Below are positions 1 to 44,551 of a stretch of DNA of 44,551 nt, piece after piece. The notes under the pieces were generated by a model. That model worked only from the letters and a program-made list of their open reading frames with translations. It did not search any database and had not been told where the DNA came from. Where the stretch lies: the NCBI GenBank assembly GCA_017302875.1, contig JAFLCA010000006.1, positions 1 to 44,551 of the forward strand, read 5' to 3'. The stretch is from Deltaproteobacteria bacterium. GTDB taxonomy: Bacteria; Bdellovibrionota_C; UBA2361; JAFLCA01. The position numbers and the translations under genes were made by a program. Position 1 is the stretch's first letter. Each line of letters starts with the position of its first letter.

Positions 1-2
1 TG

Positions 3-2024
3 AACTTCGACCAGCATATTCTAAGACACCCAACGGACGACAGCGCCGGTGACGAGAGCATGCTCAGCAGTCAGGCCTTCCATGCTCGCGGGGTAAATTT
101 AGATACGGTGCGTGAAAGGCTGACGGAGACCCACGCTCAGCTCTCCATTATCTCTGCTCGATTTCCCGGTCAGCGCTTTCCCTTTCCCGAGCTCGTGTTC
201 GAACTACTCCAGTCTCATCACGCGGTCGACGCCGTATACCTCGAGTCCAGCAATCTATTGGAAGTTGAAATTGCCTACCCGCTCGTTCGGCTGCCCTTAG
301 GAACCACAAAGTCAACTCTGGCTATTGTTACCACCTCGGACGCCCGACCTGAGGCGCTGATTCCCTTGCCTCCGGTGTGGACAGAGTCCTTTAACATCCG
401 CAAATTTACTTCCCTTCCAGATTCACGCGCAGCGCGCATGGGACATGTAGACGCGATTATTGTCGATCAAACTCACCCACAAGCTGCCGACATTCAGCGC
501 AGATTGGAGCAAAAACTTACCTGCGCCTACATCGCGATGCAGGATGTTTCAAAAGACGTGCTTCATCACTTTGAGAAGGCGAACTCTTCACTCGATGAGT
601 GCTTGACGCAGATCGGACGGACCTCCGCACTGACGCCGGGAGGTGCGTCGCTTTCGATTTCGTCAAAATTTGAATTGCTGATGAAGGAACTCCTTCAAAA
701 GGCCCCTTCCGATCCGCTTTTGACTCGCGTGGTACTTATGCGAGTGAGCCACGAAGTGCTTCCGGCGATGAGAGGTTGTCGTAGCCCTTTTGGCCTAGCA
801 TTTCGCGACGCCGATGAGGCCTTGATCTTGCCGCTCCTCTATTTCCACCGTGATGAGTTTGCGCTCTTGCAGGAAATAAAAGCGTTGGCGATCTCTCCGC
901 GGGCAGCGGTGAGTTACTTCGGAGCAAACGCGTTGCATATGCGCTTCTTCTCCAATTACGACCAAGCCGATGTGCTGGGTATGCCACACTTACTTCGAAC
1001 GATTCTACCCTACCTCGACAAACGACTCGATCAGTTCGTCCTGCATGAATTGCACCGCGACGAGGCAGTAGCGGCCAAAGCCGAACTACGCCAGTACGTT
1101 CGCGGCCTTCTAAATGGGCTCGTAATGATGGCTGATTTTGGTGCCTTCGATCAGCACCTCACCCTTACGCAACGCAATCCACGCCGCCATGTCGCACTCG
1201 ATCCGCAAGCACTAGAACTCTTCGAAGTAAGCGAAGTGCAATTCTACTCCGAAATGCAGACGCTCGGATCGCAGCTGCTTGAAGTCATGCGCAAGGCCAA
1301 GTATTTCCTGCCGGAGGAATTCACCCAAGAGATTCCGATGTGGAGTGAATATTTTCACGGTTATTATGGTAACGACGAAATGGCTACGGTCATTCGTCAT
1401 AACATGAGTAGAGACGAGTCAGAGTGGATCTCGGTTGCAGATGTATTTACCGGCGCAACGAACAGAGATTTAGAATCGTACTATCGAACCCATCGCGCCC
1501 AGCGTCCGCGAGCCCTGCATACACAGCCGAGTGAGGCAAAAAATCGGCAAGATCGATTGCGCAGCCAGTTTTCGAACGATGCACGAGAACACGTGCTGCA
1601 TTCACGCGAGGTGTGGCGGCGCGTCATGTGCCTGATCAACGCAGATCCGGCTGTTCAACCCCAACTCGATAAACTGATCGCATTCCGGGGTAACGCAGCG
1701 CTGGCTCGCAGCGGTGAACTATTTGCGCAAGTCGCCGAGGAGTCGCCCCCCGGTTCTCTGGCACGCCCGCTATTTACGAGCTTAGCCGAGTTTAGTACCC
1801 GATTTCCTCCACCCGGAGACTCAAAGACCGGTCTTCTGAAATATTGTGAGGAGGGAGATAGGCTTAAAAGACTGCTGAGTAATTACATTGAAGCGCAGGC
1901 TGAGTTTGAAGTCTTTCCGGCGGAACGAAAACTTTCAATACGCCTGTGCCTGGACGTCTTTCTGGATCACATGGCAAAAGCTAATCGCCGTGGACGACCC
2001 GCGTCGCGTCCTACCTCGTTATGA
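3..2024 (+). CDS. Unrecognised protein, left end cut by window edge
   Basis: The reading frame is open from the first in-frame codon of the window (position 3) to the stop at 2022-2024. The first ATG is at 60, but no Shine-Dalgarno sequence precedes it and the codons upstream remain open, so the true start is probably outside the window. About 673 residues are visible. I recognise no domain: there is no signal peptide, no membrane segment and no nucleotide-binding loop. The sequence looks soluble and largely helical, with a polar, arginine-rich stretch near residues 480-520 of the ATG-started form. It converges on the histidine kinase gene, and the two coding regions overlap by 14 bases. I infer no function. 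Confidence 0.7.
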   Translation, partial: NFDQHILRHPTDDSAGDESMLSSQAFHARGVNLDTVRERLTETHAQLSIISARFPGQRFPFPELVFELLQSHHAVDAVYLESSNLLEVEIAYPLVRLPLGTTKSTLAIVTTSDARPEALIPLPPVWTESFNIRKFTSLPDSRAARMGHVDAIIVDQTHPQAADIQRRLEQKLTCAYIAMQDVSKDVLHHFEKANSSLDECLTQIGRTSALTPGGASLSISSKFELLMKELLQKAPSDPLLTRVVLMRVSHEVLPAMRGCRSPFGLAFRDADEALILPLLYFHRDEFALLQEIKALAISPRAAVSYFGANALHMRFFSNYDQADVLGMPHLLRTILPYLDKRLDQFVLHELHRDEAVAAKAELRQYVRGLLNGLVMMADFGAFDQHLTLTQRNPRRHVALDPQALELFEVSEVQFYSEMQTLGSQLLEVMRKAKYFLPEEFTQEIPMWSEYFHGYYGNDEMATVIRHNMSRDESEWISVADVFTGATNRDLESYYRTHRAQRPRALHTQPSEAKNRQDRLRSQFSNDAREHVLHSREVWRRVMCLINADPAVQPQLDKLIAFRGNAALARSGELFAQVAEESPPGSLARPLFTSLAEFSTRFPPPGDSKTGLLKYCEEGDRLKRLLSNYIEAQAEFEVFPAERKLSIRLCLDVFLDHMAKANRRGRPASRPTSL

Positions 2025-4182
2025 CGTTATCCTCCATGGGGGCACGAAGTGAATGTAATGTTTCCACCGCTTGAATAAGCGCATCGGGTTCAATGGGTTT
2101 ACTCAGATGTAATTGAAATCCCGCAGCCAAGGCTCTGCGCTGATCTTCTGGAGTCGTGTAAGCCGTTAATGCAGCGGCTGGCAGCTCATTCTCACTGTGA
2201 ATTTCACGGATTTGGGCCAACAGTTGGAAACCGTCGGTGCCAGGCATTCCAATATCGCTCAGCAAGACTTGTGGACGAAACGCCCGTAACATATCGATCG
2301 CCTCTGGCGCGCTATCGGCATGTCGTACCTGTGCGCCTTCATTGCGAAGCACCGTCGTAATAAATTCACGGGTATCGAAAGTGTCCTCAACAACCAACAC
2401 TCGCACCCCTTGTAGGACGCCCTCTCGACGTACAATCTCTCCACTTTCCACTCCCGTGCTTGCTTCTGCTCGCACCGGTAAGAGTATACGGAAGGTACTG
2501 CCCTTCCCGCGCCCGTCGCTGTGGACCGAAACTCGCCCTGCATGCAACTCGACGATATGCCGGACGATGGCAAGACCTAGCCCGAGCCCCCCATGGACGC
2601 GCGTACGGGATTCATCGGCTTGAGAAAAACGTTCAAAAACGTGTGCCAAAAATTCTTCAGGAATTCCCTCTCCCGTATCCTGCACCTCGATTTCCACGAA
2701 CTCTTTGCGGGAACGCGCACGCACCGTTATCGAACCTGCATTTGGAGTAAACTTAATGGCATTCGAAAGCAGGTTCCAAAAGACTTGCTGCAAGCGATTT
2801 GGATCACCCCAAACCAAGGGCAAACCCGGCTCGATATGCACGTGCAACTGCAGTCCCTTATTCAAGGCAGTCGGACGCACGGAATCAACCGACCCCTCAA
2901 GCGCAGCTCCGATCGAGAGAAGCTCGGTACTCATCGAAATCTTGCCGGTCAGTATGCGCGAAATTTCCAACATATCGGAAACCAGCTGCACCTGAGAACG
3001 GGTGTTGCGCTCGATGACTTCCAGCGCTTTCTCCGAGGTGGCCGAATCCAGTTTGCCGCCACGGGCCAGACGAATCCAGCCCAGAATTGACTGCAACGGA
3101 GAACGCAATTCATGTGAAACGGTGGCAAAGAATTGATCTTTGGTGCGGTTTGCTGCTTCTGCCTGTTGGCGAGCACGCAGCTCAGATTCGTATAATTTTG
3201 CCCGCTCAAGAGCTTGCGCGCACTGCGCTGAAATAATTCGTAGCAACTGTTGCTCTTCTTCCGGCACGGAAGCGCAGGGAACTTCAAACGACAAAACTCC
3301 CAGCGGTTTCCCGCCGGAAATAAGTGGAAGTGTCAAAAGACAACCAGTCCAAGGTTCGCTGAAAAATTCTTGTAGTTCAGGAAAATTGTTGCTGTCAAAA
3401 TCTAAACCATCCAAAACTACCGCGTCCGGCGCGCGCACCGCTTCACTGAAAGGGTTTTTAGCATTGAGCGCTAAGGCTTTGGGGTTAGCTCGCAGGGCAA
3501 AGCCGCTCGATCGTAACAAGGTGAGTGAAGTTGGATCGGGCCAGCATACGAACAGCAGTCCGCGTTGGGTTTGAAACAGAGAACTTAGCTCATCAAGAAC
3601 AATGGCTGCCACCTGCTCTGTGGTAAGTGCCTGCGAGAGCGCGTGCGTAATACGCTGCAACCTCGTCAGGCGAAAGGCGGTCTGCTCTGCAGCCTCGCGC
3701 GCTCCGCGCTCTGCGCTGTACGCATCATTTAGAAACTTCTCCACTTCCTTGAAGCGGGAAATGTTTAGATTACTGCCGACAATGCGCTGCACCGCGCCGG
3801 ATTCATCCCTCAAGATCAGTGCGTGATCCCAAACGTGCACATAGTGCCCGTCACGATGCATAATTCGATACTCAACCTGACAATGAGACTGAGCCTCGTC
3901 AAAAGCCTGCTGCACGCGGGTCTGATCCTGTGGATGGATTCTATCGTTCCACCAGCGTACGTCAGCAGCAGCTTCGCGAGGATGGAATCCAAGGAGGTCA
4001 GATAGTCCCGAAGAGCGCACAGTCGTGCCACGCTTTGCGTCGAAATCATACATCACGCCTGACAGCGCCTGCAGCGCGAGCGCTACGCGCTCCTGGGTTG
4101 CCGCGATATCGATTTCTCGCCAGCCTGGCGGCTCTCCTGCTGAAGAAGATGAGGAAGAAGGAGGTTTTCGTGAATCGGCCAT
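2011..4182 (-). CDS. Hybrid sensor histidine kinase (PAS-GAF-HisKA-HATPase-REC)
   Basis: This is a cytosolic hybrid two-component kinase of 723 residues when started at the ATG at 4182; a GTG start at 4215 would add 11 residues. In order it has a PAS/PAC fold (about 30-150), a GAF domain (about 180-330), a HisKA dimerisation helix with the phospho-accepting His in SHELRSP (about residue 357), an HATPase domain with the N box NLLSNAIKF and the glycine boxes DTGEGIP and GGLGLGLAI, and a C-terminal receiver with the acceptor Asp in LLSDIGMPG (about residue 643) and the conserved Lys in SKPIEP. There is no membrane segment, so it should sense an internal or diffusible signal through PAS or GAF. 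No separate response regulator lies next to it, which makes the output partner unknown. Its 3' end overlaps the convergent gene by 14 bases. Confidence 0.93.
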   Translation of the reverse strand: MADSRKPPSSSSSSAGEPPGWREIDIAATQERVALALQALSGVMYDFDAKRGTTVRSSGLSDLLGFHPREAAADVRWWNDRIHPQDQTRVQQAFDEAQSHCQVEYRIMHRDGHYVHVWDHALILRDESGAVQRIVGSNLNISRFKEVEKFLNDAYSAERGAREAAEQTAFRLTRLQRITHALSQALTTEQVAAIVLDELSSLFQTQRGLLFVCWPDPTSLTLLRSSGFALRANPKALALNAKNPFSEAVRAPDAVVLDGLDFDSNNFPELQEFFSEPWTGCLLTLPLISGGKPLGVLSFEVPCASVPEEEQQLLRIISAQCAQALERAKLYESELRARQQAEAANRTKDQFFATVSHELRSPLQSILGWIRLARGGKLDSATSEKALEVIERNTRSQVQLVSDMLEISRILTGKISMSTELLSIGAALEGSVDSVRPTALNKGLQLHVHIEPGLPLVWGDPNRLQQVFWNLLSNAIKFTPNAGSITVRARSRKEFVEIEVQDTGEGIPEEFLAHVFERFSQADESRTRVHGGLGLGLAIVRHIVELHAGRVSVHSDGRGKGSTFRILLPVRAEASTGVESGEIVRREGVLQGVRVLVVEDTFDTREFITTVLRNEGAQVRHADSAPEAIDMLRAFRPQVLLSDIGMPGTDGFQLLAQIREIHSENELPAAALTAYTTPEDQRRALAAGFQLHLSKPIEPDALIQAVETLHSLRAPMEDNVITR

Positions 4183-4305
4183 AACTCGCCTAAAGACGAG
4201 TGACGACAATGACACGATTTACAGCCCTATTTCAATGAAAGACGAGGCGGCTCGCGCTATGGACGAGCTCGCCATTCTGCTCCGTGCTGGAATCCCGTAG
4301 GGAAA

Positions 4306-5118
4306 TTAGGCGTTCGATCCTTCAGTGCTGTTGCGCGCCACGATGTCACGAATTCCGGCAAATCCGGGATCCTTCATTTTGACTTTGGCGATTCTGCTTC
4401 CGACTTGCGCCAGCGCATTCGCGTTCGAGAAACTGAACAGATGGAACTTAATCTTCGGCCAACGCGCCTTGAAGAAGCGACTCGAATCCGGGTACGCCAA
4501 ATCGAAGGCCCGGAATCCATACTTCTCTACGAGCAGCGGCAAGGCAGCCATGCGATGCGGGGTTTTATCCATGCGGCTCGGCAAGGCCACGCCGTTGAAG
4601 CGCTCCACCGTCGCCAGAATCTGTTCGAATGGCATCGCTACAATATGCTTCTTATCGCCGAATGCTGATTGTGGAATCTGCAGAGCGCGTAAGAAATCTT
4701 CGATCGAGCTCGTCGTATAATTTTCAGGAAAGAGACACGACAGCACGACATCATCGCAGGTCGGGATCGAACAACGAATGACCACACCGGGGATGATCGT
4801 CAAGGAAGACTCACGCGCTGCGCTTTGGATACGATCCAGGTACTTCCCGCTATAGAAGTCAGTAACCGCTATCACATCCAGGCCTTTCACTTTCGCCAGG
4901 CGCACTAAAGCAGGGGCAGTATCGATGCCCTCAATCGCCAAATAACCTAGCGATGCCGGGCTGTGAATGCGCAAATCCATCAAATAGCTCTTCTGGCGAG
5001 TGCGGGTTTTCTCGATTTTATCGGTAAGGCTGCCGGCCGTAGCGGTTTCGTCCCCGACCTCAAAGATCACCGTCTCGGTCTCAACGCTGTCGCTTAATGA
5101 TTTTTTCTTACGGCCCAT
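4306..5118 (-). CDS. PHP-domain-like protein with altered metal-site motifs
   Basis: The ATG at 5118 is preceded by AAAGGTG and is preferred to a GTG at 5124; the product has 270 residues. An acidic and basic N-terminal stretch (1-45) leads into a PHP-type fold. DLRIHS (48-53) matches the usual DLHIHS, AVTDF (84-88) matches the usual ITDH, and IIPGVVI (108-114) matches the usual PGVEI. PHP proteins are metal-dependent phosphoesterases, including histidinol phosphatase and polymerase-associated nucleases. Here one His of motif I is Arg, the His of motif II is Phe and the Glu of motif III is Val, so several metal ligands are missing. It may bind a ligand or nucleic acid without catalysis. It is 40 bases downstream of the small coiled-coil gene, probably in the same transcript. 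The family assignment is moderately sure; the function is not known. Confidence 0.65.
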   Translation of the reverse strand: MGRKKKSLSDSVETETVIFEVGDETATAGSLTDKIEKTRTRQKSYLMDLRIHSPASLGYLAIEGIDTAPALVRLAKVKGLDVIAVTDFYSGKYLDRIQSAARESSLTIIPGVVIRCSIPTCDDVVLSCLFPENYTTSSIEDFLRALQIPQSAFGDKKHIVAMPFEQILATVERFNGVALPSRMDKTPHRMAALPLLVEKYGFRAFDLAYPDSSRFFKARWPKIKFHLFSFSNANALAQVGSRIAKVKMKDPGFAGIRDIVARNSTEGSNA

Positions 5119-5158
5119 ACTCACCTTTTTTTAACAATGTAACTGACAACCTAAATTT

Positions 5159-5584
5159 CTATTCTTCTTTGGCAGACTCTTCACTTTCACTGGACTGAAT
5201 TTTGGGACGCTTGGCAGCAGCAGCCACTTCTGCAGCTACGGTGCTAGCGCCGGCACTTTCACGCAGCATCGTGCGCAAAGCAGCAATCTGCACGTCGATA
5301 CGTTCGAGATCCTTGCCCGTGGGAGCACTGCCGAGAAGCGTAAGGACACGCTCTAAGCGCACCGTCATGTTGTTGACTTTGGACATCACCAAATCGAGCT
5401 TGGTATCGAGCAAGTTCAATTCACGCATCGAAGCCAGACCCAGCATGCGTCCGATGGTAGCGGCACTCACCTCGCCACGAACCGGCTCGTCTCCAACAGT
5501 CATTATCTTTGTAGAAGCAGCCTCAGAAGTTTTGATGGCGCCTGCGTCGGCATTTCCAGAAACAGCCCGTGGATCAGCAGTCAT
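5159..5584 (-). CDS. Small coiled-coil protein of unknown function
   Basis: The ATG at 5584 has a clear ribosome-binding site (GAGGGA, 7 bases upstream), so I prefer it to an upstream in-frame start at 5641. The product has 141 residues. The N-terminus is small-residue rich. Residues of about 50-115 (from RMLGLASMRELNLL on) form a heptad-like amphipathic helix, which suggests a coiled coil. The C-terminus is alanine-rich and ends in a Ser/Glu-rich acidic tail. There is no membrane segment or recognised family. It sits between the CorC-like gene and the PHP-like gene on the same strand with short gaps, so co-transcription with the PHP-like protein is likely. The function cannot be named. Confidence 0.7.
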   Translation of the reverse strand: MTADPRAVSGNADAGAIKTSEAASTKIMTVGDEPVRGEVSAATIGRMLGLASMRELNLLDTKLDLVMSKVNNMTVRLERVLTLLGSAPTGKDLERIDVQIAALRTMLRESAGASTVAAEVAAAAKRPKIQSSESEESAKEE

Positions 5585-5673
5585 TTGAAGTCCCTCAATA
5601 GCCAAAAGCCCCCAGCCAAGCCAAAGCTTGCGGAGAACCATAAAGATATTAATGAGCTAGAGGCTTAAGCGTT

Positions 5674-7068
5674 CTAGCGAGCCCCGGAGACGCTTGCGCG
5701 TTTGATATTCTCAGGGCCCTTATGATTAGACTCGTTCGAAGAGCCGGAGGGTTCAAAAGATTCCTTAGCTAATGCGGCCAAATGACTGCCTTTCTTGGGT
5801 AGCTGAATGCGAATTTTGGTAATGCGATTCTGCGCGAGCTCCTCTACGTAGAGCTTCAGATCCTCAAAATCCTGCGCTTCACCTTGTGTCGGGATTCGAC
5901 CGAATTGATGAATGAGAAAGCCGGCGATGGTGTCGTACTCTCCAACAGGAATGGTCAGATTGTGATTGTCGTTCAGATCTTCGATCCCGATGCTGCCATC
6001 GACAATAAGATCCCCACTCTTCGTCTTGGTAACCGTAACTTCCTCGGCTGGGCTATCGTGCTCATCGAATATTTCGCCGACGATTTCTTCAATCAAGTCT
6101 TCAACGGTAATAACTCCATCAACTCCGCCGTGTTCGTCGAGAACCACCGCAAAGTGTACCGCATCTCGTTTAAATTCCTCGAGCAATGCGTCAACCTTCT
6201 TGGAATCCGAAACAAAATAGGCCGGTCGCATAAAACGCTTGATATCGAACTTCGGAGAAACTTGCCCTACCAAGCCCATAAAGTCCTTAGCGAGCAAAAT
6301 TCCACGCACATCATCCAACGTGGCACCCGTCACAAGAATACGCGATAAGCGCTCCTGCACGAAAAGCTGGGTGATTTGCTCAAGGGTGGCACTCTCCTCA
6401 ACCGAAATAATGTCTTTGCGAGGCGTCATCACTTCGCGAACCACGGTATCCGAGAACTCAAAAACACCTTGGATCATCTCGCGTTCGTCTTCTTCTATTT
6501 CCCCTGCTTCGCTACTCAATTCAACCATTTCACTGAGTTCTTCAGCGGAAACAACCAACTCCCGCTCAACCGGTACGCGCACCCCAATTCGGGTCAAAGC
6601 GGTACCCACCGCGGACTCAAGCACAAATGTAATCGGAGAAACAAAACGGCCAAAGAACATTATCGGCAGCGCCAATCGGCACAGCACCCGCTCCGGGGAA
6701 GCGAAGGCGATGCCCTTGGCAGCCTGGCCGAGCGTGAGGCTGACGACCAACATGACGAGAATTTCCGCAACACCCAGAAAGCTCAAGCCAAAGCGACCCG
6801 CTGTCGCAGGCCACAGATTTACGATTAGAGCGCCAGCCACGAGAGCAAAGAGATAGAGCCCAATTTGGACGCTTACGAGATAGCTATTAGCCTTCGTCAG
6901 AACAAGCCGGGCATAGCGCGCTCCAATCTCCCCTTCTTGCGCCAATTCACGCACCCGCTTCCCGCGGCTACGAATGATGGCGACATGACAGAGCACAAAG
7001 TACGGGTACAGCAACCCGAGCACACAAAGTGCGACTAGGAAATTAAAAGTTGCGGGGCCTTCGTCCAT
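5674..7068 (-). CDS. HlyC/CorC family membrane protein (CNNM/DUF21 + CBS pair)
   Basis: The 464-residue product has the full layout of the CorC/HlyC (CNNM-like) family. An N-terminal DUF21 membrane domain with three to four helices covers about 1-180. A pair of CBS domains covers about 205-330, with REVMTPRKDIISVEE and VDGVITVEDLIEEIVGEI as the typical sequences. A C-terminal CorC_HlyC domain follows (about 345-430, containing VGEYDTIAGFLIHQFGRIP), then a short polar tail. Members are linked to magnesium or cobalt efflux and metal homeostasis, with the CBS pair acting as a nucleotide sensor. The hemolysin name is historical. It is the first gene of a probable minus-strand operon with the coiled-coil and PHP-like genes. 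The ribosome-binding site is weak. Confidence 0.92.
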   Translation of the reverse strand: MDEGPATFNFLVALCVLGLLYPYFVLCHVAIIRSRGKRVRELAQEGEIGARYARLVLTKANSYLVSVQIGLYLFALVAGALIVNLWPATAGRFGLSFLGVAEILVMLVVSLTLGQAAKGIAFASPERVLCRLALPIMFFGRFVSPITFVLESAVGTALTRIGVRVPVERELVVSAEELSEMVELSSEAGEIEEDEREMIQGVFEFSDTVVREVMTPRKDIISVEESATLEQITQLFVQERLSRILVTGATLDDVRGILLAKDFMGLVGQVSPKFDIKRFMRPAYFVSDSKKVDALLEEFKRDAVHFAVVLDEHGGVDGVITVEDLIEEIVGEIFDEHDSPAEEVTVTKTKSGDLIVDGSIGIEDLNDNHNLTIPVGEYDTIAGFLIHQFGRIPTQGEAQDFEDLKLYVEELAQNRITKIRIQLPKKGSHLAALAKESFEPSGSSNESNHKGPENIKRASVSGAR

Positions 7069-7378
7069 AAGAATTGTCTCGGGCTATTGAATGCGCAGGC
7101 AGAAGGAAGCGCGGAGACCGAGATGCGAGTGGCAAGAATGAAAAAAGTCTACTGATTTCAGCATATTGCTATTTTGAGGCTCCGCAGGCTCCTTGTCAAC
7201 AAATCACAGCATTGTCCGAACAACCCTTCCAAATCTTAGCTTTCAATCTATTGAATTGCTTAAGAAATGCATTCTCAGCCCCTTGCTTCCGGTGTTAGAT
7301 TTAGGCCCAAGTAATTAAGAAACTATTCCCCTCCTACGGGCCTGACTCGCTAACGGGGACTGAAGGTGTAAAAGCGCT
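7069..7378. other. Divergent intergenic region
   Basis: These 310 bases separate the divergently transcribed CorC-like gene and Fe-S oxidoreductase gene, so promoters for both must lie here. I see no convincing -35/-10 pair. An inverted repeat AGGCCC/GGGCCT with a loop of about 30 bases lies near 7302-7343, upstream of the oxidoreductase start. GAAGGTG (7362-7368) is a plausible but distant ribosome-binding site for the ATG at 7379. No RNA gene is recognised. Confidence 0.4.
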
Positions 7379-9568
7379 ATGAATGAAACCGCCACCCGCG
7401 AAATCCTCTGGAACGTTAATTCGCTCGGAAATGTGATTGGCTTATATGGTCTCTTGGCGGTGGCTGTCTTCATCGGCGCCGTTGGAATCTGGCGACATGC
7501 CGAACTTTGGGCCTCGGGCACAGAGCAGCCTGACCTAAAGACCGGCTGGCTTGTTCGCATCGAAGAAATGTTTCGCTGGGGGCTGCTGCAACGAGGAGTC
7601 GTGCGCGAGCGTACGGCTGCCCTTGCCCACACCCTCATTTACATCGGCTTCCTCGTTCTGCTGTTCACAACCACGATGGTCTTTATCGATCACGATTTGG
7701 GAGTGCGCATATATCGCGGTCAATTTTATTTGGCCGTCACCCTTGCCAGCGATTTATTCGGGGCAGGACTACTGGTTGGTTGTATCATCGCGGCGCATCG
7801 ACGTTACATCCGTCGTAGTGACAAATTGCATAATCGTGCCGCCGATAGCTCGATGCTCATCGTTCTAAGCCTTCTGATCGTACAGGGATTCCTGCTTGAA
7901 GGCCTGCGCATTCATGTCACGCACGACCCCTGGGCCAAGTACTCCCCGGTCGGGTTGTTAGTTGCCAAGTTCTTTTGGGGATTTTCCGGTGAATCTGCGC
8001 GCCTTTTACACTTCGTTACCTGGTGGTTCCACACCATCACCGTTCTTGCGGTCATCGCGATTGCTCCCTACACAAAGTTTTTTCATATCATCTCCAGCTC
8101 CGCCAATTTGTATTTCAGACCGCGCAAGCGACCGGCCGGGCAGCTTGAATCGGTGGGCGATTTGGAGAAGCGCATGGAAAGCGGAGAAGAGTTCAATATC
8201 GGTCTCGGCACCATCAAGGATTACTCGTGGAAGAAACTGCTGGATCTTGATGCTTGCACAAGTTGTGGTCGCTGCCAGGATGCCTGCCCTGCCTATCGCT
8301 CAGGTAAGCCGCTCTCGCCAAAATGGATGATCTTGGACACTCGAAACCACGCATTGGCCCTAAGCGCTCAGCAGAAATTAGCACCCTCAATTTTGCCAAA
8401 GCCGCTCCTTAAAATGGATGAAGTGCTCACCCTGGATTTTTTCCTGAAGCGCAGTGGCGTCGAACCTTCGGGCGAAGGCTTTACCAGCAAAGGCCCGTTC
8501 CGAGCGTCAAATCCCCTCGTGCAGGAAGCAGCTGGGGTTTTCGGCGTATCGGCCGACCAACGCATCTCCACCGAGGTAATGTCGGAGCAAGTATTTTGGT
8601 CGTGCACCACTTGTATGGCTTGTGTGGAAGCCTGCCCCGTCGGCATTAACCACGTCGATATGATTGTAGGAAATCGCCGCAACATGGTCTTGATGCAGGG
8701 AGAAGTGCCCTCCGAAGCTCAAGCTACGCTGCGCGCCCTCGAGAATCGCGGCAATCCCTATGGCGCACCGCAGGATCGCATGAAATGGGCAGACGGGCTG
8801 AATGTGCCGGTGCTAAAGGCGGGAGACTCGGTTGATTATCTCTACTGGGTTGGCTGCGTTTCGGCATACGACCCGCGCAAGCAAAAGATTGCGCGCGCGC
8901 TCGTTACCATTATGAACAAGGCTGGACTTTCGTTCGGGGTTTTGGGAACGGAGGAAAGTTGTACCGGGGACCCGGCACGCCGGCTCGGGGAAGAAAACCT
9001 GTATCAGACCCTGGCTAAGAAAAACATCGAATTGCTTAAGACGATTCGATTTAAGAGCCTCGTTGCGAATTGCCCGCACTGTTTCAATACCATAAAAAAC
9101 GAGTACCCCGAATTCGGAAATCTCGGGAACGGGCAGTCCCCGGAAATTATTCATCACTCTACGCTGCTAAGGCGATTGGAAAAGGAAAAGAAACTTTCAC
9201 TCAAGGAAGGCGAAGAGACCTTCACCTTCCATGACCCCTGCTACTTAGGCCGCTACAATGATGAGTACGAAGCTCCGCGCCAGTCTCTTACTGCTGCGAA
9301 GGGCTTGAAAATTATTGAAATGGAAGCAAGCCGCAACAAAGGTCTTTGCTGTGGCGCAGGCGGCGGACACTTCTGGATGGATCTGAAAATCGGTGAACGC
9401 GTCAACGCCATTCGCACAGATCAAGCTGCTAAAACGGGGGCAGACAACGTCGCGACTGCCTGCCCTTTCTGCATGCAGATGATGGAGGACGGCGTAAAAA
9501 TTACAGGACGTGAAGACTCTTTGCGGGTAAAGGATATCGCCGAAGTGATTGCTGAACGCCTGCAGTAG
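7379..9568 (+). CDS. Membrane Fe-S oxidoreductase, ETF:(methyl)menaquinone oxidoreductase type
   Basis: The product has 729 residues. An N-terminal membrane domain of about five helices (about 15-245) carries several helix-embedded histidines, such as ALAHTLIYIGF and WWFHTITV, which could bind haem b as in NarI/HdrE proteins. Two ferredoxin-type motifs follow, CTSCGRCQDACP (about 295) and CTTCMACVEACP (about 412). Two CCG (HdrD-type) modules then follow, with NCPHCFNTIKNEYPEF and DPCYLGRYNDEYEAP and the CCGAGGG motif near 655. This layout matches the membrane-bound enzymes that oxidise electron-transfer flavoprotein and reduce menaquinone during beta-oxidation or syntrophic fatty-acid oxidation. 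No etfA/etfB or acyl-CoA dehydrogenase gene lies nearby, so the partner is inferred from the family. It is divergent from the CorC-like gene and convergent with 9707-9976. Confidence 0.88.
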   Translation: MNETATREILWNVNSLGNVIGLYGLLAVAVFIGAVGIWRHAELWASGTEQPDLKTGWLVRIEEMFRWGLLQRGVVRERTAALAHTLIYIGFLVLLFTTTMVFIDHDLGVRIYRGQFYLAVTLASDLFGAGLLVGCIIAAHRRYIRRSDKLHNRAADSSMLIVLSLLIVQGFLLEGLRIHVTHDPWAKYSPVGLLVAKFFWGFSGESARLLHFVTWWFHTITVLAVIAIAPYTKFFHIISSSANLYFRPRKRPAGQLESVGDLEKRMESGEEFNIGLGTIKDYSWKKLLDLDACTSCGRCQDACPAYRSGKPLSPKWMILDTRNHALALSAQQKLAPSILPKPLLKMDEVLTLDFFLKRSGVEPSGEGFTSKGPFRASNPLVQEAAGVFGVSADQRISTEVMSEQVFWSCTTCMACVEACPVGINHVDMIVGNRRNMVLMQGEVPSEAQATLRALENRGNPYGAPQDRMKWADGLNVPVLKAGDSVDYLYWVGCVSAYDPRKQKIARALVTIMNKAGLSFGVLGTEESCTGDPARRLGEENLYQTLAKKNIELLKTIRFKSLVANCPHCFNTIKNEYPEFGNLGNGQSPEIIHHSTLLRRLEKEKKLSLKEGEETFTFHDPCYLGRYNDEYEAPRQSLTAAKGLKIIEMEASRNKGLCCGAGGGHFWMDLKIGERVNAIRTDQAAKTGADNVATACPFCMQMMEDGVKITGREDSLRVKDIAEVIAERLQ

Positions 9569-9626
9569 GCGGTGAAAAAGAGAGCAGTCTGTCAATTTCT
9601 AAAAACGTTCGAAAGAACCACCTAAA

Positions 9627-9673
9627 CCGGGCCGCCCACTTACTCAACCGTGGAGTAAGTGGGACGGCTCCGG
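9627..9673. terminator. Long hairpin between convergent genes
   Basis: CCGG+GCCG+CCCACTTACTC (9627-9645) pairs with GAGTAAGTGGG, CGGC and CCGG (9653-9673). This makes about 19 base pairs with two single-base bulges and a 7-base loop. It lies between the convergent oxidoreductase and winged-helix genes, the usual place for a bidirectional terminator. No uridine run follows on either strand, so termination by this hairpin alone is uncertain. Confidence 0.55.
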
Positions 9674-9706
9674 CATTCTGGCAAAAGATGCGGCGAGTTC
9701 GCGGGC

Positions 9707-9976
9707 TCAGACGCTACGGCTGTGGCGGCGACGCTGGATCGTCCGGTACACGCCACGCTTGAGCCTCTTGAAACGCGTCGGATTGTTCAGGAGAGCGCTG
9801 TTGACGATCGTGCGGAAGTGCCGCTTCGAAGTCGTCTTGTAGCTCTTTCTGGCCGTCTCCGTCACCTCCTGCACCGTCATCGTCTTGTTGCCCTTCAACG
9901 CATGCGCCAACACCTCAACGAGGGGCTGGGCGTTCCGGAAACGACGACGATTCTTCAGACTGCGGCTTTTCGCCAT
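9707..9976 (-). CDS. Small basic winged-helix-like protein (HARE-HTH-like)
   Basis: The ATG at 9976 lies 9 bases after GGAG and is preferred to an in-frame TTG at 9991; the product has 89 residues. It is strongly basic: RSLKNRRRFRN opens the protein and RRRHSRS closes it. The core TVQEVTETARKSYKT, then FRTIVNSALLNN, then FKRLKRGVYR matches the pattern of HARE-HTH winged-helix domains, whose final strand has the form (K/R)-x-x-R-G-V-Y. Similar short proteins occur in several environmental phyla and are presumed to bind nucleic acid. It stands alone on the minus strand, behind an unusually structured leader (10050-10379). The fold call is moderate; the target is unknown. Confidence 0.72.
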   Translation of the reverse strand: MAKSRSLKNRRRFRNAQPLVEVLAHALKGNKTMTVQEVTETARKSYKTTSKRHFRTIVNSALLNNPTRFKRLKRGVYRTIQRRRHSRSV

Positions 9977-10049
9977 GATCAGATACTCCAACGTGCGACC
10001 TAACTACGTACGGAAAATCCGTAAGACACCGGGCAACATAACCCAGGGC

Positions 10050-10319
10050 CTACACGGTCGCTCAGAACAGTCCATGAACTGATCTAAGCGGCCGTGTAGC
10101 GCAGTAGTCACAGGGAGGAGTTAACCTTCAGAAATTGACAGAACTGCAAGGCAGAACGGACACCACAAGTCGGCCCTGCCTTACAGTTCAGAGTAAGCTT
10201 CTTCTCGAAATAGTTGAGTGAAAGAGCGCGCAATGCCACCTAGGCAATGACAGAGCAGTGTTATGCGAAGAAAGCGCTCACGGGTGACGTAGCGCGGATA
10301 AGTCTTTGAAAATGACCAG
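10050..10319 (-). promoter_or_regulatory. Structured leader or RNA upstream of the small basic gene
   Basis: Between the usp stop and the small basic gene there are over 400 non-coding bases with repeated pairing potential. A 13-bp stem with one G-T pair joins 10050-10062 to 10087-10099 (CTACACGG.. with ..CCGTGTAG). A 14-bp stem with one mismatch joins 10141-10154 to 10176-10189 (GAACTG.AAGGCAG with CTGCCTT.CAGTTC). A shorter GAGCGC/GCGCTC pair lies near 10225-10285. Read on the minus strand these would fold in series in the transcript ahead of the gene starting at 9976. I recognise no known riboswitch or RNA class. Confidence 0.5.
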
Positions 10320-10379
10320 GAAGTAGTCAGAGGGGCTTGCTTCGGCTGGCAGTTCCCAATACCACGCAGGCCCTACTTC
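10320..10379 (-). terminator. Imperfect hairpin after the universal stress gene
   Basis: GAAGT (10320-10324) pairs with ACTTC (10375-10379). Inside it AGGG-CTTGC (10331-10340, one bulged G) pairs with GCAGGCCCT (10366-10374). On the minus strand the hairpin starts five bases after the usp stop codon and is followed by CTGGTCATTTTC, which is moderately T-rich. It probably ends the usp transcript, but the T tract is short. Confidence 0.45.
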
Positions 10380-10383
10380 GGTT

Positions 10384-10845
10384 CTAGTGTCCGGCGTGAG
10401 CTGGTACAACCAACACCGGGCACGGCGCATGCCCCAACACTTTTTGCGTCACACTTCCAAGAATGGCGGAAGCAACAGCGCCTTTGCCGTGGCTAGCCAT
10501 AATAATAACGTCGCAGTTCTGAGCGCGTGCATAATCACAAATTTCTTGAGCCGCAGAGCGAATCGAAAGAATCACTTTCGTTTCAATTTTACGCCCCGCA
10601 AAATGCTGGGCAGCGAGCTTGCCAATCCGCTCAGTCGCCGAATCCAAGATCTCTTTGCGATACTCATCGATACGTTCGGGAAGAGGGATTTCTTCGAACA
10701 TCGAGGGTGGGACAACCCAATCAGAAACTACCGATAGCAGCGTTATCTTTCCGTCTTCATGGCTGACTTGCTTGAGAACAACGCGGAAGGCCTCGACGGA
10801 AAAGTCGGAAAAATCGGTGGTTACCAGTACGTTCTTGAAATGCAT
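10384..10845 (-). CDS. Universal stress protein (UspA family)
   Basis: The 153-residue product is a single-domain universal stress protein of usual length. It opens with the first strand KNVLVTTDFSDFS. The nucleotide-binding region includes VIIMASHGKGA and then LGSVTQKVLGHAPCPVLVV, the family's glycine-rich signature and closing strand. Such proteins bind ATP or AMP, form dimers in the cytosol and support survival under starvation or stress. The start at 10845 has AAAGGGGA upstream. It lies downstream of the HU gene on the same strand, past a strong terminator, so it probably has its own promoter, which I could not identify. Confidence 0.95.
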   Translation of the reverse strand: MHFKNVLVTTDFSDFSVEAFRVVLKQVSHEDGKITLLSVVSDWVVPPSMFEEIPLPERIDEYRKEILDSATERIGKLAAQHFAGRKIETKVILSIRSAAQEICDYARAQNCDVIIMASHGKGAVASAILGSVTQKVLGHAPCPVLVVPAHAGH

Positions 10846-10886
10846 GCTCTATCCCCTTTTGCTGCAAACCTGTCGGATAAAATAGA

Positions 10887-10921
10887 AAGGCGTAAGCCTT
10901 GCACTACAAGACTTACGCCTT
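10887..10921 (-). terminator. Rho-independent terminator of the HU gene
   Basis: AAGGCGTAAG (10887-10896) and CTTACGCCTT (10912-10921) form a perfect 10-bp stem with a 15-base loop. On the minus strand the stem is followed by TCTATTTTATCC, a T-rich run, as expected for an intrinsic terminator about 75 bases after the HU stop codon. A partial extra copy of the arm (CTACGCCTTACGC) follows at 10922-10934 on the plus strand. Confidence 0.8.
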
Positions 10922-10997
10922 CTACGCCTTACGCGCCTTTCGGCAACATAAGACAAACTGCTCCAAGACAAGAATGGCCTGGAACAGCCTTCGTTAA

Positions 10998-11417
10998 CTA
11001 CAGAACGGCTTCCTTGAGAGCCTTAGCTGCAGTGAAACGAACGCGCTTCTTAGCGGAGATTTGGATCGTCTCGCCAGTTGCAGGGTTACGTCCCATACGG
11101 GCCTTGGAGTGTCTAACATACATCTTGCCAAGTCCGAGGAGCGGGATCTTGTAGCCACGGCGCAACGAATCCTTGATGAACGCTGCAATGTCTTCGCAGA
11201 GTTCCTTAGCGGCAGAGCGCTTCGCCAATCCGCAGAATCCACGGATGTTGTCGATGAACTCAGACTGCGTGTAGCTGAGGGTGCTGCTGTTGCGTGGCTT
11301 AGTAGCAACGCGGGCCTTTGGGGTTGGCTTCTCAGCGGCAACCATCTTGGTGGCTTTAGCTGCAGTCTTCTTAGGGGCGGCTTTCTTTGCCATTTTCTTA
11401 GCGGCTTTCTTTGCCAT
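10998..11417 (-). CDS. HU-family DNA-binding protein with Lys/Ala-rich N-terminal tail
   Basis: The product has 139 residues, compared with about 90 for ordinary HU. Residues 46-139 are a complete HU/IHF domain: TQSEFIDNIRG in the first helices, IPLLGLGKMYVR in the beta saddle, and GRNPATGE (109-116) in the DNA-contacting arm, closing with RFTAAKALKEAVL. Residues 1-45 are rich in Lys, Ala and Pro (MAKKAAKKMAKKAAPKK), resembling eukaryotic H1 tails and the tails on mycobacterial and Deinococcus HU proteins. HU bends and compacts DNA as a dimer; the tail probably adds non-specific DNA contacts. It has a strong promoter-like upstream region and its own terminator, so it is a single-gene transcript. 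Confidence 0.95.
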   Translation of the reverse strand: MAKKAAKKMAKKAAPKKTAAKATKMVAAEKPTPKARVATKPRNSSTLSYTQSEFIDNIRGFCGLAKRSAAKELCEDIAAFIKDSLRRGYKIPLLGLGKMYVRHSKARMGRNPATGETIQISAKKRVRFTAAKALKEAVL

Positions 11418-11449
11418 AGGTCGGTAGTCTCCTAAAATTAATCATCACG

Positions 11450-11491
11450 AATGCCAGAGAATCTCTCAAAAACAAGCGAAAAAATGGCATT
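11450..11491 (-). promoter_or_regulatory. Inverted repeats in the HU leader
   Basis: AATGCCA (11450-11456) and TGGCATT (11485-11491) are perfect inverted copies. The palindrome AGAGAATCTCT (about 11457-11467) lies inside them. If transcription starts just downstream of the predicted -10 box, both would fold near the 5' end of the HU mRNA. They could be a stability element or an operator. GGAG at about 11429-11432 is the likely ribosome-binding site. Confidence 0.4.
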
Positions 11492-11500
11492 TCGGGGTCA

Positions 11501-11530
11501 ATATTAGGTACAAAAGTATAGGGAAAGCAA
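11501..11530 (-). promoter_or_regulatory. Predicted sigma-70-type promoter of the HU gene
   Basis: On the minus strand TTGCTT (11530-11525) and TAATAT (11506-11501) are separated by 18 bases. This matches the TTGACA/TATAAT consensus at eight of twelve positions with near-ideal spacing. It lies about 85 bases upstream of the HU start codon in an A/T-rich region. Confidence 0.5.
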
Positions 11531-11700
11531 TAAAAAAAATGGAGCGTGTCGAAACAATTCTTCTCTGAAAGCAGCATTTTTAAAGGCTAAAAATGCATGA
11601 AGTGAGCAGAACACCTCTTGCGCTTTTGCGCCAAATTGCCTTGGGTTAGACTTCAACAGCCAGATGCCATTACATAAAAAGGCCTAAAATTAAGGGTTTT

Positions 11701-12366
11701 ATGCGTCACCGCCCGGTTTGCGTTGCTGTTCTGCCGCCTCTCCTCGCGCTCTTGGCAAGCTTGTGCTTCCATCAAAAATACGCGCAGGCTCAAGAATCCG
11801 CTCAGCTCTACGTGAATCCTCAGTTCAAGTTTGAACTACGCTATCCGCCAGCGCTCGTGCCGGTTGAGTCGCACAATGCGACTGCGCCGCTGCTCCTGCG
11901 CACAGGGGGGAGCAACTATCCGACGTTTAACGTAATCGTAGAACCCCAGACGTTAAACCCCTCAGAACTCACCCTGGCAGGCCAAACTGAGCGAGTCCTC
12001 TCCGCCTATCGGCAACTAGGGATGACTGATGTTGAGTTGTTGAGTTCGCGCGAACTTGAACTACACGGAAGAGCGGCAAAGCAAATCGTGCTGAGATACG
12101 GCTCTGAGCCCAACAGCTACACTTCAGCCGTAACGCTCCTTCCTGCGGATAATTTCCTATATACGTTGACGTTTATTGAAAAGAGCGCAGCTTTTGCCGG
12201 CTCAAAGAACATCTTGGATTCTATGCTAGCTTCGTTTCAAAGCTCAGATGGGGACCCGGCACGGCAAGTGCCGGGTCAATTGAACAGCGCATCTCTGATG
12301 GTTTACTTCTCCTTTGGTTTATTAGCCTTTTTAATCGCCCTGGCTTTCCTCAAGCGACGGCGATAA
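11701..12366 (+). CDS. Exported protein with C-terminal membrane anchor
   Basis: The 221-residue product opens with a signal peptide (RHRPVC, then a hydrophobic stretch to about 24, with a likely cleavage site after YAQAQ). The middle (about 30-185) is a predicted alpha/beta domain with YVNPQFKFELRYP at its start and LPADNFLYTLTFIE near its end. This is reminiscent of PsbP-like or YP-type ligand domains, but I cannot name the family. A polar linker is followed by one membrane helix (about 197-217) and a basic tail, LKRRR. The protein should sit outside the inner membrane on a C-terminal anchor. A perfect palindrome encodes part of the linker. It is transcribed alone, divergent from the HU gene. 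Confidence 0.8.
   Translation: MRHRPVCVAVLPPLLALLASLCFHQKYAQAQESAQLYVNPQFKFELRYPPALVPVESHNATAPLLLRTGGSNYPTFNVIVEPQTLNPSELTLAGQTERVLSAYRQLGMTDVELLSSRELELHGRAAKQIVLRYGSEPNSYTSAVTLLPADNFLYTLTFIEKSAAFAGSKNILDSMLASFQSSDGDPARQVPGQLNSASLMVYFSFGLLAFLIALAFLKRRR
12253..12277. repeat. Perfect 10-bp palindrome inside a coding region
   Basis: GACCCGGCAC (12253-12262) and GTGCCGGGTC (12268-12277) are exact inverted copies around a 5-base loop. They are in frame within the polar linker of the exported protein, encoding DPARQVPG. The G/C richness stands out from the surrounding sequence. Confidence 0.6.
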
Positions 12367-12835
12367 ATGCCGAGCTGATGAAGGCCCTTCTGAGCGATTG
12401 ATTTAACGTCTTGGTTTAATAACGTAACGACATCTTGCATACGGTTTCCACCCTACATGTGCATACATTCTTTTCCATCTCGCTCGATTCGTTCAGCTAA
12501 GCTAAACAGTTGCGCTTTGAGACAAAGTCTCGCTGCGGCAGCCTAGCGGGGCGCCGATAAACCAACCTATGATGGATGAGAGCATGTAAGCGGGCCCAAT
12601 CTGGAGAGAGAGTTGGGTTGCCTCCTATGCTCACGCCAGCCAATTAGAGCAATCTTGAGGCCAAATCCTAGGTAGTTGAATGCGCAGCAAAATTATCGCA
12701 ACCTAAGGGGCAACTAAAGAGAACTGAGCCGTACCACTTCCGACACAGTGACGTTTTTTCATAGTCGGAAAGATGGCTTTTTCCTCTACTTTGAACCACC
12801 AGGAAACCTGACGTACGGGATAACCAGAGCGTTTT
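12367..12835. other. 469-base gap, possible RNA gene
   Basis: No protein gene is supported here. Several pairings suggest a structured RNA read on the plus strand. GAGAC/GTCTC lies around an AAA loop near 12517-12530. A two-part stem joins GAGCAT (12580-12585) to ATGCTC (12627-12632), with GGCCCAA (12593-12599) pairing to TTGGGTT (12613-12619) inside. TTCCGAC/GTCGGAA (12738-12744 with 12764-12770) is followed by GGCTTTTT and could be a weak terminator. I compared it by eye with 6S, tmRNA, RNase P and SRP signatures and found no match. Confidence 0.35.
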
Positions 12836-13993
12836 ATGAATAACGAAAAAGACCTCATTTCTTGGATTCAGTCGACGCAGGAAGGCGCGATCGAGTTACT
12901 AGAGCAGCTCGTTTCGATCAACACCTACACCACCAATGTAGCCGGCGTGAACAAAGCGCAGGATGTGATTGCCAATTTCCTGCTTTCACTTGGCATGCAA
13001 GTGCAACGCGTTCCGGTAGCTGCCCGAGGTGATGTGCTAATCGCAAACACGCCTGCCGCGGGGGAAAAAAGTATTGTTTTGGTGGGTCACACCGATACCG
13101 TACATCCGCCTGATTCTCCTTTCCAAAACTTCAGCCGTACAAAGGATCGCGCCTTTGGCCCCGGCGTGCTCGATATGAAAGGCGGGCTAGTGACCTTCTT
13201 ATGGTCACTGCGTGCTTTGGCTGAACACAAATTGCTCGCTGCTATTCCGGTAAGTGTTTTCATCAACAGCGACGAAGAGATTGGCTGTCCAGACTCGCAC
13301 CGCTTGATCGAAGAAGCAGGCCGGAAATCTCGCGCCGCCTTAGTCTTCGAATGGGGACGCACGGCCGATGGAATCATTTTGCGACGAAAAGGCGTTGGCC
13401 AATTCTCGATTAGCGTGCGGGGCAAAGCCTCTCATGCCGGCAATGCGCATCGCGAGGGAGCAAATGCAATTTTACAACTTGCCCACACCATTACCCGTCT
13501 GAGCACCCTCACCGATTATTCGCGCGGAGTTACCGTGAATGTCGGCCTCGTTCAGGGCGGCAGCGCCTCTAATACCGTGCCGGAACTGGCTAGCGCAGCG
13601 CTTGATTTGCGTGTTGAAAAGGCTGAAGACTTTAAGCGCCTATCGACTGCTATCATGGAAATCGCGGCCGACATCGTGGTGCCCGGAACAAGCGTACAAA
13701 TTAAGGCCGATTCTTTTATGCCGCCAATGGCGGATTCACCGGAAAGTCTTGCCTTGTTCGAAAGTTTTCGGAAATTCGCGGCCCCTGCCGGGCTCTCCTA
13801 TGATCAAATTCCTGGCATATTAGGAGGCGGAAGTGATGCCAACCGCACTGCCTACCAAGGCTGCCCGTCCATCGATGGACTAGGTCCTTTTGGTGAAGGC
13901 GCACATTCTGACAAGGAATATATCCTGCTCGATTCGCTGCCGAAAAAAATGATTAATGTCGCGCTGTGGTTGAATGCTCAGCGCGAGAATTAA
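12836..13993 (+). CDS. M20 family metallopeptidase (carboxypeptidase G2-like)
   Basis: The product has 385 residues. The di-zinc site is complete: GHTDTVHP gives His85 and Asp87, LDMKGG gives Asp113, SDEEIG gives the catalytic Glu147 and ligand Glu148, FEWGR gives Glu172, and EGAHSDKEYI gives His357. The lid or dimerisation domain lies about 187-295 and includes GKASHAGNAHREGANAI. The order and spacing fit the glutamate carboxypeptidase/ArgE/DapE clan, closest in motif style to carboxypeptidase G2-like enzymes. It has no signal peptide, so it is probably cytosolic and cleaves N-acyl amino acids or small peptides; the substrate is not readable from sequence. Its stop codon overlaps that of the convergent nuoN by four bases. 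Confidence 0.92.
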   Translation: MNNEKDLISWIQSTQEGAIELLEQLVSINTYTTNVAGVNKAQDVIANFLLSLGMQVQRVPVAARGDVLIANTPAAGEKSIVLVGHTDTVHPPDSPFQNFSRTKDRAFGPGVLDMKGGLVTFLWSLRALAEHKLLAAIPVSVFINSDEEIGCPDSHRLIEEAGRKSRAALVFEWGRTADGIILRRKGVGQFSISVRGKASHAGNAHREGANAILQLAHTITRLSTLTDYSRGVTVNVGLVQGGSASNTVPELASAALDLRVEKAEDFKRLSTAIMEIAADIVVPGTSVQIKADSFMPPMADSPESLALFESFRKFAAPAGLSYDQIPGILGGGSDANRTAYQGCPSIDGLGPFGEGAHSDKEYILLDSLPKKMINVALWLNAQREN

Positions 13994-15459
13994 AAGCTAG
14001 CCATCACGAGAGCGGCGCTGTTGTACAGCGCTGAGGGGAATAGCCCCAACAGGACTGCGGCAACAATACAAATCGAGAGTGCTCCCACCAGCGGAAAGCT
14101 CGGTCGGGCCACCTTTACCGATTCATCCTCATCGGCCTCGACGAAGTACATCGCGACAATCACTCGCAGATAGTAGTAACTGGAGATTGCCGAGCACAGC
14201 ACGCCGATAATTGCTAAGCCGACATAATCTGCCTTTACAGCGGCGCTAAAAATGTAGACCTTGCCGAGCAAGCCGGCCATTCCAGGGGGAATTCCAGCCA
14301 GCGACAGCATGAAGATACTCATCGCGAATCCTAAGAAGGGACTGCGATAGCCAAGCCCGTTGAAACGCGAAATGTCGTCCGGATGATTGCTTGCCGAATG
14401 CTTGGAGCTGACCGCCAGCACCACACCAAATGCCCCCATCGTCATGACGGTATAGGACACAATGTAGTAGAGAATTGCAGCTCCGCCTCCAAAATCGACT
14501 CCTGGCGCCAAGAAACCGACCAAGATGTACCCGGCGTGGGCGATGCTGGAGTACGCCAGCATACGCTTTAGGCTACGCTGTCGCAGCGCAATGATGTTCC
14601 CAATCACCATCGTAAAGAAGGCCAGGTACCAAATTGCTCCCGACCAGAAGAGAACAAGCTCCCCGAATGCGGTCCACAGCACGCGCAGCATTGCCGCCAC
14701 GGCGGAGGCCTTGATCACACAAGCCATGTAAGCCGTTATCGGAGTTGGAGCCCCTTCGTATACATCCGGTGCCCAGAAATGGAATGGCACTGCGCCAAGT
14801 TTGAAGACGAAGCCGATAAGCAACAGCGCCATACCGAAGTGCATCGCGGTAACATCGGTCTTCGAGATCGCCGAAGCAATCTGATCCACGACCGTGCTGC
14901 CGGTCAAACCGTAAAGAATCGCAACGCCGTACAGCATGAAGGCGGAACTGAAGGAACCGAGAAGAAAATACTTAAGGGCAGACTCGGACGAGCGACGCAT
15001 GGAAATGGCTGAACCGCACAGGCAGTACAAAGCCATCGACATAATTTCCAATCCCAAGAACAGCGTGATGAGCTCTGCGGAGGTCGAAAATATAATCGCG
15101 CCGACCGTTGAAATCAGCAGCAGCACATAATACTCGCCCGGAGACTCGATCCCTTCATCTTTCAGTGTATGAATGCCGAGCATAAGGGCCAGCAGAGCAC
15201 CCACTAAGAGCAAGAACGTAAAGAACCAGCTGAAACCGTCAGCGTAAATCAGACCATTAAAGGCCGTGCCACCAGAGACGTAGCCCGGCGCAAAAATCTC
15301 CAGCGAGAAAATTCCGCAGAACAGCACCAAGCCGGTGAACAATTCACGAGGCCAAGGCCGATTCACAAAGGACTCAATCAGTATGAGCAGCAAGGCTCCG
15401 ACACTCAGAACGATGACGGGCGATACAAGCGCCAAATCTTTAATCCAAACCTGGTTCAT
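13990..15459 (-). CDS. nuoN: NADH-quinone oxidoreductase subunit N
   Basis: NuoN is one of three antiporter-like membrane subunits of complex I. The 489-residue product has about 14 membrane helices and the family motifs FLGLEIMSMALYCL (the charged Glu of helix 5), FWAPDVYEGAPTPITAYM with the following Lys region, and LKRMLAYSSIAHAGYILVG. It is the last gene of the nuo operon. Its start codon overlaps the nuoM stop as ATGA, which suggests translational coupling. It helps drive proton translocation coupled to quinone reduction. Confidence 0.97.
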   Translation of the reverse strand: MNQVWIKDLALVSPVIVLSVGALLLILIESFVNRPWPRELFTGLVLFCGIFSLEIFAPGYVSGGTAFNGLIYADGFSWFFTFLLLVGALLALMLGIHTLKDEGIESPGEYYVLLLISTVGAIIFSTSAELITLFLGLEIMSMALYCLCGSAISMRRSSESALKYFLLGSFSSAFMLYGVAILYGLTGSTVVDQIASAISKTDVTAMHFGMALLLIGFVFKLGAVPFHFWAPDVYEGAPTPITAYMACVIKASAVAAMLRVLWTAFGELVLFWSGAIWYLAFFTMVIGNIIALRQRSLKRMLAYSSIAHAGYILVGFLAPGVDFGGGAAILYYIVSYTVMTMGAFGVVLAVSSKHSASNHPDDISRFNGLGYRSPFLGFAMSIFMLSLAGIPPGMAGLLGKVYIFSAAVKADYVGLAIIGVLCSAISSYYYLRVIVAMYFVEADEDESVKVARPSFPLVGALSICIVAAVLLGLFPSALYNSAALVMASF

Positions 15460-17108
15460 GAGTTGCTACTCCGAGCTGCCGATGCCACTGCGCTGGTGGC
15501 TGGTAAATCTTTATCCTGACCGTTTAGAGCCGCGTCGAAGGCACGACGCGCCTGCCCCCTCTCCTGCACCATCTTCATATAACCGTTCATGGTCGGCTCA
15601 ATCGTCGAGAGGAACTTCTGCGGGAACAAGCCCATCCAGAACACCATCACGAGTAACGGAATGAACAAGGCAATTTCGCGCCCGGTACAATCCGAAAGTT
15701 CGCCATTTTTTGCCTCATCGAGTTCGCCATACATGGTCTTCATGTACAGCGTCAGCATATAGACAGCTCCAAGCACGACGCCTAGCAGAGCAATGGTAGT
15801 AACTCCGGGATAGGCCAAAAAGCTGCCTGCCAAAATCAAGAACTCGCCGATGAATCCATTTGTGAGCGGCAGCGCTATAGAGCTCAAGGTGAAGACCAAG
15901 AACAGGAAGGCAAAGACGGGAACCTTGGCAGCCAATCCTCCGTACTCGGCAATCAAGCGGGTGTGGCGTCGATCGTACAGAACACCAACCAATAAGAAGA
16001 GTGCTCCGGTCGATATGCCGTGATTCAACATCTGATACACCGAACCTACTGCAGCCACCGAATTCGGGGGCTCAGTTGAACTGGTGCCCGCCAGAGTGAT
16101 GCCGGCAAAGAATCCCAAAACGCAGTAACCAAGATGCGAAACCGATGAGTACGCAACAAGCTTCTTGATGTCATCTTGAGCCCAGGCAACAAGCGCGCCG
16201 TACACAATTCCGATGACTGCCAGGGCAATCAGATATGGAGCGAAGACTTGCGCTCCAAGCGGGAAGAGCGGACATGCAAAGCGAATAAATCCGTACAGAC
16301 CCATCTTGAGCAACACGCCTGCAAGAATAACCGAACCACCCGTAGGCGCTTCGACGTGCGCATCAGGAAGCCAGGTATGAAACGGAAAGATCGGAACCTT
16401 AATTCCGAATGCCAAGGCGAAGGCTGCAAAGAGCCAAATCTCTTCCTTCAACGTTAAGTTGGTAAACATTACCAACTCATCAAGCAGGAAGGAGATCTCC
16501 CCGCGCTGCTCATAGAAGCGCCACACCACATAGAAAATGGCCACAAGCATCAGCAAGCTGCCGAAGACCGTATAGAGCACGAACTTGAGCGTCGCATAAA
16601 TGCGGCGTTTACCGCCCCAGATACCGATGATGAAGTACATCGGTGCGAGCATGAGCTCCCAGTACACGTAGAAGAGGAACACGTCGAGAGAAACCAATGT
16701 GCCGATCATGGCGGTCTGTAGAACCAACATGCTGGCCAAATACCCGCGCGGACGGGAATGAATAGACGGCGACGCCAACACGATAATCGGCATCAAGAAG
16801 GTTGTTAACAAAACCAGCAGCACACTGATTCCATCAACTCCGATGGTGTAAGAAATGCCGAATCCAGGAATCCAGGGCGCCGATTCAACGAACTGATAAC
16901 CGGTCTCCGTCGGAACGAACTCGGTAAACATGATCACTGACAGGGCGAAGGCCAAACCAGTAATGAAAAAGCTCCACATGCGGGCCCGATCGCCGTGAGG
17001 GTCCGACGAAGGTTTGAACGAAGGCACGAGGTACAGCATCAGCGCGCCGATCAACGGCAAGAACGTCAGAACGCTGAGGTACGGAAAGTCGTAGAAAATC
17101 GAATCCAT
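15456..17108 (-). CDS. nuoM: NADH-quinone oxidoreductase subunit M
   Basis: The 550-residue product has about 14 membrane helices. YVYWELMLAPMYFIIGIWG holds the conserved helix-5 Glu, FPFHTWLPDAHVEAPTGG and LLKMGLYGFIRF form the discontinuous helix 7 region, and KKLVAYSSVSHLGYCVLG follows. The C-terminal 40 or so residues are a hydrophilic, alanine- and serine-rich tail (after MVQERGQARRAFD) that extends beyond the usual NuoM end. The start is 7 bases after nuoL. It forms one of the proton channels in the membrane arm. Confidence 0.97.
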   Translation of the reverse strand: MDSIFYDFPYLSVLTFLPLIGALMLYLVPSFKPSSDPHGDRARMWSFFITGLAFALSVIMFTEFVPTETGYQFVESAPWIPGFGISYTIGVDGISVLLVLLTTFLMPIIVLASPSIHSRPRGYLASMLVLQTAMIGTLVSLDVFLFYVYWELMLAPMYFIIGIWGGKRRIYATLKFVLYTVFGSLLMLVAIFYVVWRFYEQRGEISFLLDELVMFTNLTLKEEIWLFAAFALAFGIKVPIFPFHTWLPDAHVEAPTGGSVILAGVLLKMGLYGFIRFACPLFPLGAQVFAPYLIALAVIGIVYGALVAWAQDDIKKLVAYSSVSHLGYCVLGFFAGITLAGTSSTEPPNSVAAVGSVYQMLNHGISTGALFLLVGVLYDRRHTRLIAEYGGLAAKVPVFAFLFLVFTLSSIALPLTNGFIGEFLILAGSFLAYPGVTTIALLGVVLGAVYMLTLYMKTMYGELDEAKNGELSDCTGREIALFIPLLVMVFWMGLFPQKFLSTIEPTMNGYMKMVQERGQARRAFDAALNGQDKDLPATSAVASAARSSNS

Positions 17109-17115
17109 TCAAGAC

Positions 17116-18987
17116 CTATAAGACAAAGCAAAAGAGCGCCACGACCAGAGTTGCGATAAACATGAACAAGGCATACTGCCGCACCTGTCCAGTCTGTGAA
17201 GTCCGCGCCACCTCACCCGAGAGTTCCACGATGGCCCCGGTTCCGTTTACTGCACCATCAACAATCGACTGATCGACGACTCGGAACAGCAGTCCTGAGA
17301 TCGACTCCAAAGGACGCACTACCATCGCTGCGTAAATTTCGTCGAAATAGTACTTGTTCAGTGAAAGCTTGCTGAGCGGTAACACGGCGTTGAAGATCTG
17401 CCCCGGAACAGACAAGAGCTTGGTGTAGAAGATAAGCCCGACGAGGACGCCGAGGATACCAACCCACGAAGCAAGGATATTCTCTACCAAGGAGGCAGAC
17501 TCGTGCTCGTGAATGTTAGGCAGCACGGTCGAGAGGAACTCCGGCAAAGCTGTCACGAGCCAGATGCCACCACCAAGAGCCAAAGCAGCCAATACGATCA
17601 ACGGCAAGGTCATCTTCCACGGTGACTCGTGAGGATGCGCATGTCCACGGTACTCACCGAGGAATGTCATGGCAAAAGAGCGCGTCATGTAGAATGCCGT
17701 AATGAAGGCGGTAAACGACGCCACAGCACCTAGAAAGTGCGTAGCACTCACGAGGTAAACGTTATGGTTGTGCGCCAAGGCCTCTAAAATAGCGTGCTTT
17801 GAGTAGTAGCCTGCCAATGGGAATATGCCGGCGATGGCCAAAGTCGAAATTCCGTAGGTTAGGCAGGTCACCGGCATATACTTCGCCAGTCCGCCCATGT
17901 GACGCATGTCTTGCTCATGGTGACAGCCATGAATGACCGATCCGGCACCAAGGAACAAGCAAGCCTTAAAGAATGCGTGCGTCACGAGATGAAACACCGC
18001 CACCCAATAGGCCCCGGCTCCGACTGCCATAAACATGAAACCCAATTGGCTGACCGTCGAGTACGCCAAGACTTTCTTGATGTCGTTCTGGGTTATCGCA
18101 GTAGTCGCCGCAATAAACGCGGTGGCGACGGCAACAAGCGAAACGACAAACAAGGCGTAAGGTGCGAGGTCGAACAGGAAATTCAAGCGCGCCATCATGT
18201 ACACGCCTGCGGTCACCATCGTTGCAGCATGGATGAGAGCCGAAACCGGCGTGGGACCGGCCATCGCGTCCGGGAGCCAGGTGAAGAGCGGGATCTGAGC
18301 AGACTTTCCGGTAGCTCCGACGAAAAGACAGAAAGCGATTACGGTGTACAGCGTCGTCTGTTCAGGATTTGCGCTGATAGCCTGCGCCAATTCGACAAAG
18401 TCGATGGTGGCAAACTGACGGTACAAGAAGAAAATTCCGAGCAAGAAGCCTGCGTCGCCAATTCGGTTAACTACGAAAGCTTTGCGTCCAGCGGCAGCAT
18501 AGCTGAGGTTCTTGAACCAGAAACCGATCAACAAGTAGGAACACAGCCCTACCCCTTCCCAGCCGACGAAAAGAACTAAAAGGTTGCCACCCAATACCAG
18601 CAGCAACATCGAGAACATGAACAGATTTAAATAGGAGAAGAAACGATGACGGCCCTCGTCTTCAGCCATGTAGCCGATTGAATACAAGTGAATGAGCGAA
18701 CCGATGCCCGTCACGACCAAGCACATGACTGCGGTCAAATGATCGAAGCGCAGAGAAAAATCAATGGAGAAGTCAAAGACCGAAAACCACGTGAACGGAA
18801 TGAACGTAAGCGCCTCTTCTGTTCCCGACAGCACTAAGTTGACGACCACGGCAAACGAAAGAGCACTGGCACCGGTAGCAATCCAACCTGCCAGGTCCTT
18901 GGCTCGACGTCCAATTACGAACGCCAAGAGCGACCCAATCAGTGGGAAAAGCGGGATCAGTCCGAGTTGATACGCTTGAGCTTCCAT
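17116..18987 (-). CDS. nuoL: NADH-quinone oxidoreductase subunit L
   Basis: This is the largest antiporter-like subunit of complex I, 623 residues. The helix-5 motif FVGWEGVGLCSYLLIGFW, the channel motif FTWLPDAMAGPTPVSALIHAATMVTAGVY (quoted in part: LIHAATMVTAGVY) and NDIKKVLAYSTVSQLGFM are all present. A C-terminal region follows that in known structures forms the long lateral helix running along NuoM and NuoN. AAAGGA precedes the ATG at 18987. It is placed between nuoK and nuoM as in most nuo operons. Confidence 0.97.
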   Translation of the reverse strand: MEAQAYQLGLIPLFPLIGSLLAFVIGRRAKDLAGWIATGASALSFAVVVNLVLSGTEEALTFIPFTWFSVFDFSIDFSLRFDHLTAVMCLVVTGIGSLIHLYSIGYMAEDEGRHRFFSYLNLFMFSMLLLVLGGNLLVLFVGWEGVGLCSYLLIGFWFKNLSYAAAGRKAFVVNRIGDAGFLLGIFFLYRQFATIDFVELAQAISANPEQTTLYTVIAFCLFVGATGKSAQIPLFTWLPDAMAGPTPVSALIHAATMVTAGVYMMARLNFLFDLAPYALFVVSLVAVATAFIAATTAITQNDIKKVLAYSTVSQLGFMFMAVGAGAYWVAVFHLVTHAFFKACLFLGAGSVIHGCHHEQDMRHMGGLAKYMPVTCLTYGISTLAIAGIFPLAGYYSKHAILEALAHNHNVYLVSATHFLGAVASFTAFITAFYMTRSFAMTFLGEYRGHAHPHESPWKMTLPLIVLAALALGGGIWLVTALPEFLSTVLPNIHEHESASLVENILASWVGILGVLVGLIFYTKLLSVPGQIFNAVLPLSKLSLNKYYFDEIYAAMVVRPLESISGLLFRVVDQSIVDGAVNGTGAIVELSGEVARTSQTGQVRQYALFMFIATLVVALFCFVL

Positions 18988-18993
18988 TTCCTT

Positions 18994-19296
18994 TTATCCG
19001 TTCATTTGAGCCGAATCAGTTGTCTCAACAGACTTGCTGGCACGGAATACCGAGATGATAATCGCCAAACCTACCGCTGCTTCTGCGGCAGCGACCACCA
19101 TCACAAAAAAGACCGCGATCTGCCCGTCCAAGTTACCAACGGAGCGCGACAAAGCCACGAACGTCACGTTGACCGCATTGAGCATGAGCTCGATGCACAT
19201 AAAGGCGACGATGGCATTTCGACGAACGATCACGCCGACCACGCCGATGGTGAACATCACTGCAGCAAGGGTCAGATAGTAACTAATAGGAATCAT
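18994..19296 (-). CDS. nuoK: NADH-quinone oxidoreductase subunit K
   Basis: The 100-residue product has three membrane helices and the two conserved membrane glutamates of NuoK, in [10 protein letters not shown] (about residue 36) and [11 protein letters not shown] (about residue 72). These belong to the central proton pathway next to the quinone-linked E channel. GGAG precedes the ATG, which overlaps the end of nuoJ by four bases, so the two should be translationally coupled. Confidence 0.97.
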
Positions 19297-19808
19297 GAGC
19301 GAGTCTCCTGCTGCGCTTTCGGGTTTCTCTTCTTCGCCAGCATAACCGCGCCGATAATTGCCGCCATCAACAGCATGGAAGCTGCCTCAAATGGGAAGGC
19401 ATACTGCGTATAGAGAATCTTGCCGATATTCTGAACCGATCCGGAAAGCCCTGCGGTGGGTTCAGGAAATACTTTGAAGGCTTCATTAAGCGGCGGCAAG
19501 GCGATTGCCAAGAAGAGCAGGCCCGTGATCGTTGCCGCCACATAGGTCGGAATTCCGACTTTACGCGGCTGCTCGACTTTCAAATTCAAGAGCATCAACA
19601 CGAATACCACCAATACGACAATGGCACCGGCGTAGACAATAATTTGCACCGTTGCCAGAAAGTGGGCATCGAGGGAGGCGAATATCGCCGCAACCGTGAG
19701 CAGATTCGCTACCAAGCAGAGCGCGCTGTGAATGGGGTTCTTAGCGGCCACGACCCCTATCGCCGAGGCGATAATCAGAAGGGCCATTATGAAAAATCCA
19801 ATTGCCAT
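19293..19808 (-). CDS. nuoJ: NADH-quinone oxidoreductase subunit J
   Basis: The 171-residue product has five predicted membrane helices. NuoJ features include [14 protein letters not shown] near the first two helices, [22 protein letters not shown] in helix 3 (partial motif [10 protein letters not shown]), whose pi-bulge rearranges during turnover, and a short basic C-terminus. TAGGAG sits just upstream of the ATG. It follows nuoH directly with a 7-base gap, where nuoI would normally stand. Confidence 0.96.
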
Positions 19809-19815
19809 AATGCTC

Positions 19816-21051
19816 CTACAACAATCTCGTTGCCGCGATGATCATCAAATTTACCATGCTCAGCGGAAGCAGAATCTTCCATCCTAAGTGCATGAGCTGG
19901 TCGTAACGGAAACGTGGCAACGTCCAGCGGATGACGATCTGCAAAACACAAAAGAATAGAATTTTACCCACCAAGACCGCGTGACCGATCAGGGCCGCCC
20001 ACCACACATCACTCGGCAAGGTAACGAACGGGATATCCCAGCCGCCAAAGAACAGGATGGTAATCAGCGCAGAGAAAAGTGCTATTTCGGCAAATTCACC
20101 AAGCCAAAACAAAAGGAACTTCATGCCGGAGTATTCCGTGAAGTACCCTGCTACGAGTTCTGACTCGCTTTCCGGCAAGTCGAACGGGCCACGCTTGGTC
20201 TCCGCCATGCCGACTACGAAGAAAATCAGGAAAGAGATAAAAGCAGTTGGATAATAGACGATGCCCCAACGAGAGGACTGCGCCTGCACCATCTCGTAGA
20301 GGTCCAAAGTTCCGTACATCAAAATGACGCTGACCAGCGAAAGCCCCATCGCCAATTCGTAGGAAATCATTTGAGCGGCTGCGCGCAAGCCCCCCAAGAG
20401 GGAGAACTTATTGTTGCCGGTCCATCCGGCAAGAGCGACACCGTACACTGACATCGAACCCATCGCGAAAATGAAGAGGACGCCCGCATCAAGCGTGGCG
20501 AGCTGTGGGCGGATTTGATACCCCGCCACCGTGAAGTCAGGAGCGAATGGCAATACCGCAAACGACACGAAGATAGGAAACACTGCCATGAACGGAGCAA
20601 GACAGTGCATGAAGTTAGAGGTTCCCTGCGGAACAAAATCTTCTTTCAACAACGCCTTAACCGCATCACACAAAAGGGTATTGATAATGCCGAGCGCTCC
20701 GGCGGCGCGCAAAAGGAGCGGTGGCAAGCCGGCGACCAACAACAGGGCACATACCCCTACCCCAATTTCGAAAGTCAACGAAGGAATGTGCTGGGCGAAG
20801 GCAGGAGAAAATTGGACGAGTCCTGCTCCGATGGCGCACAGGATGACCCCAAGTCCACCCATAACTCGCAAAGCTAAGCACAGCATTTCGATCTGTTCGG
20901 GGAAACGGAAGAAGGCCCCGGCTCGGTTCGCGCCGATGCGATCCTGAATGAGCGCTGAGCCCTTGCGTTCAACCCACGTGCACACCGAAGCCAACCCCAT
21001 GATGAGGTTGAAAACGATAAAGACTTTTATGAGAAGGATTACTATTTCCAT
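19816..21051 (-). CDS. nuoH: NADH-quinone oxidoreductase subunit H with internal insertion
   Basis: The 411-residue product is longer than typical NuoH (about 320-350). VCTWVERKGSALIQDRIG near the N-terminus, KALLKEDFVPQG, ISYELAMGLSLV and AETKRGPFDLPESESELV are the standard quinone-chamber and channel motifs. Between NRAGAFF (about residue 48) and DAVKALLKEDF (about residue 130) lies an insert of roughly 65-75 residues. It contains hydrophobic runs such as GLGVILCAIGAGLV and GVGVCALLLVAGLPPLLL that could add one or two membrane helices. NuoH anchors the membrane arm to the peripheral arm and shapes the quinone entry. No strong ribosome-binding site precedes the ATG. Confidence 0.95.
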   Translation of the reverse strand: MEIVILLIKVFIVFNLIMGLASVCTWVERKGSALIQDRIGANRAGAFFRFPEQIEMLCLALRVMGGLGVILCAIGAGLVQFSPAFAQHIPSLTFEIGVGVCALLLVAGLPPLLLRAAGALGIINTLLCDAVKALLKEDFVPQGTSNFMHCLAPFMAVFPIFVSFAVLPFAPDFTVAGYQIRPQLATLDAGVLFIFAMGSMSVYGVALAGWTGNNKFSLLGGLRAAAQMISYELAMGLSLVSVILMYGTLDLYEMVQAQSSRWGIVYYPTAFISFLIFFVVGMAETKRGPFDLPESESELVAGYFTEYSGMKFLLFWLGEFAEIALFSALITILFFGGWDIPFVTLPSDVWWAALIGHAVLVGKILFFCVLQIVIRWTLPRFRYDQLMHLGWKILLPLSMVNLMIIAATRLL

Positions 21052-21083
21052 ATGGCGATCAAAACGCTGCCGATTAAAAACCC

Positions 21084-22739
21084 TTAGGCGTTACTCCTCA
21101 TTTCACCTACCGGCGCGGGGGCTCCGGCAGAAGTCTGCGGCTGATACGACTTCAAACAAACACCGCCGGCTTTGACGGTTGCGATACGAAGACCGGCCAA
21201 TCGTGGTTCTGAAGACAAGAGCGAAACGGTGAGCGTACGCTCATCAGCAGCGTCAGCGAGGCGAGCGCCACAAGCCTGTGCAAGTCGGCTTAGGATCCGC
21301 CACTCAGGTTCAGTGCCATCAAGAACATCAACCACTCTGTCGCTATACTGCAGACGCTGAGCGCGATTAATCAACATTCCAGCTTTTTCAAGGATGCTGC
21401 GACCCGGCAGCACCACCTGCGCCGCCGAGACAAGCTTATTGGTTTCATCGCAAAGCATCGCTACACTGCGCTTCGCCTTTGACATTGCAGCAAGCACCCG
21501 ATCGTCAATATCAGAAGCGAGGATGCCTCGCTCGCCCACGACCAAAACGTGCGCGGCTGAACCGGAGCGTAGCTTTTCAAGCGCCGCGTTATAAGCAGAT
21601 TCCAAATCCCCGGAGACTAAGCCGGCATATTCCGCACCACGGAAATTAGCAGCATAGTCCGGGCTCACTAGAATCTTCTCGACTTCATTGAGAGAGCGCT
21701 CACGGTACGCGAGCGCCACTGTTGCCGTCGGAGCAACCTTGGTCAAGAAATTCTTAAGCTGCACATACTCTTCAAGCAAAAGATCCGGCGAAACAAATAC
21801 CAGCAGCTCAGTGCCCTTAAGTTGCGCAGCTTCTGGCAGCGCAGTCTCCCAAGCGGCTGCCTTTCCATTGACGCGCGGCTTCAAGAGACGACGCGCCGGC
21901 AAGAAGCGATGGAACCCGTAACGACCTTCGTCACACAGCCATTCCTTGTTAACGGCATCATTCTGCCGCGCTTTTACTTGAACGACCTGACCATCCCGCA
22001 TGGCAACTTTTACGTTGCAGCCCGTCGAGCAACCGGGACAGATCGAATCGGTCTGTTTCGTGAACCAAATACGGGTATTGAAGCGCCAGTCGCGATGCGT
22101 GAGGGCCCCGACCGGACAAAGATCGACGACCGTGCCGGAAAGCGCATTATTAAGTTCAAGACCTGGATTGATCGCGATAACCGAGCGGTCGCCGCGATTT
22201 AGCATGCCGAGCTCAGAGGTCTTTGTAATTTCATCACAGAAGCGGATGCAGCGCGTGCACATAATGCAGCGCTCGCCGTCTAAGATGACGTGAGGCCCGA
22301 GCGGTTCAGCTTTGACCTTATGTTCCTTCTGCTCGAGAAAGCGGCTTGGGCGCGCGTTGTAATCGTAATGATAGTCCTGCAATTTGCAGTGACCGGCCTG
22401 GTCGCACACGGTGCAATCAAGCGGATGGTTAATCAGTATAAACTCGAGCGTCGCTGCCTGGGAATCTTTAACGTCTTTGCTCGACTCCTGGGTCAAGACC
22501 TCCATCCCCTCAGCAACGGTAGTGTTACAACCGATCGCTAATTTGGGCTGGCCCTTTATCTGCACCTGACACATGCGGCAATTTCCTGCCACGGAGAGGT
22601 GTGGGTGATAACAATAAAACGGCACGGCTACCCCGGCAGCCTTAGCCGCATCAATAAGATTCGTTCCCTTCGGAACACTTACCTTTTTGCCATCGACGGT
22701 AAGCGTTACCATCACCGGAGCTTCGCCTGTGCTCGCCAT
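21084..22739 (-). CDS. nuoG: NADH-quinone oxidoreductase subunit G (short form)
   Basis: The 551-residue product carries the N-terminal iron-sulfur part in full: a [2Fe-2S] site (Cys43, Cys54, Cys57, Cys71), the N5 site with His105, Cys109, Cys112 and Cys118 (HPLDCTVCDQAGHCKLQ), the N4 site in CIMCTRCIRFC with a later CPVG, and an extra CPGCSTGC motif. The molybdopterin-oxidoreductase-like C-terminal part is only about 250 residues, much shorter than in the roughly 900-residue E. coli protein. Electrons pass through this subunit from NuoE/F towards NuoI and NuoB. GGAG precedes the ATG, one base after the nuoF stop. Confidence 0.96.
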   Translation of the reverse strand: MASTGEAPVMVTLTVDGKKVSVPKGTNLIDAAKAAGVAVPFYCYHPHLSVAGNCRMCQVQIKGQPKLAIGCNTTVAEGMEVLTQESSKDVKDSQAATLEFILINHPLDCTVCDQAGHCKLQDYHYDYNARPSRFLEQKEHKVKAEPLGPHVILDGERCIMCTRCIRFCDEITKTSELGMLNRGDRSVIAINPGLELNNALSGTVVDLCPVGALTHRDWRFNTRIWFTKQTDSICPGCSTGCNVKVAMRDGQVVQVKARQNDAVNKEWLCDEGRYGFHRFLPARRLLKPRVNGKAAAWETALPEAAQLKGTELLVFVSPDLLLEEYVQLKNFLTKVAPTATVALAYRERSLNEVEKILVSPDYAANFRGAEYAGLVSGDLESAYNAALEKLRSGSAAHVLVVGERGILASDIDDRVLAAMSKAKRSVAMLCDETNKLVSAAQVVLPGRSILEKAGMLINRAQRLQYSDRVVDVLDGTEPEWRILSRLAQACGARLADAADERTLTVSLLSSEPRLAGLRIATVKAGGVCLKSYQPQTSAGAPAPVGEMRSNA

Positions 22740-22740
22740 G

Positions 22741-24057
22741 TTAGTGCGCTCCTTCGTGTTCGAAATTCAAAGCTTCTTTGCGCTTGCGGATCCCGACCAG
22801 GGCGTCGCCGATTTGCTCCTTAAATTCCTCAGGGAATTTTCGGATAAATCCTTGCGCCGGCCATGAGAGAGCTTCACCGAAGGCGCAGATGGTGTGACCC
22901 GCCACCTGATTACAGATACTTTCAACAAGCTGCACATCCCCCACCAGTCCGTTGCCATGACTGATGCGCTTAAAGATCTTCTCAATCCAGTGTCCGCCTT
23001 CGCGGCATGGAGTGCATTGTCCACAGGATTCGTGCGCATAGAAGTGCGCGACGTTTAAAGCTGCCTGTACCATGTCCGTCGTTTCGTCCATGACCATGAA
23101 GCCGCCCGATCCCATTCCAGAGCCAGCCTTGGCGAGAGACTCATAGTCCATCGTCACACCAGCGAGCTCATCGGCTCGCAGCACAGGGAAAGACGATCCA
23201 CCCGGAATCACTCCCTTCAGTTTTTTTCCGCCGCGAATTCCGCCGCACTCTTCCTCGATGAATTGCAGCAAGGGATATCCGAGTTCGATTTCATATACAC
23301 CAGGCTTATTGATGTGTCCGGAAGCAGAAATTAATTTGGTGCCGGTAGACTTCCCGACTCCGATTTCAGAATATGCCTTACCGCCGTTCTCAAGAATCCA
23401 TACCAACGCAGCCAGCGTTTCGGTGTTATTTACCACCGTCGGACACATGTAGAGTCCCATCGTGGCCGGGAAATACGGAGGCTTCAAGCGCGGCTGCCCC
23501 TTATTGCCCTCAAGCGATTCAAGCAACCCGGTCTCCTCTCCGCAGATGTAGGCACCTGCGCCGCGATGCACAACCATGTGGTGAGTAAAACCGGAACCGA
23601 AAATGTTTTCTCCGAGATAGCCCTTCGCATAGGCTTCATCGACTGCTGCTTGAATGCGCGAATACGGGAATCCGTATTCGCCGCGAATGTAGGTACAAGA
23701 CCAATTGCTCTGTACCGCCCATGCTGCAATCAGCATTCCCTCAATCACTTGGTGCGGATCGCGCTCGAGCAACACACGATCTTTAAAGGTTCCGGGTTCG
23801 CTCTCGTCGGCGTTGTTGATGATGTAGACGGGCTTACCGGTATTTTTCGGAATGAAGCTCCACTTCATTCCGGTCGAGAAACCTGCTCCGCCGCGCCCAC
23901 GCAAGCCGGACGTTTTTACTTCCTCAAGAACCTTGGCCGGATCCATGCCCAACACTTTCTTGATGACGGAATATCCGCCACGACTCTCGTAGCCCGCCAG
24001 CGTGTGCTGGTTCGGCTGGGTGATATTCTTGAGTAATAAACAGCGATGCTTTCCCAC
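22741..24057 (-). CDS. nuoF: NADH-quinone oxidoreductase subunit F
   Basis: This is the NADH- and FMN-binding subunit, 438 residues. GLRGRGGAGFSTGMKW binds FMN or NADH, NNADESEPGTFKDR and GAGAYICGEETGLLESLEG form the nucleotide pocket, and ESCGQCTPCREG with HTICAFGEA holds the N3 [4Fe-4S] cluster. It starts with GTG at 24057 preceded by AGGA. It oxidises NADH and feeds the Fe-S chain on the cytoplasmic side, together with NuoE. Confidence 0.97.
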   Translation of the reverse strand: MGKHRCLLLKNITQPNQHTLAGYESRGGYSVIKKVLGMDPAKVLEEVKTSGLRGRGGAGFSTGMKWSFIPKNTGKPVYIINNADESEPGTFKDRVLLERDPHQVIEGMLIAAWAVQSNWSCTYIRGEYGFPYSRIQAAVDEAYAKGYLGENIFGSGFTHHMVVHRGAGAYICGEETGLLESLEGNKGQPRLKPPYFPATMGLYMCPTVVNNTETLAALVWILENGGKAYSEIGVGKSTGTKLISASGHINKPGVYEIELGYPLLQFIEEECGGIRGGKKLKGVIPGGSSFPVLRADELAGVTMDYESLAKAGSGMGSGGFMVMDETTDMVQAALNVAHFYAHESCGQCTPCREGGHWIEKIFKRISHGNGLVGDVQLVESICNQVAGHTICAFGEALSWPAQGFIRKFPEEFKEQIGDALVGIRKRKEALNFEHEGAH

Positions 24058-24070
24058 GCGATGTCCTACG

Positions 24071-24628
24071 CTAGATAATTTCTGATTTAGGGTAGTCCTT
24101 GAGACCGGCTCCGAGCGTATCGTTAATAGTCGAAAGCCTTAAATCGGGACGCTCTTTCTCGATGCGAGTCAAAAGCTGGTCGAATTTCTCAACGGTCAGA
24201 TTCTCGAAGTAACAGTCGTTGATTTCGCACATCGGACCAGTTCCGCATGAACCAAGGCACTCCACTTCTTCGTAGCTCCACAAACCGTCGGCAGTGATTT
24301 CACCGGGGTTAATCTTCAAGCGGTGCTTCAAATGCTCGGTCAACTTGCGCGCACCACACAGAGCGCACGAGAGCGTGCGGCACACCTGCACGTGGTATTT
24401 GCCGACGGGTTTCTTGTAGTACATCGTATAGAAGGTAGCGACCTCACGGACGTGTACCGGCGCGATACCGACCTTGCTGGCAACCCATTCAATCGCCTCA
24501 TCGGTGATATGTCCGAGTTCTTCTTGCGCAATATACAGCGCCGGCATGACCGCCGACTTGGCGCTCGGATAACGCTTCTTTAATTCCTCTATTCGCTTTT
24601 CGGCTTTGTCTGAAAGTTTGATAGTCAT
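24071..24628 (-). CDS. nuoE: NADH-quinone oxidoreductase subunit E
   Basis: The 185-residue product is the thioredoxin-like [2Fe-2S] subunit. The four cysteine ligands are in VCRTLSCALCG and ECLGSCGTGPMCEI, after a helical N-terminus with the family's MPALYIAQEELGHI segment. I use the ATG at 24628, five bases after the nuoD stop; a GTG at 24646 would overlap nuoD and add six residues. The cluster (N1a) lies near FMN in NuoF and may act as an electron store. Confidence 0.96.
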   Translation of the reverse strand: MTIKLSDKAEKRIEELKKRYPSAKSAVMPALYIAQEELGHITDEAIEWVASKVGIAPVHVREVATFYTMYYKKPVGKYHVQVCRTLSCALCGARKLTEHLKHRLKINPGEITADGLWSYEEVECLGSCGTGPMCEINDCYFENLTVEKFDQLLTRIEKERPDLRLSTINDTLGAGLKDYPKSEII

Positions 24629-24633
24629 ACGTC

Positions 24634-25884
24634 TTAGCGGTCGCACTCCCCACCAATCATGTTAACCATTCCGAACGTCGGCACGACATCGGCAATGTTC
24701 GCCCCCGTAAGCAACTTACCCACCACCCCCATGTGAATGAAGGACGGCGCACGCACGTGCACACGATACGGCGCACCAGTTCCATCAGAGACGGTGTAGA
24801 ACCCAAGCTCTCCGTTTCCACCTTCGACCGGCAAATAGACATCGCCTTTCGGAGGCTGCACGCCTTTGATGACCATTTCAAAGTGATTGATCATGCCGTC
24901 GATTGAAGAATAAACCTCATCTTTCGGAGCCAACACGATGTGCGGATCGTCGACGTTAATAGGACCATCCGGAAGATTCTTGAGCGCTTGCTCGATGATT
25001 CGAATTGACTGGTGAATTTCCTGCATACGAACGACAAAGCGATCATAGTTATCGCCCTTCGTACCGAGCGGAACGTCAAATTGGAAATCCTGATACGAAG
25101 AATAGGGATAGAACTTTCGTACGTCGTAATTCACACCTGCAGCACGCGCCAAGGGCCCCGTAACGCCGTAATCAATTGCGTCGGCAGCAGATAACGGCGC
25201 CACATCGCACATGCGGTCGATGAAGATGCGGTTGCGAGTTAGCAAACGGTCACTGTTCTCGAGATGCATCTGCACGCCGCCGATGGCCTTTCGCAATTTT
25301 GCGACAAAACCTTCGGGCAGGTCAGCTTTGAGTCCGCCGACTCGGCAATAAGAAATTGTCAGACGCGCGCCGGTGACTTCCTCAATCAGCTCCCACAAAT
25401 ATTCACGAGCTTGAATTAGATAAAGCATGACGGTAAATGCCCCGAGTTCCATCGCAGAGGCACCCAAGCAGGTCAGATGGTCCGTAATGCGCGACATTTC
25501 AGAGAGAATAACCCGAATGTACTGCGAACGTTTAGGGACTTCGACTCCAAGCAATTTCTCGACGGTCAAACACCATCCGACGTTATTGATGATGGGCGAC
25601 ACGTAGTTCAAGCGATCCGTATAGGGCATGACTTGGTTATAATCGACGGTCTCGCACATCTTTTCGAAACCGCGATGCAAATAACCGACCTCAACATCAG
25701 CGTCGAGAATCTTTTCGCCGGACAACTCCACGACGATACGCACCGTGCCGTGCGTGGCCGGATGAGCCGGGCCGAGATTAAGAATCATCGTCTCTGAGTG
25801 CAGGTCGTCGCCGAGGTCATGCGCACGTAGGTGCGTTGTTACCCCGCCCACACCGTAGTCCACATTGAGAAGCTCTTTTGCCAT
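24634..25884 (-). CDS. nuoD: NADH-quinone oxidoreductase subunit D
   Basis: The 416-residue product is the 49 kDa-type subunit, distantly related to NiFe hydrogenase large subunits. LNLGPAHPATHGTVR (HPATHG at 41-46) carries the quinone-site histidine, GYLHRGFEKMCE and PYTDRLNYVSP hold further quinone-chamber residues including the conserved Tyr, and NMIGGECDR is the C-terminal end. It is separate from nuoC here, while some lineages fuse them. With NuoB, which is not in this window, it would form the quinone reduction site at cluster N2. Confidence 0.97.
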   Translation of the reverse strand: MAKELLNVDYGVGGVTTHLRAHDLGDDLHSETMILNLGPAHPATHGTVRIVVELSGEKILDADVEVGYLHRGFEKMCETVDYNQVMPYTDRLNYVSPIINNVGWCLTVEKLLGVEVPKRSQYIRVILSEMSRITDHLTCLGASAMELGAFTVMLYLIQAREYLWELIEEVTGARLTISYCRVGGLKADLPEGFVAKLRKAIGGVQMHLENSDRLLTRNRIFIDRMCDVAPLSAADAIDYGVTGPLARAAGVNYDVRKFYPYSSYQDFQFDVPLGTKGDNYDRFVVRMQEIHQSIRIIEQALKNLPDGPINVDDPHIVLAPKDEVYSSIDGMINHFEMVIKGVQPPKGDVYLPVEGGNGELGFYTVSDGTGAPYRVHVRAPSFIHMGVVGKLLTGANIADVVPTFGMVNMIGGECDR

Positions 25885-25918
25885 GTCTTTCGAAACCTCT
25901 TTGAAAAGTATCTTGTGC

Positions 25919-26497
25919 CTAGCGCGCGCTGGAACCCTGCCGCTGATTTATCTTCACCAACGCCGGGCGTTGCATGTCGACCGCTGTATTACGAACTTCC
26001 GGGTTCAATAAACGCACGCGAGGTTGCTTGGCCTGCACGGGATAGTCCTTGCGCAAAGGATGTCCGACAAACTCATCGTACATCAGAATGCGACGAACAT
26101 CGGGATGCCCCTTGAAGGTAATCCCAAGCATGTCCCAAGCTTCACGTTCCATGAAATTTGCCGAGTTCCACAATCCACACAGACTGTCGACTTCGGGCTT
26201 CTGCTCAGGCACCTCAATCTTAACGCGCAAACGCCAACGCAACGGCACGCTCATCAGGTGATACACCACCTCGAAGCGCTCTGGATGCGCATCCATCCAA
26301 TCAACGGCGGTAACATTAACCAGGAAATCAAAACGAAACTCTGACTCGGTTTTCAGCACCGAGAAGAAGTCGAGCATTCCATCGCGGTTAATCCGCACAA
26401 CAGCATCACCTAACTCCACAGAGCTTTGGACAATGTGTTTCTTAAGTCTGGAATTGAGAAGGTTTATGAGAGCTTCAGCAGTCGCAGTGGTGGTCAC
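25919..26497 (-). CDS. nuoC: NADH-quinone oxidoreductase subunit C
   Basis: This is the 30 kDa-type subunit, with the signature MEREAWDMLGITFKGHPDVR and then HPLRKDYPV. I choose the GTG at 26497 (192 residues). The longer form from a TTG at 26554 would place the start inside an AT-rich, promoter-like palindrome and add residues unlike other NuoC proteins. No good Shine-Dalgarno precedes the GTG, so the start is tentative. It is the first gene of this operon; nuoA and nuoB, which usually precede it, are replaced by a divergent glycosyltransferase gene. Confidence 0.95.
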   Translation of the reverse strand: MTTTATAEALINLLNSRLKKHIVQSSVELGDAVVRINRDGMLDFFSVLKTESEFRFDFLVNVTAVDWMDAHPERFEVVYHLMSVPLRWRLRVKIEVPEQKPEVDSLCGLWNSANFMEREAWDMLGITFKGHPDVRRILMYDEFVGHPLRKDYPVQAKQPRVRLLNPEVRNTAVDMQRPALVKINQRQGSSAR

Positions 26498-26538
26498 AGA
26501 ATAAGACCGGAAAGATATATAAAAACCCTTCTTTGACT

Positions 26539-26548
26539 CTATATATAG
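26539..26548 (-). promoter_or_regulatory. AT palindrome, probable -10 region of the nuo operon
   Basis: The sequence CTATATATAG is a perfect 10-base palindrome 42 bases upstream of the nuoC GTG. Read on the minus strand, TATATA can serve as a -10 box with TTCGCT 16 bases upstream as a weak -35. A related GCTATATATATAGC lies at 28266-28279 and CTATATCATATAG at 36717-36729, each between genes. It may be a promoter, a regulator site or both. Confidence 0.45.
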
Positions 26549-26739
26549 TATCAATTCGATCCGAGCGAAGGTTAGTGCAGTTCTAATACGAGACTAGAAC
26601 AAGATGCAATACGGTCTGTCGCCCGAATTGTGAACAATTTAGGGCGCTTCACTTCGCTTTTGTCTTCAATCCGCAGCTTCATAAACCATGCAAGCGCAAG
26701 GTTATTGCCGCTCGGGGTGGCCTGCCATAACATCCGGGG

Positions 26740-28251
26740 ATGACTGAAGCGCCTCACACCCATTCCTGCACTCATTGGACCCCCAGCTGCAAGCTTCTCG
26801 CCTTGTTGGCCATACTCATCATCTTTGGCAAAACGATTGCTTTTTATCTGCTTGGGCAGGAAAGGCTGATTTGGGATTCGCATTGGTACCTGACCCTCGC
26901 TGAGCAGCTCGCCAGCACGGGAAGCTACACTCTCGGGGATGGCGATTTTCATTCCAAGTACCCTCCAGGCTTTCCCATCCTAGTGGCAGTTGCGGGGCGG
27001 CTCCTGGGCAGCTTCCAGACGGCCGGCGCCTTAATTGTCTTTACGGCAAGCGTCTTACTATGCCTTCTCGTCTTTCTACTTGGCCGTCGACTCGCGGAGG
27101 AACGAGAGCTGCCTGGAAAATCCGCTGGAGTTCTGGCCTGCCTCCTTTTTGCCACCCATCACCTGAGCCTCGTCCACAGCAACCTGATACTAACCGAGCA
27201 GGTTTTTGCGTTGTTTGCGGTGGCGTGCCTGATGTTCGCCACCCGCCTCCGGCTTACTCCTAGGGATATCTTCTTGGCCCTCATTCTCGCTGGCGCCGCT
27301 TCGCTGATACGGTATGAGGGCTTGTTGCTGTTTCCAGTGTTGGCGTGGAGTTGGAGAAGAAGCGCGGATCAGCTTCCCGCCCAGGCCTCGAAACAGCTTT
27401 TGATGGGCTTACTGGTTGTTGGATTAGCGTGGAGCGCATGGATCGCGGCGCTGGTGAGTCATGGGGCGTCTGCCTTTGGCGGGCAGTACGGAAAAGAACT
27501 TGCACAGCTCAGCTGGGCAAGCGCGCTCGACTTCCTACTCCTTGCTCTTTGGATTGGCCCGCTGTTTCTGATCCTAAGCTTTATAGGTCTAGCTAAGATT
27601 TTGCGGCAACCAAGCTCAACCTCTGCCGCGCTCGCGGCATTCTGCTCGCTCTATTTTATTTCTCACCTGTGCTGGTGGTTCAGCGACATTCGATTTTATG
27701 TAGTATTGCTCCCCTTCCTTGCTGTGTGTGCTGGCTTCGCCTTAATCGACTTCACTCATCGCCTGTTTCGCGATTCAAAGGGGCTACGCATAGCGTTCCT
27801 CGCGCTAGCTATGGCTGCGCTTTGCTCGGAGCAACGCGGCATGCTCCACGCCACTGAGTATGAGTATCGTCGGTACAATGCCCTCTACTTGCATCAGTAC
27901 GACCCGATCGAGGAATTGGGTACGTGGTCGCTTAAGAATCTTCCGCAGGGAACCTTTGCCGTCCCCGAACCTGCGGTCTATCGGCATTATCTTTTGGGTA
28001 GAGAAGTTATTCCGTATTCCGCCCTACCCCAAGTTCTCAGCTCGGGAGATGCACAAGTCTACCTCGTCATTGATAATCTGCATTTTCGAAATGAGGATCT
28101 GCAGAGCGCCCTGGATGGAGCGATTAAAGTTAGGACGCCCCACGCAGAGGTCCGGGAATTACCCGTTCAAATTCTGTATAAAGCCGAGCGCAGGGAGACC
28201 GCAGACGATACTCGCTATGCCGCTGTAGCGGCCATTAAGGGCAAGCTTTAA
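26740..28251 (+). CDS. GT-C type membrane glycosyltransferase (GT39/ArnT-like)
   Basis: The 503-residue product has about ten to eleven membrane helices and a soluble C-terminal part of about 130 residues (from about 375). The first periplasmic loop has LIWDSHWYLTLAEQLAST and FHSKYPPGFPILVA. These match the acidic D-x-x-x-Y motif and the KYPPG motif of the dolichyl- or polyprenyl-phosphate-mannose transferase superfamily. Such enzymes move a sugar from a lipid carrier to protein or lipid A-like acceptors on the outer face of the inner membrane. The substrate is not readable. CCGGGG precedes the ATG. It is divergent from nuoC. Confidence 0.85.
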   Translation: MTEAPHTHSCTHWTPSCKLLALLAILIIFGKTIAFYLLGQERLIWDSHWYLTLAEQLASTGSYTLGDGDFHSKYPPGFPILVAVAGRLLGSFQTAGALIVFTASVLLCLLVFLLGRRLAEERELPGKSAGVLACLLFATHHLSLVHSNLILTEQVFALFAVACLMFATRLRLTPRDIFLALILAGAASLIRYEGLLLFPVLAWSWRRSADQLPAQASKQLLMGLLVVGLAWSAWIAALVSHGASAFGGQYGKELAQLSWASALDFLLLALWIGPLFLILSFIGLAKILRQPSSTSAALAAFCSLYFISHLCWWFSDIRFYVVLLPFLAVCAGFALIDFTHRLFRDSKGLRIAFLALAMAALCSEQRGMLHATEYEYRRYNALYLHQYDPIEELGTWSLKNLPQGTFAVPEPAVYRHYLLGREVIPYSALPQVLSSGDAQVYLVIDNLHFRNEDLQSALDGAIKVRTPHAEVRELPVQILYKAERRETADDTRYAAVAAIKGKL

Positions 28252-28265
28252 AAGCTCACCTTTTT

Positions 28266-28279
28266 GCTATATATATAGC
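28266..28279. promoter_or_regulatory. AT palindrome upstream of the Trm112-like gene
   Basis: GCTATATATATAGC is a perfect 14-base palindrome between the glycosyltransferase stop and the Trm112-like start, 32 bases before that ATG. It could serve as a -10 box on either strand; no good -35 is visible. It resembles the palindromes at 26539 and 36717. Confidence 0.45.
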
Positions 28280-28310
28280 GCACTCATTTTATTGCGGAGT
28301 CCTACTTCCC

Positions 28311-28577
28311 ATGGCCATCGACGAAATGCTTTTGAAAATTTTGGTCTGTCCTGAGAACAAAACGCCGGTAACGCTGGCTGAATCCGCGCTTATCGAAGGG
28401 CTCAATCAGCGCATCGCGCAGGGCAACCTCAAGAATCGAGGTGGCAGCGTCGTCAAAGAGAAGATTGAATCCGGCTTGCTAAGAGCAGACGGGAAGTATC
28501 TCTACCCCGTGCGCGAGGACATTCCGATCATGCTCGTTGAAGAAGCTATCGAAATTCAGGGCGAAAGCCGGAATTAA
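28311..28577 (+). CDS. Trm112-like (UPF0434 family) small protein
   Basis: The 88-residue product has the family layout: MLLKILVCPENKTPVTL at the N-terminus and LYPVREDIPIMLVEEAIEI at the C-terminus. The typical bacterial protein has about 60 residues. Here about 28 extra residues lie in the middle (about 27-55). Only one cysteine of the usual CPxC motif remains, so zinc binding by that motif is doubtful. Eukaryotic Trm112 activates methyltransferases; the bacterial protein's role is unclear. It lies between two GT-C-like genes, five bases before the second, so it may be co-transcribed with it. Confidence 0.8.
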   Translation: MAIDEMLLKILVCPENKTPVTLAESALIEGLNQRIAQGNLKNRGGSVVKEKIESGLLRADGKYLYPVREDIPIMLVEEAIEIQGESRN

Positions 28578-28582
28578 TACTC

Positions 28583-30100
28583 GTGAATGTTCTGAAGTTT
28601 TCCCTTCGCGATGACGAGCCCGCGCGTACGGCAGTCGCCGCTGTAGTTCTGCTTTTGTTACTAGTATCCCTGCGTAGCCTAGTTTTCATCTTTTGGGGCC
28701 AGGCTCACTTCGATGCCGATCAGGCCATTCTCGGCTTAATGGCATATGACATTTCCCGCTTACATGGCCTCGTACTATTCTTCTACGGGCAAAAATACCT
28801 ACTGGGCATTCTTGATTGGTTAGCGGCTCCGCTTTTTCTGCTCTTTGGCCCATCGGTGAGCGCTTTGAAATTTCCTCTGCTTCTATTAAACGCAGGCGCG
28901 ATCTTTCTACTCTTTCGTCACCTACGAGAAGACGCGCGGCTAAAGAGCACCGCGGCCGCACTGTGTTGTCTTATACTTGCGGTTCCCTCGGTAGCGATAG
29001 CGAGTCGATTGGTCGAGGCACAGGGCGGCAATATCGAACCGATATTGGCGGTTCTCTTGTTATGGGCCTTTCGCGGCTCCCCCATCACCGCTGGCTTTAT
29101 CGCGGCTATCGGCTACCTCAATCGCGAGTTTACCCTCTACGGAATCATCGCACTGTTCATACTGCAATTCCCTCGCTCACGATCTGAAGTGCGCCCATTC
29201 CTGAAAAACTGGGCGATCGCTGCCATCGTCGCCGTAGTGACGCGCCAGGTTTTTCGAAGGCTTGCTCGTATTTCGCTGAACTATTTCGCAATCTCAGCCC
29301 CGAAGCCCGAGCTCCAACCATGGTCAGAAATCTCGATAAACTGGAATTACTTTGTTAGTCATTTGCTGCCGAGTCTGTTCGGCGCCGAAGTTCAACCTCT
29401 TTCCGCTTTTAATATTCTCAGTGCAGAGACTTCTGGTTCTTTTGCAGCCGGGCTTTCTCTCGTCGTCGCGGTTTGCGCGGCCCTGATTCTTGCGCTGCAG
29501 CTTCGCAAATCGCTGTGGAGCAACCAGCAAGCGCAGTTTCCGCTCTTCCTTATTTTGACGGGGTTCCTGTCAGCGCTGAGCTTTATCCTATTCCGTATCG
29601 GCGTGCGCGATCTGATGTGTGTAAAGTACGTGCTGCTTTTTCTCTTCTTCCCTATCGGAATTATTGCCTTGGGCTTTCAAGCCCAGCACCATCGACGGCT
29701 GTTAGTGCTCGTAGCAGGTGGGCTGTTGGTTTGGGCTGCCTCCAATATGTTCGATCATTTAAAGCTGTGGCAGGAGTATCTGGTTCAAACTCCGCGCGAT
29801 GAAATCGCGGCGCTTGAATCGGCGCTGCTTGAACGAAAACTTAAATGCGGCAGCGCGCCATACTGGACTGCCTATCCCCTGGCATTCCAATCACTCGGAA
29901 GGCTCAAGGTGGCGTCATCGACGGCCGTACGCATTCCGGAATTTCAAAGCGCCGTGGAGCAATGCCAGGAACAGAAATTTTGGATTGGAGACACTCCCGA
30001 GTGTAGAAACGCGGAGAAAATCGAGCGCTGGTATCTCTGCACAGAAGATCCTACTCGCAAGTTGAGCCGCTCACATCGCAAACATTCTCGGCTTGGCTGA
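28583..30100 (+). CDS. Polytopic membrane protein, GT-C-like
   Basis: The 505-residue product has about ten membrane helices. The first outer loop contains FDADQAILGLMAYDISR, which has the D-x-D/E spacing of GT-C glycosyltransferases, followed by LFFYGQKYLLGILDW. A C-terminal soluble region (about 400-505) contains CGSAPYWTAYP and a cysteine pair (SAVEQCQEQ and TPECRNAEK) that could form a disulfide. It begins with GTG at 28583, five bases after the Trm112-like stop. It is probably a lipid-carrier-dependent sugar transferase, although sequence evidence is weaker than for 26740-28251. It converges on the next gene with a 4-base gap. Confidence 0.75.
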   Translation: MNVLKFSLRDDEPARTAVAAVVLLLLLVSLRSLVFIFWGQAHFDADQAILGLMAYDISRLHGLVLFFYGQKYLLGILDWLAAPLFLLFGPSVSALKFPLLLLNAGAIFLLFRHLREDARLKSTAAALCCLILAVPSVAIASRLVEAQGGNIEPILAVLLLWAFRGSPITAGFIAAIGYLNREFTLYGIIALFILQFPRSRSEVRPFLKNWAIAAIVAVVTRQVFRRLARISLNYFAISAPKPELQPWSEISINWNYFVSHLLPSLFGAEVQPLSAFNILSAETSGSFAAGLSLVVAVCAALILALQLRKSLWSNQQAQFPLFLILTGFLSALSFILFRIGVRDLMCVKYVLLFLFFPIGIIALGFQAQHHRRLLVLVAGGLLVWAASNMFDHLKLWQEYLVQTPRDEIAALESALLERKLKCGSAPYWTAYPLAFQSLGRLKVASSTAVRIPEFQSAVEQCQEQKFWIGDTPECRNAEKIERWYLCTEDPTRKLSRSHRKHSRLG

Positions 30101-30104
30101 GCGT

Positions 30105-30893
30105 TCAGGTTTTCGTGCTCAACTGTCGCAAGGTCTCTAGATAGCGCGCATGCAGCGAACGTATCGGCTTCCACATATTTTCGACGCGCTTGATGTTGCC
30201 GGTTTCGATTTCCCAATTGGCAATATCAGGTGAAATTTCTGCGAAGAGCTCAGAGAGCGGCTTATGGCTGTTGAGGCCGTATGGATAAAGCTTCTCCCAC
30301 TTCTTAACGATTTCCGCGTAGGGAACTTTTTTTGCGATAGATTCAGTGGTTAGTTGCGCTGCTTTCTGGCCATCGCTTACCCGCAAGTCCATTTCGCGTA
30401 ACTTACGTTCGGCATTTTTTATTTCGCGATCGAGAAGCGCCTTGCTATCCAACAGCCCTTCCAGCTCAAGCTCAAGCGCATACGGAAACTGTTTTCCCTC
30501 CGCCTTTACCAAATCAAAGATTTTGGGCCGATAACTACTGATGAAGTAGTATAAAAAGAAAAACTGCGCGGGACTCTCCGTCGCCGTATTACTGGCGCGA
30601 GAGACGAGCTCGATAAGCCCCGTGCGCGTTAAACGATACAGCGGCGTGCGTGAAGTTCTCATCAGACGCAGTAACCCGTCCTGCTCGAGCTCCTTCAAGT
30701 AACGCAACACCTGTGTGTTCTGAATAAGAACCTGCTCGCTGCGCGAAAAACTTTCAATCCAATTGCAAAATAGTTCCATAAGAAAGCGCACGTCTTTCTG
30801 ACGAAACCCATCAGCGCGCCCATTAGCGTGCGCAGCGACCGTCGCCGTGGCGGCGACAAGGGCAAAACGATCAAAGACAGAGTGTTTTCTCAT
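30105..30893 (-). CDS. Winged-helix-like protein of unknown function
   Basis: The 262-residue product starts with a short basic and hydrophobic stretch. The region of about 30-100 reads as a winged helix: NTQVLRYLKELEQDGLL is a recognition-type helix followed by the wing RTSRTPLYRLTRTGLIELV. It is reminiscent of PadR or MarR domains but not clearly assignable. The middle (about 115-200) is helical with a coiled-coil-like run, LDREIKNAERKLREMDLRVS, which may mediate dimerisation. The C-terminal 60 residues contain aromatic motifs such as MWKPIRSLHARYLETL. It is probably a transcriptional regulator, divergent from the PspA-like gene 217 bases away, which makes that gene a possible target. Confidence 0.7.
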   Translation of the reverse strand: MRKHSVFDRFALVAATATVAAHANGRADGFRQKDVRFLMELFCNWIESFSRSEQVLIQNTQVLRYLKELEQDGLLRLMRTSRTPLYRLTRTGLIELVSRASNTATESPAQFFFLYYFISSYRPKIFDLVKAEGKQFPYALELELEGLLDSKALLDREIKNAERKLREMDLRVSDGQKAAQLTTESIAKKVPYAEIVKKWEKLYPYGLNSHKPLSELFAEISPDIANWEIETGNIKRVENMWKPIRSLHARYLETLRQLSTKT

Positions 30894-31110
30894 CGTGATG
30901 GTTACATTGTAAACGAATTTTCTCGGGTAAGCAGCTAGCCTTTTCCTGTGAGTATCGCCCTATCTCTCATGAATATAAGGCACGCGGTGCGTAATGCCCA
31001 TTATAGCCGAGCACGGCTGCCTCTCCGATATACACTGTAACGTCACGAGCTTCGAAAAGCTTAAGCCTTCACTGCTACCATGAGGAATATAAATTGTATT
31101 GGAGGTCTCT

Positions 31111-31779
31111 ATGATGAAAGCAATTCGAAGAATCAGTACCAGCTTGGTTGCCAACTTTGACTGGGCAGTAACGCAAATTGAGAATCATGAAGCACTAGTT
31201 ACGGCGGCGCTACGTGAAATTCAGCATTCGGGCGCAAAGGCCAAGGTGCAACTAATGCGCGTGCGCCGAGACGGAGAACGCATGCAACAGAAAGTACAAG
31301 AACTACAGGAGGCGGATTCGCTGTGGGCAGAGCGTGCGCTTCGCTGCGCACCACTCGATCAAAGCAAAGCAATCGAGTGCCTACGCAGGCGCAAACGTGC
31401 CCAAGCCGACGCGCTAGAACTTGAGGCGCAGATAAAAAGCCACGCGCGCCTGGAGGAAGATCTAACTCGTGACCTAGAAAAAATAGAGAAGCAGGTCGAG
31501 GAACTAAAGCGAAAACGCAACAGCCTACGCAGCCGCGAATCCACGGCAGAGGCGCTCTCCGCTCTACAGTCTCAGGATATGGGCCTCATCGACGAACTCG
31601 AGGATGTGTTCGAACGCTGGGAGGTCAAGGTTTCTGAGTACGAGAGCCACGACGGCTTTGCGCTCGCACGCACGCAGACGCTCGAGCATGAACTCGGGAG
31701 CGATGAGGAGCAAGCGCGACTAAAGGCAGAGCTCGATGAGTTGCTCGCCCAAAAGGGCGCTCTGCCAAAACCGCAATAG
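31111..31779 (+). CDS. PspA/IM30-like coiled-coil protein
   Basis: I start at the ATG at 31111 because GGAGGT lies just upstream (31101-31106); the next ATG at 31114 has better spacing and is equally possible. The product has about 222 residues and is almost entirely helical. IRRISTSLVANFDWAVTQIE at the N-terminus resembles the amphipathic helix of PspA/Vipp1, and the long heptad-rich region (about 25-165) resembles their coiled-coil hairpin. These proteins bind stressed membranes and form ESCRT-III-like rods or rings. The divergence is large, so membership is likely, not certain. It is 27 bases upstream of a polytopic membrane protein, probably its partner. Confidence 0.72.
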   Translation: MMKAIRRISTSLVANFDWAVTQIENHEALVTAALREIQHSGAKAKVQLMRVRRDGERMQQKVQELQEADSLWAERALRCAPLDQSKAIECLRRRKRAQADALELEAQIKSHARLEEDLTRDLEKIEKQVEELKRKRNSLRSRESTAEALSALQSQDMGLIDELEDVFERWEVKVSEYESHDGFALARTQTLEHELGSDEEQARLKAELDELLAQKGALPKPQ

Positions 31780-31806
31780 TGCCTAAGAACCATACCAGGA
31801 GGATAT

Positions 31807-33198
31807 ATGACTACCAACGACACTTCCGTACCCCCGCAAGAGACTCTGACCGAAGTCGATCAGGCGCTCAGTGCGCAGTCGATCGATCCAGAAACCGAGC
31901 AAGACCGCAGACAGGCCGGCAAAATGCATTTGCTCTCGTCTGTGCTGCGCAAAGTGGCGCTCGTGTTAATTCTAACCGCAGCGGGAACATTCTTGTTCCA
32001 GGGCTGGGCTGGATGGAATTCGGTTGAGCGCATTTTCGCCTTTCTTGGATTCACAGCTTCCCTAGCCGCAACCGGAGCTATTTGCGGCCTGCGCTACAAG
32101 GATTCCAAAGGGGCGCGAGTTTCGCTTGGCATAACCGCGGCCGTGATCCCGGTGGCCTTTAGCCAAACAGGTGGACTCTTGTACTCGCTTTTTGAAAGCG
32201 GCACGCACTATGTGCCTGAAGTCCTGCGATTCACAGCCCCCTCCTTGAGTGCTGCACTCCTCACGGTGGCGGCCGTAGTCGCGCTTTTGACACCGATAAG
32301 CTTCATCGCTTTCTCGGCTCTCGGCCGAGTCGAAGCAAAGCTTTTAACGGCGCTGTATATTGCAGGGAATCTTTCGCTGCTCTTGCCGACACGCGATCCG
32401 ACCCTGATTGGACTCACGGCAATGCTGTTGATTGCGCTCACGCTTTTCATTGACGTAATGCAGTTTCATCGGCACCCGGAACTGCGTACTTTTGAGGGCG
32501 GACTGAGCCGAATTTTGATGCATGTTCCGTTTGCGATTCTGGTTGTTCGAAACCTCGCGCTGTACTCGGTCTCGACGATTCTGATCAGCTGCTTGTTCAC
32601 CGTCACTGCTGCGTTCTTATTCGTCGTGGTTCCTCAGATCAGTACCGATCGGAGATTGTCCCGCTTATGTCAGGCGATGAGCACCGTACCTGCGGCGATA
32701 GCTTGGGCGACCTTTGCAAATGCACTCTTCTTTGAGCAAGGAGCACTGCTGCCCTTGCCAGTCGAGTACGAGATCCCGCTGCGCGCCCTGCCCGTTTCGA
32801 TAATTTTGGTGTTGATGTCCTTCTTCACGCTGGGCACAGCAACGGCATATCGAAAGACCGCCGCCTTTGTTGCTGTCGGCGCCATGGGAATGCAGTTGCT
32901 GACGGTCCCAGGTGTCGTATCAGCCTTCTTCTGCATCGTGACCTCGACGGTCTGTATCGGATCGGGCTGTGTCATGGAGGAAAAGGGATTGTTCCACGCC
33001 GGATGCGTCGGCTTACTGTTGGGAGTGTTGTATCACTTACGGTATGCGATTGGATTCTTCGGTGGCCTGGGCCCCTGGGTTAGCTTGGCCATCTTCGGTA
33101 TCGCCATCCTGCTCTTATCCTCGTACCTGGAGAAAAACTATCGCCCATTGCTGCAAAAGCTCAGCCTCTTGAAGCAAAACTTCGATAGTTGGGCCTAA
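31807..33198 (+). CDS. Polytopic membrane protein linked to a PspA-like gene
   Basis: The 463-residue product has a hydrophilic N-terminus (1-45) and about twelve membrane helices, closing with LEKNYRPLLQKLSLLKQNF. No transporter signature is seen. The order of helices and the closing (L/I)xxSSYLEK segment recall DUF2157-like proteins of unknown role. CAGGAGGATAT precedes the ATG. It sits 27 bases after the PspA-like gene, so the two may act together at the inner membrane. A strong hairpin follows at 33208-33243. Confidence 0.75.
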   Translation: MTTNDTSVPPQETLTEVDQALSAQSIDPETEQDRRQAGKMHLLSSVLRKVALVLILTAAGTFLFQGWAGWNSVERIFAFLGFTASLAATGAICGLRYKDSKGARVSLGITAAVIPVAFSQTGGLLYSLFESGTHYVPEVLRFTAPSLSAALLTVAAVVALLTPISFIAFSALGRVEAKLLTALYIAGNLSLLLPTRDPTLIGLTAMLLIALTLFIDVMQFHRHPELRTFEGGLSRILMHVPFAILVVRNLALYSVSTILISCLFTVTAAFLFVVVPQISTDRRLSRLCQAMSTVPAAIAWATFANALFFEQGALLPLPVEYEIPLRALPVSIILVLMSFFTLGTATAYRKTAAFVAVGAMGMQLLTVPGVVSAFFCIVTSTVCIGSGCVMEEKGLFHAGCVGLLLGVLYHLRYAIGFFGGLGPWVSLAIFGIAILLLSSYLEKNYRPLLQKLSLLKQNFDSWA

Positions 33199-33207
33199 GC
33201 CCTCACA

Positions 33208-33243
33208 CCAAGGGGAAGGCGTCGACAGACGTTTTCCCCTTGG
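33208..33243 (+). terminator. Strong hairpin after the membrane protein gene
   Basis: CCAAGGGGAA (33208-33217) pairs with TTCCCCTTGG (33234-33243). Two G-T pairs and CGTC/GACG continue the stem to a four-base loop (GACA), giving 16 consecutive pairs. It starts 9 bases after the stop codon. There is no T tract after it, so it may stabilise the 3' end as much as terminate. Confidence 0.65.
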
Positions 33244-33282
33244 GACGGCACCGCCGCCTATGTTTAAATCGAAGCTACCCAT

Positions 33283-36200
33283 ATGACTACAAAAGATTGT
33301 TCACAGCGCGGCTTTAAAGCACTCATGAGCACCCAATTTTTCGGTGCGCTCAATGACAACCTGCTTAAAACTATCGTCTCATTGGTAATCGTTGCATCCT
33401 CGAGCGAGAGTGCCTCAGCGCTGAGTCTCGCAGGCGCCTTGTTCGTTGTGCCCTTCTTACTATTTTCTTCGTATTCCGGCTTTCTGGCCGATCGCTTCAG
33501 TAAGACCAGTGTCATTCGAATTGTGAAGTGCTTTGAACTGGCGATTGTGTGCCTCGCAGCCGTGCTCTTGGCTCAGAAGCACCTCAGTGGCTTGATGGTA
33601 GTGTTGTTTCTGATGGGTGTGCACAGCGCCCTCTTCAGTCCGGCCAAATACGGAATACTTCCGGAAGTGCTCGATTCTGAGCAGCTCTCCAAAGGCAACG
33701 GGTACATGCAGTTTTGGACCTTCGTTGCCATTTTAGTGGGCACCGCCCTTGGCGGGGTGCTGATGGCTCAGGCGAAACAATCCATGCTGCTTCCAAGCGC
33801 CGCCCTTATCCTCGTCTCACTGGGAGGTTTGGCATCCGGATTTTTTGTTACGCGAGTAAAGCCGGCCAATCCTCAAGCAAGCTTCGCATGGAACCCCTTC
33901 GGCGAGGTGTACTCCGCCGTCAAAGCCATTCGCAAGGACCGTGCACTCTACTTGACTCTCATCGCGCTTTCTTACTTTTGGTTCTTAGGAGCAGTTTTTC
34001 AGCTCAATATCTATTTGTACGCCAGTGAGATGTTGAAGCTAGATGAACTCCATACCGCGATGCTCGTGACGGCCTTAGCTCTAGGAATTGGCGTCGGCAG
34101 CATCTTGGCCGGCAAAGTCTCCGAGGGCAAAGTGGAGATGGGCCTCGTGCCGCTGGGGGCTATCGGCATTTCGCTTTTCAGCATGTTGCTCTCAGTTTCA
34201 TATTTCTCCTATACGCTTTCGCTCGTACTCCTTTTTGCCTTGGGAATGAGCGGTGGATTCTTCGTCGTGCCGCTTTCGGCATTCATGCAACAGCAAAGCC
34301 CCCCGGATTCGCGCGGGCGCTATCTGGCAGCAAACAATTTCATTAACTTCGTCGGCGTACTCGCCGCATCACTCGTGCTTTGGATCTTTAAGTCGCAATT
34401 CGGCCTCACCTCGGCCCAATGTTTTCTAGTGGTGGGCTGCTCGACGATTGGTGTCATTGCCGCCATTTTTGAAACTCTTCCCGAAGCTTTTGTTCGCTGC
34501 CTCAATTGGTTGTTAATGCACAGCATTTACCGCGTGCGTGCATACAACATTGAAAATGTTCCCAGCACTGGAGGTGCGCTCCTCGTTTGCAATCACGCCT
34601 CCTTTGTTGACCCCTGCTTGCTGCTCGGATCGGTTGAACGCCCGATTCGATTTCTTATGTTCCGGCCGATCTATGAAGCGCTTCCCGTGCGCTGGGTAGC
34701 CCGCACGATGAAGGCGATACCAGTCTCTCCGTTCGATAAAGCCGAGGACATTGCCGCATCACTGAAACAAGCTCAGGATTTGCTGAAGGCCGGAGAGCTC
34801 GTCTGCATTTTCGCTGAAGGCAGCATAACCCGCACCGGCAACCTACTGCCCTTTCGCAAAGGCTTCGAGCGCATCATGCAAGGCCTTGATGCTCCGATTA
34901 TCCCGGTTCACATCGATAGAGTGTGGGGAAGTATTTTCAGTTTCAAGAACGGAAAGTTCCTATGGAAAATTCCGAAACAGATCCCGTACCCCATTAGTGT
35001 CTCGTTCGGGAAGCCCATGCCGGCGGCCTCCAAAACGTACGAAGTACGAGAAGCTGTACAGGAACTTGCCAGTGAGGTCTTCGAACACCGTGAGTCTCAG
35101 AAAGAAGTTCTGCAGTCACAATTCATTCGTGAAGCGCGACGCCATCCTTTGCGCGCTTGCATGTCAGACAGCAGCGGCAGACATCTCAACTACCTTTCAG
35201 CACTAATTGGCAGCTTAGCCTTGGCCGCTAAGTTTGAGCGCACTTCGCATCAACAAAAGAACATTGGAATTCTTTTGCCCCCGGGAGTGCCGGCCGCACT
35301 CGCCAACCTCGCAACTCAAATCAGTGGGCGAGTCCCCGTTAATCTGAACTACACCGCCTCTTCAGATTCATTACGCTCTGCTTGCGAGCAGTGTGACATA
35401 CGGACAGTGATTTCGGCACGCGCGCTCACCGACAAACTAAAAATCGATCCCCTGCCCGGAACAGTCTTCATTGAAGATATCTTCAAATCGATTTCGTCCG
35501 TCGAGAAGCTAAAGGCCGCATGCTGCGCGCTTTTCATGCCTTTGAAGCTTATCGCTCGCTCCTATGGATGGAAGACCGGCGATGCCGCTTCGCTAGCCAC
35601 CGTGATATTTTCAAGCGGCAGCACCGGCGCCCCCAAGGGGGTAATGCTCTCGCATGCCAACATCTCTTCGAACGTGCACAGTTTGTACGATCTCTTTCAG
35701 ATCGACCGCCGTGATTCGGTCCTCGGCGTTTTACCGTTTTTTCACTCGTTCGGGTTCACCGGCACGCTGTGGTTTCCCTTACTTTCTGGAATTCATAGCA
35801 CCTATCACCACAATCCGATGGACGCCTCGAAGATCGGAGAGCTGGCCGCCGCGCAGCGCTCGACGATTTTCATGGCTACACCCACATTCTTGATGGCCTA
35901 CATTCGCAAATGCGCTCCTGAGCAATTCGCATCCTTCCGCTACGTCGTAGTCGGGGCGGAAAAGTTGAAATCCGCGATTGCTGAAGCCTTCGAGGAAAAA
36001 TTCAATCTCGTGCCGCTCGAAGGCTACGGATGTACGGAACTTTCGCCGGTCGCGATTTTGAATATTCCCGACTTTGAAGCGGCCCGCATGAAGCAAATCG
36101 GAAACAAGAAAGGAAAGGTCGGGCATCCTATTCCAGGCGTGGTGGCAAAGATTGTCGATGTGGAGTCGGGTCAGTCCCTGCCGCCCGGCAAGGAGGGATT

Positions 36201-36693
36201 GCTGTTAGTGAAGGGCCCCAACGTCATGCTTGGATATTTGGGACAGCCCGAGAAAACTGCCGAGGTTATCCAGAACGGGTGGTACGTCACCGGCGACATC
36301 GCAGCAATCGATCATGATGGATTTGTCGCGATTACCGATCGCCTCTCGCGCTTCAGCAAGATCGGTGGCGAAATGATCCCGCATGTCAAATTAGAAGAAG
36401 AGATTCAGCGCGCGCTTGGCGCGACTGCTCCAGTCTGCGTGGTCACCTCCCTCCCCGATGAAAAGAAGGGAGAACGTCTGGTGGTTCTGTGTACCGTTCC
36501 TGTAGACGCTGCAGTGATCGCAGAACGACTATCTGCCGCAGGGCTGCCAAATTTATGGATTCCCAAAAAAGACGCCTATTTCGGTATTTCTGAACTTCCC
36601 ATGCTGGGAACAGGCAAGCTCGACCTTAAGCAGGCGCGGGAGCTAGCGAAAAAGCTCAGCGCAACGCAGGAAGAAGCCCCTGCTACTTCCTGA
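33283..36693 (+). CDS. LplT-acyltransferase-acyl-ACP synthetase fusion (lysophospholipid recycling)
   Basis: The 1136-residue product joins three activities. Residues 1-405 are an MFS transporter of the LplT type (12 helices, including FGALNDNLLKT and FSPAKYGILPEVL). Residues of about 420-600 are a PlsC/LPLAT acyltransferase with NHASFVD (Asn437, His438, Asp443) and EGS (512-514). Residues of about 625-1130 are an AMP-forming acyl synthetase with SSGSTGAPKG (777-786), GYGCTELSPV and the hinge motif VTGDIAAIDHDGFV. In E. coli, LplT and the two-domain Aas are separate. Together they bring lysophospholipids across the inner membrane and reacylate them. The fusion places all steps on one chain. 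Confidence 0.95.
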   Translation: MTTKDCSQRGFKALMSTQFFGALNDNLLKTIVSLVIVASSSESASALSLAGALFVVPFLLFSSYSGFLADRFSKTSVIRIVKCFELAIVCLAAVLLAQKHLSGLMVVLFLMGVHSALFSPAKYGILPEVLDSEQLSKGNGYMQFWTFVAILVGTALGGVLMAQAKQSMLLPSAALILVSLGGLASGFFVTRVKPANPQASFAWNPFGEVYSAVKAIRKDRALYLTLIALSYFWFLGAVFQLNIYLYASEMLKLDELHTAMLVTALALGIGVGSILAGKVSEGKVEMGLVPLGAIGISLFSMLLSVSYFSYTLSLVLLFALGMSGGFFVVPLSAFMQQQSPPDSRGRYLAANNFINFVGVLAASLVLWIFKSQFGLTSAQCFLVVGCSTIGVIAAIFETLPEAFVRCLNWLLMHSIYRVRAYNIENVPSTGGALLVCNHASFVDPCLLLGSVERPIRFLMFRPIYEALPVRWVARTMKAIPVSPFDKAEDIAASLKQAQDLLKAGELVCIFAEGSITRTGNLLPFRKGFERIMQGLDAPIIPVHIDRVWGSIFSFKNGKFLWKIPKQIPYPISVSFGKPMPAASKTYEVREAVQELASEVFEHRESQKEVLQSQFIREARRHPLRACMSDSSGRHLNYLSALIGSLALAAKFERTSHQQKNIGILLPPGVPAALANLATQISGRVPVNLNYTASSDSLRSACEQCDIRTVISARALTDKLKIDPLPGTVFIEDIFKSISSVEKLKAACCALFMPLKLIARSYGWKTGDAASLATVIFSSGSTGAPKGVMLSHANISSNVHSLYDLFQIDRRDSVLGVLPFFHSFGFTGTLWFPLLSGIHSTYHHNPMDASKIGELAAAQRSTIFMATPTFLMAYIRKCAPEQFASFRYVVVGAEKLKSAIAEAFEEKFNLVPLEGYGCTELSPVAILNIPDFEAARMKQIGNKKGKVGHPIPGVVAKIVDVESGQSLPPGKEGLLLVKGPNVMLGYLGQPEKTAEVIQNGWYVTGDIAAIDHDGFVAITDRLSRFSKIGGEMIPHVKLEEEIQRALGATAPVCVVTSLPDEKKGERLVVLCTVPVDAAVIAERLSAAGLPNLWIPKKDAYFGISELPMLGTGKLDLKQARELAKKLSATQEEAPATS

Positions 36694-36716
36694 TTCGAAA
36701 AGGTTCGGGCAGTCAT

Positions 36717-36769
36717 CTATATCATATAGCGGAGAGGGGCTCAGAATCATCGGGAGCGTCCCCTCGCGC
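36717..36769 (+). promoter_or_regulatory. AT palindrome and hairpin between two genes
   Basis: CTATATCATATAG (36717-36729) is a palindrome around a central C, the third of this type in the window. Directly after it, AGCG+GAGGGG (to 36739) can pair with CCCCTC+CGCT (36760-36770 region, two small mismatches), followed by TTCTTGAG. The first could be a promoter for the TrhA-like gene, the second a terminator for the fusion gene. Confidence 0.45.
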
Positions 36770-36790
36770 TTTCTTGAGAAAACCCCCACA

Positions 36791-37477
36791 ATGGATCAGA
36801 TGGGAGAAGGATCGAACACGACAGCACCGCAGCGCTACCGGACATATCGCCTGCGTGAACCATTTTCGGCCGGCTCGCATCTGTTTGGTGCATTTGCAGC
36901 CCTGATTGGGCTTGTCTATCTGCTGTGGAGCTGTGACGGGACTTCGTCCAGAATCGCGGTCAGTCTGATTTACGGATTAGGTCTTGTGATGCTGCTGCTT
37001 ATCAGCGGCCTCTTTCACGGTTTGAACTGCTCCAAGGACTGGCTCTGCACCCTTGAGCGCCTCGACTATGCCGCAATCTACTTCTCGATTGCCGCGACCT
37101 ATACACCTGTATGCTTGTTCGTCCTGCCTCAGCCATTGGGCATATGGCTACTTTCAGGGGAATGGCTACTCGCACTTGTGGGAATGTGGCTGGCAATGAG
37201 CCGGGGGCCGGCCGGTCGAAATGCACAAGTTGTGATATTCCTCATAATGGGTTGGGCCTTCGTAATTGCGTTGCCGTCGCTCTTAAAACTGCTCGCCCCC
37301 CTTCCGTTCAATTTGTTAATTCTGGGTGGAGCCTTCTACTCCATTGGCGCTGTGATTTTTGCCCTCGACTGCCAAAACATTTTTCGCACTCGACTGTCTG
37401 GGCATGATTTCTGGCATTTACTCGTTCTTCTCGGAAGCGCTTCACACTACGGATTCGTCTTCTACGTCCTTAATTAA
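36791..37477 (+). CDS. trhA: TrhA/hemolysin III family membrane protein
   Basis: The 228-residue product has seven membrane helices. The family's conserved residues are present: REPFSAGSHLFGA in the first helix, SGLFHGLNC with the Ser and His of the metal site, LERLDYAAIYFSIAATYTP with the Asp, and SGHDFWHLLVLLGSASHY with the HxxxH pair. It belongs to the CREST/PAQR superfamily of probable metal-dependent hydrolases. TrhA in E. coli is tied to membrane fatty-acid or energy homeostasis; the hemolysin name is historical. It follows the lysophospholipid recycling gene, in keeping with a lipid role. A second ATG nine bases on (36800) is also possible. Confidence 0.92.
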   Translation: MDQMGEGSNTTAPQRYRTYRLREPFSAGSHLFGAFAALIGLVYLLWSCDGTSSRIAVSLIYGLGLVMLLLISGLFHGLNCSKDWLCTLERLDYAAIYFSIAATYTPVCLFVLPQPLGIWLLSGEWLLALVGMWLAMSRGPAGRNAQVVIFLIMGWAFVIALPSLLKLLAPLPFNLLILGGAFYSIGAVIFALDCQNIFRTRLSGHDFWHLLVLLGSASHYGFVFYVLN

Positions 37478-37564
37478 GCACCTGGCATAGTCCCTGCATT
37501 TGTACTCCCTAAGGCAGCCAAGGTCGGCGCCTTCTGAAAACCTAGATGCTAAGGAATTGCGTGT

Positions 37565-38539
37565 ATGTATACCGTGCCATCGGTCTTAAGAGCTCAGTCG
37601 GTTCAAGGTGTTACTAACGCGGCGCAGGACGCGGATAGCTCCATTGACCCTGCCGTCAAGGCTAAGTTTGACACCTTCATGAAGGGCGTTTTAACGCCTG
37701 ATAAGGAAAATAACGTCAACGAAGAGGAACTATTTGCCGGGCTCATCCAAGAGCGCATTTATTCGCTCAAAGGCCAAGAAGTCGGAGATCAGTTCAAGGC
37801 GGTGTTCGATAAGAACAAAGCTCAATGCATGGGCCAGAATGGCTATTGCTTCACTGAAAAGGCCGCTCGCGACTCCCTGGTCGAGTTCCAATCGAGCGGC
37901 AAGCTAACACTGGACGAAGCCAATAAAATCCACTCCGAAGCTTTCGAGGCAGCACAATTAGACGATAACAAAACTGCCCTCTTTGACGGACATGGCGGAC
38001 CGAATGATCCAACCATGGCAGTTGCGCAGATGGAGGCAGCGCTGCTTGCTGCTCAAACGATGCTACAGAAGATATCTAGTGGCGCCGTTGCAGCGCCAAA
38101 TCATGCCATCACTGCGGAGTATCCAGCGCTCGGAACGATTGCTCTCCGAACAGATATTACGCAATTGGGCGGTACCGGTGGTGATCCCAAGATCGGCTCG
38201 AAAGTAAAATCCGAAATTACGCCGCGACGCTATAAGATCGACGGAAATGAGGGCATGCTGTGGAAGCCCTTTGCAGAGCACACCGGCAAGCTTATCATGA
38301 TGCTTCCGCCGACCTATACGGGGCAAGTTCAGAGCATCACCCTGCGCAATAGCGAGACAGGTCATAAGCTCGATGCAGGACGGTACTTCTCCGTAGGCGC
38401 AGGCCCGACTGGGCGTGAAAAATGGATCTTCAAGAAGCCGGGAGACAAGTACCCCGACGATGTCACCGTGCAAATCAAGTTCCGTGACGGCAATATGCAA
38501 ACGATGCATATCGCTAAGCCCGGCAAGCGCTACGACTAA
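37565..38539 (+). CDS. Unrecognised two-part protein
   Basis: The 324-residue product has no signal peptide or membrane segment. The N-terminal half (about 25-165) is helical and charged. LTPDKENNVNEEELFAGL (about 43-60) looks like an EF-hand loop, but the residue at position 12 is Phe where Glu is expected, so calcium binding is doubtful. An alanine-rich helix (about 140-165) follows. The C-terminal half (about 205-324) has alternating strands and the segment GQVQSITLRNSETGHKL, suggesting a beta-sandwich or carbohydrate-binding-like domain. AAGGA lies 9 bases before the ATG. Its neighbours give no clear hint of function; a surface or flagellum-related role is only a guess. Confidence 0.7.
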   Translation: MYTVPSVLRAQSVQGVTNAAQDADSSIDPAVKAKFDTFMKGVLTPDKENNVNEEELFAGLIQERIYSLKGQEVGDQFKAVFDKNKAQCMGQNGYCFTEKAARDSLVEFQSSGKLTLDEANKIHSEAFEAAQLDDNKTALFDGHGGPNDPTMAVAQMEAALLAAQTMLQKISSGAVAAPNHAITAEYPALGTIALRTDITQLGGTGGDPKIGSKVKSEITPRRYKIDGNEGMLWKPFAEHTGKLIMMLPPTYTGQVQSITLRNSETGHKLDAGRYFSVGAGPTGREKWIFKKPGDKYPDDVTVQIKFRDGNMQTMHIAKPGKRYD

Positions 38540-38621
38540 ATCTGCGTTTTTCCGCAATCTGAGATTTACGATACGCAGCGCTCCGGCTATGATACTCGCA
38601 ACAATTTGTTGACGAATATCT

Positions 38622-40559
38622 ATGCTGGCCCGCCCCCCACAAGCTCAAGGCTTCGAGCTTTCGCCGATTAAGGCGATGGAACTTGCTGCCTCCAAAATTC
38701 CCGGCGTTATTTCATTGGCGCAGGGCATCCCCAGCTTCAAGACTCCAGAAGTCATCAAGCGCTTCGTGCATGAAAAGATCGATCAAGGTCTGTGTGATAA
38801 ATATTCGTTAACTTTGGGACTGGCAGAGCTGCGCGAAGAAATCGCACTCTCGCTCCAAAAAGAGAATCTGCGCTACGACCCGGAAAGCGAGATAATTGTA
38901 ACCGCAGGTTCGATCGAAGGAATTACTGCCTCTGTGCTCGCAAGTACGGAGCCTGGGGATGAAGTCATCGTGCCCTCTCCCACCTATGCCTCCTATCGAG
39001 GATCTTTGGCAATTGGCGGCTGTGTCACGCGATACGTTGAGCTTGATGAAGACAATAACTTCGACTTCCACGTCGAGCGCGTGCGCGAGGCAATTACTCG
39101 CCGCACCAAAGCGATTCTCTACTGTAGCCCCAATAACCCGACCGGTACCCTTTATTCCGAAGCCAAAACCCGCGCGATTATTGACCTCGCGATTAAGAAT
39201 GATCTGACCGTCATCATCGACGAAGTGTACAAGGACTTTTACTACACGGCGGACAAACACTTTACTCCCGCCCTCATCCCCGAAGCTCGCGATCGCGTCA
39301 TTCGGGTCTGTTCGTTCTCGAAGGCTTTCGCCATGACGGGCTGGAGAGTCGGGTTCGTCCATGCTGATGCCGCGCGCATTAGGAAGATCTTGAAGTTCCA
39401 CGATGCGATGGTCACCTGCGCGCCTGTAGTTTCACAGTATGCGGCAATTGCGGCCTTACGTTTCGGCGATCCTTTCTTGGCTGAGTTTAAGCAAGAATTT
39501 AAGCGACGGCGCGATTACGCCATCAGCATGCTCGATCAACTATCGCATGTACTCGATTACCAGCTCCCTCGCGCCACCTATTTTGTATTTCCTCGCATCA
39601 AGGACATCGTCCCGCTCGCTAAGGATAGTCATAAGCTGGCCTACGACATCCTAGAAAAGGCTCGCGTCGCAGTCGTGCCTGGCACTGCCTTCGGTCCCTC
39701 GGGCGAGTCGCATATTCGCATGACGTACGGCAAAGAGATGGAGGATCTCCAGGAGGCATTTCATCGTTTGCAGGATTACTTCACCGGGATTCGCAGCAAA
39801 GCATCCAGCACGCCAGCTGCGAATGCCACCCCTGCGGCACCGGCAGCCGATAAGCCTTTACGCGCTTGCGCAAAAAAGGCGCTGGCTCTGGCCTCGCGTA
39901 TTTACCTGAGACGGAATCACTCCCTGATAGTTGGTATTGCTGGAACTCGCGGTAAAACAGTCTTCAAACGAACCATCACCGAACTATTGCGAGAACACTT
40001 TCCGACCCGCGCAAACTTTCTGTCCTACAACACCGATATCGGACTACCACTTGCAATTTTGAATCTGGATAACCCGCGCACCGCGATGCAAAAGGCGATC
40101 TTCCCCTTGCGGCTGGCTGCAAAGGCCTTGTTCGGTCGAGAACGAGAAAAAGTATTGGTGCTGGAATACGGGGTCGGATCGCCCGGAGACGCCAAGGCCC
40201 TGCTGCGAATCGCGCGGCCAACCTGGCTGGTCGTAAGTGATATCGCTTCACCAGATCCAAGCATCAACACGGATGCAATGCGCTCGGAAATCGCGGAGCT
40301 AATTAAAGCGACTCCCATGAAGAAAGTTATCTGGTGCGCGGAGGACCCGCTCATACTGGATTTGGAGCCTACGCTGGACGAGGCAAATTCGGTGCGGCTG
40401 TTCGACATCGAAAAAGCCTCTGTGGCCGGCGCGACCCGTCGCTACCCTCTCGCCCAGGAGGCAGTCGGCCGAAGCGCTCAGCTTGCGATTGTAGCCGCGG
40501 TAAAGCTCGCTGAGCGACTTTCCGTGCCTGAAGCGCAGATTGCCAAGCATTTGGGCTAA
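38622..40559 (+). CDS. Aminotransferase fused to a Mur-ligase-like ATP-binding domain
   Basis: The 645-residue product joins two domains that are normally separate. Residues 1-395 are a complete fold-type I aminotransferase of the aspartate aminotransferase class: VISLAQGIPSF, CSPNNPTGTL, the PLP lysine in SFSKAFAMTGWRVG (Lys234) and HIRMTYG with the carboxylate-binding Arg. An Ala/Pro-rich linker (about 396-420) follows. Residues of about 433-645 are a Mur ligase central domain: GIAGTRGKT (P-loop, 441-446), LSYNTDIGLPLAIL, VLEYGVGSPGDA with the magnesium-binding Glu, and ARPTWLVVSDIASPD. The N- and C-terminal Mur domains are missing. The reaction is unknown; an ATP-using step coupled to transamination of an amino acid is an inference. 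Confidence 0.9.
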   Translation: MLARPPQAQGFELSPIKAMELAASKIPGVISLAQGIPSFKTPEVIKRFVHEKIDQGLCDKYSLTLGLAELREEIALSLQKENLRYDPESEIIVTAGSIEGITASVLASTEPGDEVIVPSPTYASYRGSLAIGGCVTRYVELDEDNNFDFHVERVREAITRRTKAILYCSPNNPTGTLYSEAKTRAIIDLAIKNDLTVIIDEVYKDFYYTADKHFTPALIPEARDRVIRVCSFSKAFAMTGWRVGFVHADAARIRKILKFHDAMVTCAPVVSQYAAIAALRFGDPFLAEFKQEFKRRRDYAISMLDQLSHVLDYQLPRATYFVFPRIKDIVPLAKDSHKLAYDILEKARVAVVPGTAFGPSGESHIRMTYGKEMEDLQEAFHRLQDYFTGIRSKASSTPAANATPAAPAADKPLRACAKKALALASRIYLRRNHSLIVGIAGTRGKTVFKRTITELLREHFPTRANFLSYNTDIGLPLAILNLDNPRTAMQKAIFPLRLAAKALFGREREKVLVLEYGVGSPGDAKALLRIARPTWLVVSDIASPDPSINTDAMRSEIAELIKATPMKKVIWCAEDPLILDLEPTLDEANSVRLFDIEKASVAGATRRYPLAQEAVGRSAQLAIVAAVKLAERLSVPEAQIAKHLG

Positions 40560-40728
40560 TGCGCTGAAATGGCAGCTTTTACGACCGCCGTTTCCCCCGA
40601 CTCGAACTGCGTTCTAACGCCCTCAATCATCAAACGCCATTTGCATAGTTCTCATCAAGCGTAAGAGATAACCCACCGATATTTATCCTCAGCGAGAAAG
40701 TTTTTGATCGCTAAAAGGGATTTCGATC

Positions 40729-41589
40729 ATGGGTGTAATTCTAGGACTGATCGGCGTAACGGCTTCCGTGCTTGGCGGTTTCGTCATGGCCGGCGGTCCG
40801 CTTCCCGTGTTGGTGCAACCTAACGAATTCGTCGTCATCGGCGGCGCCGCGATCTTCAGCCTTGTCATCTCGAGTCCCGGGCAAGTTCTCAAGAGCCTCG
40901 TCCCTGCCATCATGGGCGCCATTAAAGGCAGCGGTGTCGACGGCGGCACGTATAGAGATCTGCTGGGACTAATGGCCAGCGTATTTGACACCATGCGCAA
41001 AGAAGGCGTGCTCGGAATCGAAGGCGATTTGGCTGACCCGCACAAAAGCCCGCGCTTCAATAAATTTCCAAAAGCGCTCAAGGACCACCATCTCATGGAG
41101 ACCTTCACCGGCGCGTTGCGCCTCTTCGTGGACGGCGTGGTGAATGCTTTTGATCTCGAGAGACTCCTCGATACTGAAATTGAAACTCACCACGAAGAAG
41201 CCTTGATTGCTCCAAGCACGATTAAGAATTTGGCTGACTCGTTCCCGGCGCTCGGAATCGTGGCTGCCGTTCTCGGAATTATCGTGACGATGCAACACTT
41301 GGATGGTCCACCGACTGAAATCGGTCACCACGTCGGTGCCGCTCTCGTAGGAACGATGCTCGGAATTCTCTTCTCATACGGATACGTAGGTCCGATCGCG
41401 ACCAAAGTCGAAAGCGTCGTTCGTGACCAGACCAGCGTCTACAAATGCGTGAAGGCCGGTCTCGTGTCGTTCGCCGGTGGCGCACCACCTCAGGTTGCAC
41501 TTGAATTTGCGCGCAAAACAATTCCCTCGTCCCTGCGGCCAACTGCCGAGGAACTCGAAGAGATCATGAAGGAAGCCAAGAAGCAGTAA
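40729..41589 (+). CDS. motA: Flagellar motor stator protein MotA
   Basis: The 286-residue product is of normal length for the E. coli-type MotA. There are four membrane helices: two near the N-terminus (ILGLIGVTASVLGGFVMAG and the next segment) and two near 200-260 (GIVAAVLGIIVTMQHLDG and GTMLGILFSYGYVG). The long cytoplasmic loop between has MRKEGVLGIEGDL, the charged region that contacts FliG. AAAGGGA precedes the ATG. The protein forms a pentamer around two MotB subunits and rotates with ion flow. It is 16 bases upstream of motB. Confidence 0.96.
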   Translation: MGVILGLIGVTASVLGGFVMAGGPLPVLVQPNEFVVIGGAAIFSLVISSPGQVLKSLVPAIMGAIKGSGVDGGTYRDLLGLMASVFDTMRKEGVLGIEGDLADPHKSPRFNKFPKALKDHHLMETFTGALRLFVDGVVNAFDLERLLDTEIETHHEEALIAPSTIKNLADSFPALGIVAAVLGIIVTMQHLDGPPTEIGHHVGAALVGTMLGILFSYGYVGPIATKVESVVRDQTSVYKCVKAGLVSFAGGAPPQVALEFARKTIPSSLRPTAEELEEIMKEAKKQ

Positions 41590-41605
41590 ACGCTAAAGGT
41601 CTCCC

Positions 41606-42898
41606 ATGGCAGATGATAAGCCCATCATCATTATAAAAAAGAAAGGCGGACACGGCGGCCATCACGGCGGCGCGTGGAAGGTTGCATACGCCGACTTCGT
41701 TACCGCTATGATGGCCTTCTTCATGGTTATGTGGCTGGTAAACACCGCTGACACGCAAACCAAGAAGAATATCGCGTCATACTTTCGACGTCCCGGTCTC
41801 TTCGAATCGGGGTCCGGAACTCCACTTCTTATAGGTGAGGCCGGTATTCTTAATGACGCTTACGTGCCTCCTCATCCGCAAGAGACGAAGAAAACTGGCG
41901 GTAAGAGCCAAGACGCCGAGCTTCCAAAGCACACCGGCACGGATGAGCTAAAGGACAAGAAGAAACAAGTCACCCTGCGCGGCGAAGAAGGCAAGCAAGG
42001 TGGTCTCAAGGATGCCAAAGGCAAAGTCGGCATGCAGAAAGACAACACCACTGCACAAGGCGAACTTTCAGATAAGAAATCGACCGCGGATATAAAAGCC
42101 GCTGACGCTGAGAAGTTACTCGCTGAAAAAGCCGCTGAACAAATCCGGCAACAAATCGCCACTTCAAAAGACCTGCAAGAATTGATCGGCATTGTGGATG
42201 TGAAAGTCGAAGCAGATGGGCTGAATATAGAAATCATGGATACTGCGAAAAGCTCCATGTTCGCCTCAGGCAGCGCGCGAATACTACCAGATGCACAAAA
42301 AGCCTTCGATAAAATCGGATCCATTATCAAGGGCCTGCCCTACAGCATCGACATCGTCGGACACACGGACGCTAAGCCCTTCTCCTCGCGCCAAGGAGGC
42401 TACGGAAACTGGGAGCTTTCCTCTGATCGAGCCAACGCAGCACGTCGCCTTCTGGAATCAGAGGGTATCGAATCCAAGCGTATTACGAGTGTCGTAGGGA
42501 GAGCGGATAAGGATCTAAAATTCCCAGAAGATCCACAGGCGCCAAGCAATCGTCGAATCACGCTTAAGATGCGTTTCAAAATCAATCAGAACGTGAACTT
42601 TGAGCAGAATCCGAATCTTGTTGAAAATCCCGAACTACTGACGCAGGCAACTCCGGAGACTCAACCAAGCGTTGACGAGAAGACTCCCGAAACGGTGCAC
42701 GAACTGACTCCGGCCGGGAAGAAACCCGCTGCGAATGAAAAGTACGTGCCGAAATCAGTCGTAAAGGCTAAGGAACGCGACGATCTCGTCAAACTTCCTG
42801 ATGCGGATGCTCCGACCGCTCCAGCGGGCAAAGAGTTGGACAAGCTATTCGGGGGCAATCCGGTACTTGGCCCAAATGACCCTTTCTCAAGTTTCTAA
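41606..42898 (+). CDS. motB: Flagellar motor stator protein MotB
   Basis: The 430-residue product has a basic, His/Gly-rich N-terminus (KKKGGHGGHHGG), then one membrane helix AYADFVTAMMAFFMVMWL with the proton-accepting Asp30. A long Lys-rich linker (about 85-190) precedes an OmpA-type peptidoglycan-binding domain (about 200-315, with DIVGHTDAKPFSS and SNRRITLKMRF). A C-terminal extension (about 315-430) is rich in Pro, Glu and Lys and is longer than in E. coli MotB. It anchors the stator to the cell wall. The MotA-like partner and the aspartate suggest a proton-driven motor. Confidence 0.96.
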   Translation: MADDKPIIIIKKKGGHGGHHGGAWKVAYADFVTAMMAFFMVMWLVNTADTQTKKNIASYFRRPGLFESGSGTPLLIGEAGILNDAYVPPHPQETKKTGGKSQDAELPKHTGTDELKDKKKQVTLRGEEGKQGGLKDAKGKVGMQKDNTTAQGELSDKKSTADIKAADAEKLLAEKAAEQIRQQIATSKDLQELIGIVDVKVEADGLNIEIMDTAKSSMFASGSARILPDAQKAFDKIGSIIKGLPYSIDIVGHTDAKPFSSRQGGYGNWELSSDRANAARRLLESEGIESKRITSVVGRADKDLKFPEDPQAPSNRRITLKMRFKINQNVNFEQNPNLVENPELLTQATPETQPSVDEKTPETVHELTPAGKKPAANEKYVPKSVVKAKERDDLVKLPDADAPTAPAGKELDKLFGGNPVLGPNDPFSSF

Positions 42899-42984
42899 CA
42901 CTCTGCTCGATAATATCGCGGCCTAGAATCCTCTCGCCCGCAGAATACCTTGCCGCAGAGGAGGCGATCCTTTAGTGTACTCGC

Positions 42985-43362
42985 ATGGTCGAAAGATGGA
43001 TAAGCACGGGAGCCTTACTCATGGCAGCAGCGGTTGCGATGGGAGCATTTGGCGCCCACAGCCTCAAAGAGAAACTCGATGCGTACTACATGGGCGTATA
43101 CGAGAAAGCTGTCTTCTACCACATTATCCATGCCCTCTCGATCATCCTCGTAGCGATGCTGGTACAAGCCGCACTCCTTCTGCCGGGCGCGGGACATAAA
43201 ATCTGCTTGCTGTTCTTCTTTGGGATTACCCTCTTTTCGATGTCGCTCTACGCATTGGCGCTCACCAAGATTAAGTGGCTGGGCATGATCACACCCATTG
43301 GCGGCACCATGCTGATCGTGGGCTGGATCCTTCTGGGAATATTCTCCTTACGCACTCGCTAG
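42985..43362 (+). CDS. DUF423 family membrane protein
   Basis: The 125-residue product has four membrane helices. The family's hallmark MAAAVAMGAFGAHSLKEKLD is present in the first part, followed by YEKAVFYHIIHALSII and TPIGGTMLIVGWILLGI. It belongs to the DUF423/YgdD group of small inner-membrane proteins of unknown role. The start has no strong ribosome-binding site nearby. It lies 86 bases after motB and 11 bases from the convergent stop of the next gene. Confidence 0.92.
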   Translation: MVERWISTGALLMAAAVAMGAFGAHSLKEKLDAYYMGVYEKAVFYHIIHALSIILVAMLVQAALLLPGAGHKICLLFFFGITLFSMSLYALALTKIKWLGMITPIGGTMLIVGWILLGIFSLRTR

Positions 43363-43373
43363 CTGACGCTCGA

Positions 43374-43964
43374 TTAGCTTCCCGCATACAACACTAGCCG
43401 CGACTCCTGCCCTACTCCGTGATTACCAAGACGAAGTTTAGCGTGCGTGCTTCCTAGCTCGATTTGCGGTGTGGCGCCCTGATATACAAGGAATCCTGGC
43501 GATGGCGGTCGGGCCAGAGTGTGCGAGCCCCGCGGGGAACCGGCACTAAGCATCGGGGCGACTGAACGGGCACGAAATTCAATGTCATCTGCAAGCTCTT
43601 GAATCTGCGCCGTGGCATGCGCCCCAAAGGCTCCACGGATGAAACTCTTGGCGATATCTGCGGCAAAAACTCCCTGACGCGGATCATCAACAAAACTGCG
43701 CGACAAAATTAGCTCGAGGCAAAGAATCTCCTGCCGCTCTCCCAATTTAAGCGTAACACAGGCTAGCTCTTGAAAAGCTGAACCGCTGGGCTTGAAGAGC
43801 AAACTCTGCGTTGAGAAATTTGAGAGTCCGGGACAGAGGGTCAGGTGAAAGAAGCGGAAAAAATCGGAAGTCTCCGTAACCTGTGAGGAAGGGGCACCAA
43901 GAAACCCCCTATCCAGGGAAGAGGGAGACGTTGAGCGACAAAATAAAGATTTCCAAAAGCTCAT
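43374..43964 (-). CDS. Protein of unknown function
   Basis: The 196-residue reading frame is open on the minus strand and does not conflict with another gene. FKPSGSAFQELACVTLKLG and LCLELILSRSFVDD look like an alternating-strand domain, and GVFAADIAKSFIRGAFGAH a helix; no known family is recognised. The start has no clear ribosome-binding site, so it could be elsewhere in the frame. It converges on the DUF423 gene and is divergent from the HAD gene. It is probably real because of its length and amino-acid composition, but it is the least certain complete gene of this size. Confidence 0.6.
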   Translation of the reverse strand: MSFWKSLFCRSTSPSSLDRGFLGAPSSQVTETSDFFRFFHLTLCPGLSNFSTQSLLFKPSGSAFQELACVTLKLGERQEILCLELILSRSFVDDPRQGVFAADIAKSFIRGAFGAHATAQIQELADDIEFRARSVAPMLSAGSPRGSHTLARPPSPGFLVYQGATPQIELGSTHAKLRLGNHGVGQESRLVLYAGS

Positions 43965-44034
43965 TGGTAAATGATAGAGCTACTAGGTAAAAAGCTCCAC
44001 ACAGAAGAGCGGATTTGGAGCGGCAGAGGCAGCA

Positions 44035-44551
44035 ATGCAATATCAGCATATTATTTGGGATTGGAACGGCACCATCGTTGATGACTTGGAACTGGCCGTC
44101 GAGCTGGCCAACCTTGAACTACAGGCGGCTGGCCTTCCTCCGCTGTCAGCCCACCAGCATCGAGCAGCCTTCCAAATACCTATTATTAGGTACTATGAAG
44201 CAATCGGAATGACGATGACGCCTGAGCTTGCCGCGGCAGTCGACCAGGCATTTCATAGGAATTACGATGAAGCGCGACATCGCCTGACCGCATTTCCAGA
44301 CATCTTCCCCGCCATGCAAACTCTAGGAACTAAGAGCTGCAAACATTCAGTCTTGTCGGCGCTTCCCCACGATTTACTGACTGAGCACGTAGAGCATCTA
44401 AATCTCGGCTCGTCTTTCGAGCGTGTCATAGGGAGAACCACGACTCATGCCGAAAGTAAGGTCGAAGCTGGGAGGAAGTTGATTGCCGATTTGCAGCTCC
44501 AACCGCAACATGTGCTCATCATCGGAGATACCATATACGATCACGAGGTAG
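44035..44551 (+). CDS. HAD-family hydrolase, right end cut by window edge
   Basis: The ATG at 44035 follows CAGAGG, and the frame is open to the end of the window (172 residues visible). Motif I is IIWDWNGTIVDD, with the nucleophile Asp and a DWNGT variant seen in phosphoglycolate phosphatase-like enzymes. The helical cap (about 22-90) fits a small C1 cap. Motif II is SVLSAL, the Lys is in THAESKVE, and the motif IV start is VLIIGDTIYDHEV. It is probably a small-molecule phosphatase; the substrate is unknown. Confidence 0.88.
   Translation, partial: MQYQHIIWDWNGTIVDDLELAVELANLELQAAGLPPLSAHQHRAAFQIPIIRYYEAIGMTMTPELAAAVDQAFHRNYDEARHRLTAFPDIFPAMQTLGTKSCKHSVLSALPHDLLTEHVEHLNLGSSFERVIGRTTTHAESKVEAGRKLIADLQLQPQHVLIIGDTIYDHEV

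Follow-up and report, generated by a model that had tools for sequence, protein, structure and literature searches.

A conserved unit of an aminotransferase and a putative MurF-derived pseudo-ligase, fused in one bacterial phylum and encoded as a gene pair in Patescibacteria

The usual products of fold-type-I aminotransferases are L-amino acids. Among enzymes that combine PLP chemistry with peptidoglycan synthesis, the NCBIfam model PRK11930 presumably represents, to judge by its name, a natural fusion of MurF (UDP-MurNAc-tripeptide:D-Ala-D-Ala ligase) and alanine racemase. In E. coli, Wolbachia and Chlamydia, two fold-type-I PLP enzymes, MetC and GlyA, act in place of alanine racemase (PMC3935232).

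Here we describe a protein in which a fold-type-I aminotransferase is followed by a domain derived from MurF. It is encoded in a stretch of 44,551 nucleotides (the window, meaning the whole of the DNA analysed) from contig JAFLCA010000006.1 of a Deltaproteobacteria bacterium assigned by GTDB to Bdellovibrionota_C. The unit formed by the two parts is real and conserved, and it is undescribed as far as the open-access literature that we searched is concerned, where neither a unit of aminotransferase and MurF nor a D-alanine route for Patescibacteria (CPR) turned up. An earlier sequence-only reading of the window had likewise known of no described enzyme of this form, and our searches found none.

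A fusion in one order and a gene pair in Patescibacteria

The protein is encoded by a single uninterrupted frame of 645 codons, from ATG to stop (Table 1), as the sequence-only reading had proposed; the coordinates it gave were correct, as were the positions of Lys234 and of the P-loop GTRGKT, and this lysine together with G441, K445 and T446 of the P-loop is invariant in ten fused homologues. The concern that the fusion might be unique to this assembly, or that a frameshift or stop might lie at 39800-39860, is contradicted by what we found: there is no stop or frame break in that interval, and the same fusion occurs in 10 of the 29 genomes analysed from the window's order, distributed over six GTDB families. 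Recurrence in several genomes was also what the sequence-only reading had named as support. Since the fusion is conserved to this extent and ten genomes read through the junction without a break, we rule out an assembly or frameshift artefact. Elsewhere among the 46 genomes analysed from the phylum, the fusion was not detected at the threshold used. The linker between the two halves (residues 392-410) differs between homologues in the alignment and is predicted to be disordered, with pLDDT below 50.

Table 1. Positions in the window of the fusion gene, its parts and its neighbours
Feature	Coordinates	Strand	Basis
Upstream gene, family unassigned; adjoins the fusion in 8 genomes including the window's	37565..38539	+	Pfam scan, locus comparison
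Whole ORF, aminotransferase plus MurF-type middle domain, 645 aa	38622..40559	+	Frame, Pfam, NCBIfam, homologue alignment
Fold-type-I PLP aminotransferase domain, residues 28-383	38703..39770	+	Pfam PF00155, nearest solved structures, predicted structure
Lys234, PLP-binding lysine	39321..39323	+	Invariant column, ten fused homologues
Ala/Pro-rich linker, residues 392-410	39795..39851	+	Alignment; pLDDT below 50
MurF-derived middle domain, residues 411-645	39852..40556	+	NCBIfam, PDB matches, MurF alignment
Walker A GTRGKT, residues 441-446	39942..39959	+	Alignment of fusions and CPR partners
Glu515 of LEYG, the conserved Glu of MurF 'LExG'	40164..40166	+	Kept in 20/21 members
motA and motB, downstream	40729..42898	+	Pfam; locus comparison

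The first half of the protein matches Aminotran_1_2 (Pfam PF00155) over residues 28-383 at 1.4e-62, and N172, D200, Y203, K234, R242 and R366 are invariant across the ten fused homologues in the alignment. With this domain and with the PLP lysine, the Asp, Asn and Tyr and the carboxylate-binding Arg all in place, it belongs to the fold-type-I PLP aminotransferases, in agreement with the full PLP aminotransferase recognised earlier. The predicted structure of this domain has pLDDT values mostly above 90, and the nearest solved structures are those of the aromatic/aspartate aminotransferase of P. horikoshii (1dju/1gd9). Judged from its sequence, the aminotransferase half is intact and most likely an active fold-type-I PLP enzyme. 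The highest NCBIfam score for the protein, 314 bits, was obtained with GntC, the L-enduracididine cyclase (NF041364); we rejected a cyclase of this type, as the score lies below the family cut-off of 415 and the solved GntC (8fft) reached 94 bits against 240 for 1dju. A Pfam scan of the ORF gave no match to the Alr domains PF01168 and PF00842, and a search for viral relatives of the protein returned none.

The same two parts are encoded by separate neighbouring genes in 11 genomes of Patescibacteria. The first pair came from a scan of species genomes and lies on contig L023 of a 0.7 Mb Candidatus Campbellbacteria genome, where the genes for the aminotransferase (9986-11200) and for a Mur-like protein of 259 amino acids (11197-11976) overlap by four bases. 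Ten further pairs (genomes G292, G179, G337, G336, G116, G339, G386, G416, G577 and G361) were found in the class (286 genomes) and phylum (380 genomes) of the Campbellbacteria genome. The genes of all 11 pairs stand in tandem and either overlap or lie within about 60 nt of each other, and the pairs are rare, occurring in about 2% of the Patescibacteria genomes sampled. Those partners that were scanned by Pfam matched Mur_ligase_M, with E-values from 1e-12 to 3e-21. In G361, the aminotransferase frame (L203:2842-3995) is broken in two pieces and the adjoining pseudo-MurF gene is intact.

Among 50 aminotransferases placed in a tree, those that are fused or paired formed one clade (support 99/98), apart from their unpaired relatives. 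In the tree of Mur domains, one branch (100/99) had MurF on one side, apart from the 21 Mur-like domains, and another (100/100) had the fusions on one side; with the root on the MurF side, this would imply a single origin of the pseudo-MurF family. The unit therefore has two parts, which are fused in one phylum and encoded by neighbouring genes in Patescibacteria. Among the closer homologues, identity to the window's protein is 34-42% for the Mur part alone versus 50-59% for the whole protein. Unpaired sister aminotransferases (L128 and L130; genomes G033 and G021) adjoin what appears by eye to be a histidinol dehydrogenase gene, and G021 carries both the fusion and such an unpaired sister.

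The Mur-like half

The C-terminal 235 residues match the NCBIfam MurF model TIGR01143 at 1e-17, and MurF chains in the PDB were matched at 3.6e-5 by the single sequence and at 4.8e-19 by the family profile, which establishes homology to the middle domain of MurF; the Pfam Mur_ligase_M match on this part of the window's protein is sub-threshold (0.053). The structure of the domain is predicted at low confidence (pLDDT about 35-65). It stops where the Mur C-terminal domain would start, and the sequence-only reading was right that the flanking Mur domains are absent. Two CPR MurF proteins that we scanned consist of middle and C-terminal domains only and thus also have no N-terminal domain, so that the special loss here is that of the C-terminal ligase domain. 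The CPR MurFs and the pseudo-MurF domain have a leading helix and an insertion after GLPLxIL in common. More generally, the CPR MurFs scanned (L137, L138 and others) have the insertion after GLPLxIL and no N-terminal UDP-MurNAc-binding Mur domain.

We counted residues position by position in an alignment of 21 Mur-like domains (10 fusions and 11 CPR partners) with 12 MurF proteins. The catalytic His is present in 12/12 MurF proteins versus none of the 21 Mur-like domains, and the carbamylated Lys in 11/12 versus, again, none; from established knowledge of Mur ligases we take these two positions to be catalytic. The C-terminal ligase domain (PF02875) is missing in 21/21, each protein ending before it, and the window's protein therefore falls outside the Mur ligases (MurF) both on the His/Lys pair and on PF02875. 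The Walker A motif GxxGK[ST] is intact in 9/10 fusions, the window's included, and in 1/11 CPR partners, being broken in 11/21 overall; its K and T never vary among the ten fusions, whereas they do among the CPR partners, three of which have Arg in place of the Lys. Two features are retained almost throughout, namely the NxN..G motif after the P-loop (second Asn and Gly in 21/21) and the Glu of LExG (20/21, including all fusions).

Since the C-terminal domain, the His and the Lys are lost in every member and Walker A is broken in about half of them, ligation cannot be the conserved function, and we reject an active ligase. This runs against the earlier proposal of an ATP-dependent ligation of an amino acid by the Mur domain. 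That proposal had named the ATP and magnesium residues as a point to check; the window's copy keeps Walker A and the LExG Glu and lacks the catalytic His and carbamylated Lys. There is thus strong support, at the level of sequence, for reading the Mur-like domain as a pseudo-ligase, and binding of a nucleotide by the window's copy would be possible. The partners in G577 (L202:8088-8813) and G361 (L203:2189-2842) have near-intact P-loops, GITSKT and GNLGKT, and their branches fall between those of the fused domains and of the remaining CPR partners; they are possibly intermediates in the loss of ligase function.

Alanine racemase, gene neighbours and a possible role

Ddl is present in all ten fusion genomes, which implies that D-alanine should be needed there. 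Alanine racemase (Alr), sought in the same ten, is missing from nine, including the window's, most of which have only a short YggS-type protein, as compared with its presence in 27 of the 36 fusion-free genomes of the phylum. The anticorrelation of fusion and Alr gives a Fisher p of 0.0003 when counted by genome and of 0.002-0.015 when counted by family. No D-amino-acid transaminase exceeded the NCBIfam cut-off in the 46 genomes of the phylum, and the window's genome had no match at all. Both Alr and the unit are present in one fusion genome (G015) and in a CPR Campbellbacteria genome (G058). We had considered the CPR as independent support for the anticorrelation and dropped them: Alr is found in 83 of the 286 genomes of the CPR class sample (29%) and is absent from 71%, and one of seven with Alr is no different from that base rate, so that the CPR, which often do without Alr regardless, add nothing. 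Several of the fusion-free genomes without Alr are incomplete (60-86%), and small genomes such as G029, G031 and G038 have neither Alr nor the fusion. Given that the fused genes form one clade and that our proxy for the species tree, built from YggS-like proteins, has an unresolved backbone and splits family f4, a small number of events may account for the Alr pattern, and shared ancestry may lie behind it. Other stand-in racemases, for example GlyA or MetC, may also operate in the fusion genomes.

Three of the CPR pairs have cell-wall genes beside them. The order is MurF, Ddl, aminotransferase, pseudo-MurF in G179 (L161) and Ddl, aminotransferase, pseudo-MurF in G337 (L162), and in G116 (L164) a tandem Ddl-Ddl gene adjoins the pair; glmS-like and YvcK-like genes, named by eye, lie close by in G179 and G116. 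For the other 8 of the 11 pairs, no peptidoglycan gene was identified beside the pair. In G007, an Alr-bearing relative, alr itself adjoins a tandem Ddl gene, the type of neighbour also seen in G116. Such two-copy Ddl proteins, of about 780-825 amino acids (L164:4144-6489, L236:1576-3996, L237:2765-5236 and L238:1037-3418), are shared by a Patescibacteria genome and the window's order; a further protein (L240:730-3159) resembles them by size and N-terminus only.

In the window's order, the fusion adjoins not Mur genes but motAB, together with LemA-like and DUF423 genes named by eye, and motA and motB also stand beside it in four other genomes (G001, G002, G004 and G008). The protein encoded by the upstream gene has about 300 amino acids; its core is conserved and its C-terminal RYD invariant. 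It has no Pfam match even at E = 1, and its homologues lie beside the fusion at L151, L152, L153, L156, L157, L158 and L159. Elsewhere in the window, a protein of 1136 amino acids (33283-36693) comprises a major facilitator transporter, an acyltransferase and an AMP-binding (acyl-ACP synthetase-like) domain and so resembles LplT-Aas in one chain. Three ORFs of more than 500 amino acids (26740-28251, 28583-30100 and 60-2024) have no Pfam match at 1e-5, two of them sitting between the complex I operon and a PspA-like gene.

The Ddl and MurF neighbours in CPR and the lack of Alr in most fusion genomes point to a role in peptidoglycan peptide synthesis, and we have moderate confidence in a link of the unit to the cell wall. 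Of the coupled step in cell-wall synthesis that the sequence-only reading had suggested, the connection to the cell wall thus stands, given the conserved partnership, these neighbours and the Alr-poor, Ddl-bearing fusion genomes, and ligation by the Mur domain does not. Our preferred reading, plausible but tentative, is that the aminotransferase supplies an amino acid, at best guess D-alanine, to Ddl and MurF, and that the dead MurF domain acts as a dock or allosteric subunit; we infer both the product and the docking role from genomic context. The aminotransferase half would then feed the last cytoplasmic step of peptidoglycan peptide assembly, D-alanine arising by transamination of pyruvate or by racemisation of alanine in place of the missing Alr. 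The MurF domain would no longer ligate. As a dock or an allosteric subunit, it would most likely link the enzyme with the MurF/Ddl machinery or else detect the nucleotides or peptides that this machinery binds. It is possible, though we hold it loosely, that the unit represents a previously undescribed source of D-alanine, in which an aminotransferase or racemase combined with a dead MurF domain replaces Alr.

It is possible as well that the enzyme makes an ordinary L-amino acid, for example L-alanine, a precursor of diaminopimelate or one of the aromatic amino acids, and that the MurF-derived domain binds ATP or a peptidoglycan precursor and tunes its activity. Indeed, the closest solved relatives are L-specific aromatic/aspartate aminotransferases, the canonical catalytic residues are all present, and nucleotide binding is possible in the fusions, none of which has lost the K and T of Walker A or the LExG Glu. 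However, such an enzyme would leave unexplained both the absence of Alr from nine of ten fusion genomes and the Ddl/MurF neighbours in CPR. It is unlikely that the Mur domain is a neutral remnant, decaying since the fusion. The Mur part does evolve much faster than the aminotransferase, but an open full-length domain persists in all 10 fusions and 11 separate pairs, which diverged very long ago, its NxN..G and LExG motifs are conserved, and a relic that stands as a gene of its own should have disappeared. We consider very improbable a ligase working in trans, for which other Mur or ATP-binding proteins would supply the missing domains to this subunit: a CPR pair can adjoin a full MurF gene (L161), but the His and Lys are missing from the one domain that has been retained, and a C-terminal domain in trans would be no remedy. 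Hardly credible, finally, is the coupled bifunctional enzyme of the sequence-only reading, whose aminotransferase would make an unusual amino acid for the Mur domain to ligate with ATP, as the intact GxxGKT of nine fusions and the conserved Glu are outweighed by losses common to all 21 domains and by a Walker A degenerate in 10/11 CPR partners.

Comparison with known systems

Many bacteria known only from metagenomes keep Ddl and have no alanine racemase, which leaves their source of D-alanine unaccounted for, and the unit would be a specific candidate. Furthermore, a former Mur ligase that serves as a pseudoenzyme partner would add to the evidence on the physical organisation of the cytoplasmic peptidoglycan enzymes.

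Like MetC and GlyA (PMC3935232), the aminotransferase half is a fold-type-I PLP enzyme found in organisms without Alr, but those enzymes belong to other subfamilies and have no Mur domain, and their activity was measured, whereas here it is proposed from genomic context. The archaeal and bacterial aspartate-aromatic aminotransferases (1dju/1gd9; PRK07682/PatA-like) are alike over the whole domain and in the catalytic residues; the fused and paired aminotransferases differ from them in forming a separate clade with a pseudo-MurF partner. The arrangement in PRK11930 is similar in that, going by its name, MurF is combined with a PLP enzyme from alanine metabolism. By name and general knowledge, however, that protein would combine an active MurF with a fold-type-III racemase, whereas the window's combines an apparently dead MurF domain with a fold-type-I aminotransferase at the N-terminus. 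The Mur-like half, for its part, most resembles the two-domain MurF of CPR, with which it shares the middle domain, the N-terminal helix, the GLPLxIL insertion, the LExG Glu and NxN..G. In contrast to that enzyme, it is a putative pseudo-MurF, devoid of the C-terminal domain and of the His and Lys, often broken in Walker A, and joined to an aminotransferase.
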